A stretch of DNA of 49,795 nt, from assembly GCA_024711025.1 (NCBI GenBank), contig JANJTP010000034.1, positions 1 through 49,795 on the forward strand, read 5' to 3'. Under the pieces are notes generated by a model that was not told the origin of the DNA, searched no databases, and saw nothing but the letters and a program-made list of their open reading frames with translations. Within the stretch, counting starts at the first letter, position 1. Every line of letters starts with the position of its first letter. Shown here in pieces: positions 1 through 49,795 of the stretch. Made by a program: the position numbers and the translations under genes. The DNA is from Solirubrobacteraceae bacterium. Its GTDB lineage: Bacteria; Actinomycetota; Thermoleophilia; Solirubrobacterales; Solirubrobacteraceae.

Positions 1-492
1 TCCGGGTGTTCAGAGGGGTGGGCGGCGGAGGTGGCGGGCTGCCGGGCGGCGCAGTCGGCGGTGGGGCTCCCCTCGACCTCGTCGGCGGCGTCACGCGCCA
101 CGAAGAAGCCGACGACGGCGACCGTCACCGTCACGCAGACCGCCACCGCCCCGTCCGAGGCCGAGGCTGAGCCTGAGGTCGAGCCTGAGTCCGAGGCGCC
201 TGCGCCGGAGCCCGAGCGCCCGGCCGAGCCGCGCCCGCCGTTGATCGTCGTCCGCGACGGCGAGCCGGAGGGGGGCGTCCGGGAGCTGAGCTTCGAGAAG
301 GGCGGAGAGGTCGACTTCCGGGTGCGCTCCGACGCCGCCGACGAGGTCCACGTCCACGGCTACGACGAGACCGCCGCGCTGCCCGCCGGCAAGACCGTCC
401 GCATCCGCTTCCCGGCGAGCATCGACGGACGCTTCGAGGTCGAGCTCCACGGCGCGCACACGCAGATCGCGCGGCTCGAGGTGACGCCGTGA
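1..492 (+). CDS. Cupredoxin-like domain protein (5' partial)
   Basis: The reading frame is open from the first base, so the true start probably lies outside the window; the first in-window start would be GTG at 31. What is visible is a Thr/Ser/Lys-rich stretch, then an acidic Pro/Glu linker, then a compact beta-rich C-terminal domain of about 80 residues. That domain (FEKGGEVDFRV, HVHGYD, LPAGKTVRIRF, GRFEVELHG) resembles EfeO-type cupredoxin-like domains. The Cys ligand expected in the C-terminal loop of a blue-copper site is absent, so copper binding is doubtful. The linker suggests an envelope-anchored protein. Its stop overlaps the GTG of the membrane protein downstream (GTGA), so the two are translationally coupled. 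Confidence 0.6.
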   Translation, partial: SGCSEGWAAEVAGCRAAQSAVGLPSTSSAASRATKKPTTATVTVTQTATAPSEAEAEPEVEPESEAPAPEPERPAEPRPPLIVVRDGEPEGGVRELSFEKGGEVDFRVRSDAADEVHVHGYDETAALPAGKTVRIRFPASIDGRFEVELHGAHTQIARLEVTP

Positions 493-1907
493 GCCGCCGT
501 CTCCCGGTGGCGGTCGCCGCGGTCGTCGTCGCCGCCCTCGTCCTTCCCGCGGCGGCCTCGGCGCACGGGCTCGTCGGCAAGCAGGACCTGCCGATCCCGC
601 GCTGGCTGTTCGCCTGGGGCGCGGCGATGGTCCTCGTCCTCTCGTTCGTGGCCCTCGCGACCCTCTGGCCGCGTCCGCGGATGCAGGAGCTGCGCGAGCG
701 CGTCGTGTGGGCGGGCATCCCGCGCGTGCTGGAGGTCCTGTGCGGCGCGGTGGGCGTCGCCGTGTTCGGGATCGTCGTCTACGCCGGCCTGGCGGGCAGC
801 CAGAGCCCGCTGGAGAACCTCGCGCCGACGTTCGTCTACGTCGTCTTCTGGGTCGCGGTGCCGTTCGCGTCGCTCCTGCTCGGCGACGTCTTCCGCGCGT
901 TCAACCCGTGGCGCGCCGTCGCGCGCGCCGTCGCGTGGGCCGCGGGACGGGTGATGCCCGCGGGCGCGCTGCCCGAGCCGCTCGCCTACCCGGTGCGGCT
1001 GGGCCGCTGGCCCGCGGCGGCCGGCATCCTCGTGTTCGCCTGGGTGGAGCTCGTCTCGGTCAACCGCGACGACCCCAGCCTGCTGGCGATCCTCGCGCTC
1101 GCCTACGCCGCCGTGCAGCTCGTCGGCATGAGCCTCTACGGAATCGACCCGTGGCTGCGCAACGCGGACCCGTTCGGGGTCTTCTTCGGGCTGCTCGCGC
1201 GGGTCGCGCCACTGCGCTGGCGCGACCGCTCGCTCGTCGTCCGCCGGCCGCTTTCCGGGCTGCCGTCCCTCGACCCCCGCGCCGGGACCGTGGCGCTCGT
1301 CTGCGTGGCGATCGGGACGACTACGTTCGACGGCTTCTCGATGGGGACGCTGTGGAACGACGTCGCGCCCGACCTCCAGCAGTGGTTCATCGACGTCGGC
1401 CTCTCGGCGCAGGACGCGCTCCAGCTCGCCTTCACGATCGGCCTCGTCGGCTGCGTGCTGGCGGTCTACGGGCTCTACCGGCTCGGCATCGCCGGCATGC
1501 GCACGGTGGGGGAGGGCCACGACGCGCGCGAGCTGGCCGGCCTCTTCGCCCACACGCTCGTGCCGATCGCCTTCGCCTACCTCGTCGCCCACTACTTCTC
1601 GCTGCTGGGCTACCAGGGGCAGGCGCTGGCCTATCTCGTGTCCGACCCGCTCGGCGACGGCTCGAACCTGTTCGGCACCGCCGCGGCGACGATCGACTAC
1701 GGCTGGATCAGCGCGACCGGCGTCTGGTACGTGCAGGTCGGGGCGCTCGTGGTCGGCCACGTGGCGGGCCTCGCGCTGGCGCACGACCGCGCCCTGGCGG
1801 TCTACCGCGACCCGCAGGCGGCGACGCGCTCGCAGTACTGGATGCTCACCGTCATGGTCGGCTTCACGAGCCTCGGCCTGTGGCTGCTGTCGGCGTCGGC
1901 GCAATGA
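489..1907 (+). CDS. Polytopic membrane protein, fenitrothion hydrolase-like family
   Basis: This 472-residue protein has an N-terminal signal-like helix ending near ASAHGL, followed by about ten hydrophobic segments. It resembles actinobacterial proteins catalogued as fenitrothion hydrolase; for this lineage I regard that name as inherited and not evidence of pesticide hydrolysis. Conserved-looking polar patches include FNPWRA, LYGIDPWLRNADPFG and HYFSLLGYQGQ, which could line a transport path or hold cofactor ligands. It is coupled by GTGA to the cupredoxin-like gene upstream and by ATGA to a 44-residue membrane peptide downstream. With a SCO1-like copper chaperone close by, a role in copper or respiratory membrane biology is possible, but that is inference. 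Confidence 0.75.
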   Translation: MSRRLPVAVAAVVVAALVLPAAASAHGLVGKQDLPIPRWLFAWGAAMVLVLSFVALATLWPRPRMQELRERVVWAGIPRVLEVLCGAVGVAVFGIVVYAGLAGSQSPLENLAPTFVYVVFWVAVPFASLLLGDVFRAFNPWRAVARAVAWAAGRVMPAGALPEPLAYPVRLGRWPAAAGILVFAWVELVSVNRDDPSLLAILALAYAAVQLVGMSLYGIDPWLRNADPFGVFFGLLARVAPLRWRDRSLVVRRPLSGLPSLDPRAGTVALVCVAIGTTTFDGFSMGTLWNDVAPDLQQWFIDVGLSAQDALQLAFTIGLVGCVLAVYGLYRLGIAGMRTVGEGHDARELAGLFAHTLVPIAFAYLVAHYFSLLGYQGQALAYLVSDPLGDGSNLFGTAAATIDYGWISATGVWYVQVGALVVGHVAGLALAHDRALAVYRDPQAATRSQYWMLTVMVGFTSLGLWLLSASAQ

Positions 1908-2038
1908 CCGAGCTGCCCATCGCCCACATCGGCCACTGGTGGACGTCGCTGCTCTACCTGGCCCCGGTCCTGCTCGTCGTGGTCTGGCTGGCGGTCCAGA
2001 GCTGGCGCCAGCGGCGCCAGGATCGGACCGACCGATGA
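1904..2038 (+). CDS. 44-residue single-pass membrane microprotein
   Basis: The ATG at 1904 overlaps the stop of the polytopic membrane gene (ATGA). The product starts MTELPIAHIGHWWTSL, has one hydrophobic helix (about residues 14-31), and ends in a basic tail (WRQRRQDRTDR). Overlapping start, clean topology and positive-inside tail argue for a real gene. It is probably a small subunit or stabiliser of the larger protein. I do not recognise a named family. Confidence 0.6.
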   Translation: MTELPIAHIGHWWTSLLYLAPVLLVVVWLAVQSWRQRRQDRTDR

Positions 2039-2073
2039 CTTAGCCTGAGCCGGACGGGGAATGGGGTCCTGCG

Positions 2074-2310
2074 ATGACGATGACGGCCGACCAGCTCCGC
2101 GCGCTCCTGCAGGACGTGCCCGACACGCGGGAGATCGTGATCTGTCGCGACGCGGCCGAGGACGAGCTCGTGGCGGCGTGGCGGGAGGCGCACGCCGAGG
2201 CGACCCGGGCGCTGGACCGCTGGCGCGCGGCGCCGGGCGCCGAGGCGTTTGCCGTCTACCGCGCGGCGGCCGACCGCGCGGACGCGGCGAGCGAGGCGAT
2301 CGCCCGCTGA
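2074..2310 (+). CDS. Small helical hypothetical protein
   Basis: This encodes a 78-residue soluble, almost entirely helical protein rich in Ala, Arg, Asp and Glu, beginning MTMTADQLRALLQ and ending ADAASEAIAR. It has no signal peptide and no recognisable motif. A TAGCCT hexamer at 2041-2046 is a possible -10 element that would give a leader of about 20 bases, and a G-rich run precedes the ATG. It ends 13 bases before the convergent SCO1-like gene. Function unknown. Confidence 0.5.
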   Translation: MTMTADQLRALLQDVPDTREIVICRDAAEDELVAAWREAHAEATRALDRWRAAPGAEAFAVYRAAADRADAASEAIAR

Positions 2311-2317
2311 CGGACCG

Positions 2318-2331
2318 CGGCGATCACGCCG
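2318..2331. terminator. Small hairpin between convergent genes
   Basis: CGGCG-ATCA-CGCCG forms a five-pair stem with a four-base loop where the small helical gene meets the SCO1-like gene. There is no T-run, so activity as an intrinsic terminator is uncertain. Confidence 0.3.
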
Positions 2332-2941
2332 GCTCGGCCTCGAGCCTGGCGATGTCGTGCGCGAGCCCCTCGGGCGTGAGCTGGTCGACGGGGAAGCCGA
2401 TCCGCCGGCGCCCGTCGCGGTCGAGGACCACGACGTGGGCGGTGTGCTCGAAGCCCTCGCCCTGCGGTTGGATGCCGTAGTCCTTCCAGATCGGCTCGAG
2501 CGCGGCTCGGTCGCCGAGCAGGAAGGTCATGCGGCGCGTGAGCTTCTGGTCGAGGAGGAACTGCCGGGCGCTGCGCTGCGTGTCGTTGGCGGGGTCGACG
2601 CTGATGGCGAGCGCGGGGACGTCGTGGCCGAGGATGTCGAGCGCGCCGCGGATCTGCTGCGCGGCCAGCGGGCAGGTGTCCTCGCAGGTGGAGTAGAGGA
2701 AGGTCAGGACGGTGACCCGGCCCCGGCTGTCGGCGAGGCTGACGGGCTCGCCGTCCTGATCGGTCAACGTGAAGTCGCGGATCGGGATGTCCGGCGGCTG
2801 CTGCGCCCCCGCCCACGCGTCGGCCGTGGCCGGCGGCGAGCCGTCGTCGCTCCAGCCGGCGGCCAGCAGCCCGATCCCGGCCGCGAGCACGCAGGCGAAG
2901 GCGGTGACGAGGGCGAGATGGACACGACGCATGACGTCCAT
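2324..2941 (-). CDS. SCO1/SenC family copper chaperone
   Basis: This is a 205-residue thioredoxin-fold protein with one N-terminal membrane helix (about residues 8-29). The SCO copper site is present: STCEDTCP supplies Cys86 and Cys90, and FEHTAHVVVLD supplies the His (about 166). SCO proteins deliver copper to the CuA centre of cytochrome c oxidase subunit II on the outer face of the membrane. Subunits I and III of such an oxidase lie at the far right of this window, which fits. ATG at 2941 is used; an in-frame ATG at 2932 is an alternative. It is divergent from the moeB-like gene, with 87 bases between. Confidence 0.88.
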   Translation of the reverse strand: MDVMRRVHLALVTAFACVLAAGIGLLAAGWSDDGSPPATADAWAGAQQPPDIPIRDFTLTDQDGEPVSLADSRGRVTVLTFLYSTCEDTCPLAAQQIRGALDILGHDVPALAISVDPANDTQRSARQFLLDQKLTRRMTFLLGDRAALEPIWKDYGIQPQGEGFEHTAHVVVLDRDGRRRIGFPVDQLTPEGLAHDIARLEAEPA

Positions 2942-2984
2942 GATGGCGAACCGGCCGAGACGGCTCTGCGAGGCGCGTCAGGAA

Positions 2985-3002
2985 GCTATACTTTCTGAAG
3001 CA
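2985..3002 (+). promoter_or_regulatory. Candidate promoter/operator of the cysteine cluster
   Basis: A good -10 (TATACT, 2987-2992) is followed by CTTTCTGAAG. The 18-base block matches the block just before cysM (4516-4533) at 14 of 18 positions. No convincing -35 is seen. The transcript would have a leader of about 30 bases containing AGGAA before the ATG at 3029. Confidence 0.5.
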
Positions 3003-3028
3003 CCCGAACCCCGACAGGAATTCATCCC

Positions 3029-4207
3029 ATGACCCCCAGCGGCGCCGACTACATCCGCCAGATCAAGGAGCAGATCTCCGAGGTGGACCCCTCCGAGGTC
3101 CGCGAGCTCCTGGACGAGGGGATCGCGCTGGTCGACGTCCGCGAGTCGGACGAGTGGGACGCCGGCCATCTGCCGGGCGCCGCCCACGTCCCGCGCGGGC
3201 ACCTCGAGTCGCGGATCGACGGCGCGGTGCCCGACCGCGACCAGCGCGTCGTCCTCTACTGCGCCGGCGGCACCCGCTCGGCGCTGGCCGCCAAGACGCT
3301 CGCCGACCTCGGCTACGCCAACGTCGAGTCGATGACGGGCGGCTACACGCTGTGGAAGGACCGCGGCTACGAGGTGGACGTCCCTCGCCGGCTCACCGCC
3401 GAGCAGCGCGAGCGCTACTCGCGCCACTTCCTGCTGCCTGAGATCGGCCAGGCCGGCCAGGAGAAGCTGCTCGACGCGAAGGTGCTGCTGCTCGGCGCCG
3501 GCGGGCTCGGCGCTCCGACGGCGCTGTACCTCGCGGCGGCCGGCGTCGGCACGATCGGCGTCATCGACAACGACGTCGTCGATCTCTCCAACCTCCAGCG
3601 CCAGGTCATCCACACCACCGACCGCATCGGCGAGCTGAAGGTCGACTCGGCCGAGCAGGCGATGAAGGCGATCAACCCGGGCATCGAGGTCGTCAAGTAC
3701 CCGTTCCGGCTGAGCGCCGAGAACATCCTGGAGGTCATCGAGGGCTACGACGTGATCGTCGACGGCCTCGACAACTTCCCGACGCGCTACCTGCTCAACG
3801 ACGCCACCGTGCGTCTGCAGATCCCGGTCGTCTCGGCCTCGATCCTCGGCTTCGACGGGCAGCTCTCGGTCTTCAAGCCCTACGACGGGCCGTGCTACCG
3901 CTGCCTGTACCCGGTGCCGCCGCCGGCCGAGCTGGCGCCGTCCTGCGGCGCCAACGGCGTCCTGGGCGTGCTGCCCGGCACGATGGGGCTGCTCCAGGCC
4001 ACGGAGGTGGTCAAGCTGATCGTGGGCATCGGCGAGCCGCTCGTCGGCCGCCTGCTGCTCTACGAGGCGCTCGGCGCGACGTTCACCGAGCTCAAGGTCC
4101 GCCGCGATCCGGAGTGCCCCGTCTGCTCGCGCGCGCCGGAGGACATCACCGACGAGGAGATGGGCGTCTTCCCCGACTACGAGGCGTTCTGCGCCGCGGC
4201 CGGCTAG
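3029..4207 (+). CDS. Rhodanese-MoeB/ThiF fusion: sulfur-carrier adenylyltransferase
   Basis: This 392-residue fusion adenylates the C-terminal glycine of a ubiquitin-like sulfur carrier and probably supplies the sulfur. Residues about 20-115 are a rhodanese domain with active-site Cys78 in YCAGGTRSA. Residues about 125-390 are an E1-like MoeB/ThiF domain: GAGGLG nucleotide loop at 156-161, DNFPTRY, zinc cysteines at 289/292 (CYRC) and 363/366 (CPVC), and Cys306 as a candidate thioester residue. Mycobacterial MoeZ has the same two domains in the opposite order. The next gene encodes a CysO-like carrier and then CysM, so cysteine synthesis is the likely main role; service to other carriers such as MoaD is possible. 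Confidence 0.9.
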   Translation: MTPSGADYIRQIKEQISEVDPSEVRELLDEGIALVDVRESDEWDAGHLPGAAHVPRGHLESRIDGAVPDRDQRVVLYCAGGTRSALAAKTLADLGYANVESMTGGYTLWKDRGYEVDVPRRLTAEQRERYSRHFLLPEIGQAGQEKLLDAKVLLLGAGGLGAPTALYLAAAGVGTIGVIDNDVVDLSNLQRQVIHTTDRIGELKVDSAEQAMKAINPGIEVVKYPFRLSAENILEVIEGYDVIVDGLDNFPTRYLLNDATVRLQIPVVSASILGFDGQLSVFKPYDGPCYRCLYPVPPPAELAPSCGANGVLGVLPGTMGLLQATEVVKLIVGIGEPLVGRLLLYEALGATFTELKVRRDPECPVCSRAPEDITDEEMGVFPDYEAFCAAAG

Positions 4208-4213
4208 CGGCGC

Positions 4214-4219
4214 TAGGGT
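4214..4219 (+). promoter_or_regulatory. Leaderless-type -10 element of cysO
   Basis: TAGGGT ends 10 bases before the cysO ATG, with no Shine-Dalgarno sequence between. cysO may therefore be transcribed separately from the moeB-like gene. Confidence 0.4.
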
Positions 4220-4229
4220 TCCGCTCCCT

Positions 4230-4508
4230 ATGGCAACCGTCCGCATCCCCCCGGTCCTGCGCTCGTCCGTCGGCGGCGCGAAGGAGGTCGGCGCCGCCGG
4301 CTCCGACGTCGGCGCCGTGCTCCGCTCGCTCGCCGACCAGCACCCCGCCACTCGGAGCCAGCTCTTCGGCGACGACGGCGAGCTCAACCGCTACGTCAAC
4401 GTCTACCTCAACGACGAGGACGTGCGGGTCCTGGACGGCCTCGCGACCGCGGTCGACGAGAGCGACGTGATCGTGATCCTCCCCGCGATGGCCGGCGGGG
4501 CCTGCTGA
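4230..4508 (+). CDS. cysO: CysO/MoaD-like ubiquitin-fold sulfur carrier with GGAC tail
   Basis: This 92-residue protein has the beta-grasp pattern of CysO, MoaD and ThiS (NRYVNVYLNDEDVRVLDGL, then DVIVILPAMAGG). These carriers bear a thiocarboxylate on a C-terminal Gly-Gly. Here the diglycine is followed by Ala-Cys before the stop, so the chain ends GGAC and the glycine is not free. A JAMM protease of the Mec type lies 1.2 kb downstream and could remove the last two residues, as QbsD is reported to do for QbsE in Pseudomonas. Position between the MoeB-like and CysM genes fits a cysteine-biosynthetic role. Confidence 0.88.
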   Translation: MATVRIPPVLRSSVGGAKEVGAAGSDVGAVLRSLADQHPATRSQLFGDDGELNRYVNVYLNDEDVRVLDGLATAVDESDVIVILPAMAGGAC

Positions 4509-4515
4509 CCCCAGG

Positions 4516-4533
4516 GCTACACTTCGTGAAGTA
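4516..4533 (+). promoter_or_regulatory. Leaderless-type promoter with dyad before cysM
   Basis: TACACT (4518-4523) ends 10 bases before the cysM ATG. It overlaps ACTTC-GT-GAAGT, a five-pair dyad around the predicted transcription start. The block is similar to the one before the moeB-like gene at 2985-3002. Confidence 0.45.
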
Positions 4534-5508
4534 ATGGCCCTCCCCGAGTTGCGCAACCGGCCCTGCGGCGGCCGCTACGGCGACATCGTCCAGGCGATCG
4601 GCAACACGCCGCTCGTGGAGCTCAAGCGGCTGTCCCCGAAGCCCGGCGTCCGCATCTGGGCGAAGATGGAGTCGTTCAACCCGACCGGCTCCGTCAAGGA
4701 CCGCGTCGCGCGCGCCCTCATCGAGGACGCCGAGGAGAAGGGGCTCATCCGGCCCGGCCAGACGATCCTCGAGCCGACCTCCGGCAACACCGGCATCTCG
4801 CTGGCGATGATCTGCTCGCGCAAGGGCTATCCGCTGAAGGTCGTCATGCCCGACAACGTGACTCCCGAGCGCACCCAGCTGCTGAAGATGTACGGCGCCG
4901 AGATCGTCTACTCGCCGGGCGCCCAGGGCTCCAACGGCGCCGTCGCCATGGCGCTGGAGATGGCGGAGGGCGACGCGACGTACTACCTGCCCTACCAGTA
5001 CGGCAACCCGGCGAACCCGGGCGCCCACTACCACGGCACGGCGCCCGAGATCCTCGAGGAGCTCGACGGCGACGTCGCCGCGTTCGTCGCGGGCCTGGGC
5101 ACGGGCGGCACGCTCATGGGCAACGGCCGGCGCCTCAAGGAGGAGCTCGGCGACGCGGTGAAGATCGTGGCCGCCGAGCCGATGCAGGGCGAGCCCGTCC
5201 AGGGGCTGCGCTCGCTCGACGACGGCTTCATCCCGCCGATCATCGACCTCTCCGTGCTCGACCGGAAGATCTTCGTCACCAACCGCGACGCGATCCTCTG
5301 GACGCGCAAGCTCCTCGACGAGGAGGGCGTCTTCGCCGGCGTCTCGACGGGCGCCATCGCCCGCGTGGCGGTGCGGATCGCGGGCGAGATCGACGAGGGC
5401 AACGTCGTCTTCCTCGTCGCGGACGACGGCTGGAAGTACCTCTCCAGCGGCATCTACACGCTGCCGGTGGACGAGGTCGAGAACCTCGACTCCACGGTCT
5501 GGTGGTAG
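4534..5508 (+). CDS. cysM: CysM: PLP-dependent cysteine synthase, CysO-type
   Basis: This 324-residue beta-replacement enzyme has PLP-binding Lys55 in NPTGSVKDR, the phosphate/substrate loop TSGNTG, and the glycine-rich GLGTGGTLMG. In mycobacteria the orthologue uses O-phosphoserine and CysO-thiocarboxylate to make a CysO-cysteine adduct. The neighbouring cysO and mec genes make that the best reading here, over a plain O-acetylserine sulfhydrylase. It ends LDSTVWW, a C-terminal tail of the kind that enters the active site in mycobacterial CysM. It is nine bases upstream of tatA. Confidence 0.92.
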   Translation: MALPELRNRPCGGRYGDIVQAIGNTPLVELKRLSPKPGVRIWAKMESFNPTGSVKDRVARALIEDAEEKGLIRPGQTILEPTSGNTGISLAMICSRKGYPLKVVMPDNVTPERTQLLKMYGAEIVYSPGAQGSNGAVAMALEMAEGDATYYLPYQYGNPANPGAHYHGTAPEILEELDGDVAAFVAGLGTGGTLMGNGRRLKEELGDAVKIVAAEPMQGEPVQGLRSLDDGFIPPIIDLSVLDRKIFVTNRDAILWTRKLLDEEGVFAGVSTGAIARVAVRIAGEIDEGNVVFLVADDGWKYLSSGIYTLPVDEVENLDSTVWW

Positions 5509-5517
5509 AACAGGACC

Positions 5518-5721
5518 ATGCTGCCAGGATCGATCGGGCCCATGGAAGTCGTCGTCGTCCTCATCATCGCGCTGATCGTCCTCGGTCCGTCCAAGCTGCC
5601 GAACGCGGCGCGCTCGGTCGGTAAGGGGATGCGCGAGTTCAAGGCCGCCCTCACCGACGCGGACCCGCGCCGGGACGACGAGGACGCCGAGTTCCCCGGG
5701 CTCGACTCGCCCAAGTCGTGA
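5518..5721 (+). CDS. tatA: TatA-family twin-arginine translocase subunit
   Basis: This 67-residue protein has the TatA/TatB plan: one membrane helix (about residues 9-23), the hinge GPSKLPNAARS, an amphipathic helix (VGKGMREFKAAL), and an acidic tail. TatA forms the pore of the Tat system for folded proteins. It sits inside the cysteine cluster, nine bases after cysM, and overlaps mec by GTGA. The Met at codon 9 (5542) is an alternative start. TatA is favoured over TatB by length, but the two are hard to tell apart. Confidence 0.85.
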   Translation: MLPGSIGPMEVVVVLIIALIVLGPSKLPNAARSVGKGMREFKAALTDADPRRDDEDAEFPGLDSPKS

Positions 5722-6101
5722 GGATCCCGCAGGAGCTGGTCGACCAGATGGTCGACCACGCCCGCGAGGAGGCCCCGAACGAGTGCTGCGGGTTCGTCGC
5801 CCGGCGCGGTGACGAGGCCGTCGAGGTCCGCCGGATGGTCAACGAGGCGGCCAGCCCGCTGCGCTTCGAGATCGACGGCCTCGCGGCCTACCGGGCGATC
5901 GACGCGTTCGAGGCCGCCGGCCACGAGCTCGGCGCGATCTACCACTCGCACACGCGCACCGAGCCGTACCCGTCGCAGACCGACATCAACTTCGCGGCCA
6001 ACTGGCCGGGCGTCGAGTGGGTCATCGTCGGGCTGGACCGGCGCGGCGAGGCGACCGTGCGCTCCTACCTCATCGAGGACGGCCACGTCCGCGAGCTCTG
6101 A
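5718..6101 (+). CDS. mec: Mec-like JAMM metalloprotease
   Basis: This 127-residue JAB1/MPN+ domain protein carries the whole zinc motif: Glu22 in EAPNECCGF, then HSHTRTEPYPSQTD giving His76, His78, Ser86 and Asp89. Mycobacterial Mec releases cysteine from the CysO-cysteine adduct. Here the same enzyme, or this one acting twice, may also trim the Ala-Cys tail of CysO. The GTG start overlaps the tatA stop, so it depends on transcription of cysM-tatA. Confidence 0.92.
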   Translation: MRIPQELVDQMVDHAREEAPNECCGFVARRGDEAVEVRRMVNEAASPLRFEIDGLAAYRAIDAFEAAGHELGAIYHSHTRTEPYPSQTDINFAANWPGVEWVIVGLDRRGEATVRSYLIEDGHVREL

Positions 6102-6108
6102 CCCCCTG

Positions 6109-6417
6109 GTGAAGGTCGCGGGGGCCCGCAACCAGGCGGAGGCCGAGTTCCTCCAGGGCCTGCTGCGGGAGGAGGGGGTGCCGTCGACGCTGCGGCGCAC
6201 CGCGGGGTTCGATGTCCCGGACTTCCTCGCGGCCGGACCGCGCGACGTGCTGGTGGCGCGCTCGACGCTCGAGACGGCCCGCGATGTTCTGCTCCAGTCG
6301 GACCTCGGATCGGTCCTGCCGGGAGGCGCCCGCACGGACCCCCCGTGGCGGGTGGCGGCGGTCCTGGGCGCCGGGCTCGTGGTGCTCGCGCTGATCGTGC
6401 TGCTCGCGACGCTCTGA
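6109..6417 (+). CDS. DUF2007 putative signal-transducing protein with C-terminal helix
   Basis: The GTG at 6109 gives 102 residues. The N-terminal part (VKVAGARNQAEAEFLQGLL, EGVPSTLRR, ARSTLETARDVL) fits the DUF2007 family, a small ferredoxin-like fold sometimes named putative signal-transducing protein. A hydrophobic helix (about 80-101) anchors it at the C-terminus. It starts seven bases after mec, so it is probably the last gene of the cysteine operon. Its function there is unknown. Confidence 0.7.
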   Translation: MKVAGARNQAEAEFLQGLLREEGVPSTLRRTAGFDVPDFLAAGPRDVLVARSTLETARDVLLQSDLGSVLPGGARTDPPWRVAAVLGAGLVVLALIVLLATL

Positions 6418-6437
6418 GCCGCCCGCTAGCGCGCGGC
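6418..6437. terminator. Hairpin over convergent gene ends
   Basis: GCCGC pairs with GCGGC around an inner CGCTAGCG, and the hairpin includes the stop codon of the minus-strand gene. It could end transcripts from both sides. No T-run is present. Confidence 0.4.
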
Positions 6438-7184
6438 CTGCGCCATCCGGGCCAGGTGGGCTCGCCACGTGCCCTCGGTGTGGGTCAGCGAGCGGCCGTG
6501 GAAGGCGGGCACGAGCCCCTCGCGCGGCCCGGCGGGCGTGGCGATCGCGAAGTCGACCGCGGCCTGCTCGCCCTCCTCGCGCGCGAGCAGGTCGACGACG
6601 GTGCCGCCGAGCAGCTCCGCGTCGCGCAGGCCCGGCGGGAAGGAGGGCGGCGGCCCTTCGCGCAGACGCCGGGCGATCGCCGGCCGGGCGAGCGCCGTCT
6701 GCCCCGAGAGCCACGCGCCCGCGCCGGCGACCAGCCACGCCCAGCGCCAGGCCCGCACGAGCGTTCCGAGCTGGGTCGGCGGCGGCAGGCGCGGGTTCGC
6801 GTGCCCGATCGCCAGCCGCCCGTAGAGCGCGGCCGGCGTGCGCAGCAGCATCGCGCGGGACTCCTCCAGGCCGCTGGCGCGGTGCTCGAGCAGCGGCGGC
6901 GTGAGGACGTGCACGTCGGTGCCCGAGAGCGCGCCCGCGACGTAGCGCCGTGACGCGGGCGAGGTGAGCGCCCTGCGCAGCCCGAGCGCCGGCCGGGCGA
7001 GAGCGAGCTGGCTCTCGGACGCGTGCAGGACGACCCCCACGTCCTCCGGCAGCGACGGCAGCAGGCGCGTCAGCCGCGCCCGCAGCTCCTCCAGCTGGGC
7101 GAGGACGGCCTCGGCGTGCGCGGCGTCCTCCTCCGCGTGACGGGCCGTGAAATGCGCCGAGCCGGTCTCGATCCACGCGCTCAC
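6426..7184 (-). CDS. Degenerate peptidase-MA-like protein
   Basis: From the GTG at 7184 the product is 252 residues (VSAWIETGSAHFTARHAEEDA). The layout recalls gluzincin (peptidase MA) proteins: a substrate-side domain with HFTARH, helices covering LEELRARLTRLLP, a Val-rich strand (VGVVLHAS), and WLVAGAGAWLSGQ where active relatives often have a Glu-containing WL-EG--EY segment. No HExxH is present, so it is likely catalytically dead or very diverged. This assignment is pattern-based. It follows the DUF1152 gene by 31 bases on the same strand. Confidence 0.5.
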   Translation of the reverse strand: MSAWIETGSAHFTARHAEEDAAHAEAVLAQLEELRARLTRLLPSLPEDVGVVLHASESQLALARPALGLRRALTSPASRRYVAGALSGTDVHVLTPPLLEHRASGLEESRAMLLRTPAALYGRLAIGHANPRLPPPTQLGTLVRAWRWAWLVAGAGAWLSGQTALARPAIARRLREGPPPSFPPGLRDAELLGGTVVDLLAREEGEQAAVDFAIATPAGPREGLVPAFHGRSLTHTEGTWRAHLARMAQAAR

Positions 7185-7215
7185 GCCGCGGACTTCGCCG
7201 TCGGGGCGCGCGAAC

Positions 7216-8151
7216 CTACCCGCGGTGGCGCAGCTCGCGCTCGTAGGCGAGCTCGGTGCGGATCCCCATGCGGGCGAGGATCTTCTCGGCGGCCTCGAGC
7301 GACGGCGCATCGCGTACCGCGTCGGCCAGCGGGGCGGCCGAGCCCATGGCCGCGAGCGGGTCGAAGAAGAACGCCAGCCCGCCGACCGGCGAGAGCGGGA
7401 CGGTACGCGTGCCGCCGCGGATCGCGGCGGTGCCGCGCCGGCCGCGCGCGCAGGCCACCGCGGCCGCGCTGGCCTCGGTGTTCACGGCGGTGACCGCGGC
7501 CTCGAGCCGGTCGACGCCGTCGGGCGGCAGTCCCCAGGTGCCGACCAGCGCGCCGTGGGCCGCGAGCGCGGCGATGCGATCGAGGACCTCCTCGATCGTG
7601 AGCTCGCCGTCGCAGGCCGCGCCCCACACGACGCCCACCACGGGCGTGCGCAGGTGGGCGGCCGTGGCGAGCAGGACCGCGTCGGCGAGGGGACTGCCGA
7701 GGCCCGGCTCGTCGCCGTGGGCCAGCACGTCGCCGCCGACGTCGACCAGCGCGATGCGGTCGCAGTCCAGCCGTGCGCAGGCGTCGTCCAGCGCCGCCGC
7801 GACGCCGGCCGGGCCGGCGCCCGGGTCGACCAGGACGACGGGCTCGTCGAGGAAGCCGGCGAGCGACGCCTCGGCGAACGTGAAGCCGCCCGGGCCGGTG
7901 GTCTGCGCGCGGGCGAGCGCTACGGCGCCGTTCAGCGGCTCGGCGTCACGCAGCTCGGCGATCGTCCTGGGCCCCGGGAGCGGGTCCACGACGCGCCGCT
8001 CCCACGTCAGCCCGCCGACGATCGCGGCCGGGCCGAAGCGGGTGACCGTGTCCGCGACGGCGAGCGCGCCCACGACGTCGCCACCGCCGCCGATGCCGAG
8101 GCACAGGACGCGCCGCGCGCCGCGCAGGAACGCGTGCAGGTCTCCCGGCAT
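7216..8151 (-). CDS. DUF1152 domain protein
   Basis: The ATG at 8151 gives 311 residues. The protein opens with a nucleotide-binding-like glycine loop (VLCLGIGGGGDVVGALA), then VGGLTWERRVVDPLPGPR, VLVDPGAG and LVDVGGDVLAHGDEPGLGSPLAD, typical of DUF1152 proteins of archaea and actinobacteria. No enzymatic role is established. The C-terminus (EKILARMGIRTELAYERELRHRG) is charged and helical. It is probably in an operon with the DUF1802 gene upstream (37 bases) and the degenerate peptidase downstream (31 bases). Confidence 0.8.
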   Translation of the reverse strand: MPGDLHAFLRGARRVLCLGIGGGGDVVGALAVADTVTRFGPAAIVGGLTWERRVVDPLPGPRTIAELRDAEPLNGAVALARAQTTGPGGFTFAEASLAGFLDEPVVLVDPGAGPAGVAAALDDACARLDCDRIALVDVGGDVLAHGDEPGLGSPLADAVLLATAAHLRTPVVGVVWGAACDGELTIEEVLDRIAALAAHGALVGTWGLPPDGVDRLEAAVTAVNTEASAAAVACARGRRGTAAIRGGTRTVPLSPVGGLAFFFDPLAAMGSAAPLADAVRDAPSLEAAEKILARMGIRTELAYERELRHRG

Positions 8152-8188
8152 AGGGATCTGCGGCCCCCGCCGGCCCTTTCGCGTTCCG

Positions 8189-8818
8189 TCAGGCCAGGGC
8201 GAGCTCGCGCCCACCGACGATCGAGCAGATCTCCTCCGAGGCGCGCTCGAACTCGTCGTCGGACAGCACCGGCGTGCCCTCGAACGGCAGCTCGCGCTGG
8301 AGCTGGAGCCACGAGCGGCAGCCGAGGTAGTCCTCCTTGACCTTCACCGTCACGGGACGGGGGATGCGGTGCGTGCGCAGCAGCAGCACCTGGAGCGGAT
8401 GGCGGCGCTTCCACGCGAGCCGCTTCTCCGCATAGTCCGGCGTCCAGACGTAGTACGGGGACAGCGCGTCCACGCAGCGGGGGTCCTCGACCGTGAAGTG
8501 GCCGGCTACCTCCGCCCAGGCGCGGATCCGCACGCGGTCGGGCTGGTCGATGCCGCCGTCGAACCAGATCGAGTCCTCGGGCAGCTCGCCGTCGGGCCAG
8601 ACGCCCTCCTCGAGCGCGCGCTGGAGCTCCGGTGCGTGCGCCTCGCGGACGACGTCGTTACGCTGGTGGTCGAACGTGGGGTAGAGGAAGAAACGGTCGT
8701 ACTCGAGCTCGAAGTGCTTGCTCTGCTCGTGGATGCCACCCTTGCGCAGGGTGATGAGCTGCTCGCCTTCGGCGAGTGCACGGACCGTGACCGCCCATTC
8801 CTTCAGGGCAATTGGCAT
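8189..8818 (-). CDS. DUF1802 domain protein
   Basis: The product is 209 residues from the ATG at 8818. ALKEWAVTVRALAEGEQLI, LRKGGIHEQ and DRFFLYPTFDHQ are hallmarks of the DUF1802 family, which has no assigned function. It is a soluble alpha/beta protein with no signal peptide. It heads the minus-strand set DUF1802-DUF1152-peptidase-like and has the best sigma-70-like promoter of this region upstream (8906-8934), separated by a long leader. Confidence 0.75.
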   Translation of the reverse strand: MPIALKEWAVTVRALAEGEQLITLRKGGIHEQSKHFELEYDRFFLYPTFDHQRNDVVREAHAPELQRALEEGVWPDGELPEDSIWFDGGIDQPDRVRIRAWAEVAGHFTVEDPRCVDALSPYYVWTPDYAEKRLAWKRRHPLQVLLLRTHRIPRPVTVKVKEDYLGCRSWLQLQRELPFEGTPVLSDDEFERASEEICSIVGGRELALA

Positions 8819-8905
8819 AGGAATCGGGACTGCTAAGGGAGAGTGCGACAGAAAAATGACCGGCACCTTCGCGCGCTCCTGCGCACGAGGCGTCGGGATG
8901 CGCCT

Positions 8906-8934
8906 ATTCTGTCAGAGGTTGTGGTATTTGCCAA
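8906..8934 (-). promoter_or_regulatory. Sigma-70-like promoter for the DUF1802 gene
   Basis: On the minus strand TTGGCA (8934-8929) and CAGAAT (8911-8906) are separated by 17 bases. A transcript from here would have a leader of about 80 bases. Confidence 0.35.
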
Positions 8935-9045
8935 AACATCCCTGCAAATCGGCATGTTTTGCGGTGTATCACGGACGATGAGCAGCGCCAAATTGGCCGA
9001 AAAGCGGCGATTTGGGGCGTTCAGGCCGTCGATCGGCCCGAAATA

Positions 9046-9060
9046 GGCCTTCCAAAGGCC
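9046..9060 (-). terminator. Candidate intrinsic terminator
   Basis: Read on the minus strand, GGCCTT-TGG-AAGGCC is a six-pair hairpin followed by TATTTC. It lies about 65 bases after the stop of the zinc-ribbon gene at 9126-9683. Confidence 0.4.
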
Positions 9061-9125
9061 CGTCGGGCGCACGGTATGTGCGCGATCACACACAGCGGAC
9101 GGGCTGTCCCGGAGCTCGCCGGTGG

Positions 9126-9683
9126 TCAGCCGTGGACGACCAGCGGGGCGCGGCGCTCGACCGGCTCGGCCTCGAGCTCGACGATGATGCCCGAGTCGAG
9201 CTGACCGAAAGAGCCGCCGGCCATCCGGTGATCGGTCAGCAGATCCTCGATCCTGAACCGGCCGATCAGCGCGTCGCAATGCGGGCATCCGTTGGCGACG
9301 TAACCGCCCTCGACGCCTGGGCTCTCGCGATGGCGCAGCTCGCCGATGCCGCGGCGCACGAGCGTCCGCGGGTCGAGCTGGCGAAGCAGCGCCTCGTCGA
9401 TCTGCTCGAGCGCGAGGAAGCCGCTGCCGTCAGCCGTCAGCGCCGGGTCGACGATTGCTCCGACGACGGCGCGGACCTTCTGCCGGCAGCACCAGCAGGT
9501 GTCCGTGACGGCGGCCACACGCGCGCGGACGCCGCGGTGGGTGGGGGTTTGGGGCGCGGGCAGCGAGCGGGCGGGCGCCGCGGGAGCGCTCTCGCGGCGT
9601 GCGCGCATCCGCTCGGCGAGCGAGATGACCGTCGCACCCTCAGCGGGGGACGGAGAGAGGTGTGCGTGGCCTTCGCCGCTCAT
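9126..9683 (-). CDS. Zinc-ribbon hypothetical protein
   Basis: The ATG at 9683 gives 185 residues. An N-terminal helical segment (ATVISLAERMRARRES) and a Pro/Ala linker precede a domain with two cysteine pairs: DTCWCCRQK and NGCPHCDALIGRF. Together these could hold one zinc ion. Between them is a region mentioning DPALTADGSGFLALEQID. The C-terminus is a beta-rich tail (GIIVELEAEPVERRAPLVVHG). I do not recognise a named family. It is monocistronic by position, with 228 gene-free bases upstream. Confidence 0.6.
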   Translation of the reverse strand: MSGEGHAHLSPSPAEGATVISLAERMRARRESAPAAPARSLPAPQTPTHRGVRARVAAVTDTCWCCRQKVRAVVGAIVDPALTADGSGFLALEQIDEALLRQLDPRTLVRRGIGELRHRESPGVEGGYVANGCPHCDALIGRFRIEDLLTDHRMAGGSFGQLDSGIIVELEAEPVERRAPLVVHG

Positions 9684-9911
9684 CGCACTTTGCGTTGTAG
9701 GCGCGTCGCGGCGCGCGCGCGGGCATGGGCCGCAATTGCGCATGTTGCGCGCGGAAAGCTCCACCACGGCTGCGGAGTCCGTCCAGGCACCCGTCCGTCG
9801 CAGCGCCCGTTGCAGGCGCTGGGCGGCGTGCGTCACGCGTTCGACGGCGGGTGCGGGCGCCGCTCGGCGCACGGTCGCGATCTCGCGCACCGACCCCGGG
9901 GCGCGCAGCGG

Positions 9912-10799
9912 CTACGAGAGGCGTCGGCCGGCGCGCGCTTCGAGGACCTCGATCACGGCCGCGAAGTCGGCGTCGCCGAGGCCGAGGCCGACCGTCGCGA
10001 CCAGGGTCTCCCGCGCGAGCGCCGCCGCCGGGAACGGCGTGCCGGTCGCGCCGACCGCGGCGAGGCAGTGCTCGACGTCCTTCAGCATGTGAGAGGTCCG
10101 GAACAGCGTCGTGTAGTCGTGACGGCGCATCGGACCGGCCTTCAGGTCGAGCACGACGCTGCCGGCGGCGCCCGCCGACAGGACGTCCACGAGCGCGTCC
10201 GCGTCGACGCCGAGGGCAGCGCCGGCGAGCAGGGCCTCGCCGGCGACGATCGTGTTGGCGATCGCCACGGCGTTGCTGACGACCTTGACACGCTGGCCGT
10301 GCCCGACCGGCCCGACGTGTCGGATCAAGCGCCCCATCGCCTCGAGCACCGGCAGCGCGCGGGCGACGTCCGTTCCATCGCCGCCGACCATGATCGTCAG
10401 CGTGCCGCTCTCGGCACCCGGGGCCGAGCCCGTCACCGGGGCGTCGAGGAACCCCATGCCCCGTCCGGCAAGCGATTCGGCGATCGACTCGGCGCTCGCC
10501 GGAGCGATCGTCGACATGTCGACGAAGAGCGTCCCCGGGGCTGCGCCGCTCGCCGCGCCGTCGGGGCCCAGCAGCACCGACTCGACGTCGGGGCCGTCGG
10601 AGACGATCGAGATCACCAGCTCGCGGTCCGCCGCGGCCGCCGCCGGCGTGGGGGCGAGCAGCGCCGGAGGATTCTCCGCGACCCACGCCTCGGCCGTTGC
10701 ACGGGTCCGGTTCCAGGCGATCACGTCGTGGCCGGCGGCAACGAGGTTCGCCGCCATCCGCGAGCCCATGATCCCGAGACCGAGAAACGCGATGCGCAT
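9912..10799 (-). CDS. 3-hydroxyisobutyrate dehydrogenase-family NAD(P) oxidoreductase
   Basis: This 295-residue protein has the beta-hydroxyacid dehydrogenase layout: Rossmann start FLGLGIMGSRMAANL, the substrate-binding block DAPVTGSAPGAESGTLTIMVGG, the catalytic-lysine region GHGQRVKVVSNAV, and an all-helical C-terminal half. Family members oxidise 3-hydroxyisobutyrate, tartronate semialdehyde or related acids, or reduce glyoxylate and succinic semialdehyde; the substrate cannot be set from sequence. It is divergent from a cupin gene that is coupled to an L-2-hydroxyglutarate oxidase-like gene, so hydroxyacid catabolism is a fair guess. Confidence 0.85.
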   Translation of the reverse strand: MRIAFLGLGIMGSRMAANLVAAGHDVIAWNRTRATAEAWVAENPPALLAPTPAAAAADRELVISIVSDGPDVESVLLGPDGAASGAAPGTLFVDMSTIAPASAESIAESLAGRGMGFLDAPVTGSAPGAESGTLTIMVGGDGTDVARALPVLEAMGRLIRHVGPVGHGQRVKVVSNAVAIANTIVAGEALLAGAALGVDADALVDVLSAGAAGSVVLDLKAGPMRRHDYTTLFRTSHMLKDVEHCLAAVGATGTPFPAAALARETLVATVGLGLGDADFAAVIEVLEARAGRRLS

Positions 10800-10807
10800 G
10801 GTGGGCG

Positions 10808-10813
10808 ATGCTA
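10808..10813 (-). promoter_or_regulatory. Leaderless-type -10 element of the dehydrogenase gene
   Basis: On the minus strand TAGCAT ends eight bases before the ATG at 10799. Confidence 0.4.
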
Positions 10814-10977
10814 GAGCGCGCTCTCCGCCCGGCAGCGCGGACATGGCGGTGCTGGATCGATATCGACCGGCCCGCCCGGAGCCGCCGGGCCGGCTGTGTA
10901 CCGGTACAGCCGCGCCGCCGACGATCCGTCTGCCGTCCAGTTGGCGCTCAGCGCCGCGATCTGGCAGCGTCCACGGG

Positions 10978-11313
10978 ATGAGCGAAGAGGGCAGCGAGCC
11001 GCGCATCGTCCCGTTCGACGAGCTGGCAGCCGAGGAGGACGTGCCGGGGATCAGCGCCGCCGAGGCCGAGGTCGGCGGCCACCGCTGGGCGATCGTCGAG
11101 TACGGGCCCGGGGTGCTGCGCGAGGAGTGGTGTCCGGACGGGCACTGCGGCTTCGTGCTCGAGGGCGACATCAGCTACGAGCTCGAGGGCGAGCGCGCGC
11201 CGCTGGCGATCCGGGCCGGGCAGGCGTTTGCGCTGCCCGGGGCGGTCGTCCATCGCGGCCGCGCCGGAGCGGCCGGCGCGCGCCTCTTCATCATCGACCG
11301 TGAGCCGTATTGA
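10978..11313 (+). CDS. Small cupin-fold protein
   Basis: This 111-residue single-domain protein has a cupin-like beta pattern: GHRWAIVEYGPG, HCGFVLEGDISYEL, PLAIRAGQAFALPGAVVHRG. A His is seen in each half (HCGF and VVHRG), so metal binding is possible, but the first cupin motif is weak. It is coupled to the FAD oxidase gene by overlap of its TGA with a TTG start, suggesting a regulatory or stabilising partner of that enzyme. Confidence 0.7.
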   Translation: MSEEGSEPRIVPFDELAAEEDVPGISAAEAEVGGHRWAIVEYGPGVLREEWCPDGHCGFVLEGDISYELEGERAPLAIRAGQAFALPGAVVHRGRAGAAGARLFIIDREPY

Positions 11314-12611
11314 GCCTGGATCCAACGATCCCGGGGTTTCGAGCCGCCATCGGTGGATCCCGGCTGACGGCGCCCACGGACGTCTCATCCGATGCCTTCG
11401 ACCTCGTCGTCGTCGGAGCCGGCATCGTCGGCCTGGCGACCGCCCGCGAGCTGCTCGAGCGTCGTCCCGGGATGCGCGTCGCGGTCGTCGATCGAGAGCC
11501 GACCGTGGGCGCGCACCAGACCGGTCACAACAGCGGCGTGATCCACGCCGGCATCTACTACGCGCCCGGCTCGCTGAAGGCTCGTCTCTGCGTCGACGGG
11601 GCACGGCGGCTCTACGACTACTGCGCCGAGCACCGGATCGCGCACGAGCGGTGCGGCAAGGTGATCGTCGCCGTCGAGCCGTCGGAGCTCGGCCGGCTCG
11701 ACGAGCTCGAGCGCCGGGGCCGGGCGAACGGCGTGTCCGGACTGAGGCGTCTCGGGCCTTCCGAGCTTGCGGAGATCGAGCCGCACTGCCGCGGGGTCGC
11801 CGCCCTGCACTCGCCGGAGACGGGGATCGCCGACTTCCCCGCCGTCGCCCGCCGGCTCGCCCGCGACGTCGAGGCGCGCGGCGGCCGGCTGCTGCTCGGC
11901 GTCGACGTCACGGGTATGCACCGCCGGGCCGGCGAGACGCGGCTCGCGACGCGCGCGGGCGACGGTCTCGCAGCGCGTCACGCGATCTTCTGCGCCGGGT
12001 TGTGGGCCGACCGCATGGCGCGAGCCGCGGGGGCCGACCCCGACCCGCGGATCGTCCCGTTCCGCGGTCAGTACCTGCGCCTGCGCCCCGATGCCCGCCG
12101 GCTCGTGCGCTCGTTGATCTACCCGGTGCCGGATCCCGAACTGCCGTTCCTCGGCGTGCACCTGACCAAGCACGTGTCCGGCGACGTGCTGCTCGGGCCG
12201 TCGGCGCTGCTCGTCGGCGCGCGCGACGCCTACCGGATCACGCACGTGCGTGGGGAGGATCTGCGCGACACGCTGACCTGGCCCGGGACGCTGCGCCTGA
12301 TGCGCCGCTGGTGGCGCACCGGGCTGGGGGAGATGCGCCTGCAGGTCAGCCGTCGTGCGTTCGTCCGCGCCTGCGCACGCTACGTCCCGGAGCTGCGCGC
12401 CGAGCACGTCGAGGACGGCTTCGCCGGTGTGCGCGCGCAGGCGGTCGGCCGCGACGGCTCGCTGGTCGACGACTTCGTCTTCTCGCTCGCCGGCGGCGCG
12501 CTGCACGTCCGCAACGCGCCCTCGCCCGCCGCGACGTCGGCGCTGGCGATCGGCGAGGTGATCGCCGAGCGGGCGATCGACGAGCTGGGGCTCGCGGGCT
12601 CGAGCGGCTGA
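11310..12611 (+). CDS. lhgO: L-2-hydroxyglutarate oxidase-like FAD enzyme
   Basis: This 433-residue protein is a DAO-family flavoenzyme. The dinucleotide loop is VVVGAGIVGLATAREL, followed by VGAHQTGHNSGVIHAGIYYAPGS, the signature of LhgO-type L-2-hydroxyglutarate oxidases and dehydrogenases. PFRGQYLRL and GVHLTKHVSGDVLLGPSA match the substrate domain. These enzymes convert L-2-hydroxyglutarate to 2-oxoglutarate at the membrane. The only in-frame start before the FAD loop that overlaps the cupin stop is TTG at 11310; a slightly later start cannot be excluded. Confidence 0.85.
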   Translation: MSLDPTIPGFRAAIGGSRLTAPTDVSSDAFDLVVVGAGIVGLATARELLERRPGMRVAVVDREPTVGAHQTGHNSGVIHAGIYYAPGSLKARLCVDGARRLYDYCAEHRIAHERCGKVIVAVEPSELGRLDELERRGRANGVSGLRRLGPSELAEIEPHCRGVAALHSPETGIADFPAVARRLARDVEARGGRLLLGVDVTGMHRRAGETRLATRAGDGLAARHAIFCAGLWADRMARAAGADPDPRIVPFRGQYLRLRPDARRLVRSLIYPVPDPELPFLGVHLTKHVSGDVLLGPSALLVGARDAYRITHVRGEDLRDTLTWPGTLRLMRRWWRTGLGEMRLQVSRRAFVRACARYVPELRAEHVEDGFAGVRAQAVGRDGSLVDDFVFSLAGGALHVRNAPSPAATSALAIGEVIAERAIDELGLAGSSG

Positions 12612-12713
12612 CACGCCGCGCCGAGGCCGGGACCAGCCCGAGACGACGCGGCTGCGGCTGCGCGTCTGTTCAGACCCGCAACGGCAGCCGTTTGGCCGGC
12701 GGCGGAGCATTGT

Positions 12714-14225
12714 TCACGACGCTGACGCGCCATCGCCCCGCGCCGCCCCGTGCGCCCCGCCGCCCGGCGTCTCGATCCGCAGTCGCTGGCCGATGCGCAG
12801 CTCGCCGACCGCCTTGGGTTCGAGCGGTGCTCCGTCGAGCAGGTTGCGCCCGGGCGCGCCGTCGGAGCCGCCTGCGGCCCCCCTGGGTGCGTGGCGGCGG
12901 CGCTCGGTGATCAGCGAGAAGGTCATCGGCTCGAGCGCCTCGAGCTCGCGCACGACGCCGTCTCCGCCGCGCCGGCGGCCGGCTCCGCCGGACCCACGCC
13001 GCACCGCGTACTCGCGCACGAGCAGCGGGAACTCGACCTCCAGTGCCTCGATCGGCGTGTTCAGCGTGTTCGACATCGCGACGTGGACCGCCGACGGCCC
13101 GTCGGCATCGGGGCAGGCGCCCTGGCCGCCGCCCAGCGTCTCGTAGTAGGTGAAGCGCTCGGTGCCGAGCGTCAGGTTGTTCATCGTCCCCTGGCCGAGC
13201 GCGCGGCCGAAGGCGCCGAGCACGAGGTCGGCGACGCGGCTCGACGTCTCCACGTTCCCGGCGGCGACGGCGGCGGGCCGACGGGCGTTCAGCAGCGAGC
13301 CCGGCGGGGCGATCACGCTCACCGGGCGCATCGCGCCGGCGCTCGGAGGGATGTCCGGATCGGTCAGCACCCGCACGGCGAACAGGCAGGCGGAGACCGT
13401 GACCGCCAGCGGGCAGTTGAGGTTGCCCGGGTGCTGCGGCGCGCTGCCGCCGAAGTCGAGCGTCAGCTCGTCGCCCGCCACGCTGGCTCGCAGGCGCAGC
13501 TCGAGATCGCCCTCGCGCGCCTCGAGCACATCGCGCGCCTCGAGCGTGCCGTCCGGCAGCGCCGCGAGGCACGCGCGCATGCGCCGCTCCGCGTAGTCCT
13601 GCACGGCGTCGGTCGCTCCGCGCAGCGCGGCGGCGCCGATTCGCCCGGCGAGCTCTGCCAGTCGCCGCGCGCCGACGCGGTTGGCGGCCAGCTGTGCCCG
13701 CAGATCGGCGCGCCTCTGCTCGGGTCGGCGCATCTGAGCGACGAGCCGCTCGATCAGCTCGTCGTCGAGCACGCTCGGCGGGATGACGACGCCCTCGTCG
13801 GCGAGCGTCGTCGAGTCGGCGGGCATCGAGCCCGGCGTCGGCCCGCCGACGTCGGCGTGGTGCGCACGGCTCGTCGCGAACCCCAGGAGCCTCCCGCCCT
13901 CGTCGAAGGCGGGCGTCACGACGGTGATGTCGGGGAGGTGCGTCCCGCCCGCGTACGGGTCGTTCAGCACCCACGAGCGCCCCGGTGCCTGCTCGCGGGC
14001 GGCGACGGCGCGGACGGCGGCGGGCATCGCGCCGAGATGCACCGGGATGTGCTCGGCCTGCATCACCATCTGCCCGTCGGGGTCGAACAGCGCGGTCGAG
14101 CAGTCGCGGCGCTCCTTGATGTTCGCCGAGTGCGCCGAGCGCACGAGCACGGCGCCCATCTCCTCGCAGGCGGCGCGCAGCGCACCGCTCATGACCTGCA
14201 GGCCGATCGCGTCGAGGTCGCTCAT
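12714..14225 (-). CDS. hyuB: Hydantoinase B / oxoprolinase family subunit
   Basis: This 503-residue protein matches HyuB: VRSAHSANIKERRDCSTALFD, HIPVHLGAMP, NDPYAGGTHLPDITV, FATSRAHHADVGGPTPGSMP and SNTLNTPIEALE. HyuA and HyuB form ATP-dependent hydantoinases (5-oxoprolinase, N-methylhydantoinase, acetophenone carboxylase relatives). The substrate cannot be told here; 5-oxoproline is the commonest for such pairs. It overlaps hyuA by four bases and is convergent with the LhgO-like gene (102-base gap). Confidence 0.9.
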   Translation of the reverse strand: MSDLDAIGLQVMSGALRAACEEMGAVLVRSAHSANIKERRDCSTALFDPDGQMVMQAEHIPVHLGAMPAAVRAVAAREQAPGRSWVLNDPYAGGTHLPDITVVTPAFDEGGRLLGFATSRAHHADVGGPTPGSMPADSTTLADEGVVIPPSVLDDELIERLVAQMRRPEQRRADLRAQLAANRVGARRLAELAGRIGAAALRGATDAVQDYAERRMRACLAALPDGTLEARDVLEAREGDLELRLRASVAGDELTLDFGGSAPQHPGNLNCPLAVTVSACLFAVRVLTDPDIPPSAGAMRPVSVIAPPGSLLNARRPAAVAAGNVETSSRVADLVLGAFGRALGQGTMNNLTLGTERFTYYETLGGGQGACPDADGPSAVHVAMSNTLNTPIEALEVEFPLLVREYAVRRGSGGAGRRRGGDGVVRELEALEPMTFSLITERRRHAPRGAAGGSDGAPGRNLLDGAPLEPKAVGELRIGQRLRIETPGGGAHGAARGDGASAS

Positions 14226-16129
14226 CGCTCGCGCTCCAGCACGTGCCCGCCGTTCGCGTCGGGTTTCGCGCGCCAGCCTGCGGGCACGACGATCGTGGTC
14301 TCGGCGAGGCGCAGCACCGCCGGGCCCGGCCGCTCCGCGCCGAGCTGGGCCGCCGGCGCCGGTCCGAGCGCCGGGCCGGTCTCGACGGCGGCGACCCGGA
14401 TCGTCACGACCTCGACGGCGGCGGGGTCCTCGCGCCAGCCGTAGCGGAGCTCGTGCTCCGCGGCGAACGCCTCGCGCAGCTCGCCGGCGCTCTCCTGCAC
14501 GCCACCGCGAACGCTCAGCTCGTGCGACTGGCCTCGGTAGCGCATCTCGTAGGCGACCCGAGCGCTCGCTCGCGGCACGTCGAGGATCGCCCGGCCCTCG
14601 GCGAGCAGCTCGCGGCGGGTCGCGTCGAGCGCCGCGTCGCTCAGCCCGGCGCCGCTCAACAGCACCGAGCGCTGGCGCTGAACGCGCCGGTCGGCGGCCG
14701 CCAGCCCCAGCGCGCTGAGCACGCCGGAGGCGCGCGGGACGAGGATCCGCCGCATCCCGAGCTCGTCGGCGATCGCCGCGGCGTGCAGCGGGCCGGCACC
14801 GCCGAACGCGAGCAGCGCGAAGTCGCGCGGGTCGAGGCCGCGTTCGACGGTCATCACCCGCAGGGCCCGCACCATCTCGGCGTTCGCGACGCGCAGGATC
14901 CCCTCGGCGCACGCGGGCGGCGCGAGGCCCAGCTCGCCGGCCAGCCGGCCGACCGCCTCCCACGCGGGCCCGGCGGCGAGTCGCACGCCGCCGGCGAGCG
15001 GCGTGTCCTCGCCGAGCGTGCCGAGGACGACGTGGGCGTCCGTGACGGTCGGCGCCGTCCCGCCGCGCCCGTACGCCGCGGGGCCCGGGAGCGCCCCGGC
15101 CGAGCGCGGGCCGACACGCAGCGCCCCGCCCGCGTCGCGCCAGGCGATGGAGCCGCCGCCGGCGCCGACGGTGTGGATGTCGACCATCGGCAGCGCCAGC
15201 GGCCGCCCGGCGACCTCGCGGCTCGCCGTCTCGCGCACCTCGCCGCCCTCGACGACGCAGACGTCGCACGAGGTGCCTCCCATGTCGAAGCACAGCAGGT
15301 TCGGCTCGCCGGCGGCACGTGCGACGAGCGCCGCCGCCGCGGCGCCGCCCGCCGGCCCGGAGAGCACCGTCAGCGCCGCGTGACGGGCCGCCGTGTCCGC
15401 GTCGATCAGCCCGCCGCTCGACTGCATCACCTGCGCGTCGGGCAGCCCGGCGGCCCGGGTGCGCTCGCGAAGCCGTGCGAGGTAGCGCGCGAGCAGGGGC
15501 GACAGCGCCGCGTCGATCTCCGTCGTCGCCGCGCGCTCGAACTCGCGGAGCGTGCCGACGACGTCGTGGGACAGCGAGACGTGGACCTCCGGGCCGAGCC
15601 GCTCGCGCAGCGCGGCGCCGATCGCCAGCTCGTGCGCCGGGTCGCGCCACGCGTGCAGCAGGCAGACCGCGACCGCCTCGGGGGCGGCCTGCGCGACGCG
15701 CTCGGCGAGCGTCGCGGCGTCCTGCGCGCGCAGCGCGCGCAGCGTGCTCCGGGGGCCCATCCGCTCGGCGGCGCCGAAGCGCAGCTCGGGCGGCGCGAGC
15801 GGCGACGGGTGCGCGGAGCACAGCCAGTAGAGCTCACGCCTGCTCTGGCGGCCGAGCTCGACCAGGTCGGTGAAGCCGTCGGTCGCGACGAACGCGGTCC
15901 GGGCGTGGTCGCCCTCGAGCAGCGCGTTCGTCGCGACCGTCATGCCGTGGGCCAGCGCGCGGACGTCCTGCGCCCGCGCACCCGCGGCGTCGAGCGCCGC
16001 CCGCACGGCCTCGAGCACGCCGCGCGACTGGTCGTCGGGGGTCGTCGGCGTCTTCGCCGCGACGAGCCGCCCGTCGACGGAGAGGACCGCGTCCGTGAAG
16101 GTTCCGCCGACGTCGACCCCGAGCAGCAT
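14222..16129 (-). CDS. hyuA: Hydantoinase A / oxoprolinase family subunit
   Basis: From the ATG at 16129 the protein is 635 residues; a GTG three codons upstream is possible. The ATG is preferred because TACGGT lies seven bases before it. The N-terminus (MLLGVDVGGTFTDAVL) and the later LLCFDMGGTSCDVCV are the two phosphate loops of the actin-like ATPase fold. HGMTVATNALLEG and VGAGGGSIAW are further HyuA signatures. It activates the cyclic amide substrate with ATP while HyuB completes hydrolysis. No transporter gene is adjacent, so substrate supply is unclear. Confidence 0.9.
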   Translation of the reverse strand: MLLGVDVGGTFTDAVLSVDGRLVAAKTPTTPDDQSRGVLEAVRAALDAAGARAQDVRALAHGMTVATNALLEGDHARTAFVATDGFTDLVELGRQSRRELYWLCSAHPSPLAPPELRFGAAERMGPRSTLRALRAQDAATLAERVAQAAPEAVAVCLLHAWRDPAHELAIGAALRERLGPEVHVSLSHDVVGTLREFERAATTEIDAALSPLLARYLARLRERTRAAGLPDAQVMQSSGGLIDADTAARHAALTVLSGPAGGAAAAALVARAAGEPNLLCFDMGGTSCDVCVVEGGEVRETASREVAGRPLALPMVDIHTVGAGGGSIAWRDAGGALRVGPRSAGALPGPAAYGRGGTAPTVTDAHVVLGTLGEDTPLAGGVRLAAGPAWEAVGRLAGELGLAPPACAEGILRVANAEMVRALRVMTVERGLDPRDFALLAFGGAGPLHAAAIADELGMRRILVPRASGVLSALGLAAADRRVQRQRSVLLSGAGLSDAALDATRRELLAEGRAILDVPRASARVAYEMRYRGQSHELSVRGGVQESAGELREAFAAEHELRYGWREDPAAVEVVTIRVAAVETGPALGPAPAAQLGAERPGPAVLRLAETTIVVPAGWRAKPDANGGHVLERER

Positions 16130-16136
16130 CCAGCGC

Positions 16137-16142
16137 ACCGTA
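16137..16142 (-). promoter_or_regulatory. Leaderless-type -10 element of hyuA
   Basis: On the minus strand TACGGT ends seven bases before the ATG at 16129. It contains the alternative GTG codon, which argues against that codon being the start. Confidence 0.4.
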
Positions 16143-16231
16143 CGCGACGATGAGCGGGCAGTCGCGCGCGGGTGGCGCGCGACCGCCGCGCCCGGGCCGC
16201 GACGGGGGGCTGCCGACGGCCCGGCGACCGC

Positions 16232-16684
16232 CTACGCCGCGAGCGCCAGCTCGCGGCGCTCCACGGCCACGGCTTCCGCGAAGACTCCGGTCGCCTCCGT
16301 CTCCGCAAGGTGCTGATGCGAGGGGCAGTAGCCGTCCACGTGTGCCGGCACGCGCTGGCACGGCGTGCCGCGACGCGTGGTCGCCCGGCACTGCAGCGGG
16401 TTCCCGAACGCGTCACGTCCGTGCGTCGTCAGACTCGCCAGCAGCTCGTCAGCGGTGTCGACGTACTCCCGGACGACGTTCCAGACCCGCGCCTGCGACT
16501 GAATCGCGAAGTGGCCTCGCACGTCGCGGAAGAGCGTGCGCGCCGGCTGGGCGAAGTAGTGGCGATCGGTCGCCAGGCGCTCGATCGTCTGCTCGCAGGC
16601 GTGCAGCACCTGGACGTGCCCTTCGCGGCCGGTGACGATCTCACCGGCGAGCTCCCGATAGATCGCTCTGCTCACCTGATACAT
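16232..16684 (-). CDS. Helical protein with Cys/His zinc-finger-like C-terminus
   Basis: The 150-residue product begins MYQVSRAIYRELAGEIV and continues as a helical domain (HVQVLHACEQTIERLATDRHYF, VWNVVREYVDTADELL). Its C-terminal part reads CRATTRRGTPCQRVPAHVDG then YCPSHQHL. This Cys-x9-Cys...Cys-x2-His pattern, with an Arg-Arg-Gly-x-Pro core, resembles small zinc fingers seen in many bacterial and phage proteins. The N-terminal domain is unrecognised. The start is well fixed by an 11-base-spaced AGGAGG. Confidence 0.65.
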   Translation of the reverse strand: MYQVSRAIYRELAGEIVTGREGHVQVLHACEQTIERLATDRHYFAQPARTLFRDVRGHFAIQSQARVWNVVREYVDTADELLASLTTHGRDAFGNPLQCRATTRRGTPCQRVPAHVDGYCPSHQHLAETEATGVFAEAVAVERRELALAA

Positions 16685-16695
16685 CGCGAATGGAT

Positions 16696-16701
16696 CCTCC
16701 T
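16696..16701 (-). promoter_or_regulatory. Strong Shine-Dalgarno sequence
   Basis: AGGAGG on the minus strand lies 11 bases before the ATG at 16684. It is one of few canonical sites in the window and sits in a less GC-rich 146-base leader after nadB. Confidence 0.7.
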
Positions 16702-16830
16702 GCTCGGGGTCCGTTGCGTTTCGCGCCTCCCAACGCGGGTTTCGGAATTCTCCGCAAGGCGTATGAACCCTGGAACACAGCGAAGATGAAGTTCTTGTTA
16801 AGGAGGCGCCCGACGGCCGCCCCCCGGCGA

Positions 16831-18282
16831 TCACCAGCGCTCGAACGCCGGCTGCCCGTTCCGCACGACCGCGTGGTGCAGGTCCAGCGCGGGGTCTGTG
16901 CGCGGGAACTCGCGCCGCACGTGCGAGCCGCGCGTCTCCTCGCGGGCCAGGGCGCACGCGGCAACCAGGCGTGCGAGCGGGTGCGGATCGTCGAGCAGCT
17001 CACGCAGGCCCGCGTCGTCGCGCACCAGGCCCGCGTTGCGCCACATCGAGTGGCGCGTCTCGCGGGCGGGGAGCGGCAGCGGCTCGGGGGAGGGGGGCCG
17101 GTAGGCGGTCGGTCGCGGCGCCGGCTCGTCGAGCGCGGCGCGGGCCGCCCGGGCGCCGAAGACGACGCACTCCGACAGCGAGTTGGAGGCCAGGCGATTC
17201 GCGCCGTGCAGGCCGGTGCAGGCCGACTCGCCGACGACGTACAGGCCCGGCACCCCGGCATGCCCGACGAGGTTCACCACGACCCCGCCCATCACGTAGT
17301 GCGAGGCGGGCGCGACCGGCACGAGCTCGGTCGTCGGATCGAGCCCGGCCTCTCGCAGAGCCTCGACGACGTTCGGGAAGCGCCCGGGGTCGACGGCGCG
17401 CATGTCCAGGTGGACGCATGACGCCCGCTCGCGCTCCATCACCTCCCAGACGGCGCGCGAGACCTCGTCCCGCGGCGCCAGCTCGTCGACGAAGCGCTCG
17501 CCATCCGGCCCGTGGAGCGTCGCACCCTCGCCGCGGATCGCCTCGGTGACGAGGAACCCCTCGCGACCGGCGACGCCGGTCACCGCGGTCGGGTGGAACT
17601 GCACGAACTCGAGGTCGGCGACGGCCGCGCCCGCGGAGCGAGCGAGCAGGATGCCGATCCCGAGCGAGCCGGGCGGGTTCGTGGTCCGCCGCCAGAGCGC
17701 CGCGGCGCCGCCCGTGGCGAGGATCGTGCCGCCGGCGCGCACGGCCCGCCCGTCCTCGCAGACGACTCCGACGACGCGCCCGTCCTCGCGCCACAGCCCG
17801 GCGGCGCGCACCGGCTCCAGCACGTCGACCTTGGGATGGCTCGCCAGCACCGCCGAGAGCTGGCGAGCGACGCGCCGGCCGGTGGCGCTGCCGCCGGCGT
17901 GCACGATGCGGCGCCTCGAGTGGCCGCCCTCCAGGCCCAGCGCGAGGTTGCCGTGGCGATCGGCGTCGAAGCGGATGCCCAGGCGCTGCAGCTCGACGAT
18001 CTTCGCCGGCGCCTCACGGGTCAGCACCTCGGCCGCGGAGCGACGCACCAGGCCGCGGCCGGCGCGCTCGGTGTCCGCGAGGTGGAGCTCGGGGGAGTCG
18101 TCGACCGCCAGCGCGGCGGCCAGCCCGCCCTGCGCCCAGTAGCTCGCCGTCTGTGCCAGCGGCGTCGCGCTGACGACGGCGACCCGCGCGCCGGCGCTGG
18201 CGGCCGTCAGCGCGGCGATCAGCCCGGCGGCCCCTGCGCCGACGACGACCACCTCGGCGTCGATGCGGTCCGCGGCTCTCAT
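16831..18282 (-). CDS. nadB: L-aspartate oxidase
   Basis: This 483-residue flavoprotein is the first enzyme of de novo NAD synthesis (L-aspartate to iminoaspartate). It has the FAD loop VVVVGAGAAGLIAAL, SYWAQGGLAAAL, the family block HPTAVTGVAGREGFLVTEAIRGEGA, HLDMRAV, SHYVMGGVVVNL and GLYVVGESACTGLHGANRLASNSL. The GEGA/HPTA pattern and short C-terminal helical domain favour NadB over succinate dehydrogenase flavoprotein. No nadA or nadC is adjacent. Its ATG is only 19 bases from the divergent deacetylase-family start. Confidence 0.9.
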   Translation of the reverse strand: MRAADRIDAEVVVVGAGAAGLIAALTAASAGARVAVVSATPLAQTASYWAQGGLAAALAVDDSPELHLADTERAGRGLVRRSAAEVLTREAPAKIVELQRLGIRFDADRHGNLALGLEGGHSRRRIVHAGGSATGRRVARQLSAVLASHPKVDVLEPVRAAGLWREDGRVVGVVCEDGRAVRAGGTILATGGAAALWRRTTNPPGSLGIGILLARSAGAAVADLEFVQFHPTAVTGVAGREGFLVTEAIRGEGATLHGPDGERFVDELAPRDEVSRAVWEVMERERASCVHLDMRAVDPGRFPNVVEALREAGLDPTTELVPVAPASHYVMGGVVVNLVGHAGVPGLYVVGESACTGLHGANRLASNSLSECVVFGARAARAALDEPAPRPTAYRPPSPEPLPLPARETRHSMWRNAGLVRDDAGLRELLDDPHPLARLVAACALAREETRGSHVRREFPRTDPALDLHHAVVRNGQPAFERW

Positions 18283-18287
18283 CGCCG

Positions 18288-18298
18288 GGTACCGTACC
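18288..18298. promoter_or_regulatory. Two-way -10 palindrome between nadB and the deacetylase gene
   Basis: GGTAC-C-GTACC is symmetric apart from its central base. It gives TACCGT on the plus strand, six bases before the GTG at 18302, and TACGGT on the minus strand, eight bases before the nadB ATG. One short element could thus start two leaderless transcripts. Confidence 0.5.
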
Positions 18299-18301
18299 GG
18301 C

Positions 18302-19315
18302 GTGCGCCCGATCGTCCTGCGCCACGACGCCTCGCGCCTGCACGACACCGGCGAGCACCCCGAGCGGATCGAGCGGATCGTCGCGGTCGAGCGCGAGCTC
18401 TCGGGGCGCGGCTGGCTCGGCTGGGAGGTCGTCGACTCACCCCGTGCAAGCGACGCCCAGCTCGGGGCGGTGCACAGCGCGGCACACGTCGCGCGGGTCG
18501 AGGCGCTGTGCCGCTCGGGCGGCGGAGCGCTCGATCCGGACACGGTCGTCGGCGCCCACTCGTGCGAGGCGGCGCGGCGTGCCGCCGGCGGCGCCGCGGC
18601 GCTCGTCGACGCGCTGCTCGGCGGGACGCCGGTCGGTGCGGCCCTGCACCGCCCGCCCGGGCACCACGCCGACGCGACCCACGCGATGGGCTTCTGCCTC
18701 TTCAACAGCATCGCGGTCGCCGCCCGCCACGCGATCGGCGCGCACGGGCTGGAGCGGGTGCTCGTCCTCGACTGGGACGTGCACCACGGCAACGGCACCA
18801 ACGACATCTTCCACGAGGACCCGCGCGTCCTGTTCGCGTCGATCCACCAGTCGCCGCTCTATCCGGGCACCGGCCGGGCGGACGACTCCGGCTCCGGCGC
18901 CGGAGCCGGCTTCACGGTCAACCTGCCGGTCCCGGCGGGCTCCGGCGACGCGCTCTTCACGGCGCTCGTCGATCACGTCGTCGTGCCGGCGGCGCTCGCC
19001 TACGAGCCGCAGCTGGTCCTCGTGTCGGCCGGCTTCGACGCGCACGCCGACGACCCGCTCGGCGGCTGCGAGGTGACCGAGCGCGGCTTCGCAGCGATGG
19101 CTGCGAGCACGCGCCGGCTTGCGGCCGGGCTCGGCGCACCGCTCGGCATCGTGCTCGAGGGCGGCTATGACCTGGGAGCGCTGACCCGCTCGCTAATCGC
19201 CGTCCTCGAGACCGTCGCACGCGATCCGGCGGTCCTGCCCGCCGGCGATGCGGCGCCGCATCCGCTGGCGGTCGAGGCGGCCCGCGCCGTGGGCGCGCGG
19301 ACGCCGCTCGGCTGA
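18302..19315 (+). CDS. Histone deacetylase-family amidohydrolase (AcuC-like)
   Basis: This 337-residue protein has the arginase/deacetylase fold. Catalytic features are visible: HRPPGHHADATHAMGFCLFN (tandem His), DWDVHHGNGTNDIF (zinc Asp and His), SAGFDAHADDPLGG (zinc Asp) and LEGGYDLGAL. Bacterial members deacetylate acetyl-lysine (AcuC acting on acetyl-CoA synthetase), acetylpolyamines or small amides. The pairing with nadB hints at acetyl-lysine or NAD-linked regulation, but this class is zinc-dependent, not NAD-dependent, so that is weak. Confidence 0.88.
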   Translation: MRPIVLRHDASRLHDTGEHPERIERIVAVERELSGRGWLGWEVVDSPRASDAQLGAVHSAAHVARVEALCRSGGGALDPDTVVGAHSCEAARRAAGGAAALVDALLGGTPVGAALHRPPGHHADATHAMGFCLFNSIAVAARHAIGAHGLERVLVLDWDVHHGNGTNDIFHEDPRVLFASIHQSPLYPGTGRADDSGSGAGAGFTVNLPVPAGSGDALFTALVDHVVVPAALAYEPQLVLVSAGFDAHADDPLGGCEVTERGFAAMAASTRRLAAGLGAPLGIVLEGGYDLGALTRSLIAVLETVARDPAVLPAGDAAPHPLAVEAARAVGARTPLG

Positions 19316-19325
19316 CCGGCCCGCG

Positions 19326-19742
19326 CTACGGCTGCGAGGTCGCCTCGGGCGCCGTCGCCGTCGGCGCGGGGGCGCCGGTGCCCGTCGTGGTGGGGCCCGG
19401 GGTCGCCGGCGGGGGAACGATCTTCGTCCCGGGAGCCGGCAGGGCGCCGGGCTGGAGCGTCGTCGTCGTCGTGATCGTCCGCGGCGAGGGCGGGTCGTCG
19501 TCGGTGATCGCGACGAACGCCGCCGCAAGGACCCCGAGCGCGATCGCGGCCAGTGCGATCAGCGCGGCGATCGGCCGCCGCCATCGCGGCGCCGCAGCGA
19601 TCACGGTGCGTGCCGGGTCGCCGCAGCGCAGGCACCAGTCCTGGTCCTCGGCGAGCGGGTCGCCGCAGCGCGGGCAGGGCGCCGCGGCGGGCGGGGCCTC
19701 CGGCGTCCACGGGGCCGCTCCGGACGTCCAGGGGACGCTCAT
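19326..19742 (-). CDS. Zinc-ribbon membrane protein with low-complexity tail
   Basis: The 138-residue product begins MSVPWTSGAAPW. A zinc ribbon (CPRCGDPLAEDQDWCLRCG) is followed by one membrane helix (PIAALIALAAIALGVLAAAF) and a Thr/Pro/Ala-rich tail (TITTTTTLQPG, PGPTTTGTGAPAPTATAP). The tail is probably outside the cell, with the ribbon inside. It overlaps the next zinc-ribbon gene by four bases, so the two are co-expressed and may interact. Function unknown. Confidence 0.65.
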   Translation of the reverse strand: MSVPWTSGAAPWTPEAPPAAAPCPRCGDPLAEDQDWCLRCGDPARTVIAAAPRWRRPIAALIALAAIALGVLAAAFVAITDDDPPSPRTITTTTTLQPGALPAPGTKIVPPPATPGPTTTGTGAPAPTATAPEATSQP

Positions 19743-20656
19743 CGGGGCGGCGTCGGGAACTGCTGGGTCGCCGGGTGCCCGGTGGTCCCGTTCGTGCCGG
19801 GCGATCCCGGTGAAATGGCCGCGGGCCCGTGCGGCCCCGCCGGCGGCTGACCGGGCGGGCCGTGGAACGCGGCGCCGGGCTCGCCGCCGACGCCGGCGAG
19901 CGTGCGCGGCCCGCCGAACGCCAAGCCGCAGTTGGGGCAGAAGCGCGCCTCGGTGCCGTGCAGCGCGCCGCAGCGAACGCACGCCGAGACCCCTGGGATG
20001 AACAGCTCGTCGAACGGGGCTCGGCAGTCCAGGACGTCCTCGATGGCGCGCAGCTCGCGATCGACCGCGTCGATCGCGGCGACCTTGCCCTCGATGAGCT
20101 GCTCGCCGGGTCGCCGGAAGCGGTGCTGGTCGAAGACGAGCCCACCGAGGTCGCGGAATCCGAGCTCGCGCACCTCGCGCAGGAAGCGCAGCCGGCGGCG
20201 CAGGCGCCCGCGCTCGCGAAAGCCGAGGCGGCGCGGCGCAGACGGAGCGGGAGCGGCGGGCTCGGTCGCGTCCGCCTGCTCCGCGGCGCCCTGGGCGGGC
20301 GGCCGATCGGCGGGTGACGGCGGCGCCGCGTGTCGCCGTCCGCCGGCAAGCGGGTCGCCCTGCGGCACCGGCTCGGCGGGCGCGGTCGCCGGCTCGGCGG
20401 GCGCCGCCGCATGCTGCGGCCGGTCGGCGAGCGGGTCGCCCTGCGGCGCGAGCTCGGGCTCGCCCGGGCTCGAGTGCAGGATCGCCGTCGCCTCGCCCCC
20501 CGGAGGCGGCACGCTCGTGAGGGTCGCGTCGGACGGCGCGCGATCGGGCTCGTCCGCGGGCGTGCGGGCTCCGCCGGTCCCGGAAGCGGTGGCATCGGTT
20601 GCGGGTTCGCCGGTGGTCGCCGGGCTCCGCTGGATGATCCAGTTCCTCAGCCCCAT
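19739..20656 (-). CDS. Zinc-ribbon scaffold-like protein with disordered N-terminus
   Basis: This 305-residue protein has a long Pro/Ala/Glu-rich N-terminal half containing an internal repeat (PQGDPLADRPQHAA and PQGDPLAGGRRHAA). A helical charged region (RRLGFRERGRLRRRLRFL, FIREVREL-like) follows, then a zinc ribbon (CVRCGALHGTEARFCPNCG), then a Gly/Pro tail. Basic residues near the helical core might bind nucleic acid or membrane surface. It is the upstream partner of the membrane zinc-ribbon protein. I do not recognise a family. Confidence 0.6.
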   Translation of the reverse strand: MGLRNWIIQRSPATTGEPATDATASGTGGARTPADEPDRAPSDATLTSVPPPGGEATAILHSSPGEPELAPQGDPLADRPQHAAAPAEPATAPAEPVPQGDPLAGGRRHAAPPSPADRPPAQGAAEQADATEPAAPAPSAPRRLGFRERGRLRRRLRFLREVRELGFRDLGGLVFDQHRFRRPGEQLIEGKVAAIDAVDRELRAIEDVLDCRAPFDELFIPGVSACVRCGALHGTEARFCPNCGLAFGGPRTLAGVGGEPGAAFHGPPGQPPAGPHGPAAISPGSPGTNGTTGHPATQQFPTPPR

Positions 20657-20662
20657 CGCGCT

Positions 20663-21628
20663 CTAGTCGAGTCCGCGGCGAGACCCGACGCGGCGCGAGT
20701 CTAGCGGCTCGTCGAGCAGCTCACGCCACGTCGCCAGCACGCGCTCGGCCATCTCCCGCGCCCCGAAGCGCTCGGCCTGCGCTCGTCCGGCGACGCGCGG
20801 ATCGTGGTCGGTCAGCAGCGCCTTGAGGACGCTCGCCCAGCGCTCCACGTCGAACGGCGCGCACAGCGCCCCCTCGACCTCTGCGAGTGCCGCGGCATGG
20901 ATGCCGGTCGGCGTCGCCAGGACCGGCACGTCGCATGCGAGGGCTTCGAGCACCGCCAGTCCGAAGCCCTCGTGCTCGGAGGTGACGAGGACGGCGTCGG
21001 CGGAATTCACCCACAGCGGCATGCGCTCGGGCTCGATCGCGCCGGCGGTGACGAGCCGAGCCCCCGTCGCCTCGGCGACGGCCCGTGCCCGGTCGTGGCG
21101 CTTCCCGGGCCTGGCGGGGTCGGCCGGGAAGAGCAGGAGACGCTCGTGCGGGTCGAGCCCGAGCGCCTCGCGCGCGGCCGCCCGTGGGATCGGGTGGAAG
21201 CGATCGGTCGCGACGCCGCAGGGCAGCACGGCGAGCCTGCGCGCGCGGGGGAAGGCGGGGAGCGCCGCCGCGAGGCCGGGGCTGCCCGTCGCGACGAGGT
21301 CCTGCCACGGGAACGCGGCGGCGGTGATCCAGCGTGAGCGCGGGTGACGGACGTCGGTGCCGTGGAGCGTCACGAGTCGCCTGCGGGCGCGTGCCGCGAG
21401 CGCCGGCCAGGCCGTGAGGCCGAAGTGCGCGTGGACGATGTCGACGGGCGGGTGACGGCGCAGCGCGCGTGCCGCGCCCGCATAGCCGCCCGGCGTGAAG
21501 GCGAAGACGTCGAGCTCGACGTCGGGCGCCTGCAGCGCCCGCAGCGCCGAGACCTGGTCGCGCACGAAGCTGCCGAGCGCCGGCTTCGCCGGGCTCGGCC
21601 ACATGTTCGTCACGACGAGTGCGCGCAT
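20663..21628 (-). CDS. GT-B glycosyltransferase (GT4-like)
   Basis: The ATG at 21628 gives 321 residues. It opens MRALVVTNMWPSPAKPALGSFV, typical of family 4 glycosyltransferases, with HAHFGLTAW and LVTLHGTDVRHPRS in the acceptor domain and SEHEGFGLAVLEALACDVPV (the donor-site E-x7-E) in the C-terminal domain. It transfers sugar from a nucleotide-sugar, perhaps to envelope glycolipid or polysaccharide. No other sugar gene is adjacent, so the acceptor is unknown. The family is usually 350-400 residues, so this one is compact. Confidence 0.82.
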   Translation of the reverse strand: MRALVVTNMWPSPAKPALGSFVRDQVSALRALQAPDVELDVFAFTPGGYAGAARALRRHPPVDIVHAHFGLTAWPALAARARRRLVTLHGTDVRHPRSRWITAAAFPWQDLVATGSPGLAAALPAFPRARRLAVLPCGVATDRFHPIPRAAAREALGLDPHERLLLFPADPARPGKRHDRARAVAEATGARLVTAGAIEPERMPLWVNSADAVLVTSEHEGFGLAVLEALACDVPVLATPTGIHAAALAEVEGALCAPFDVERWASVLKALLTDHDPRVAGRAQAERFGAREMAERVLATWRELLDEPLDSRRVGSRRGLD

Positions 21629-21930
21629 CTGGTTCGGGGCTGGAGAGCTTGTGGGACGTGCGGCGTCTGTTCGGCATCGATCGGTCCGCGGCGCGCGGAC
21701 GGCCGACCGCGAACCTAGACGATGGCCGACTCGGTGGATGGCGGACTGCGACGCCGGGGCGGGGAAGCAGCGTCGGAGCCGCGCGCCGCCCACGGTCGGC
21801 GGCGCCTCGCGATGCGCTCGTGGCGCCGCGCCGCAGATCCGTCACCGGGCCTGCGCGAAGCGGCGGTGGACTCGTCACGCGATCGCTCGCAGACTCGGCG
21901 GCGCCTCGATCCACGACAAGGAAGGACGCC
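21629..21930. other. Divergent intergenic region
   Basis: No credible gene is seen in these 302 bases between the glycosyltransferase and the pilin-like gene. A perfect dyad GTCCGCG-GCG-CGCGGAC lies at 21684-21700, flanked by CGGTC and GACCG, and could be an operator. No TANNNT element precedes the glycosyltransferase start. Confidence 0.4.
21918..21925 (+). promoter_or_regulatory. Shine-Dalgarno of the pilin-like gene
   Basis: AAGGAAGG ends five bases before the ATG at 21931 and fixes that start. Confidence 0.65.
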
Positions 21931-22164
21931 ATGGGCTACCGCATCATCGGCCGCATGCACGCGGCGCTGCACCACGCGCTGCGCGACGCGCGCTCGCAGT
22001 CCGGCCAGGGAACCGTCGAGTACGTCGCGTTGATCCTCCTGGTCGCCGGCGTGCTGGCCGGCGTCATCGCCGTCGCCGGAGGCCTGAAGGGCGGTGGGAT
22101 CGCCCAGGCGGTCGTCGGCAAGATGAAGGCGGCGATCGAGGAGGTCGGGCGGGGCGGGCGGTAG
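21931..22164 (+). CDS. Flp-pilin/TadE-like small membrane peptide
   Basis: This 77-residue protein has a basic N-terminal region, then SQSGQGTVEYVALILLVAGV. The GQ-GTVEY context followed by a hydrophobic helix is that of class III (prepilin-like) signal peptides in Flp pilins and TadE-like pseudopilins, which are cut before the helix. The C-terminal third is a short amphipathic region (GIAQAVVGKMKAAIEEV). No prepilin peptidase or Tad machinery is nearby, so assembly would need genes elsewhere. Its stop codon TAG forms part of the murI -10 element. Confidence 0.65.
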   Translation: MGYRIIGRMHAALHHALRDARSQSGQGTVEYVALILLVAGVLAGVIAVAGGLKGGGIAQAVVGKMKAAIEEVGRGGR

Positions 22165-22167
22165 TCT
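22162..22167 (+). promoter_or_regulatory. Leaderless-type -10 element of murI
   Basis: TAGTCT, whose TAG is the stop codon of the pilin-like gene, ends six bases before the GTG at 22174. Confidence 0.4.
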
Positions 22168-22173
22168 CGCCGC

Positions 22174-23025
22174 GTGCCCGGCCCGAGCGATCCGCGTGAG
22201 CGGCCGATCGCCGTCTTCGACTCCGGCGTCGGCGGCCTCACCGTTCTCCACGAGCTGCTCGTGCAGCTTCCGCGCGAGAGCTTCGTGTACTTCGGCGACA
22301 CCGCGCGCTTCCCGTATGGCGAGCGCTCGCGCGATGAGCTCGAGCGCTTCGCCATGGAGGTCGCCGAGGAGCTGCTGGCACGCGGCGCGAAGCTGCTCGT
22401 GGTCGCCTGCAACTCGGCGACGGCGGCGGCGCTGCCGGCACTGCGGGCCCGGATGCTGCAGACGACGCTCGGCGTGGACGTGCTCGGCGTCGTCCGGCCC
22501 GAGGCGGCGCAGGCAGTGACGGCGACGCGCAACGGCCGCATCGGCCTGCTCGCCACCCCGGCGACGATCGCGAGCGGTGCGTACGGGGAGGCGGTCCACG
22601 CCGTCGACCCGTACGTCGACCTCGTCGCCGTCGCGGCTCCCGGACTGGCCACGCTGATCCAGTCGGACCGGCCGCTCGACGAGCGGCTGGTCGACGAAGT
22701 GCGCCGCCACGTCGCCCCGCTGCGCGAGGCGGGCGTCGACACCGTGATCCTCGGCTGCACCCACTACCCGCTGATCCGGCCGCTGCTGCAGCGGATGCTC
22801 GGCCGCGACGTCGCCATCGTGACCAGCGGCGCGGCGCTCGCCCGTCAGGTCGAGCACGCGCTCGACTCGCGCGGGCTGGCGAGCGCCCGCGCCGACGGCG
22901 AGGGCGACTACCGCTTCCTGTGCAGCGGAGACGCCGAGTCGTTCCGCGCGCTGGCGACCAGGTTCCTGCAGCTACCGCTCGGCCCCGTCGAGCGGGTCAC
23001 CACGAGAACGGAGGCCGTCGCGTGA
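22174..23025 (+). CDS. murI: Glutamate racemase
   Basis: This 283-residue cytoplasmic enzyme makes D-glutamate for peptidoglycan. All key motifs are seen: [11 protein letters not shown] (Asp16), [21 protein letters not shown] (Cys79) and LGCTHYPL (Cys195). The two cysteines are the acid/base pair. It starts a tight run with rph (GTGA overlap), rdgB and the CDF transporter. Confidence 0.95.
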
Positions 23026-23774
23026 CCCCAGCCCCAGAGCGCCGTCCCGACGGACGCGGCCCAGACGAGCTGCGTCCGGTGAGCATCGAACCCGGCTTCG
23101 TGCGCACGGCGTCCGGCTCGGCGCTCATCGCCTGCGGCGGCACGCGCGTGATCTGCACGGCCTCGATCGAGGCCCGGGTGCCGCGTTGGCGCGCCGGCTC
23201 GGGCCTCGGCTGGCTGACCGCCGAGTACGGGATGCTCCCCGCGTCGACCGGGCAGCGCCGGGAGCGCGACGTTACGAAGGGCCGCCCGGACGGGCGGACG
23301 GTCGAGATCCAGCGGCTGATCGGTCGCTCGCTGCGCGGCGTCGTGGACTTCGCGGCGCTCGGCGAGCGCTCGATCTACGTCGACTGCGACGTCCTGGAGG
23401 CCGACGGCGGGACGCGCTGCGCGGCGATCACCGGCGGATTCGTGGCGCTCGCCCTGGCCTGCGAGAGGCTCGTCGCGCGCGACGAGCTCGAGCGGCCTCC
23501 GCTCGTCGGATCGGTTGCCGCCGTCTCCTGCGGCATCGTCGGCGACGCGCCGCTGCTCGACCTCGACTATCTCGAGGACTCGGCGGCCGAGGTCGACGCG
23601 AACGTCGTGATGACCGGTGACGGCGGACTGGTCGAGGTCCAGGCGACGGCGGAGGGCACGCCGCTGCGCCGCGCGCATCTCGACGACCTGCTCGCGCTGG
23701 CGCAGGCCGGGATCGAGGCGCTGCGCGAGGCCCAGCGGACGGCCATCGCCGCGGGAGCCGCCGACGCGGCATGA
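23022..23774 (+). CDS. rph: Ribonuclease PH
   Basis: This 250-residue 3'-to-5' phosphorolytic exoribonuclease trims tRNA 3' ends. Typical blocks are [72 protein letters not shown] and [23 protein letters not shown]. The GTG start at 23022 overlaps the murI stop. Length and motifs are normal for a full enzyme. Confidence 0.95.
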
Positions 23775-23787
23775 GACCGGGTCTCGC

Positions 23788-24360
23788 ATGAGGCTCGTCC
23801 TCGCGACGCGCAACGACCACAAGGTCCGCGAGCTTGCGGGCCTGCTCCCGGGCTGCGTGGTGGAGCCGCTCCCGGCCGGTGTCGAGCTGCCCCCCGAGGA
23901 CGGCGCGACGTTCGCCGACAACGCGCTGGCGAAGGCGCGCGCAGCTGCCGCGGCGACCGGTAGGGCCGCGATCGCCGACGACTCGGGGATCTGCGCCGCG
24001 GCCCTCGGAGGCGAGCCCGGCGTGCGCTCAGCGCGCTGGGCCGGCGAGCGGGCGACCGACGCCGAGAACCTTGCCAAGCTGCTGGCCGAGGCTCCCGCCG
24101 GAAGCCCCCTCGCGTACGTCTGCGCGCTCGCCTACGTAGATCCGGCCGGTGGCCGGGAGCACGTCGTCGAGGGTCGCTGCGAGGGCACGCGGGCGTCGGC
24201 TCCGCGCGGCTCCGGCGGCTTCGGATACGACCCGGCGTTCGTTCCCGACGAGGACCGCAGCGGACGGACGATGGCCGAGCTCGCACCTGGCGAGAAGGAC
24301 GCCATCAGCCATCGCGGCCGCGCCGCCAGGGAGCTGAGCGCGTGGCTCGCCGGCAGCTGA
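23788..24360 (+). CDS. rdgB: RdgB/HAM1 XTP/dITP pyrophosphatase
   Basis: The 190-residue product hydrolyses non-canonical purine triphosphates (XTP, dITP) and keeps them out of DNA. Motifs are LVLATRNDHKVRELAGLL, FADNALAKARAA, ADDSGICAAALGG, GSGGFGYDPAFVPDE and KDAISHRGRA. It follows rph by 13 bases, a common order in bacteria, and its last codons overlap the CDF transporter start by 19 bases. Confidence 0.95.
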   Translation: MRLVLATRNDHKVRELAGLLPGCVVEPLPAGVELPPEDGATFADNALAKARAAAAATGRAAIADDSGICAAALGGEPGVRSARWAGERATDAENLAKLLAEAPAGSPLAYVCALAYVDPAGGREHVVEGRCEGTRASAPRGSGGFGYDPAFVPDEDRSGRTMAELAPGEKDAISHRGRAARELSAWLAGS

Positions 24361-25763
24361 GCGAGGCCGGCGGCACCGGGCCGCGCAGCAGGTCGGCCCA
24401 GCAGCGCACCGCGCTCGTCTCGATCATCGCGGCAGCGGGCCTCGTCGCGCTGAAGCTCGTCGTCGGGCTGCTGTCCGGCTCGCTCGGCCTGCTCGCCGAG
24501 GCGGCTCACTCGGGCACCGACCTGATCGCCGCCGTCCTCACCTTCTACGCGCTCGGCGTCGCCGTAAGGCCGCCCGACGGGGAGCACCCGTTCGGCCACG
24601 GCAAGGCAGAGCACCTCGCGGCGCTAGGCGAGGGCGCCTTCCTCGTGCTGGTCAGCGGCGCCGTGGCGTACGAGTCGCTCGGCCGGATCCTCGGCGGGCA
24701 CACGGCCCGGATCGAGACGGCCTGGTGGGTCTTCGCGACGCTCGGCATCGTCCTCGCCGTCGACGTCACGCGCGCCGCCATCTCATGGCGTGCCGCACGT
24801 CGGCACGGCAGCGCCGCGCTCGCGGCCAACGCCGTGCACTTCGCGTCGGACTTCGCGGGGACGCTGGCGGTCCTCGTCGGCCTGCTGCTGGTGCGGGCCG
24901 GCGAGCCCAAGGCGGACGCGTTCGCCGCGCTGTTCGTCGCCGTGCTCGTCGTGAGTGCCGCGGTGCGGCTGATGCGCGGCAACGTCGACGTGCTCATGGA
25001 CCGCGCGCCGGCCGGCGCCGCCGAGCGCGTGCGGGCCGCGATCGAGCAGGTCGAGCCGCGGGCGGAGCTGCGCCGCGTCCGGGTGCGCGAGGCGGGCGGA
25101 CGGGCATTCGTGGACGCCGTCGTGGCGGTCGCGCCGGATTCCGCCCTCGCCCAGGGGCACGCGGTCGCGGACAGCGTCGAGCAGGCCGCTCAGGCCGTGC
25201 TGCCGGGCTCCGACGTCACCGTCCACGTCGAGCAGGCCGAGAGCGGCGACCTGCGCGAGCGCGTGACCGGTGCGGCCCTGTCCGCGCGCAGGGTGCGCGA
25301 GGTCCACAACGTCCGCATGGTCGACGTCGACGGGCGCACCGAGCTGAGCCTTCATGTCAAGCTGCCGCCGGCGCTGACGCTCGGGGAGGCGCACGGGGTC
25401 GCCGACGAGGTCGAGCGCGCGATCCGCGCGGTCGCGCCCGAGGTTGCGGGCGTGTACGTCCACCTGGAGCCGCTCGCAGGGGTGCAGACGGGGACCGCGC
25501 CGGCGCCGGCGGAGGACGACGCCCACCGCGATGCGCTTGCCGAGATCGTCCGCGCTCGCACCGGTCGCGCGCCGCGCGAGGTGCGCCTGCATCGCGAGGC
25601 GCGCGGCCTCGTCGCCTTCCTCACCGTGGAGCTGCCGGCGCAGGCGACGCTGGCCGAGGCGCATGCCGTGGCGGCACGGATCGAGGACCAGGCGCGGATC
25701 GCCGACCCCGGCATCGCCGAGGTCGTCGTGCACACCGAGCCGGGCGCGATCAGCGAAGGTTGA
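24342..25763 (+). CDS. CDF metal-efflux transporter with three C-terminal domains
   Basis: This 473-residue cation diffusion facilitator has six membrane helices (about residues 22-212). The metal-site motifs are H56-SGT-D60 in helix 2 and H166-FAS-D170 in helix 5, the pattern of zinc-type members. Normal CDF proteins have one cytoplasmic ferredoxin-like domain; here three follow one another (about 221-300, 301-380 and 393-467), each with a near-repeated block (QGHAVADSVEQ, EAHGVADEVER, EAHAVAARIED) and an ending strand with HVE, HLEP or HTEP. Its GTG start lies inside rdgB. Confidence 0.88.
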   Translation: MARRQLSEAGGTGPRSRSAQQRTALVSIIAAAGLVALKLVVGLLSGSLGLLAEAAHSGTDLIAAVLTFYALGVAVRPPDGEHPFGHGKAEHLAALGEGAFLVLVSGAVAYESLGRILGGHTARIETAWWVFATLGIVLAVDVTRAAISWRAARRHGSAALAANAVHFASDFAGTLAVLVGLLLVRAGEPKADAFAALFVAVLVVSAAVRLMRGNVDVLMDRAPAGAAERVRAAIEQVEPRAELRRVRVREAGGRAFVDAVVAVAPDSALAQGHAVADSVEQAAQAVLPGSDVTVHVEQAESGDLRERVTGAALSARRVREVHNVRMVDVDGRTELSLHVKLPPALTLGEAHGVADEVERAIRAVAPEVAGVYVHLEPLAGVQTGTAPAPAEDDAHRDALAEIVRARTGRAPREVRLHREARGLVAFLTVELPAQATLAEAHAVAARIEDQARIADPGIAEVVVHTEPGAISEG

Positions 25764-25804
25764 TGCGATCAGCGAAGGTTGATGCGATCAGCGCACGTTG
25801 ATGA
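25748..25804. repeat. Three-copy 19-bp tandem repeat at convergent gene ends
   Basis: GATCAGCGAAGGTTGATGC occurs at 25748-25766 and 25767-25785, with a diverged third copy at 25786-25804. The first copy encodes the last codons and stop of the CDF gene, and the third holds the stop of the minus-strand membrane peptide. It looks like a recent slippage duplication that may have set the gene's end. Confidence 0.85.
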
Positions 25805-25937
25805 GCGCAGCCGCGCCCACCGCCAGCGACAGAGCGCCGTACCCCTGGTAGCCGGCGATCAGCAACAGGACGGCGCCGATCACGCAGGCGGCGACGGTGG
25901 CGAGCCAGGCGATCTTGGGGAGGGTCATCGCGGACAT
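25788..25937 (-). CDS. 49-residue two-helix membrane peptide
   Basis: The peptide begins MSAMTLPKIAWLATVAA and has two hydrophobic stretches (VAACVIGAVLLLIAGY and GALSLAVGAAALINV) joined by a short GYQGYG turn. The ATG at 25928 is an alternative start. It lies convergent to the CDF gene and divergent from the HU gene, so it is a separate unit. Function unknown; a small membrane hairpin protein. Confidence 0.55.
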   Translation of the reverse strand: MSAMTLPKIAWLATVAACVIGAVLLLIAGYQGYGALSLAVGAAALINVR

Positions 25938-25944
25938 CGTCGCA

Positions 25945-25968
25945 CCGCGTGCCGACGTCGGCACGCGG
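25945..25968. promoter_or_regulatory. Perfect 24-bp palindrome upstream of the HU gene
   Basis: The half-site CCGCGTGCCGA is followed by a central CG and its exact complement. It lies between two divergent genes, eight bases before the peptide start at 25937 and about 75 bases before the HU start. A dimeric regulator site is the best guess. Confidence 0.55.
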
Positions 25969-26029
25969 CGTCCGGCGCTCGCCACGTCCGCGAGCGCTGG
26001 TAGCGTCGATCAGCCGTCAGTCTGAGCAG

Positions 26030-26035
26030 AAGGAG
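26030..26035 (+). promoter_or_regulatory. Shine-Dalgarno of the HU gene
   Basis: AAGGAG lies nine bases before the GTG at 26045. A TAGCGT at 26001-26006 is a possible -10, giving a leader of about 30 bases, so this highly expressed gene is leadered. Confidence 0.6.
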
Positions 26036-26044
26036 CAGCGAACC

Positions 26045-26320
26045 GTGACGAAGGCGGAGTTCACCGAGCACGTGGCCCGGAAGGCCGGGCTGGCGAAGGC
26101 CGACGCCGCCAAGGCGGTCGACGCGATGCTGCAGACGGTCGAGGAGACGCTGGCGCGTGGCAGCGACGTCACGTTCTCGGGCTTCGGGAAGTTCCACGTC
26201 ACGCAGCGCGCGGCCCGCCAGGGGGTCCACCCGCGAACCGGCGAGCGGATCACGATCGCGGCGTCCCGCGCCCCTCGCTTCACGCCGGGCTCGGGCCTTC
26301 GCCGGTCGGTCGCGGGCTGA
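26045..26320 (+). CDS. HU-family DNA-binding protein
   Basis: This 91-residue nucleoid protein has the full HU fold: VTKAEFTEHVARKAGLAKADA (helices 1-2), VTFSGFGKFHV, the DNA-binding arm RQGVHPRTGERITI, and ASRAPRFTPGSGLRRSV. The Pro at the arm tip that intercalates into DNA is in HPRTGE. It lacks the Lys/Ala-rich C-terminal tail found in mycobacterial HupB, so it is the compact form. Confidence 0.93.
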   Translation: MTKAEFTEHVARKAGLAKADAAKAVDAMLQTVEETLARGSDVTFSGFGKFHVTQRAARQGVHPRTGERITIAASRAPRFTPGSGLRRSVAG

Positions 26321-26338
26321 GCCGCGGACCGCGAGCTC

Positions 26339-27268
26339 GTGACCTCCACAGCCGAAGGCTTCGGCGTTCGGCTTGCCGCACGGGTCGCCGAGCGCGAGTC
26401 GCAGATCGTCCTCGGACTCGACCCCGATCCCGGGCGCCTCTGGCCGAGCGCGGCCGCGGCGGCGTCGGCGTGCGGCTCACCGGCCGAGCAGGCCGCCACC
26501 GCGGTCACTGCGCACTGCCGTGCGGCGATCGACGCCGCCGGCCCGGCCTGCGTCGCCGTCAAGCCGCAGCTCGCCTGCTTCGAGCGGCTCGGCGCGCCGG
26601 GCTGGATGGCGCTGGCGACGGTCGTCCGGTATGCCCGCGCCGCCGGCCTGCTCGTGATCGCGGACGGCAAGCGCGGCGACATCGACGTCAGCGCCGCCGC
26701 ATACGGACAGGCCCTGGTCGGCCGCACGCCCACGCCCTTCGGCGAGGTGGACGGCCTCGGCGCCGATGCGTTCACGGCCAGCCCGTACATGGGACTCGAC
26801 ACGCTGGAGACGCTTGCCGTGGCGGCACGCGGCGCCGAGGCTGGGATCTTCGTCCTCGTCCGCACGTCGAACCCGGGCGCTGCGGATCTGGAGGACCTCG
26901 AGCTGGCGGCCGGCGGCACCGTCGCCGAGCGCGTCGCGGCGCTCGTGGACGGCCTCGGCAGAGCCGATGACGGCCCGCTTGCGGCGATCGGGGCGGTGGT
27001 CGGCGCGACCGCGCCGGACCAGCTCGGGCGCCTACGCGAGCTGATGCCGCGCACGCCGTTCCTGCTCCCCGGCATCGGCGCACAGGGCGGCCGCGTCGAG
27101 GATCTCGCCCCGGTGTTCGCCGCCGGCCGGGCGGCCGGTCTGATCACGGCGTCGCGCTCGATCGTCCACGCGCACGAGAAGGCCGGCGCGGACCCGGCGA
27201 GCGCCGCACGGGCGGAGGCCGAGCGACTGCGCGAGACCGCCTGGGCGCTCGGCGCGGACGCCGCGTAG
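26339..27268 (+). CDS. pyrF: Orotidine-5'-phosphate decarboxylase, type 2
   Basis: This 309-residue enzyme makes UMP. It has the type-2 features: IVLGLDPDPGRLWP, VKPQLACFERLG, the catalytic LVIADGKRGDI and DAFTASPYMGLDTLE, with TSNPGAADLEDL and FLLPGIGAQGG in the phosphate-binding half. Length is above the type-1 norm of about 240, as expected for the mycobacterial-type form. It follows the HU gene by 18 bases. Confidence 0.92.
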   Translation: MTSTAEGFGVRLAARVAERESQIVLGLDPDPGRLWPSAAAAASACGSPAEQAATAVTAHCRAAIDAAGPACVAVKPQLACFERLGAPGWMALATVVRYARAAGLLVIADGKRGDIDVSAAAYGQALVGRTPTPFGEVDGLGADAFTASPYMGLDTLETLAVAARGAEAGIFVLVRTSNPGAADLEDLELAAGGTVAERVAALVDGLGRADDGPLAAIGAVVGATAPDQLGRLRELMPRTPFLLPGIGAQGGRVEDLAPVFAAGRAAGLITASRSIVHAHEKAGADPASAARAEAERLRETAWALGADAA

Positions 27269-27304
27269 GCGCGCGCCGTCGAGAGCAAGTCGTGGAATCG
27301 CGGG

Positions 27305-27310
27305 TAAGCT
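27305..27310 (+). promoter_or_regulatory. Leaderless-type -10 element of the LysM gene
   Basis: TAAGCT ends eight bases before the ATG at 27319. Confidence 0.4.
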
Positions 27311-27318
27311 GTTGCCCG

Positions 27319-27633
27319 ATGGCTCGCCGCAGCGTGACGCGATGGCTGGCGCCGCTCGCGATCGCCGCCGTTGCGGCGGCTGCGTACGGCATCGTCGCCT
27401 CCTCGCGGAGCGCCGGCGACGGCAGCCCGGCGATCGCACCGCCGGTGGCGACCGACACCAAGGCCGACGAGCCGACGAAGCCGCCGAAGCGCACCTACCG
27501 CGTGCGCAGCGGCGACACGCTGTCGGCGATCTCGGTCGAGACCGGCGTCTCGGTCGGCACGCTGCAGGAGCTGAACCCCGATCTCGACGCGCAGGCCCTC
27601 CAGCCGGGCCAGCGCCTGAAGCTGCGCCCGTGA
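27319..27633 (+). CDS. Membrane-anchored LysM protein
   Basis: This 104-residue protein has an N-terminal membrane helix (LAPLAIAAVAAAAYGIV), a Thr/Pro/Lys linker and one LysM domain (TYRVRSGDTLSAISVETGVS, LNPDLDAQALQPGQRLKL) for peptidoglycan binding. It probably tethers or guides cell-wall enzymes. The next gene, a D,D-carboxypeptidase, overlaps its stop by GTGA, which supports a joint role in wall editing. Confidence 0.85.
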   Translation: MARRSVTRWLAPLAIAAVAAAAYGIVASSRSAGDGSPAIAPPVATDTKADEPTKPPKRTYRVRSGDTLSAISVETGVSVGTLQELNPDLDAQALQPGQRLKLRP

Positions 27634-28934
27634 CCCTCTCGGCCCGCCGCGTGCGGGCCGTACGCGCCACCCGGCGCGTCGCGGCCCTCCTGCTCCTGTC
27701 CGCGGGCCTGTCCCTGTCCGCGGCACTGGTGCACCCCCCGTCGTCCGAGGCGTCGAGCGCCGGCACGCTTCCCAAGGCGGTCGGATCCTCGGCGGCGCCC
27801 GAGGTCGGCGCCCCGGGGGCGATCCTGGTCCAGCCCGACACGGCCGACGTCGTCTACGGGCGGGCCGACTCGCATCGGCGCCCGATGGCCTCGACGGCGA
27901 AGCTGATGACGGTTCTGCTGGCGCTCGAGCGTGGGCGTCTGTCCGAGCGCATGACCGCCGTCGCATACCGCGGGTCGTCGGTCGAGTCGCTCGTCGGCCT
28001 TCGCGGGGGCGAGCGCTGGAGCACGGCGGATCTGATCCGCGGCCTGCTGCTCGCCAGCGGCAACGACGCGGCCGCCACCGTCGCGGCGCGCGTCGGCGGA
28101 TCGCAGCGACGCTTCGTGGCGCTGATGAACAGCCGTGCCCGCTCCGCCGGCCTGCGGCACACGCGCTTCGCCGATCCGATCGGGCTCGACCCGCGGACCG
28201 CCTCGTCTCCGGCGGACCTCGCGAAGCTCGCACTGCTCGTGCGCCGCAACCCGTTCGCGCGCGAGGTCATGGCACGCCCGTCGGCGACGCTGCGCAGCGG
28301 GCCGCGGACGATCGTCGTCCACAACCGGAACACCCTCGTCGGCGCGGTGCCGTGGGTCACCGGCGTCAAGACCGGTCACACCCAGGCCGCGGGCTACGTG
28401 CTCGTCGGCTCCGGCCGGCGCGACGGCGTGCAGGTCGTGAGCGTCGTCATGGGGGCGTCGAGCGAGACCTCGCGCAACGCCGACACGCTCGCGCTGCTGC
28501 GATGGGGCCTCGCGCGCTACCGGCGGGCGACGCCGGTCATCGCCGGGCGGGCCGTGACGCACGTCCCGGCGAAGGACCAGGACGAGCGCGTCGCGCTGGT
28601 CGCGACGCGCTCCGTGAGGATCGTCGTACGGCGCGGCGAGCCCCTGCGGACGAGGCTCGTCGGGGTGCCGGCAGAGCTCGAGGGCCCGCTCGCGAAGGGC
28701 GCGCGGGCGGGCGCGATCGTCGTCGAGCGCCGCGGCCGCGTCATCGCTCGCGTCCCGCTCGCGACGGCCTCGGCGGTCGAGCGCGCGACGCTCTGGGAGC
28801 GCACAGCCGGACTGCGAGCGCCGCTCGCGGCGCTGGTGCTGGTCGCCCTCGTCGCCGGCGGAGCCGCTAGCCTCACCTCAGGCCGAGGGCGCAGGGCGCG
28901 CCGGGGCCGATCCAGGAGGAGCCGCGTCGCGTGA
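27630..28934 (+). CDS. D-alanyl-D-alanine carboxypeptidase (peptidase S11)
   Basis: This 434-residue penicillin-binding protein has an N-terminal signal segment, then the three active-site motifs: STAK (Ser88, Lys91), SGN (143-145) and KTG (247-249). It removes the terminal D-Ala from peptidoglycan stems outside the membrane. A beta-rich C-terminal domain (about 300-395) and a final membrane helix with a very basic tail (RGRRARRGRSRRSR) anchor it. Its stop overlaps the PfkB kinase start by GTGA. Confidence 0.92.
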   Translation: MTLSARRVRAVRATRRVAALLLLSAGLSLSAALVHPPSSEASSAGTLPKAVGSSAAPEVGAPGAILVQPDTADVVYGRADSHRRPMASTAKLMTVLLALERGRLSERMTAVAYRGSSVESLVGLRGGERWSTADLIRGLLLASGNDAAATVAARVGGSQRRFVALMNSRARSAGLRHTRFADPIGLDPRTASSPADLAKLALLVRRNPFAREVMARPSATLRSGPRTIVVHNRNTLVGAVPWVTGVKTGHTQAAGYVLVGSGRRDGVQVVSVVMGASSETSRNADTLALLRWGLARYRRATPVIAGRAVTHVPAKDQDERVALVATRSVRIVVRRGEPLRTRLVGVPAELEGPLAKGARAGAIVVERRGRVIARVPLATASAVERATLWERTAGLRAPLAALVLVALVAGGAASLTSGRGRRARRGRSRRSRVA

Positions 28935-29890
28935 TCATCACGGTCACCCTCAACGCCGCGATCGACAAGTCGCTATCGGTGCCGAGCTTCCGCCTCGGGC
29001 GCCGTCACCGAACCGTCGAGCAGCGCACGATGGCCGGCGGCAAGGGCGTCAACGTCGCGCGGACGCTGAAGTCGCTCGGCCAGCCGGTCATCGCGACGGG
29101 CTTCGCCGGCGGTGCCACCGGCACGCGGATCGTCGAACAGCTCACCGAGGAATCGATCCTCAACGACTTCGTGCGGATCCGCGAGGAGTCGCGCACGAAC
29201 ACGTCCGTCAACGACCCGACGAACGGCACCGAGACGGAGATCAACGAGCGCGGCCCGGAGGTCAGCGCCAACGAGATCGAGCTGTTCCACGACAAGCTCC
29301 TCTATCTCGCGCGCGGCGCCGAGATCGTCATCCTCGCGGGCTCGCTGCCGCGCGGCGTCGAGCCGACGATCTACGCGGACCTCGTCCGAGAGCTGCACCG
29401 TCTCGGCGTCACCACCGTCGTGGACGCCGACGGCGAGCCGATGCGCCTCGCGATGCGCGCCGAGCCGTCCGTCATCTCGCCGAACGCGATCGAGGCCGAG
29501 GAGCTCGTCGGGCACGAGTTCCACGACGAGAGCGACCGGCGCGCCGCGGCCGAGGAGCTGTGCGAGCTGGGCGCCCGCGAGGCCATCGTCACGCTGCCGG
29601 ACGGCTGCGTCGCCAACCTCCTCGTGGACGGACGCCGCGCGCTGCACCGCGCGTGGATCGCCCCGCGCGAGGCGATCGCGACGATCGGCGCCGGCGACGC
29701 GTTCCTCGCCGGCTACGTCGCTGCGCGCTACGGGGGCGAGGGGCCGATCGACTGCCTGCGTTACGGCGTCGCCTGCGGCGCCGAGTCGACGCAGCGCCTT
29801 GGCGCCGGAAGCGTCGATCCGAGGGGGGTCGAGCGCCTGCTGCCCGAGGTCGAGGTCGAGCGCGTCGAGGCGCCGGCCGAGGCGCTGTGA
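28931..29890 (+). CDS. PfkB-family sugar-phosphate kinase (1-phosphofructokinase type)
   Basis: The 319-residue product has both PfkB signatures: GGKGVNVARTLKSLG near the N-terminus and IGAGDAFLAGYVAARY, with ILAGSLPRGVEP and ISPNAIEAEEL. This fits the 1-phosphofructokinase/tagatose-6-phosphate kinase branch. No fructose PTS gene is next to it, so the substrate is open. It is coupled to the carboxypeptidase gene by overlap and followed by a terminator hairpin. Confidence 0.87.
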   Translation: MIITVTLNAAIDKSLSVPSFRLGRRHRTVEQRTMAGGKGVNVARTLKSLGQPVIATGFAGGATGTRIVEQLTEESILNDFVRIREESRTNTSVNDPTNGTETEINERGPEVSANEIELFHDKLLYLARGAEIVILAGSLPRGVEPTIYADLVRELHRLGVTTVVDADGEPMRLAMRAEPSVISPNAIEAEELVGHEFHDESDRRAAAEELCELGAREAIVTLPDGCVANLLVDGRRALHRAWIAPREAIATIGAGDAFLAGYVAARYGGEGPIDCLRYGVACGAESTQRLGAGSVDPRGVERLLPEVEVERVEAPAEAL

Positions 29891-29992
29891 ACGGCGCTCC
29901 GCGGCCCCTCGCGGGCGTCGCCGGACGGCTCGCCGCTGCTATTCTCGGCCAGGTGGCCGCCGCCGCCCGCCACACCTCGCAGCACTCTCTCC

Positions 29993-30012
29993 GACCCCGC
30001 CTGAGCGGGGTC
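29993..30012 (+). terminator. Intrinsic terminator after the PfkB gene
   Basis: GACCCCGC-CTGA-GCGGGGTC is a perfect eight-pair stem with a tetraloop, followed by the T-containing GTCTTGTC. It lies about 100 bases after the kinase stop and just before the guaB3 promoter element. Confidence 0.6.
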
Positions 30013-30032
30013 GTCTTGTCCGCCCCGAGACC

Positions 30033-30038
30033 TAGGAT
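30033..30038 (+). promoter_or_regulatory. Leaderless-type -10 element of guaB3
   Basis: TAGGAT ends six bases before the ATG at 30045 and 20 bases after the preceding terminator hairpin. Confidence 0.45.
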
Positions 30039-30044
30039 CGACTG

Positions 30045-31280
30045 ATGGAGATTGAGATCGGCCGCGGGAAGAAGGCCCGCCGCGCGTACGGGTTCGACGA
30101 CATCGCGATCGTCCCCTCGAGGCGCACGCGCGACCCCGACGACGTCGACGTCTCCTGGAAGCTCGGTCCGTACCGCTTCGAGCTGCCGCTGCTCGCCTCG
30201 GCGATGGACGGGGTCGTCTCGCCGCGCACGGCGACGATCATCGGCAGGCTCGGCGGCCTCGCCGTGCTCAATCTCGAGGGGATCTTCAGTCGCTACGAGG
30301 ACGCCGACGAGCAGCTGGAGCGCATCGCGCAGCTCCCCAAGGACCTCGCGACGCGTGAGATGCAGGCGATCTACCGCGAGCCGATCAAGCCGGAGCTGAT
30401 GCGGGCGCGGATCGAGGAGATCAAGGCCTCGGGCGTCGTCACCGCCGGCTCGCTCACCCCGCAGCGCGTCACCGAGCACATCGACCTCGTGCTCGACGCC
30501 GGCCTCGACGTGCTCGTCATCCAGGGGACCGTCGTCTCGGCGGAGCACGTCTCGAAGACCAGCGAGCCGCTGAACCTCAAGGAGTTCATCGCGGAGCAGC
30601 CGGTCCCGGTCGTCGTCGGCGGCTGCGCCAGCTACCACACCGGCCTTCACCTGATGCGCACCGGCGCCGCGGGCGTGCTCGTCGGCGTCGGTCCCGGCGC
30701 GGCGTGCACCACGCGCGGCGTCCTGGGCCTGGGGGTGCCGCAGGCGACGGCGATCGCCGACGTCGCCGGTGCCCGCTCGACGCACATGCTCGAGACCGGC
30801 GAGTACGTCCAGGTGATCGCCGACGGCGGGATGCGTACCGGCGGCGACGTCGCCAAGGCGATCGCCTGCGGCGCCGACGCCGTGATGATCGGCTCGCCGC
30901 TCGCCCGCGCCTACGAGGCGCCGGGGCGCGGCTTCCACTGGGGGATGGCGACGTTCCATCCGACGCTGCCCCGCGGCGCACGGGTGCAGACCGTCCAGAA
31001 CGGCTCGCTCGAAGAGATCATCAGCGGGCCCGCCCACGAGAACGACGGCACGTTCAACCTGATGGGGGCGCTCCGCACCTCGATGGCGACCTGCGGCTAC
31101 CAGGACGTGGCCGAGTTCAACCGCGCCGAGCTGATGATCGCCCCGGCCCTGCAGACGGAGGGCAAGCTGCTCCAGACCTCCCAGGGGGTCGGCATGGGCA
31201 GCCGCGGCGCCGCCGCGACCCGACCGCAGCCGTCCGCCGTCGAGGCGGGTGCGCCGGCGCTCAGCGGCGCCGGCGCCTGA
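30045..31280 (+). CDS. guaB3: GuaB3-type IMP dehydrogenase/GMP reductase family protein
   Basis: This 411-residue barrel protein lacks the CBS pair of true GuaB. It has [42 protein letters not shown], the loop [21 protein letters not shown] with the catalytic Cys, and [21 protein letters not shown]. This is the GuaB3 subgroup of actinobacteria and cyanobacteria; a cyanobacterial member has been reported to act as a GMP reductase, so IMP dehydrogenase activity should not be assumed. It lies directly upstream of guaA. The C-terminal 30 residues are low-complexity. Confidence 0.87.
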
Positions 31281-31321
31281 CCACGCCCGTGGAGCGGCGC
31301 CATCTGAGCGACGAGCACGGC

Positions 31322-32923
31322 GTGGTCACCTCCGCCGTGGCCGCCACGGAGATCGCCGACGAGTCGGCGCCGATCGACGTCCCGCCGGCCGTCGACGAGA
31401 TCGTCGTCCTCGACTATGGCGGGCAGTACTCGCAGCTCATCGCGCGGCGCGTGCGGGAGCTCGGGGTCTTCAGCGAGCTCCTGCCGCACCACGTGGGAGC
31501 CGCCGAGGTCGCGCGCCGCCGGCCGCGGGGTCTCATCCTGTCCGGCGGGCCCGCCTCGGTGCACTCGCCCGGGGCGCCGCGGCTCGATCCCGAGCTGCTC
31601 GAGCTCGGGATCCCCGTGCTCGGCATCTGCTACGGGATGCAGCTCCTCGCCCGCGAGCTCGGCGGCACCGTCGAGGCCGCCGAGGTCGGCGAGTACGGGC
31701 GGTCGCAGCTGACGATCGGCGAGCCCGGCGTGCTGTTCGCCGGCCTGCCGCAGGAGCAGCCCTGCTGGATGTCGCACCGCGACACCGTCTTCTCCCCGCC
31801 GCCGGGCTTCACGGCGCTCGCGGCCTCCACGCAGTCGCCGGTCGCGGCGTTCGAGTCCAGCGAGCGCGGCATCTACGGCATCCAGTTCCATCCGGAGGTC
31901 GTCCACACGCCATACGGCCAGGAGGTGCTCACCCGCTTCCTGCGCGACGTCTGCGCCTGTGCGATGACCTGGTCCGCCGCGTCGATCGTCGAGGACCAGA
32001 TCGCCCGGATCCGCGAGCAGGTCGGTGACGGGCACGTGATCTGCGGCCTCTCGGGCGGCGTCGACTCGTCCGTCGCCGCGCTGCTCGTGCACCGCGCCGT
32101 CGGCGACCAGCTCACCTGCGTCTTCGTCGACCACGGCCTCATGCGCAAGAACGAGGGCGAGCAGGTCATCAGGACGTTCCGCGACACGTTCCACGTGCCG
32201 CTCGTGGCCGTCGACGCCGAGGAGCGCTTCCTCGCCAAGCTCGCCGGCGTCAGCGAGCCGGAGACCAAGCGCAAGCTGATCGGAGCCGAGTTCATCCGCG
32301 TCTTCGAGGAGGAGGCGGCCAAGCTCGGCGACGCGAAGTACCTCGTCCAGGGAACGCTCTACTCGGACGTGATCGAATCCGGCGGAGGGACCGGCACCGC
32401 CACGATCAAGAGCCACCACAACGTCGGCGGCCTACCCGACGACCTCGAGTTCGAGCTTATCGAGCCGCTGCGCTCGCTGTTCAAGGACGAGGTGCGTGCG
32501 GTCGGGCTCGAGCTCGGCCTGCCGGAGCGGCTCGTCTGGCGCCAGCCGTTCCCCGGCCCCGGCCTCGCGATCCGGATCGTCGGCGGCGAGGCGACCAAGG
32601 AGCGCCTCGACCTGCTGCGCGACGCCGACCACATACTCCAGGACGAGATTCGCCAGGCCGGTCTCTACCGCGAGCTATGGCAGTCCTTCTGCGTCCTCCC
32701 CGACGTCCGGACCGTCGGCGTCCAGGGAGACGAGCGCACCTACGGCTACGTCGTCGTCATTCGGGCCGTGACCAGCGACGACGCGATGACCGCGGACTGG
32801 GCGCGGCTGCCGTACGACCTGCTCGAGCAGATCGCCTCGCGGATGATCAACGAGCTGCGCGACGTGAACCGCGTGGTTCTGGACATCACCTCGAAGCCTC
32901 CCGGCACCATCGAGTGGGAATGA
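31322..32923 (+). CDS. guaA: GMP synthase (glutamine-hydrolysing)
   Basis: This two-domain enzyme aminates XMP to GMP. The amidotransferase half has [28 protein letters not shown] (nucleophilic Cys) and [12 protein letters not shown]; the synthetase half has the PP-loop [51 protein letters not shown] and the C-terminal KPPGTIEWE. The start is uncertain: GTG at 31322 gives 533 residues, close to the usual 515-525, while GTG at 31289 would add 11. Both follow guaB3 closely. Confidence 0.93.
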
Positions 32924-32925
32924 TC

Positions 32926-33241
32926 TGACGGCGTCTGCGGGCGCCTGGAGCCACCCACGGCCGGCCACCGTGCTAGCCGCACTATCGGCCGGCCGCGCGC
33001 GGCTCCATCCATCCCGCAGCCGCTCGTCAGCCTGACGGCGCCTGCGGGCGGCTCGCGCCACCCGTGACCGGCCACCGTGCTAGCGCACTATCGGCCGGCC
33101 ACGGTCGTCGCGAATCCATCCCGCAGCCACTCGCCAGATGGGGTTTCACGGGCCTCCGCGCCACCCGTGACCGGCCACCGTGCTGGCGCACTATCGGCCG
33201 GCCACGGTCGTCGCGAATCCATCCCGCGGCCACTCGCCGGA
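32926..33241. repeat. Three-copy ~103-107-bp intergenic repeat with conserved hairpin
   Basis: Units start near 32926, 33033 and 33139 and fill most of the 427-base gene-free gap after guaA. Copies 2 and 3 are nearly identical over their last 80 bases; copy 1 is more diverged. Each carries a hairpin: CCGGCC-ACC-GTGC, loop, GCAC-TATC-GGCCGG. It lies at 32961-32992, 33068-33098 and 33171-33201. The loops differ (TAGCC, TAGC, TGGC) while the stems are identical. Several frames are open across it, but none looks coding. Confidence 0.85.
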
Positions 33242-33337
33242 TCGCGGGGGATTCGACGGGTGGCGCCCGGCGGGCTCTGGGGTCGTCGCGGACGCCGCAG
33301 CCCCGCCCCTGGTGTGGCGCACCGGTGCAGGTCCGCG

Positions 33338-33343
33338 TAGGCT
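33338..33343 (+). promoter_or_regulatory. Leaderless-type -10 element of the cupin gene
   Basis: TAGGCT ends seven bases before the ATG at 33351. Confidence 0.45.
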
Positions 33344-33350
33344 CGCTCTC

Positions 33351-33740
33351 ATGGCCGATGTGGAGCAGGTGAACCTCGCCGAGCTCGAGGACGTGGCTCC
33401 GCGATTCGGGGTCGAGGGCGTGGAGTTCCGCGGTGCGCGCGAGGCGCTCGGCTGCGAGCGCTCCGGGCTGAGTCTCCAGCGGATCGCCCCGGGAGCGCGC
33501 CAGCCGTTCGGCCATCGCCACGGCGAGGAGGAGGAGATCTACGTGGTCCTCTCCGGCGGCGGGCGGATCCGGCTCGACGACGATGAGCGCGAGGTTCGTC
33601 CGATGGACGCCATCCGGGTCGCGCCGCGGGTCGCGCGGGCGTTCGAGGCCGGACCCGACGGCCTCGAGCTGATCGCGTTCGGCTCGCCGGGCGGGGGCGG
33701 GCGCGACGGCGAGATCCTGCCGGGCTGGTGGGGCGGCTGA
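33351..33740 (+). CDS. Cupin-2 domain protein
   Basis: The 129-residue single-domain cupin has [28 protein letters not shown] as its first motif (metal His, His, Glu) and [23 protein letters not shown] as its second, in which the usual His is replaced by Arg. Metal binding would rest on the first motif. Such proteins may be small isomerases, dioxygenases or sensors; no role can be set. It sits between the tandem repeat and rplM. Confidence 0.8.
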
Positions 33741-33838
33741 TCGGCCTTCCGGGTCGCAGGGATGAACCCGTCGTGAAGCGGCTATCCTCTCCGGGCCGCG
33801 CCGCGCCCGCACGTCTGCGAGCGGCGCGTTCTCACGCC

Positions 33839-34273
33839 ATGAAGACTTACGTCGCCAATAACGAGACCCGCGAGCGCAACTGGCTGGTCGTCGATGCCGC
33901 CGGGCAGACGCTCGGCCGGCTCGCCACCCAGATCGCCGACGCTCTGCGCGGCAAGCGCAAACCCGAATACACCCCGCACGTCGACACCGGCGACTTCGTC
34001 GTCGTCGTCAACGCCGAGAAGATCTCGGTCAGCGGCAACAAGCGCCAGGAGAAGATGTACCGGCGCCACTCCGGGTATCCCGGCGGGCTGCGCGAGCGCA
34101 CGCTCGAGGAGATGCTCGCCCGCAGGCCCGAAGAGGTGATCCGCCTCGCGGTCAAGGGAATGCTGCCGCGTAACCGGCTCGCCCGAAAGCAGCTCACCAA
34201 GCTCAAGGTATACGCCGGCCCCGAGCACCCGCACGTGGCGCAGAAGCCGACCCCGATGGAGATCCAGTCCTGA
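33839..34273 (+). CDS. rplM: 50S ribosomal protein L13
   Basis: This 144-residue product is a standard bacterial uL13: [86 protein letters not shown] and [11 protein letters not shown]. It is the first gene of the usual rplM-rpsI operon. A TATCCT at 33783-33788 may be its -10, giving a leader of about 45 bases with no clear Shine-Dalgarno; a regulatory leader is possible but not identified. Confidence 0.96.
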
Positions 34274-35070
34274 TGGCCGACGAGCCGACCCCGACCGACG
34301 AGCCCACGCCGGACGAGCAGCCGGTGACACCCGCCGAGCAGGCAGCGGCGGCCGGGGCACCAGTCGAGCCCGCAGCCGAGGCTGCCGCCGAGCAGGCTCC
34401 CGCCGAGGCGGCGGAGGAGACCCCCGTCGAAGCCGGCGCTGAGGCCGAGGTCGACGGCGAGCCCGAGGCCGACGTCGACGAGCCCGCCGAGCAGCCGCGC
34501 GTGAAGCCCGCGATCCCGGGGGCCGACCTCGAGGTCGACATCGTCGGCGAGGGCGAGGATCCGCTCGGTCGCGGCGAGCGCGAGGCCTACGGCGAGGAAG
34601 GCGAGCCCGTGGCGGGCAGCGAGGAGGAGGCGGCGGAGGAGACGATCTACGAGCCGATCGCGGCCGTCATCGAGCTCGCCGCGGATGCCCGCTATCGCGC
34701 GACCGGCAAGCGCAAGACCGCCGTCGCGCGCGTCATCCTCAAGCCCGGCACCGGCGAGTACCTCATCAACGGCAAGGCGCTCGACAGCTACTTCCCCGCG
34801 AGCGCGCTCCAGCGCACGATCCGCCAGCCGCTCGAGACCGTCGGCTACGAGGGGCGCATGGACGTGATCGCCCGGATGCACGGGGGCGGCGTGTCGGCGC
34901 AGGCGGGTGCTCTGCGCCACGGCATCTCGCGAGCGCTGCTCGAAGCCGATCCGAACCTTCGCGGCGAGCTCAAGCGCCGTGGCTTCCTGACGCGCGACGC
35001 GCGCGTCAAGGAGCGCAAGAAGGCCGGCCTCAAGAAGGCCCGTAAGCGGCCGCAGTTCAGCAAGCGCTAG
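34273..35070 (+). CDS. rpsI: 30S ribosomal protein S9 with long acidic N-terminal extension
   Basis: The S9 core starts near residue 141 ([16 protein letters not shown]) and runs to the normal end [12 protein letters not shown], whose basic tail reaches the ribosomal P-site tRNA. Before it are about 140 residues rich in Glu, Asp, Ala and Pro. S9 is usually about 130 residues, and streptomycete forms carry a shorter acidic extension of some 35-40. The ATG overlaps the rplM stop (TGATG), supporting the long form; an in-frame GTG near 34608 is a conceivable internal start. The extension is probably disordered. Confidence 0.92.
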
Positions 35071-35093
35071 CAGGAACCGCCACCGCGGCGATC

Positions 35094-36404
35094 ATGGCCC
35101 GGCAGCTCTTCGGCACCGACGGCGTTCGCGGCGTCGCGGGCGAGCAGCTGACCGCCGAGCTCGCGCTCGCGCTGGGGCGCGCGGCCACCGGCGAGTGCGG
35201 TGGCGAGCGCCCCAGCGTCCTCGTCATCCGCGACACCCGCGAGTCGGGGGAGATGCTGGAGGCCGCACTGGCGGCGGGCATCTCGTCGGCGGGCGGCGAG
35301 GCGCTGCTGGGCGGGGTCCTGCCGACCCCGGCCGCCCCGCTGCTGATCGACCGCTACGGATTCGACCTGGCGGCGGTCGTCTCCGCGTCGCACAACCCCT
35401 ACCGCGACAACGGGATCAAGCTGTTCGGGGCCGACGGCTACAAGCTGACCGACGCGCGGGAGGAGGCGATCGAGGTACGGCTGGGGGCATCGGCCGGACG
35501 CTCGCCGGCGATCGGCCGCGTGCGGGCGCTTCGCGGCACTCGCGAGGACTATCTGCGGGCCCTCGATGCCCGCTTCGCGGACCTGGACCTCGCGGGGCTG
35601 GACGTGCTGCTCGATTGCGCCAACGGCGCCACCTACCGGGTCGCGCCCGAGATCTTCCGCCGGCGCGGCGCGCGCGTCACGACGATCGGCTGCGAGCCGG
35701 ATGGGCGCAACATCAACGACGGTGTCGGCTCCACCCACATCGACTCGCTGGCCGGGGCGGTCGTCGCCGGCGGCCACGACATCGGCTTCGCGTTCGACGG
35801 TGACGGGGACCGGGTGCTCGCGGTCGACCGCCGCGGCGCGATCGTCGACGGAGACGAGCTGATCGCGCTCGCGGCGCTGCACCTGCGCCGGTGCGGACGC
35901 CTGTCGGGGAACGGGGTCGCCGTCACCGTGATGACCAACTACGGGTTCCACTCCGCGATGCGCGAGGCGAGCATCGACGTGGCCACGACCGGCGTCGGCG
36001 ATCGCTACGTGCTCGAAGCGCTGCGCGAGCGCGGCTTCACGCTGGGCGGCGAGCAGTCCGGGCACATCATCGACATGGGCTTCGTGCCGTCCGGCGACGG
36101 CGTCGCGAGCGCGCTGCTGACGCTGGAGGCGCTCGCGGGCGAGGACCTCGCCGAGCGCCACGCGATGCGCAAGCTCCCGCAGCGGCTGGTGAACTGCCGC
36201 GTGGCCGACAGGGACGCGGCGATGACGGCCGTGGTCGCCGCCGCAGAGGCCGAGAACGCCGTCCTCGAAGGCCGTGGGCGAGTGCTCGTGCGCCCCAGCG
36301 GCACCGAGCAGCTCGTGCGGGTCATGGTCGAAGCACCCGACGGCGCCGAGTGCGACGCCGCCTGCGCGCGGCTCGTGGCGATCGTCGAGGCGGCGGGCGG
36401 CTGA
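35094..36404 (+). CDS. glmM: Phosphoglucosamine mutase
   Basis: This 436-residue enzyme converts glucosamine-6-phosphate to glucosamine-1-phosphate for UDP-GlcNAc. It has RQLFGTDGVRGVAG, the phosphoserine loop VSASHNPYRDNGIKLFG (Ser99), the metal loop FAFDGDGDRVLAVD, GGEQSGHIIDM and the phosphate-binding VRPSGTEQLVRVMVEA. It follows rpsI by 23 bases and precedes glmS, giving both hexosamine genes in order. Confidence 0.95.
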   Translation: MARQLFGTDGVRGVAGEQLTAELALALGRAATGECGGERPSVLVIRDTRESGEMLEAALAAGISSAGGEALLGGVLPTPAAPLLIDRYGFDLAAVVSASHNPYRDNGIKLFGADGYKLTDAREEAIEVRLGASAGRSPAIGRVRALRGTREDYLRALDARFADLDLAGLDVLLDCANGATYRVAPEIFRRRGARVTTIGCEPDGRNINDGVGSTHIDSLAGAVVAGGHDIGFAFDGDGDRVLAVDRRGAIVDGDELIALAALHLRRCGRLSGNGVAVTVMTNYGFHSAMREASIDVATTGVGDRYVLEALRERGFTLGGEQSGHIIDMGFVPSGDGVASALLTLEALAGEDLAERHAMRKLPQRLVNCRVADRDAAMTAVVAAAEAENAVLEGRGRVLVRPSGTEQLVRVMVEAPDGAECDAACARLVAIVEAAGG

Positions 36405-36471
36405 GCAGGCCGGGATCGTCCGCGGGAGGCGCGGGGGCCAGCGGCCCGCCCTGCCGTGGCGCCCACGCCAC

Positions 36472-36477
36472 TAACCT
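36472..36477 (+). promoter_or_regulatory. Leaderless-type -10 element of glmS
   Basis: TAACCT ends eight bases before the ATG at 36486. The 81-base gap leaves no room for a glmS ribozyme. Confidence 0.45.
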
Positions 36478-36485
36478 GACGGGCC

Positions 36486-38348
<1,863 letters not shown>

Positions 38349-38357
38349 GGACGCCGG

Positions 38358-38387
38358 CCGTCCGAGGCGGGCATGCCCGCCGGACGG
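38358..38387 (+). terminator. Hairpin after glmS
   Basis: CCGTCC pairs with GGACGG around a 16-base palindrome (GGCGGGCA and its complement), with a two-base bulge. It starts nine bases after the glmS stop. There is no T-run. Confidence 0.45.
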
Positions 38388-38407
38388 GTCCCGCCGGCGG
38401 CTTCGCA

Positions 38408-38413
38408 TAGGCT
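38408..38413 (+). promoter_or_regulatory. Leaderless-type -10 element of acpS
   Basis: TAGGCT ends six bases before the GTG at 38420, the same hexamer as before the cupin (33351) and HIT (44189) genes. Confidence 0.45.
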
Positions 38414-38419
38414 CTCCTC

Positions 38420-38776
38420 GTGTACGGCGTCGGCCTCGACCTGCTGGAGATCGACCGGATCGAGCGCGCCCTGGCGCGCCGGCCCGGGCTCGCCGACCGG
38501 CTGTTCACCGAGCGCGAGCGAGCCTATGCGGCCCGCGCGGCCCGACCCGGGGAGCGGCTCGCGTCTCGCTTCTGCGCGAAGGAGGCCGTAACGAAGGCGC
38601 TCGGCCTCGACGTGCTGCGACCCAGGGAGATCGAGGTCGTCGCCGACGCCGTCGGCCGTCCGCACGTCGAGCTGAGCGGGGAGGCCGCGCGACGTGCACG
38701 CGAGCTCGGCGTCGGCCTGCATCTGACGCTGACGCACACCCGCACGACCGCGGGTGCCGTGGCGGTGGCCGCGTGA
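38420..38776 (+). CDS. acpS: Holo-[acyl-carrier-protein] synthase
   Basis: The 118-residue phosphopantetheinyl transferase has YGVGLDLLEIDRIE (metal Asp7) and SRFCAKEAVTKALG (Glu55), plus HLTLTHTRTTAGAVAVA at the C-terminus. It loads phosphopantetheine onto acyl carrier protein. Normal length. It overlaps the NAD(P)H-hydrate repair gene by four bases; AcpS-Nnr-Alr is a common order in actinobacteria. Confidence 0.93.
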   Translation: MYGVGLDLLEIDRIERALARRPGLADRLFTERERAYAARAARPGERLASRFCAKEAVTKALGLDVLRPREIEVVADAVGRPHVELSGEAARRARELGVGLHLTLTHTRTTAGAVAVAA

Positions 38777-40305
38777 TCGCAGCCGGGTGGCTGCAGCCGC
38801 TGCTCGACGCCGAGCGGGTGCGGACGGCCGACCGGTGGGCGATCGACGAGCTGGGCATACCGTCGCTCGAGCTGATGGAGCGCGCGTCGGTGGGGCTCGC
38901 CGGACTCGTCGGCGAGGTCGCGCCGGAGGGGCGCATCGCCGTGGTCTGCGGCGGCGGGAACAACGGAGGCGACGGCTACGCGGCGGCGCGCCTGCTGCGG
39001 GACTCCTGGCGCGACGTCGTGGTGCTGGCCGCCGTGCCGCCGGCCGACCTGCGGGGCGACGCGCGCGTCCAGGCCGAACGTCTGCCGGGCGAGCCGCCCG
39101 AGCCGTTCGACGCGACTCGGCTCGCGGGCACGGCCGTGGTCGTCGACGCCCTTCTCGGGACCGGCTTCACGGGATCTCCGCGCGGGCCGGTGGGGGAGGC
39201 CGTCGCCGCGCTCGAGGGCTCGGGCCTGCCGGTCGTCGCCTGCGACGTGCCGAGCGGGGTGGATGCCTCGACCGGCGAGGTCGCCGGCCCCGCCGTGCGA
39301 GCGGTCGCGACGGCCACGTTCCACGCCGTCAAGCCGGGCCTCGTCGTGAATCCGGGCAAGGCGCGGGCCGGGAGCGTGCGGCTGGTCGACATCGGCATCC
39401 CGGCCGGCGCGCCGATCGCGCCGCCGGACAGCGGCCTGATGCTCGATGCTCCGCTGCTCGCCGAGCTCCCCGAGCGCGCGCCCGGCTGGACGAAGTTCAC
39501 CAGTGGGCACGTGCTGGTCGCGGGCGGCTCGCGCGGCCTGACCGGCGCGACGGTCCTGGGCGCGCTGGCGGCGATGCGGGCGGGCGCCGGCTACGTCACG
39601 GTCTGCGTGCCGGCCTCGCAGCAGCCGGCACTCGCCGCGCAGCTCGTCGAGGTGATGCAGCTGGCTCTGGACGACGAGGGCGGCCATCACACACCGGCGG
39701 GGGCCGAGGCGGTGCTCGCCGAGGCCGAGCGGCGCGGCGGCGCGCTCGTGCTGGGTCCCGGGCTCGGCAAGGACGAGGAGGCGGCGGGCTTCGCTCGCGA
39801 GGTGGCGGCGCGTGCGCAGGTACCGCTGCTGCTCGACGCCGACGGGCTGAACGCCCATGCCGAGCGGCTCCCCGAGCTGGCGCTGCGGGGATCGGCGACC
39901 GTCCTGACGCCCCACGACGGCGAGCTGGGCCGCCTGCTCGGGGTGCCCTCCGGCGCGGTCGCCGCCCACCGCCTGCGACACGCCAGGGACGCCGCACGGC
40001 GCTCCGGTGCGATCGTCGTGTTGAAGGGCGACGACACGCTCGTGGCCGCACCCGACGGAGCGGTTGCGATCAGCCCGGGAGCGACGCCCGCGCTGGCGAC
40101 GGCGGGTACGGGCGACGTGTTGAGCGGCGTGGCCGGAGCCCTGCTCGCCCGTGGGCTGGATCCGTTCCTGGCCGCGTGCGCCGCGGTGCGGCTCCATGCC
40201 CGTGCCGGGCTGATCGCCGCGGAGCGCCGCGGTGTCGACGGCGTGATCGCCGGCGACGTCGCCGAGGCGCTTCCGCAGGCGCGGGCAGTGGGCGCCGGCG
40301 CATGA
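38773..40305 (+). CDS. nnr: Bifunctional NAD(P)H-hydrate epimerase/dehydratase
   Basis: This 510-residue fusion repairs damaged NAD(P)H. The N-terminal epimerase (YjeF_N, about 1-210) has VCGGGNNGGDGYAAARLL and CDVPSGVDASTGEVAG. The C-terminal ADP/ATP-dependent dehydratase (about 225-505) has VLVAGGSRGLTGATVLG, VLGPGLGKDEE, LLDADGLNAHAE, LTPHDGELGRLLG and ATAGTGDVLSGVAGALLA. Both domains look intact. It overlaps alr by ATGA. Confidence 0.93.
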   Translation: MIAAGWLQPLLDAERVRTADRWAIDELGIPSLELMERASVGLAGLVGEVAPEGRIAVVCGGGNNGGDGYAAARLLRDSWRDVVVLAAVPPADLRGDARVQAERLPGEPPEPFDATRLAGTAVVVDALLGTGFTGSPRGPVGEAVAALEGSGLPVVACDVPSGVDASTGEVAGPAVRAVATATFHAVKPGLVVNPGKARAGSVRLVDIGIPAGAPIAPPDSGLMLDAPLLAELPERAPGWTKFTSGHVLVAGGSRGLTGATVLGALAAMRAGAGYVTVCVPASQQPALAAQLVEVMQLALDDEGGHHTPAGAEAVLAEAERRGGALVLGPGLGKDEEAAGFAREVAARAQVPLLLDADGLNAHAERLPELALRGSATVLTPHDGELGRLLGVPSGAVAAHRLRHARDAARRSGAIVVLKGDDTLVAAPDGAVAISPGATPALATAGTGDVLSGVAGALLARGLDPFLAACAAVRLHARAGLIAAERRGVDGVIAGDVAEALPQARAVGAGA

Positions 40306-41414
40306 GCGAGCGCCGGCGCGCGGTGGCGCGGATCGACGACGGCGCGTTTCGACGCAACGTCGCACGCGTCGCCGGAGAGGCCCCGCGGACGGAGCTGTGC
40401 GCCGTCGTGAAGGCCGACGGCTACGGGCACGGGGCCGTCGGATCCGCGCGTGCCGCGCTCGCCGGCGGTGCGACGTGGCTCGCCGTGGCCACGGCGGCCG
40501 AGGCGATCTCCATTCGCGACGCGGGCATCGACGCACGGCTCATCGTGCTCGGAGCCCTCAGCGACTCGGAGCTTCCAGAGGCGCTCGCATGCGACGTGGA
40601 TCTCGTTGTTTGGCGCGAGCATCAGGTCGCCCGTATCGCCGCGCTCGGCGGCGCACGCCTGCACGTCAAGCTCGACACCGGCATGGGGCGCCTGGGAACG
40701 CGCGACGCCGAGGAGGCGAGCCGCGTCGCGACCGCGGCCGCGACGACCGCGACGACGACGCTCGCCGGCCTGATGACGCACTTCGCCACCGCGGACGAGC
40801 GCGGCGACCGCTTCTTCTCCGAGCAGCTGGAGCGCTTCCGCGCCTGGGCGCTGCCGCTGCGCGAGCGCCATCCGCAGGCGCTGCTGCACGCGGCGAACAG
40901 CGCTGCGCTGCTGCGCGATCCCGCCTCGCACTTCGACCTCGTGCGCCCTGGAGTCGCGCTCTATGGCATGGACCCGTTCGGCGAGGATCCCGACGAGCAC
41001 CGGCTGGAGCCGGTGCTGCGCGTCGAGTCGTACGTCGCGGAGGTCAAGCCCTGCGTGGCCGGCGAGAGCGTGGGCTACGGGCGACGCTTCGTCGCCGGTG
41101 GAGCGACGTGGGTCGCGACGGTACCGGTCGGGTATGGGGACGGATGGCGCCGTGCGCTGAGCGGCGTGGGGCACGTGCTCGTCCGCGGCCGTCGCTTCCC
41201 GATCGTAGGCGCGGTGAGCATGGACAACGTGACGCTCGACCTGGGCCCCGACGGCGCCGGTGTGCTGGTCGGCGACGAGGCCGTGCTGCTCGGCTCGCAA
41301 GGGGCCGAACGGATCCTGGCCGAGCACGTGGCGGAAGAGATCGGGACGATCAACTACGAGGTGACGTGCGGCCTCGGATCGCGCATCCCGCGGGTCCACG
41401 AGGGAGTCGGGTGA
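40302..41414 (+). CDS. alr: Alanine racemase
   Basis: This 370-residue PLP enzyme makes D-alanine for the cell wall. PLP-binding Lys37 is in CAVVKADGYGHGAV; the barrel continues with VKLDTGMGRLG, HFATADE, HAANSAA and VRPGVALYGMDPFG; the C-terminal domain has VPVGYGDGWRR and the SMDNVTLDLG block. It is coupled on both sides: ATGA overlap with nnr and GTGA overlap with the CCA-type gene. Confidence 0.95.
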   Translation: MSERRRAVARIDDGAFRRNVARVAGEAPRTELCAVVKADGYGHGAVGSARAALAGGATWLAVATAAEAISIRDAGIDARLIVLGALSDSELPEALACDVDLVVWREHQVARIAALGGARLHVKLDTGMGRLGTRDAEEASRVATAAATTATTTLAGLMTHFATADERGDRFFSEQLERFRAWALPLRERHPQALLHAANSAALLRDPASHFDLVRPGVALYGMDPFGEDPDEHRLEPVLRVESYVAEVKPCVAGESVGYGRRFVAGGATWVATVPVGYGDGWRRALSGVGHVLVRGRRFPIVGAVSMDNVTLDLGPDGAGVLVGDEAVLLGSQGAERILAEHVAEEIGTINYEVTCGLGSRIPRVHEGVG

Positions 41415-42844
41415 GCGGAGGGAACGGGCCGCTGGAGCTGGTTCGCACGGCGCTGGCGGGCCACGATGCCTGGCTGGTCGGCGGCACCGTCCGCGACCGG
41501 CTCCTCGATCGGCCCGGGGCACGGCTCGACCTCGATCTCGTGGTCCGCGGCGATCCGCGCTGCGCGGCCCAGGCGATCCGCGAGACGGCGCCGCGCGGGA
41601 CCGCGATGTTCGCGCTGTCCGAGGCCTTCGGAGCCTGGCGCGTCGTCGGCCCGGGCCACTCCTGGCAGGTCGACATCGCCGCGCTCAGGGGACAGGACCT
41701 CGACGACGACCTGCGTGCCCGCGACTTCACGCTCAACGCCATGGCCGAGCCGGTCGGCGATCCAGGGGCGCTGATCGACCCGACGGGAGGCGCCGCCGAT
41801 CTCGCGGCGAGCCGGCTGCGGATCGTCTCCGCGACTGCGCTCGACGAGGATCCGCTGCGCGTGCTGCGGCTTGCCCGGCTCGCGGTGGAGCTCGGCCTCG
41901 AGCCCGACGTCGACGCCCTTGCGGCGGCGCGCGCCGCGGCTCCGGGCCTCGCGGCGGTGGCAGCCGAGCGGGTCTTCTCGGAGCTGCGGCTGATCGTCGG
42001 CTCGGACGACCCGCTTCGGGGCCTGGAGCTGCTCGACGCGACCGGCGCCGCGGGCATCGTCCTGCCGGAGCTCGTCGCGCTGCACGGGGTGGAGCAGACC
42101 CGCTACCACCACCTCGACGCGTACGGCCACACGCTCGAGGTGCTGGAGCGCGTGGTCGACCTGGAGCGCGACCCGGAGGGCATCGTCGGCTCCACGCGGG
42201 CCGCCGCGACGGCCGCACTGCTCGAGGAGCCCCTGGCCGACGAGCTGACCCGCGGCGGGGCGCTGCGCTGGGGGGCGCTGCTGCACGACATCGCGAAGCC
42301 CGGCACCCGCACCGCACTCGAAGGTGGTCGCGTCGGCTTCCCGCAGCACGATCGAGAGGGCGCCGCGATGGCGCGGGCGATCCTCGGGCGCCTGCGTTCC
42401 AGCGAGCGCCTGCGCGAGCACGTGGCCGCGCTAGCCCGCCACCACCTGCGCCTGGGATTCCTCGTCCACGAGCGTCCGCTGGGGCGCCGTCAGGTTCACC
42501 GCTACCTGCTCGCCTGCGCTCCGGTCGAGGTCGACGTGACGCTGCTCTCGCTCGCCGATCGCCTGGCGACGCGCGGGCGCCGCCACGAGGAGTCGATCGC
42601 CCACCACCTCGAGGTCGCGCTGCCGATGCTCGACGACGCCCTGGCCTGGCGCGCCCGCGGCCCACAGAGGCCCCTCGTGCGCGGCGACGAGCTCGCACGA
42701 GCGCTGGGGATCGCCCCTGGACCGAGGCTCGGGGAGCTCCTGGCGGAGATCGAGGAGGCACGCTTTGCCGGCGAGGTCACGACGGCCGAGCAGGCGGTCG
42801 GCGAGGCCCGGCGACTGCTGCGCGGCGGGGTCGAGTCGGGCTGA
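41411..42844 (+). CDS. CCA tRNA nucleotidyltransferase / poly(A) polymerase family with HD domain
   Basis: The 477-residue product is a class II nucleotidyltransferase. The head has AWLVGGTVRDRLLDRPGARLD then LDLVV, with RDFTLNAMAEPVG and EDPLRVLRLARLAVELG as neck motifs. A C-terminal HD region (GALLHDIAKPGTRT, DREGAAMARAILGRL, HHLRLGFLVHE) follows. It may add CCA or A residues to tRNA; sequence alone cannot settle which. The GTG start overlaps the alr stop. Confidence 0.88.
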   Translation: MSGGNGPLELVRTALAGHDAWLVGGTVRDRLLDRPGARLDLDLVVRGDPRCAAQAIRETAPRGTAMFALSEAFGAWRVVGPGHSWQVDIAALRGQDLDDDLRARDFTLNAMAEPVGDPGALIDPTGGAADLAASRLRIVSATALDEDPLRVLRLARLAVELGLEPDVDALAAARAAAPGLAAVAAERVFSELRLIVGSDDPLRGLELLDATGAAGIVLPELVALHGVEQTRYHHLDAYGHTLEVLERVVDLERDPEGIVGSTRAAATAALLEEPLADELTRGGALRWGALLHDIAKPGTRTALEGGRVGFPQHDREGAAMARAILGRLRSSERLREHVAALARHHLRLGFLVHERPLGRRQVHRYLLACAPVEVDVTLLSLADRLATRGRRHEESIAHHLEVALPMLDDALAWRARGPQRPLVRGDELARALGIAPGPRLGELLAEIEEARFAGEVTTAEQAVGEARRLLRGGVESG

Positions 42845-42852
42845 GCCCGATC

Positions 42853-42872
42853 ACGGGGCGCCCACGCCCCGT
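42853..42872. terminator. Two-way terminator hairpin
   Basis: ACGGGGCG-CCCA-CGCCCCGT is a perfect eight-pair stem with a four-base loop in the 37-base gap between convergent genes. It could act in both directions, though no T-run is present. Confidence 0.5.
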
Positions 42873-42881
42873 CGGGGCCCG

Positions 42882-44111
42882 TCAGCGCCCGGCGGCCGGG
42901 TCCGCAGCCAGTAGCCGGATCGCCTCGTCGCAGACGCGCATACAGCCCGTGACGGTGTCCAGCTCGACGTTCTCGGGCGTGTCGGTCGGCCAGTGGTAGT
43001 TGGCCGGCGTCTTGTACCGGTTGATGGAGCCGATCATCACGGTCGGGTAGCCGGCCTTCAGGGGAATGAGGCCATCGGTCGCGTTGCGGAAGCGCAGTCC
43101 CCGGACGAGCTCCACGCCGACGTTGCGGGCCGCTCGGGAGATCAGGCTCTTGAACGGCTCGGGGAAGTCGCGCATGACGAGCATCCCCTCGCCCTCGAGC
43201 TGCATCAGCCGCGGCGAGCCGACGGTGTCCACGCAGACGAAGTGCGTGCGCTCGCGCGGCAGCGAGTCGAAGTGACGCGCCGCAAACGCCTGCATCCCCT
43301 CCATGAACGACTCCTCCGAGCCGGTCGAGACGAGCAGCACCCGCAGCCCGGGGGCCGGGCGCTCGCGCAGCAGGCGGGCGACCCCGAGCAGTACCGCGAC
43401 ACCGCTCAGGTTGTCGTTGGCGCCGGGCACCGTCGAGCGTGAGCCGATCTCGGCGAACGTCGCCGCTCCGCCGAGCGAGACGACGGTGCCGGCGACGCGC
43501 AGCAGCCGCGACCCGAGCAGTCCGCTCAGCGCGACGAGCGCCGGGCCGCCGAAGACCGGGAGCATCACCGGCGGCGTCGTGTGGGAGCGCTCGAGCAGGC
43601 GCGGGAAGCGCTCGCCGAACCACGGCACCACATGCGGGGAGAAGAGCAGGCTCCACCGGGCCGCGTCGTGGTGGGCGACGAGCACGACCGTGCGCTCGGC
43701 TCGCGGATCGCCGACCTGCGCGACCACGTTCCACGTCGCGCGCCGCGGCAATGCCCAGCGGCGGAACCACAGCCGCCCACCGGAGATGTCGTCGGCGATC
43801 AGCGCGGCGCTCGCCCCGCCGGCCAGCAGCCGCACCCAGCGCCGGCGGCTCAGGCCCGCTAGCGCGCCCAGCCCGCAGAGCAGGCCCAGCGGCCACCAGT
43901 AGGTGCCATGGGCACGCTCCTGCTCGACGTGGGCCTCGCAGCCCTCCTGCCGGAGTCGCTCCGCGATCCAGTCCGCGGCGCGATGCTCGCCTTCGGAGGT
44001 GGAGGCGCGCTCGAACGCGGCGAGGTGGCCGATCGTCGCGGCGGCCAGATCGCGCAGCATGTCGCCGCCGCGCTCGCCCGCAGCCCGCTCGTCTGGTGCC
44101 GGCGTCGCCAT
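42882..44111 (-). CDS. Membrane-associated M28-family zinc peptidase
   Basis: This 409-residue protein has the M28 zinc ligands in order: VAHHDA (His147/148), VPGANDNLSG (Asp233), STGSEESFM (Glu), CVDTVGS (Asp) and NYHWPTDTPENV (His). Unlike soluble aminopeptidases it has hydrophobic segments at about 73-108 and 182-220, the second inside the catalytic domain, so it is probably membrane-bound. The Met at codon 18 is an alternative start. It is convergent with the CCA-type gene and divergent from the HIT gene. Confidence 0.83.
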   Translation of the reverse strand: MATPAPDERAAGERGGDMLRDLAAATIGHLAAFERASTSEGEHRAADWIAERLRQEGCEAHVEQERAHGTYWWPLGLLCGLGALAGLSRRRWVRLLAGGASAALIADDISGGRLWFRRWALPRRATWNVVAQVGDPRAERTVVLVAHHDAARWSLLFSPHVVPWFGERFPRLLERSHTTPPVMLPVFGGPALVALSGLLGSRLLRVAGTVVSLGGAATFAEIGSRSTVPGANDNLSGVAVLLGVARLLRERPAPGLRVLLVSTGSEESFMEGMQAFAARHFDSLPRERTHFVCVDTVGSPRLMQLEGEGMLVMRDFPEPFKSLISRAARNVGVELVRGLRFRNATDGLIPLKAGYPTVMIGSINRYKTPANYHWPTDTPENVELDTVTGCMRVCDEAIRLLAADPAAGR

Positions 44112-44120
44112 CTCCGCTGA

Positions 44121-44126
44121 AGGCTA
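44121..44126 (-). promoter_or_regulatory. Leaderless-type -10 element of the M28 peptidase gene
   Basis: On the minus strand TAGCCT ends nine bases before the ATG at 44111, supporting that start over codon 18. Confidence 0.4.
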
Positions 44127-44175
44127 GCCCTGTCGTCGATCGCTCGGCAACGTGGCTCTGGTCGGTTGGCGGGGA

Positions 44176-44181
44176 TAGGCT
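44176..44181 (+). promoter_or_regulatory. Leaderless-type -10 element of the HIT gene
   Basis: TAGGCT ends seven bases before the ATG at 44189. Confidence 0.45.
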
Positions 44182-44188
44182 CCCGGCA

Positions 44189-44611
44189 ATGGCCGACCAC
44201 GATGCCGACTGCCTCTTCTGCCGGATCATCGCCGGTGAGCTTCCGGTGGCGATAGTCGACGAGGACGAGCGCACGCTCGCCTTCATGGACATCAACCCGG
44301 CGACACGGGGGCACGCCCTCGTCGTGCCGCGCCGCCACGGAACCGACCTCTACGACACCGACCCCGAGGACGTCGCGGCGACCGCGCTCGCGGCACAGCG
44401 GCTTGCCGTGCGCATGCGCGACCGGCTCGGCGCCGCCGGTGTGAACGTTCTGAACGCGTGCCGTCCGGCCGCCTGGCAGTCGGTGTTCCACTACCACCTC
44501 CACGTCATTCCTCGCTACGAGGACGATCCGCTGCGCCTGCCGTGGGTGCCGGCGGCCGGCGACGAGGACGAGATCGCGGCCGCGGCACGGGACCTGCGCG
44601 GAGCCCGCTGA
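44189..44611 (+). CDS. HIT-family nucleotide hydrolase
   Basis: This 140-residue protein has the HIT fold of small nucleotide-phosphoramidate hydrolases: zinc-type CLFCRIIAGE at the N-terminus, GHALVVPRRHG, and the catalytic triad HYHLHVIPRY (His101, 103, 105). It acts on AMP-linked or diadenosine compounds; the natural substrate is uncertain. Length is normal for the HinT branch. Confidence 0.92.
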   Translation: MADHDADCLFCRIIAGELPVAIVDEDERTLAFMDINPATRGHALVVPRRHGTDLYDTDPEDVAATALAAQRLAVRMRDRLGAAGVNVLNACRPAAWQSVFHYHLHVIPRYEDDPLRLPWVPAAGDEDEIAAAARDLRGAR

Positions 44612-44681
44612 GCGGCCCGACCGACCCCTTGTTGGACGCCGGGCGCAACAACGGGGGCCCTTCTGGTGTTGAATTGACGTG

Positions 44682-45380
44682 ATGCGACGTCTGCTGCTGC
44701 CCGCGGCGGCCCTTTGTGCTGCCGCTCTCGCCCTGCCAACCTCTGCCTCCGCCGAGATCATCGAGATCGGCAAGGTCGATCCGGCCGTGCCGTCGAGCTG
44801 CCCCGGCGACAACTGCCTGGCGCTTGCCGTGACGACCGGCTACCAGGCCAAGGTCGGCACGACCAGGGCTCCGATGGTCGTCCCCAAGGACGGCAGGATC
44901 GTCGCCCTGACCGTCGGGCTCGGCAAGCCGAGCCAGAAGCAGGTCGACTTCTTCATGAAGAGCCCGTATCGCTTCGGCAGCGCCTCGGTGCAGCTCACGA
45001 TCCTCGATCCGAGGACCAAGCTGCGCTACCGGGCGATCCGCCAGAGCGAGGCGTTCAAGGTCGAGCCGTTCTTCGGGCGGATCGTGCAGTTTCCGCTGGC
45101 GCGCACGCTGGCGGTCAAGAAGGGCCAGGTCGTGGCCATCACCAGCCGCACGTGGGCGCCGATCCTCGCCACGGCGGACCTGGGCAACGACACCTCGTGG
45201 CGTGCCAGCCGTGCGAAGGGCAGCTGCGACAATGCCGCCGCGCCGACCGCGCAGGTGCAGCCGAACCAGCTGACCCAGTACTACTGCCTCTACGGCAAGG
45301 AGCGCCTGAACTACTCGGCGACGCTGATCACGACGCCGACCGTCAAGAAGCCGACGAAGAAGAGCGCCAGGCGCCGCTGA
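44682..45380 (+). CDS. Secreted hypothetical protein
   Basis: The 232-residue product has a clear signal peptide (MRRLLLPAAALCAAALALP, cut near SASA). The mature part is beta-rich with a Cys pair near the N-terminus (SCPGDNCLAL) and another near the C-terminus (GSCDNAA, YYCLYG), which may form disulfides. The C-terminus is very basic (VKKPTKKSARRR), suited to wall binding. A GTG one codon upstream is possible. I do not recognise a family. Confidence 0.7.
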   Translation: MRRLLLPAAALCAAALALPTSASAEIIEIGKVDPAVPSSCPGDNCLALAVTTGYQAKVGTTRAPMVVPKDGRIVALTVGLGKPSQKQVDFFMKSPYRFGSASVQLTILDPRTKLRYRAIRQSEAFKVEPFFGRIVQFPLARTLAVKKGQVVAITSRTWAPILATADLGNDTSWRASRAKGSCDNAAAPTAQVQPNQLTQYYCLYGKERLNYSATLITTPTVKKPTKKSARRR

Positions 45381-45400
45381 GCTCCGGCTCAGCAGGCGCC
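45370..45400. terminator. Two-way terminator overlapping both stop codons
   Basis: GGCGCC-GCTGAG pairs with CTCAGC-(A)-GGCGCC around a six-base loop, a 12-pair stem with one bulge. Both convergent stop codons (45378-45380 plus, 45389-45391 minus) lie within it. Confidence 0.55.
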
Positions 45401-45847
45401 GGGGTTGTCGGCGCAGAACTCGTCGAACGAGCCCTGGACGCTGCCGGCTCCGGCGGAGGCGTCGGGTGACAGGCCACCGGATCCGCCGCCGCCGGTCTCG
45501 GTGCCGCCGGTGTCCGGGCTGACACCGCCGCCGCCGGTGCCCGTGCCGCCGGTCCCCGTGCCGCCGGTCGTGTCGGTCGTTCCGCCGCCGGTGCCCGTGC
45601 CGCCGGCGCCCGTGCCGCTGGTCGATCCCGTGTCCGTGCCGCTCTCGGACTGGGTCGTGGTAGTCGTGTTCGACGAGCTCGAGCCTGTCGATCCCGCCGC
45701 GAGGTCGTTTGCGTCGTCGGGGGGGACCAACGCCGGCGCCGACGTCGGGATCTTGTCACCGGGGCGATCGGATCCGCCGCATGCGGCGAGGCCCAGGCTG
45801 CTCGCAAGGGCGAGCGCGCAGGTTGTCGCGGCGAGCACCGTTCGCAT
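45389..45847 (-). CDS. Gly/Thr-rich lipoprotein
   Basis: This 152-residue protein has a lipoprotein signal with lipobox LAAC (Cys23) followed by GGSDRPGD. The body is low-complexity: a Ser/Thr run (GSTGSSSSNTTTTTQSES) and many GTGG/GGTG repeats. It ends FDEFCADNPGAC, where two Cys could form a disulfide. It is a surface or periplasmic spacer-like protein without a recognised domain. The repetitive DNA is prone to length change. Confidence 0.72.
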   Translation of the reverse strand: MRTVLAATTCALALASSLGLAACGGSDRPGDKIPTSAPALVPPDDANDLAAGSTGSSSSNTTTTTQSESGTDTGSTSGTGAGGTGTGGGTTDTTGGTGTGGTGTGGGGVSPDTGGTETGGGGSGGLSPDASAGAGSVQGSFDEFCADNPGAC

Positions 45848-45855
45848 CGGCCGGG

Positions 45856-45861
45856 AGGGTA
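45856..45861 (-). promoter_or_regulatory. Leaderless-type -10 element of the lipoprotein gene
   Basis: On the minus strand TACCCT ends eight bases before the ATG at 45847. Confidence 0.4.
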
Positions 45862-45930
45862 GCGCCCGGCCGCGTCGGAGCGCGCACGCGTCGTTTCAGG
45901 ACGATCGCGCCCAGACTGCGCCCGCGGGAC

Positions 45931-46200
45931 TCAGGCGCCGATCGGCGACATCCGCCGAGCGCACCATGGGCAGTCGTTGAGATCCTTCTGGGCCGGCTGA
46001 TCGCACCAGTCGCAGAACCGCAGGTTCTCGACGGCCCATGGCAGTCGCGACGGCGTCGGCGCGAGCGGGATGAGCTTGCCGACGACCTCGAGGCGCTCAC
46101 CGGACTGCTCGTCCAGGTAGATCCTGTCGAGCTGAGCCTCGACGAGCGTCTCCTCGCCGGATGAGGGTGAGCGAAGACGGTAGAGCTGACCGAGCGCCAT
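45931..46200 (-). CDS. Small zinc-ribbon protein
   Basis: The 89-residue protein has a beta-rich N-terminal half (LGQLYRLRSPSSGEETLVEAQL, IYLDEQSGERLEVVGKLI) and a C-terminal four-Cys ribbon (CDWCDQ, CPWCARRM). It has no membrane helix. The fold could bind RNA, DNA or a protein partner; none can be named. It is divergent from the cytochrome c-cupredoxin gene. Confidence 0.65.
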   Translation of the reverse strand: MALGQLYRLRSPSSGEETLVEAQLDRIYLDEQSGERLEVVGKLIPLAPTPSRLPWAVENLRFCDWCDQPAQKDLNDCPWCARRMSPIGA

Positions 46201-46206
46201 CGGCGG

Positions 46207-46212
46207 ATCGTA
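46207..46212 (-). promoter_or_regulatory. Leaderless-type -10 element of the small zinc-ribbon gene
   Basis: On the minus strand TACGAT ends six bases before the ATG at 46200. Confidence 0.4.
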
Positions 46213-46317
46213 CCGGTCGGGCCGGCCGCTCGCCCGGTGGCCGGGGCGACGCCGGACGCCCGGCGATGCCGGGCCGAGCACGCCGGGTGGCCCTTCCATC
46301 CGATCGGGCGTTGCGGA

Positions 46318-46323
46318 TAGAGT
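46318..46323 (+). promoter_or_regulatory. Leaderless-type -10 element of the cytochrome-cupredoxin gene
   Basis: TAGAGT ends ten bases before the ATG at 46334. Confidence 0.35.
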
Positions 46324-46333
46324 CGGCCTGCTC

Positions 46334-47071
46334 ATGGGGAGTCGGGACCTGGTGACCCGAGTAGCGCGCGCGGCGGGGTTGTGCGCGCTCGCGGCGCTCG
46401 CCCTCGGGGCGGCCGGCTGCACCAACTCGGGGGCGAACGAGCAGAGCGCCGACGTCGTGCGAGGCAAGCAGCTCTTCGTCGAGAAGTGCGGAGCGTGCCA
46501 CACGCTGCAGCGCGCGGGGACGAAGGGGACGACGGGCCCGAATCTCGACGATGCCTTCCACATCGCTCGCGTGGAGCGCTGGGGCGACGCCTCGATCCGC
46601 GGCGTCGTCTATGCCCAGATCCTCTATCCCGGGGCCGGGCTCGTGATGCCCGCCAAGCTCGTCGAAGGCCGCGACGCCGAGGATGTCGCCGCGTACGTCG
46701 GCGCGGTCGCGGGGAAGCCCGGAAAGGACGGGGGCCTGCTCGCCACCGCGGTCAAGCAGGCGGGCGGCGGCACACCGGCCGTCGAGAAGAGCGGGCGGCT
46801 GAGCATCGCCGTCGATCCCGGCGGTCAGCTCAAGTACGTCACCGACACCGCAACGGCGGCCCCCGGTCGTGTCGAGATCGCGATGCCGAACACGACGAGC
46901 GTCGGGCACGACCTCGTCATCGAGGGCAACGGCGTCAAGTTCCAGACGCCGATCGTGGCGAACGGCGTGGCGAAGGGCAGCGGCGTCCTCCAGGCGGGGG
47001 ACTACGTCTTCTACTGCAGCGTGCCGGGCCATCGTCAGGCCGGTATGGAGGGCAAGCTCACCGTCAAGTAG
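46334..47071 (+). CDS. Lipoprotein fusing cytochrome c and a blue-copper domain
   Basis: This 245-residue electron carrier has a lipoprotein-type signal (LGAAGC, Cys29), then a class I cytochrome c domain with CGACH (Cys52, Cys55, His56) and a likely axial Met105 in LVMPAKL. A linker leads to a plastocyanin-like domain with a complete type 1 copper set: His192 (VGHDL), Cys228, His233 and Met238 in YCSVPGHRQAGM. It lies beside ctaE and ctaD, so it probably feeds electrons to the oxidase on the outer membrane face. No CuA motif is present, so it is not oxidase subunit II. Confidence 0.88.
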   Translation: MGSRDLVTRVARAAGLCALAALALGAAGCTNSGANEQSADVVRGKQLFVEKCGACHTLQRAGTKGTTGPNLDDAFHIARVERWGDASIRGVVYAQILYPGAGLVMPAKLVEGRDAEDVAAYVGAVAGKPGKDGGLLATAVKQAGGGTPAVEKSGRLSIAVDPGGQLKYVTDTATAAPGRVEIAMPNTTSVGHDLVIEGNGVKFQTPIVANGVAKGSGVLQAGDYVFYCSVPGHRQAGMEGKLTVK

Positions 47072-47090
47072 GGCGACGGATTCCGCCCGG

Positions 47091-47240
47091 TCAGGCGACC
47101 GCGCGGACGAGCAGGACGACCGCCGCGAGCGCCGCGAACGCCGCGGCGACCCACAGCACCATGCGGAACGCCGCGTCCTCGCTGCGCAGCGGACGCAGCA
47201 GCCGCATCCAGCCGGGCTCGCCCGACTCGCGCCGTCCCAC
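47091..47240 (-). CDS. Small membrane protein after ctaE
   Basis: A GTG at 47240, two bases after the ctaE stop, gives a 49-residue peptide: VGRRESGEPGWMRLL, a charged stretch (RPLRSEDAAF), and one membrane helix (VLWVAAAFAALAAVVLLV). It is probably a small accessory subunit of the oxidase, judged only by position and topology. It is convergent with the cytochrome-cupredoxin gene. Confidence 0.55.
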   Translation of the reverse strand: MGRRESGEPGWMRLLRPLRSEDAAFRMVLWVAAAFAALAAVVLLVRAVA

Positions 47241-47242
47241 CG

Positions 47243-47854
47243 CTACAGCACGTAGACCGTCGTGAACACGAAGATCCACATCACGTCGACGAAGTGCCAG
47301 TAGATGCCGGGTATCTCGAGGCCACGGTGGCTCTCGGGCCCGACCTGGCCCTTGAAGATCCGGTAGGCGCTGATCGCGAGCAGCAGCAGGCCGATCAGGA
47401 CGTGGGTGCCGTGGAGGCCCGTAAGCCCGAAGAAGATCGAGGCGGAGGCACTGGTCTTGGGCGTGAAGCCGACGTTCAGGTACTCGTTGATCTGGATGAA
47501 GAGGAAGGTCGCTCCCAGCAGGAACGTGGTGACGATCCCGGTCCGCATGCCGAGCACGTTCCCTCGTCTGGCCGAGAGATCGGTCCAGTGCATCGTCACC
47601 GAGGACGACAGCAGGATCACGGCGTTGGTGGCGCCGACCGCCACCGGCAGCCCGTCCCCCGGGGGCCACTGGTCGCCGGAGACCACACGGATGAAGAAGA
47701 GCGCCGCGAAGAAGGCGCCGAACAGCATCGCCTCGCTGACGATGAACAGCAGGATCCCGAGCACCTCGGGCGCGACGCGCGAGCTGTAGTGCGGAGCCGG
47801 CGGCCCGTGGTGGTCGTCGTGGGCGGCGGGGGCGGGGATCGCTGCGGCTTCCAT
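47243..47854 (-). CDS. ctaE: Cytochrome c oxidase subunit III
   Basis: The 203-residue product has the COX3 plan with five to six membrane helices: GILLFIVSEAMLFGAFFAALFF, MHWTDLSARRGN, FLLGATFLFIQINEY, GLHGTHVLIGLLLL and YWHFVDVMWIFVFTTVYVL. The GLHGTH and HFVDVMWI motifs are diagnostic. A His-rich start (PAPAAHDDHHGPPAPHY) is unusual and could bind metal. GAGGAG five bases before the ATG is a good ribosome site. Confidence 0.95.
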   Translation of the reverse strand: MEAAAIPAPAAHDDHHGPPAPHYSSRVAPEVLGILLFIVSEAMLFGAFFAALFFIRVVSGDQWPPGDGLPVAVGATNAVILLSSSVTMHWTDLSARRGNVLGMRTGIVTTFLLGATFLFIQINEYLNVGFTPKTSASASIFFGLTGLHGTHVLIGLLLLAISAYRIFKGQVGPESHRGLEIPGIYWHFVDVMWIFVFTTVYVL

Positions 47855-47876
47855 GGGCGCTCCTCGGCCGGCCGAC

Positions 47877-48713
47877 TTAGGCCGGTGCCTTCCGGCTCTG
47901 GGCGACGACGTGCTGGACGGGGCGTCTCGACGCCTTGCGAACGCGCTCGACCAGGTCGGCGCGCAGCCAGCCGGAGCGCGTCTCCGGGTAGGTCGAGATG
48001 ACGATGTCGTCGACGTCGAACAGGTCGAGCGCGTTCAGCGTCGCCGTGAACGGGTCGGGATCGCCGGTCATTCCGGCCGCGATGAAGCCCGCCGTTCGCG
48101 CTCGGTCGACGACCTGGTCGAGCCTGGCCCGCGCCCGTCTGACGGCGATCGGCTCGCCTCCCTCGATCGGCACGACGAAGATCAGGACCCGCCGCCGCCC
48201 GTCCGACGGCTCGGCCTGGGAGGCGCTCAGCTCGTCGATCAGCGCGTCGCCGCTCGCCGTCCGGTTCGCGACGACGAGCGTCGTGTGGAACGGCGCCTTC
48301 TCGACTCCCGGGTCGCTGACGATGTGCTCGACCGGAACGTCGACCGCCCCCTCGATCTGCTCGACGAAGTTGCGCCGCAGCCAGCCCGACGAGGCGGCCG
48401 GGAACGTCGAGATGATGATGTGGTCCGGGTGGTGCTCGGCGATCGCGTCCATCGCGGCAGAGAACGGCTCGGGATCGCCGACCTCGCCGATCGCGTCGAT
48501 GCCCAGCTCGCGCAGCACGCCGCGTGCGAGGTCGATGCGCACCTGGGCCGCGTCGAAGACCGTCTCGTCGTAGATCAGCGCGCCGTGGTGGGGTCGCTTG
48601 CGCGGCACGCAGATCACGACGCGGATCGGTCCCGCGGCAGCCTCCTCTCGCGCCCGCTGCAGCAGCTGAGGCCCGCCGAGGGTCTCGTTGGCGACGACGA
48701 GGATCGTACGCAT
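47877..48713 (-). CDS. Tandem UspA-like two-domain protein between ctaD and ctaE
   Basis: This 278-residue soluble protein contains two related halves (about 1-135 and 140-275). Each has a start strand (TILVVANETLGG; TTLVVANRTASG), a conserved block (GDPEPFSAAMDAI; GDPDPFTATLNAL) and an end block (IIISTFPAASSGWLRRNFVEQI; IVISTYPETRSGWLRADLVERV). The alpha/beta order resembles universal stress proteins, but the usual G-x2-G-x9-G-S/T ATP loop is not clear; SGWLR takes its place. It lies seven bases after ctaD and 22 before ctaE, so it is expressed with the oxidase. Confidence 0.75.
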   Translation of the reverse strand: MRTILVVANETLGGPQLLQRAREEAAAGPIRVVICVPRKRPHHGALIYDETVFDAAQVRIDLARGVLRELGIDAIGEVGDPEPFSAAMDAIAEHHPDHIIISTFPAASSGWLRRNFVEQIEGAVDVPVEHIVSDPGVEKAPFHTTLVVANRTASGDALIDELSASQAEPSDGRRRVLIFVVPIEGGEPIAVRRARARLDQVVDRARTAGFIAAGMTGDPDPFTATLNALDLFDVDDIVISTYPETRSGWLRADLVERVRKASRRPVQHVVAQSRKAPA

Positions 48714-48720
48714 GGTCGGC

Positions 48721-49795
48721 TCACTCCCTCTCGACGGACGAGCCCACCGCAGCCGCGGCACCGGCGGGGATCGGCGCCGCGGCGCCCGTGAAGACTCCGT
48801 GCACCGCTCCCGGAACGCCGTACTCGTACGGCCCGCCGACGACCGAGGGGACGGCGTCGAAGTTGAAGATCGGCGGCGGCGACGAGACCTGCCACTCGAG
48901 CGTCAGTGCACGCCAGGGGTTCGCGACGGCCCTCGGCCCGGCGCGCCACGACGCGATCATGTTGTAGAGGAAGATGAGCGTCGACAGGCCGATGACGAAC
49001 GAGGCGAGGGAGATGACCAGGTTCCAGGCCGCGAATTGCTGCGCGTAGTCGGCCACGCGACGTGGCATGCCCTGGACGCCGAGCAGGTGCATCGGCGCGA
49101 ATGTCACGTTGAAGGCGACGAACGTCGTCCAGAAGTGCAGTCTGCCGAGCCGCTCGTCGTACATGCGGCCCGTCATCTTCGGGAACCAGTAGTAGATGCC
49201 GCCGAAGATCGTCAGCAGCGACCCCGCGAACAGCACGTAGTGGATGTGCGCGACGACGAAGTAGGTGTCGCTGACGTGGATGTCGATCGGCACCATCGCG
49301 AGCATCACGCCGGAGATGCCGCCCAGCGTGAACGTCGTCAGGAAGCCGCAGGCGAAGAGCATCGGCGTGTCCATCCGCAGAACGCCACGCCACAGCGTCG
49401 CCAGCCACGAGAAGATCTTGATCCCGGTCGGCACGGCGATGATCGCCGTCGTGATCATCATCGGGAAGCGGATCCAGTTCTGCATTCCCGAGACGAACAT
49501 GTGGTGCGCCCAGACGGTGAAGCTGAGCACGACGATCGCCAGTAGCGAGAAGGCCATCATCCGGTAGCCGAAGATCGGCTTGCGCGCCCGGGTGGCGATG
49601 ATCTCGCTGATGATGCCGAAGCCGGGCAGCATCATTATGTAGACGGCGGGGTGTGAGTAGAACCAGAAGACGTGCTGGTACATCAGCACGTCGCCTCCCT
49701 GCCCGGCCTGGAAGAAGTTGAAGCCGAGCGCGCGGTCCAGCAGCACCATGAACTGCGAGGCCGCGACGAACGGGGTGGCGATCACCACCAGCAGC
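48721..49795 (-). CDS. ctaD: Cytochrome c oxidase subunit I (5' end outside window)
   Basis: The gene runs off the right edge, so only the last 358 or so residues are seen. Active-site motifs are intact: HVFWFYSHPAVYIMMLPGFG (CuB His and cross-linked Tyr), VWAHHMFVSG (two CuB His), and ISGVMLAMVPIDIHVSDTY then FVVAHIHYVL (heme ligands). The C-terminal tail is extended and Ala/Pro-rich. It is the catalytic subunit of an aa3-type proton-pumping oxidase. Subunit II is expected beyond the window. Confidence 0.96.
   Translation of the reverse strand, partial: LLVVIATPFVAASQFMVLLDRALGFNFFQAGQGGDVLMYQHVFWFYSHPAVYIMMLPGFGIISEIIATRARKPIFGYRMMAFSLLAIVVLSFTVWAHHMFVSGMQNWIRFPMMITTAIIAVPTGIKIFSWLATLWRGVLRMDTPMLFACGFLTTFTLGGISGVMLAMVPIDIHVSDTYFVVAHIHYVLFAGSLLTIFGGIYYWFPKMTGRMYDERLGRLHFWTTFVAFNVTFAPMHLLGVQGMPRRVADYAQQFAAWNLVISLASFVIGLSTLIFLYNMIASWRAGPRAVANPWRALTLEWQVSSPPPIFNFDAVPSVVGGPYEYGVPGAVHGVFTGAAAPIPAGAAAAVGSSVERE

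What the first reader, a model, noticed from the sequence alone, without database searches (positions are those of the whole stretch)
32926..33241. Three-copy intergenic repeat with a hairpin whose stem is fixed and loop varies
Three units of about 103-107 bp follow guaA. Every unit keeps the two-part stem CCGGCC/GGCCGG and GTGC/GCAC, while the loop reads TAGCC, TAGC or TGGC and flanks differ more in copy 1. Changes confined to the loop suggest selection on structure. It may be a new interspersed repeat family, a processing or stability element for guaA mRNA, or a protein-binding array.
Basis: seen in the sequence. Interest (0 to 1): 0.65.

Follow-up and report, generated by a model that had tools for sequence, protein, structure and literature searches.

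The report
Stop-codon hairpin repeats in soil actinobacteria
The three repeats after guaA belong to a previously unlisted family of ~107-base hairpins, peculiar to one class of mostly soil actinobacteria, that sit right against gene stop codons in a fixed orientation and most likely act as gene-end (transcription-terminating or mRNA-end-protecting) hairpins.

Summary
In detail: three ~105-nt units lie directly after the guaA stop codon. Each is one long hairpin. It is a genome-wide family: 24 model matches in this genome, many in tandem pairs or triplets, and relatives almost only within Solirubrobacterales (67 of 232 genomes in the order, a few more in the same class; in 396 genomes drawn from the phylum only six, all of the window's own family). 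The long arms vary with compensation (31 of 33 pairs change on both sides); the constant parts are the apical GTGC-N4-GCAC and its flanking mispairs. At 39 of the 40 non-MITE sites with a called gene end, the element abuts the stop codon of a gene it is sense to. At hppA the stem even contains the gene's last codons, and codon changes are matched in the opposite arm. Relatives carry ordinary hairpin or hairpin-plus-T6 terminators there. Best reading: a clade-specific, propagating 3'-end hairpin, terminator-like or mRNA-end protecting, related to a MITE core. Unexplained: the antisense strand pairs better.

The parts
31289..32923 (+). guaA (GMP synthase), whose stop codon TGA 32921-32923 abuts the array
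   Evidence: Pfam GMP_synt_C and GATase; gene call
32923..33031 (-). Hairpin unit 1. Strand given is the better-pairing M strand; the complementary P strand is sense to guaA. First paired base about 32926
   Evidence: covariance-model match 110 bits, E 2.2e-25; fold
33030..33138 (-). Hairpin unit 2 (M strand given)
   Evidence: covariance-model match 108.1 bits, E 6.9e-25
33133..33241 (-). Hairpin unit 3 (M strand given); 97% identical to unit 2 over 86 nt, left outer arm replaced
   Evidence: covariance-model match 78.8 bits, E 5.7e-17
32961..32992 (.). Apical core of unit 1: CCGGCC-ACC-GTGC-TAGCC-GCAC-TAT-CGGCCGG
   Evidence: sequence
33068..33098 (.). Apical core of unit 2, loop TAGC
   Evidence: sequence
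33171..33201 (.). Apical core of unit 3, loop TGGC
   Evidence: sequence
33351..33740 (+). Downstream co-directional gene, small cupin protein, between the array and rplM (33839-34273); most congeners without the array have guaA directly before rplM
   Evidence: Pfam Cupin_2 and Ribosomal_L13; relatives' guaA 3' ends

Best explanation
The array is three units of a clade-specific family of ~107-nt palindromic elements that form gene-end hairpins. SHOWN: each unit is a long hairpin with compensated arms, a near-constant apex (GTGC-N4-GCAC with mispaired flanks) and two or three constant mispair sites. In the non-MITE ('class 1') form it lies against the stop codon of the gene to which one strand (P) is sense. 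It recurs at the same genes in different genera (guaA, sepF, hppA, sufB) or species (rpmB, secG, nrdJ). It can include the last codons of the gene in its stem. INFERRED: in the mRNA, the P-strand hairpin forms as soon as RNA polymerase passes the end of the gene; it stops transcription like the U-less ('I-shaped') terminators described for mycobacteria and/or blocks 3' exonucleases. Tandem units add strength. Propagation is by copying of units and dimers within the genome; the same core also travels inside IS5-like MITEs (class 2). Arms stay complementary through selection on pairing, probably helped by fold-back (template-switch) correction.
For:: strong folds; 94% of cells paired, 31 of 33 pairs with two-sided changes, covariation score 0.629 against 0.178 in shuffles and at most 0.10 when slid; 50 class-1 sites; of the 40 with a called gene end, 38 are sense to the abutting gene only, 1 antisense only, 1 both; offsets cluster at -5 to +6 nt from the stop. 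Class-2 sites show no bias (9, 10, 14); same genes occupied in different genomes (guaA in G000, G005, G157; sepF in G000, G033, G146; rpmB in G000, G005, G016; secG in G000, G005); hppA in four species, stem includes the last codons and stop, and codon changes (GTC to GTG or ATC, GCG to GCA) are matched in the other arm; at the same position relatives carry plain GC hairpins, and in genus g42 a hairpin followed by T6, i.e. a classical intrinsic terminator; within genus g18 one species (G070) has an unrelated hairpin in its place; in this genome strong U-less hairpins a few nt after stop codons are common and exceed shuffles. (PMC12288462): mycobacteria mainly use terminators without poly-U within 50 bp of the stop codon.
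Against: No transcript data. No U-tract follows the hairpins, and whether U-less hairpins terminate is disputed (Czyz et al. 2014, cited in PMC12288462). Most congeners lack any copy at guaA and some lack the family, so it is dispensable there. The antisense (M) strand pairs better than the sense strand (on M, wobbles outnumber A-C mispairs 278 to 44, or 118 to 37 without three fixed columns), which a sense-RNA function does not predict; in the window's own genome the bias disappears outside the fixed columns (14 to 15). Part of the covariation could come from template-switch correction rather than selection: one array has 'perfected' arms (L024) and one copy is a chimera (L005:1587-1695).
Confidence: 0.5

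Rival explanations
1. Selfish palindromic element without host function: class 1 consists of old or derived MITEs; they end up at stop codons because a TNA-type target (TAA, TGA, TTA, TAG) duplicated at the very end of a gene leaves the gene intact.
For: Class-2 relatives share the core and are plainly mobile: identical copies with 3-bp duplications TTA, CTA, TTG, TGA, TAA in G021, TAA in G102, TAG in G137; a DDE_Tnp_1 IS in G021 has a matching terminal repeat CTAGATGGTTGATTCC. In class 2 the gene's stop often is the duplicated target. Class-1 copies in G000 at different sites are 94-95% identical.
Against: Class 1 is almost always in one orientation (38:1), class 2 is not (9:10). No terminal repeats or target duplications were seen for the window's copies. 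Class 1 keeps a constant apex that class 2 lacks. Gene-end codons pair with the outer arm, which insertion of a fixed unit does not give. No Y1/RAYT transposase gene in this genome.
Confidence: 0.25
2. The M (antisense) strand is the working molecule: a structured antisense RNA, a terminator against antisense transcription entering the gene, or a single-stranded DNA hairpin used for strand-specific mobilisation, as for attC sites or REP/RAYT.
For: M folds better in nearly every copy examined, as RNA and, for two window units, as DNA; M-strand U-G/G-U pairs are fixed at two to three positions and otherwise exceed A-C mispairs in relatives (34 to 13 in class 1 outside G000; 68 to 9 in class 2); U-G at one column is replaced only by C-G or U-A. 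Ordinary transcription-linked mutation bias would give the opposite sign (inference).
Against: No bias outside fixed columns in G000 (14 to 15). The covariance model was built on M, so matches are biased towards it. No integron boxes in the consensus, no RAYT domain; no antisense promoter was recognised by eye, and none was tested by experiment.
Confidence: 0.15
3. A double-stranded DNA site for a chromosome-organising or regulatory protein, binding the constant GTGC-N4-GCAC apex.
For: Constant inverted repeat at the centre of every class-1 unit; arrays of two or three.
Against: Does not explain compensated arms of about 50 bp, the fixed mispairs or the strict position and orientation at stop codons.
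Confidence: 0.05

Closest known systems
REP/BIME palindromes (Enterobacteria, Pseudomonas)
   Same: Multi-copy intergenic palindromes, often close to stop codons and in clusters; in E. coli about half can stall ribosomes just before the stop (statement in PMC12306157)
   Different: Unit is ~107 nt, not 20-40; arms vary with compensation between sites; no conserved foot tetranucleotide seen; no Y1/RAYT transposase in this genome; stem can include coding bases
IS5-like MITEs of Solirubrobacterales (class 2 here)
   Same: Homologous hairpin core and size; also often at stop codons
   Different: Class 2 has ~28-bp terminal repeats, 3-bp target duplications, no orientation bias and no constant apex; the window's copies lack these repeats
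U-less ('I-shaped') intrinsic terminators of actinobacteria
   Same: GC-rich hairpin within 50 nt after the stop codon without a U-tract (PMC12288462; ordinary examples in this genome)
   Different: Ordinary ones are simple 30-50-nt hairpins unrelated to each other in sequence; these are a homologous repeat family with constant internal mispairs and apex
MIRU (mycobacterial interspersed repetitive units)
   Same: From own knowledge: ~50-100-bp tandem units oriented with the adjacent genes and overlapping stop codons
   Different: MIRUs are not long palindromes with compensated arms (own knowledge); no sequence comparison was made here

Membership tests
REP/BIME (RAYT-mobilised) | Multi-copy palindrome in intergenic regions | tested here: met
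   24 M-strand model matches in the genome, next to gene ends
REP/BIME (RAYT-mobilised) | Partner Y1/RAYT transposase in the genome | tested here: not met
   No PF01797 match in the own genome, 97% complete; controls rang
REP/BIME (RAYT-mobilised) | Conserved GTAG/GGAG-type tetranucleotide at the hairpin foot | tested here: not met
   None in the consensus or invariant columns
IS5-like MITE | Terminal inverted repeats and 3-bp target duplication | tested here: not met
   Present in class-2 relatives; flanks of the window's and other class-1 copies show none
IS5-like MITE | Homologous internal sequence | tested here: met
   Models R1/R2 align both classes over all 108 positions
Intrinsic terminator without U-tract | Stable hairpin within about 50 nt of the stop codon, sense strand | tested here: met
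Intrinsic terminator without U-tract | Transcripts end at the hairpin | not testable with these tools
   No transcriptome for this or a related genome at hand
Classical intrinsic terminator | Run of U directly after the hairpin | tested here: not met
   No T-run after the array on either strand
Integron attC site | R boxes RYYYAAC / GTTRRRY at the ends of a folded bottom strand | tested here: not met
   No such boxes in the consensus of 21 copies
Known RNA families (Rfam 15) | Match above a family's gathering score | tested here: not met
   No match; best permissive match E 0.08 to a microRNA precursor family, a chance long hairpin
MIRU | Sequence homology to mycobacterial MIRU units | not tested
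   No MIRU sequence was compared

The most novel reading that the evidence does not exclude
A mobile palindrome that settles on stop codons in one orientation and builds the last codons of its host gene into its own stem, so that a coding sequence and a non-coding arm evolve in concert, with the strand opposite to the mRNA as the folded, functional one (antisense RNA or single-stranded DNA intermediate): a new way for a repeat to spread without harming genes.
Probability: 0.15. Interest if true: 0.8.

Novelty: new variant of a known kind. Interest (0 to 1): 0.55.

Why it matters
It gives a clade of little-studied, mostly soil actinobacteria a homologous, recognisable gene-end element, with clear examples of ordinary terminator-like hairpins and a spreading hairpin standing in for each other. 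If it terminates transcription it is a natural, repeatedly evolved test of the disputed claim that GC-rich bacteria end transcription with hairpins lacking a U-tract. It also shows a repeat family obeying a strict stop-codon and orientation rule, and stems in which codons and 3' arms change together.

Tried and rejected
Rfam at gathering and permissive thresholds: nothing. RAYT/Y1 transposase in the own genome: none. Exact apex pattern over 84,980 genomes: ten hits, about the number expected by chance, one real (a Solirubrobacteraceae MAG). Idea that copies at the same gene in two species are simply inherited: for G000 and G005 they are no more alike than copies at other genes, although within genus g18 they are (0.87-0.93). 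Idea that the window's copies are bounded MITEs with target duplications: boundaries of class-1 copies do not show it. Idea that all class-1 hairpins extend far into the gene: only a minority do, by roughly 10-20 bp. Literature searches on Thermoleophilia or Solirubrobacter repeats, stop-codon MITEs and MIRUs gave no description of this family.

Full report
OBSERVATION. The window is contig C67 of a 3.14-Mb, 72-contig draft genome that is 97% complete. One congener, G005, matches a 'Solirubrobacteraceae bacterium' MAG contig by length and content (L085, JALOLQ010000055.1, 7970 bases), so the order is Solirubrobacterales, class Thermoleophilia. Three units start directly after the guaA stop codon (TGA 32921-32923), spaced 107 and 103 nt. 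Nearly the whole unit is one hairpin. Copies 2 and 3 are a 97% identical duplication.

FAMILY. BLAST found 21 matches in the genome; a covariance model from 21 copies (A1, R1) found 24 on one strand (the six opposite-strand rows in that list lie on the same palindromes). Copies lie singly or in arrays of two or three, at 13-14 places. A second model from 59 copies of many genera (R2) found 67 of 232 genomes of the order and four genomes of another family of the class. In 396 genomes drawn from the whole phylum it hit only six, all in the window's own family. The model is therefore specific and the family is restricted to this clade.

STRUCTURE. Between copies the arms differ widely but stay complementary: in A4, 94% of cells pair, 31 of 33 pairs have two-sided changes, and the covariation score is 0.629 against 0.178 for shuffles and 0.03-0.10 for slid partners; A1 alone shows the same. 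Constant parts, in M-strand letters, are GGGATGGATGACG, CGATAGTGC-loop-GCACGGTGG and GTCAGGCGCC. Caveat: a palindrome can also stay complementary by fold-back copying. In array C63 two units have their imperfect arm 'perfected' (L024), and unit 3 of the rpoC array is a chimera of two arm types (L005:1587-1695).

TWO CLASSES. Class 2 is the same core inside ~165-nt MITEs: in G021, G102 and G137 identical or near-identical copies have ~28-bp terminal repeats and 3-bp duplications (TTA, CTA, TTG, TGA, TAA, TAG), and a DDE_Tnp_1 element in G021 has the terminal repeat CTAGATGGTTGATTCC resembling that of other class-2 copies. Class 1, which includes all copies of the window's genome, lacks these repeats and has the constant apex.

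POSITION RULE. For 50 class-1 sites (first unit of each array), a simple codon-model gene caller found a gene end at the element in 40: 38 sense to the P strand only, one antisense only, one both, with offsets mostly -5 to +6 nt. Several of the ten uncalled sites show the same by eye (e.g. L107 rpmB, L090 guaA). Class 2 shows 9, 10 and 14, i.e. no orientation bias. The same genes recur: guaA in G000, G005 and G157; sepF in G000, G033 and G146; rpmB in G000, G005 and G016; secG and the 'LVREARxGLR' gene in G000 and G005; nrdJ in three congeners; hppA in genus g18 and in G021 (gene names partly from Pfam, partly by eye).

PAIRING WITH CODONS. At hppA in four species the stem includes the last codons and the stop. 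Changes of GTC to GTG, GTC to ATC and GCG to GCA in the gene are matched in the distal arm. Among 30 relatives, the same place holds the element, an ordinary GC-rich hairpin, no clear hairpin, or in two genomes of genus g42 a hairpin with a T6 tract; G070 (genus g18) has an unrelated hairpin where its congeners have the element. At guaA, relatives have the element, a short hairpin, a 135-nt hairpin variant (G019), or no hairpin where guaA is followed directly by rplM. In 400 kb of the window's genome plus the window, strong U-less hairpins a few nt after stop codons are more frequent than in shuffles. This is the main argument for a terminator-like role: the element occupies the terminator position and is exchangeable with ordinary hairpins there. 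It is an inference; no RNA data were available.

WHAT DOES NOT FIT. The strand that pairs better is the antisense one. Wobble pairs on that strand outnumber A-C mispairs 278 to 44, or 118 to 37 without three fixed columns. Split by class the figures outside fixed columns are 14 to 15 in G000, 34 to 13 in other class 1 and 68 to 9 in class 2. The model was built on that strand, so part of this is detection bias, and class-2 copies are not independent. I treat it as unresolved.

LIMITS. The gene caller is crude; the assemblies are drafts; E-values of the models are rough; at most about 1,275 genome searches were made; no experiment was possible. VERDICT: a real, clade-restricted repeat family with a clear position and orientation rule; new as a family, of a known general kind (gene-end palindromes); terminator-like or 3'-end protecting function likely but unproven.

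Noticed in passing
L166 (G000:C58:23404-23465), L167 (C63:32240-32290), L173 (C17:442-483) and about 35 further places in the window's genome: A second, unrelated palindromic repeat of about 46 nt (GCGGCTGCAG...CCATACCTGAG...CTGCAGCCGC), 38 BLAST matches in the genome, several at gene 3' ends and some next to or inside arrays of the 107-nt family.
   Followed up: partly
L195-L199, L201 (G021), L206-L208 (G102), L211-L212 (G137): Recently mobile MITEs with a homologous hairpin core and 3-bp target duplications that often coincide with stop codons, including both stops of convergent gene pairs.
   Followed up: partly
L003, L009, L014, L016 (G000): Truncated half-copies of the element that break off near the hairpin apex, following a full copy in the same array.
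   Followed up: no
window 25746-25803: A 19-bp tandem repeat (GCGATCAGCGAAGGTTGAT), three copies, 94% matches, an AT-richer stretch in a GC-rich window.
   Followed up: no
L275 (G078), downstream of hppA: Tandem ~60-nt GC-rich hairpin repeats of another kind directly after the hppA stop codon.
   Followed up: no
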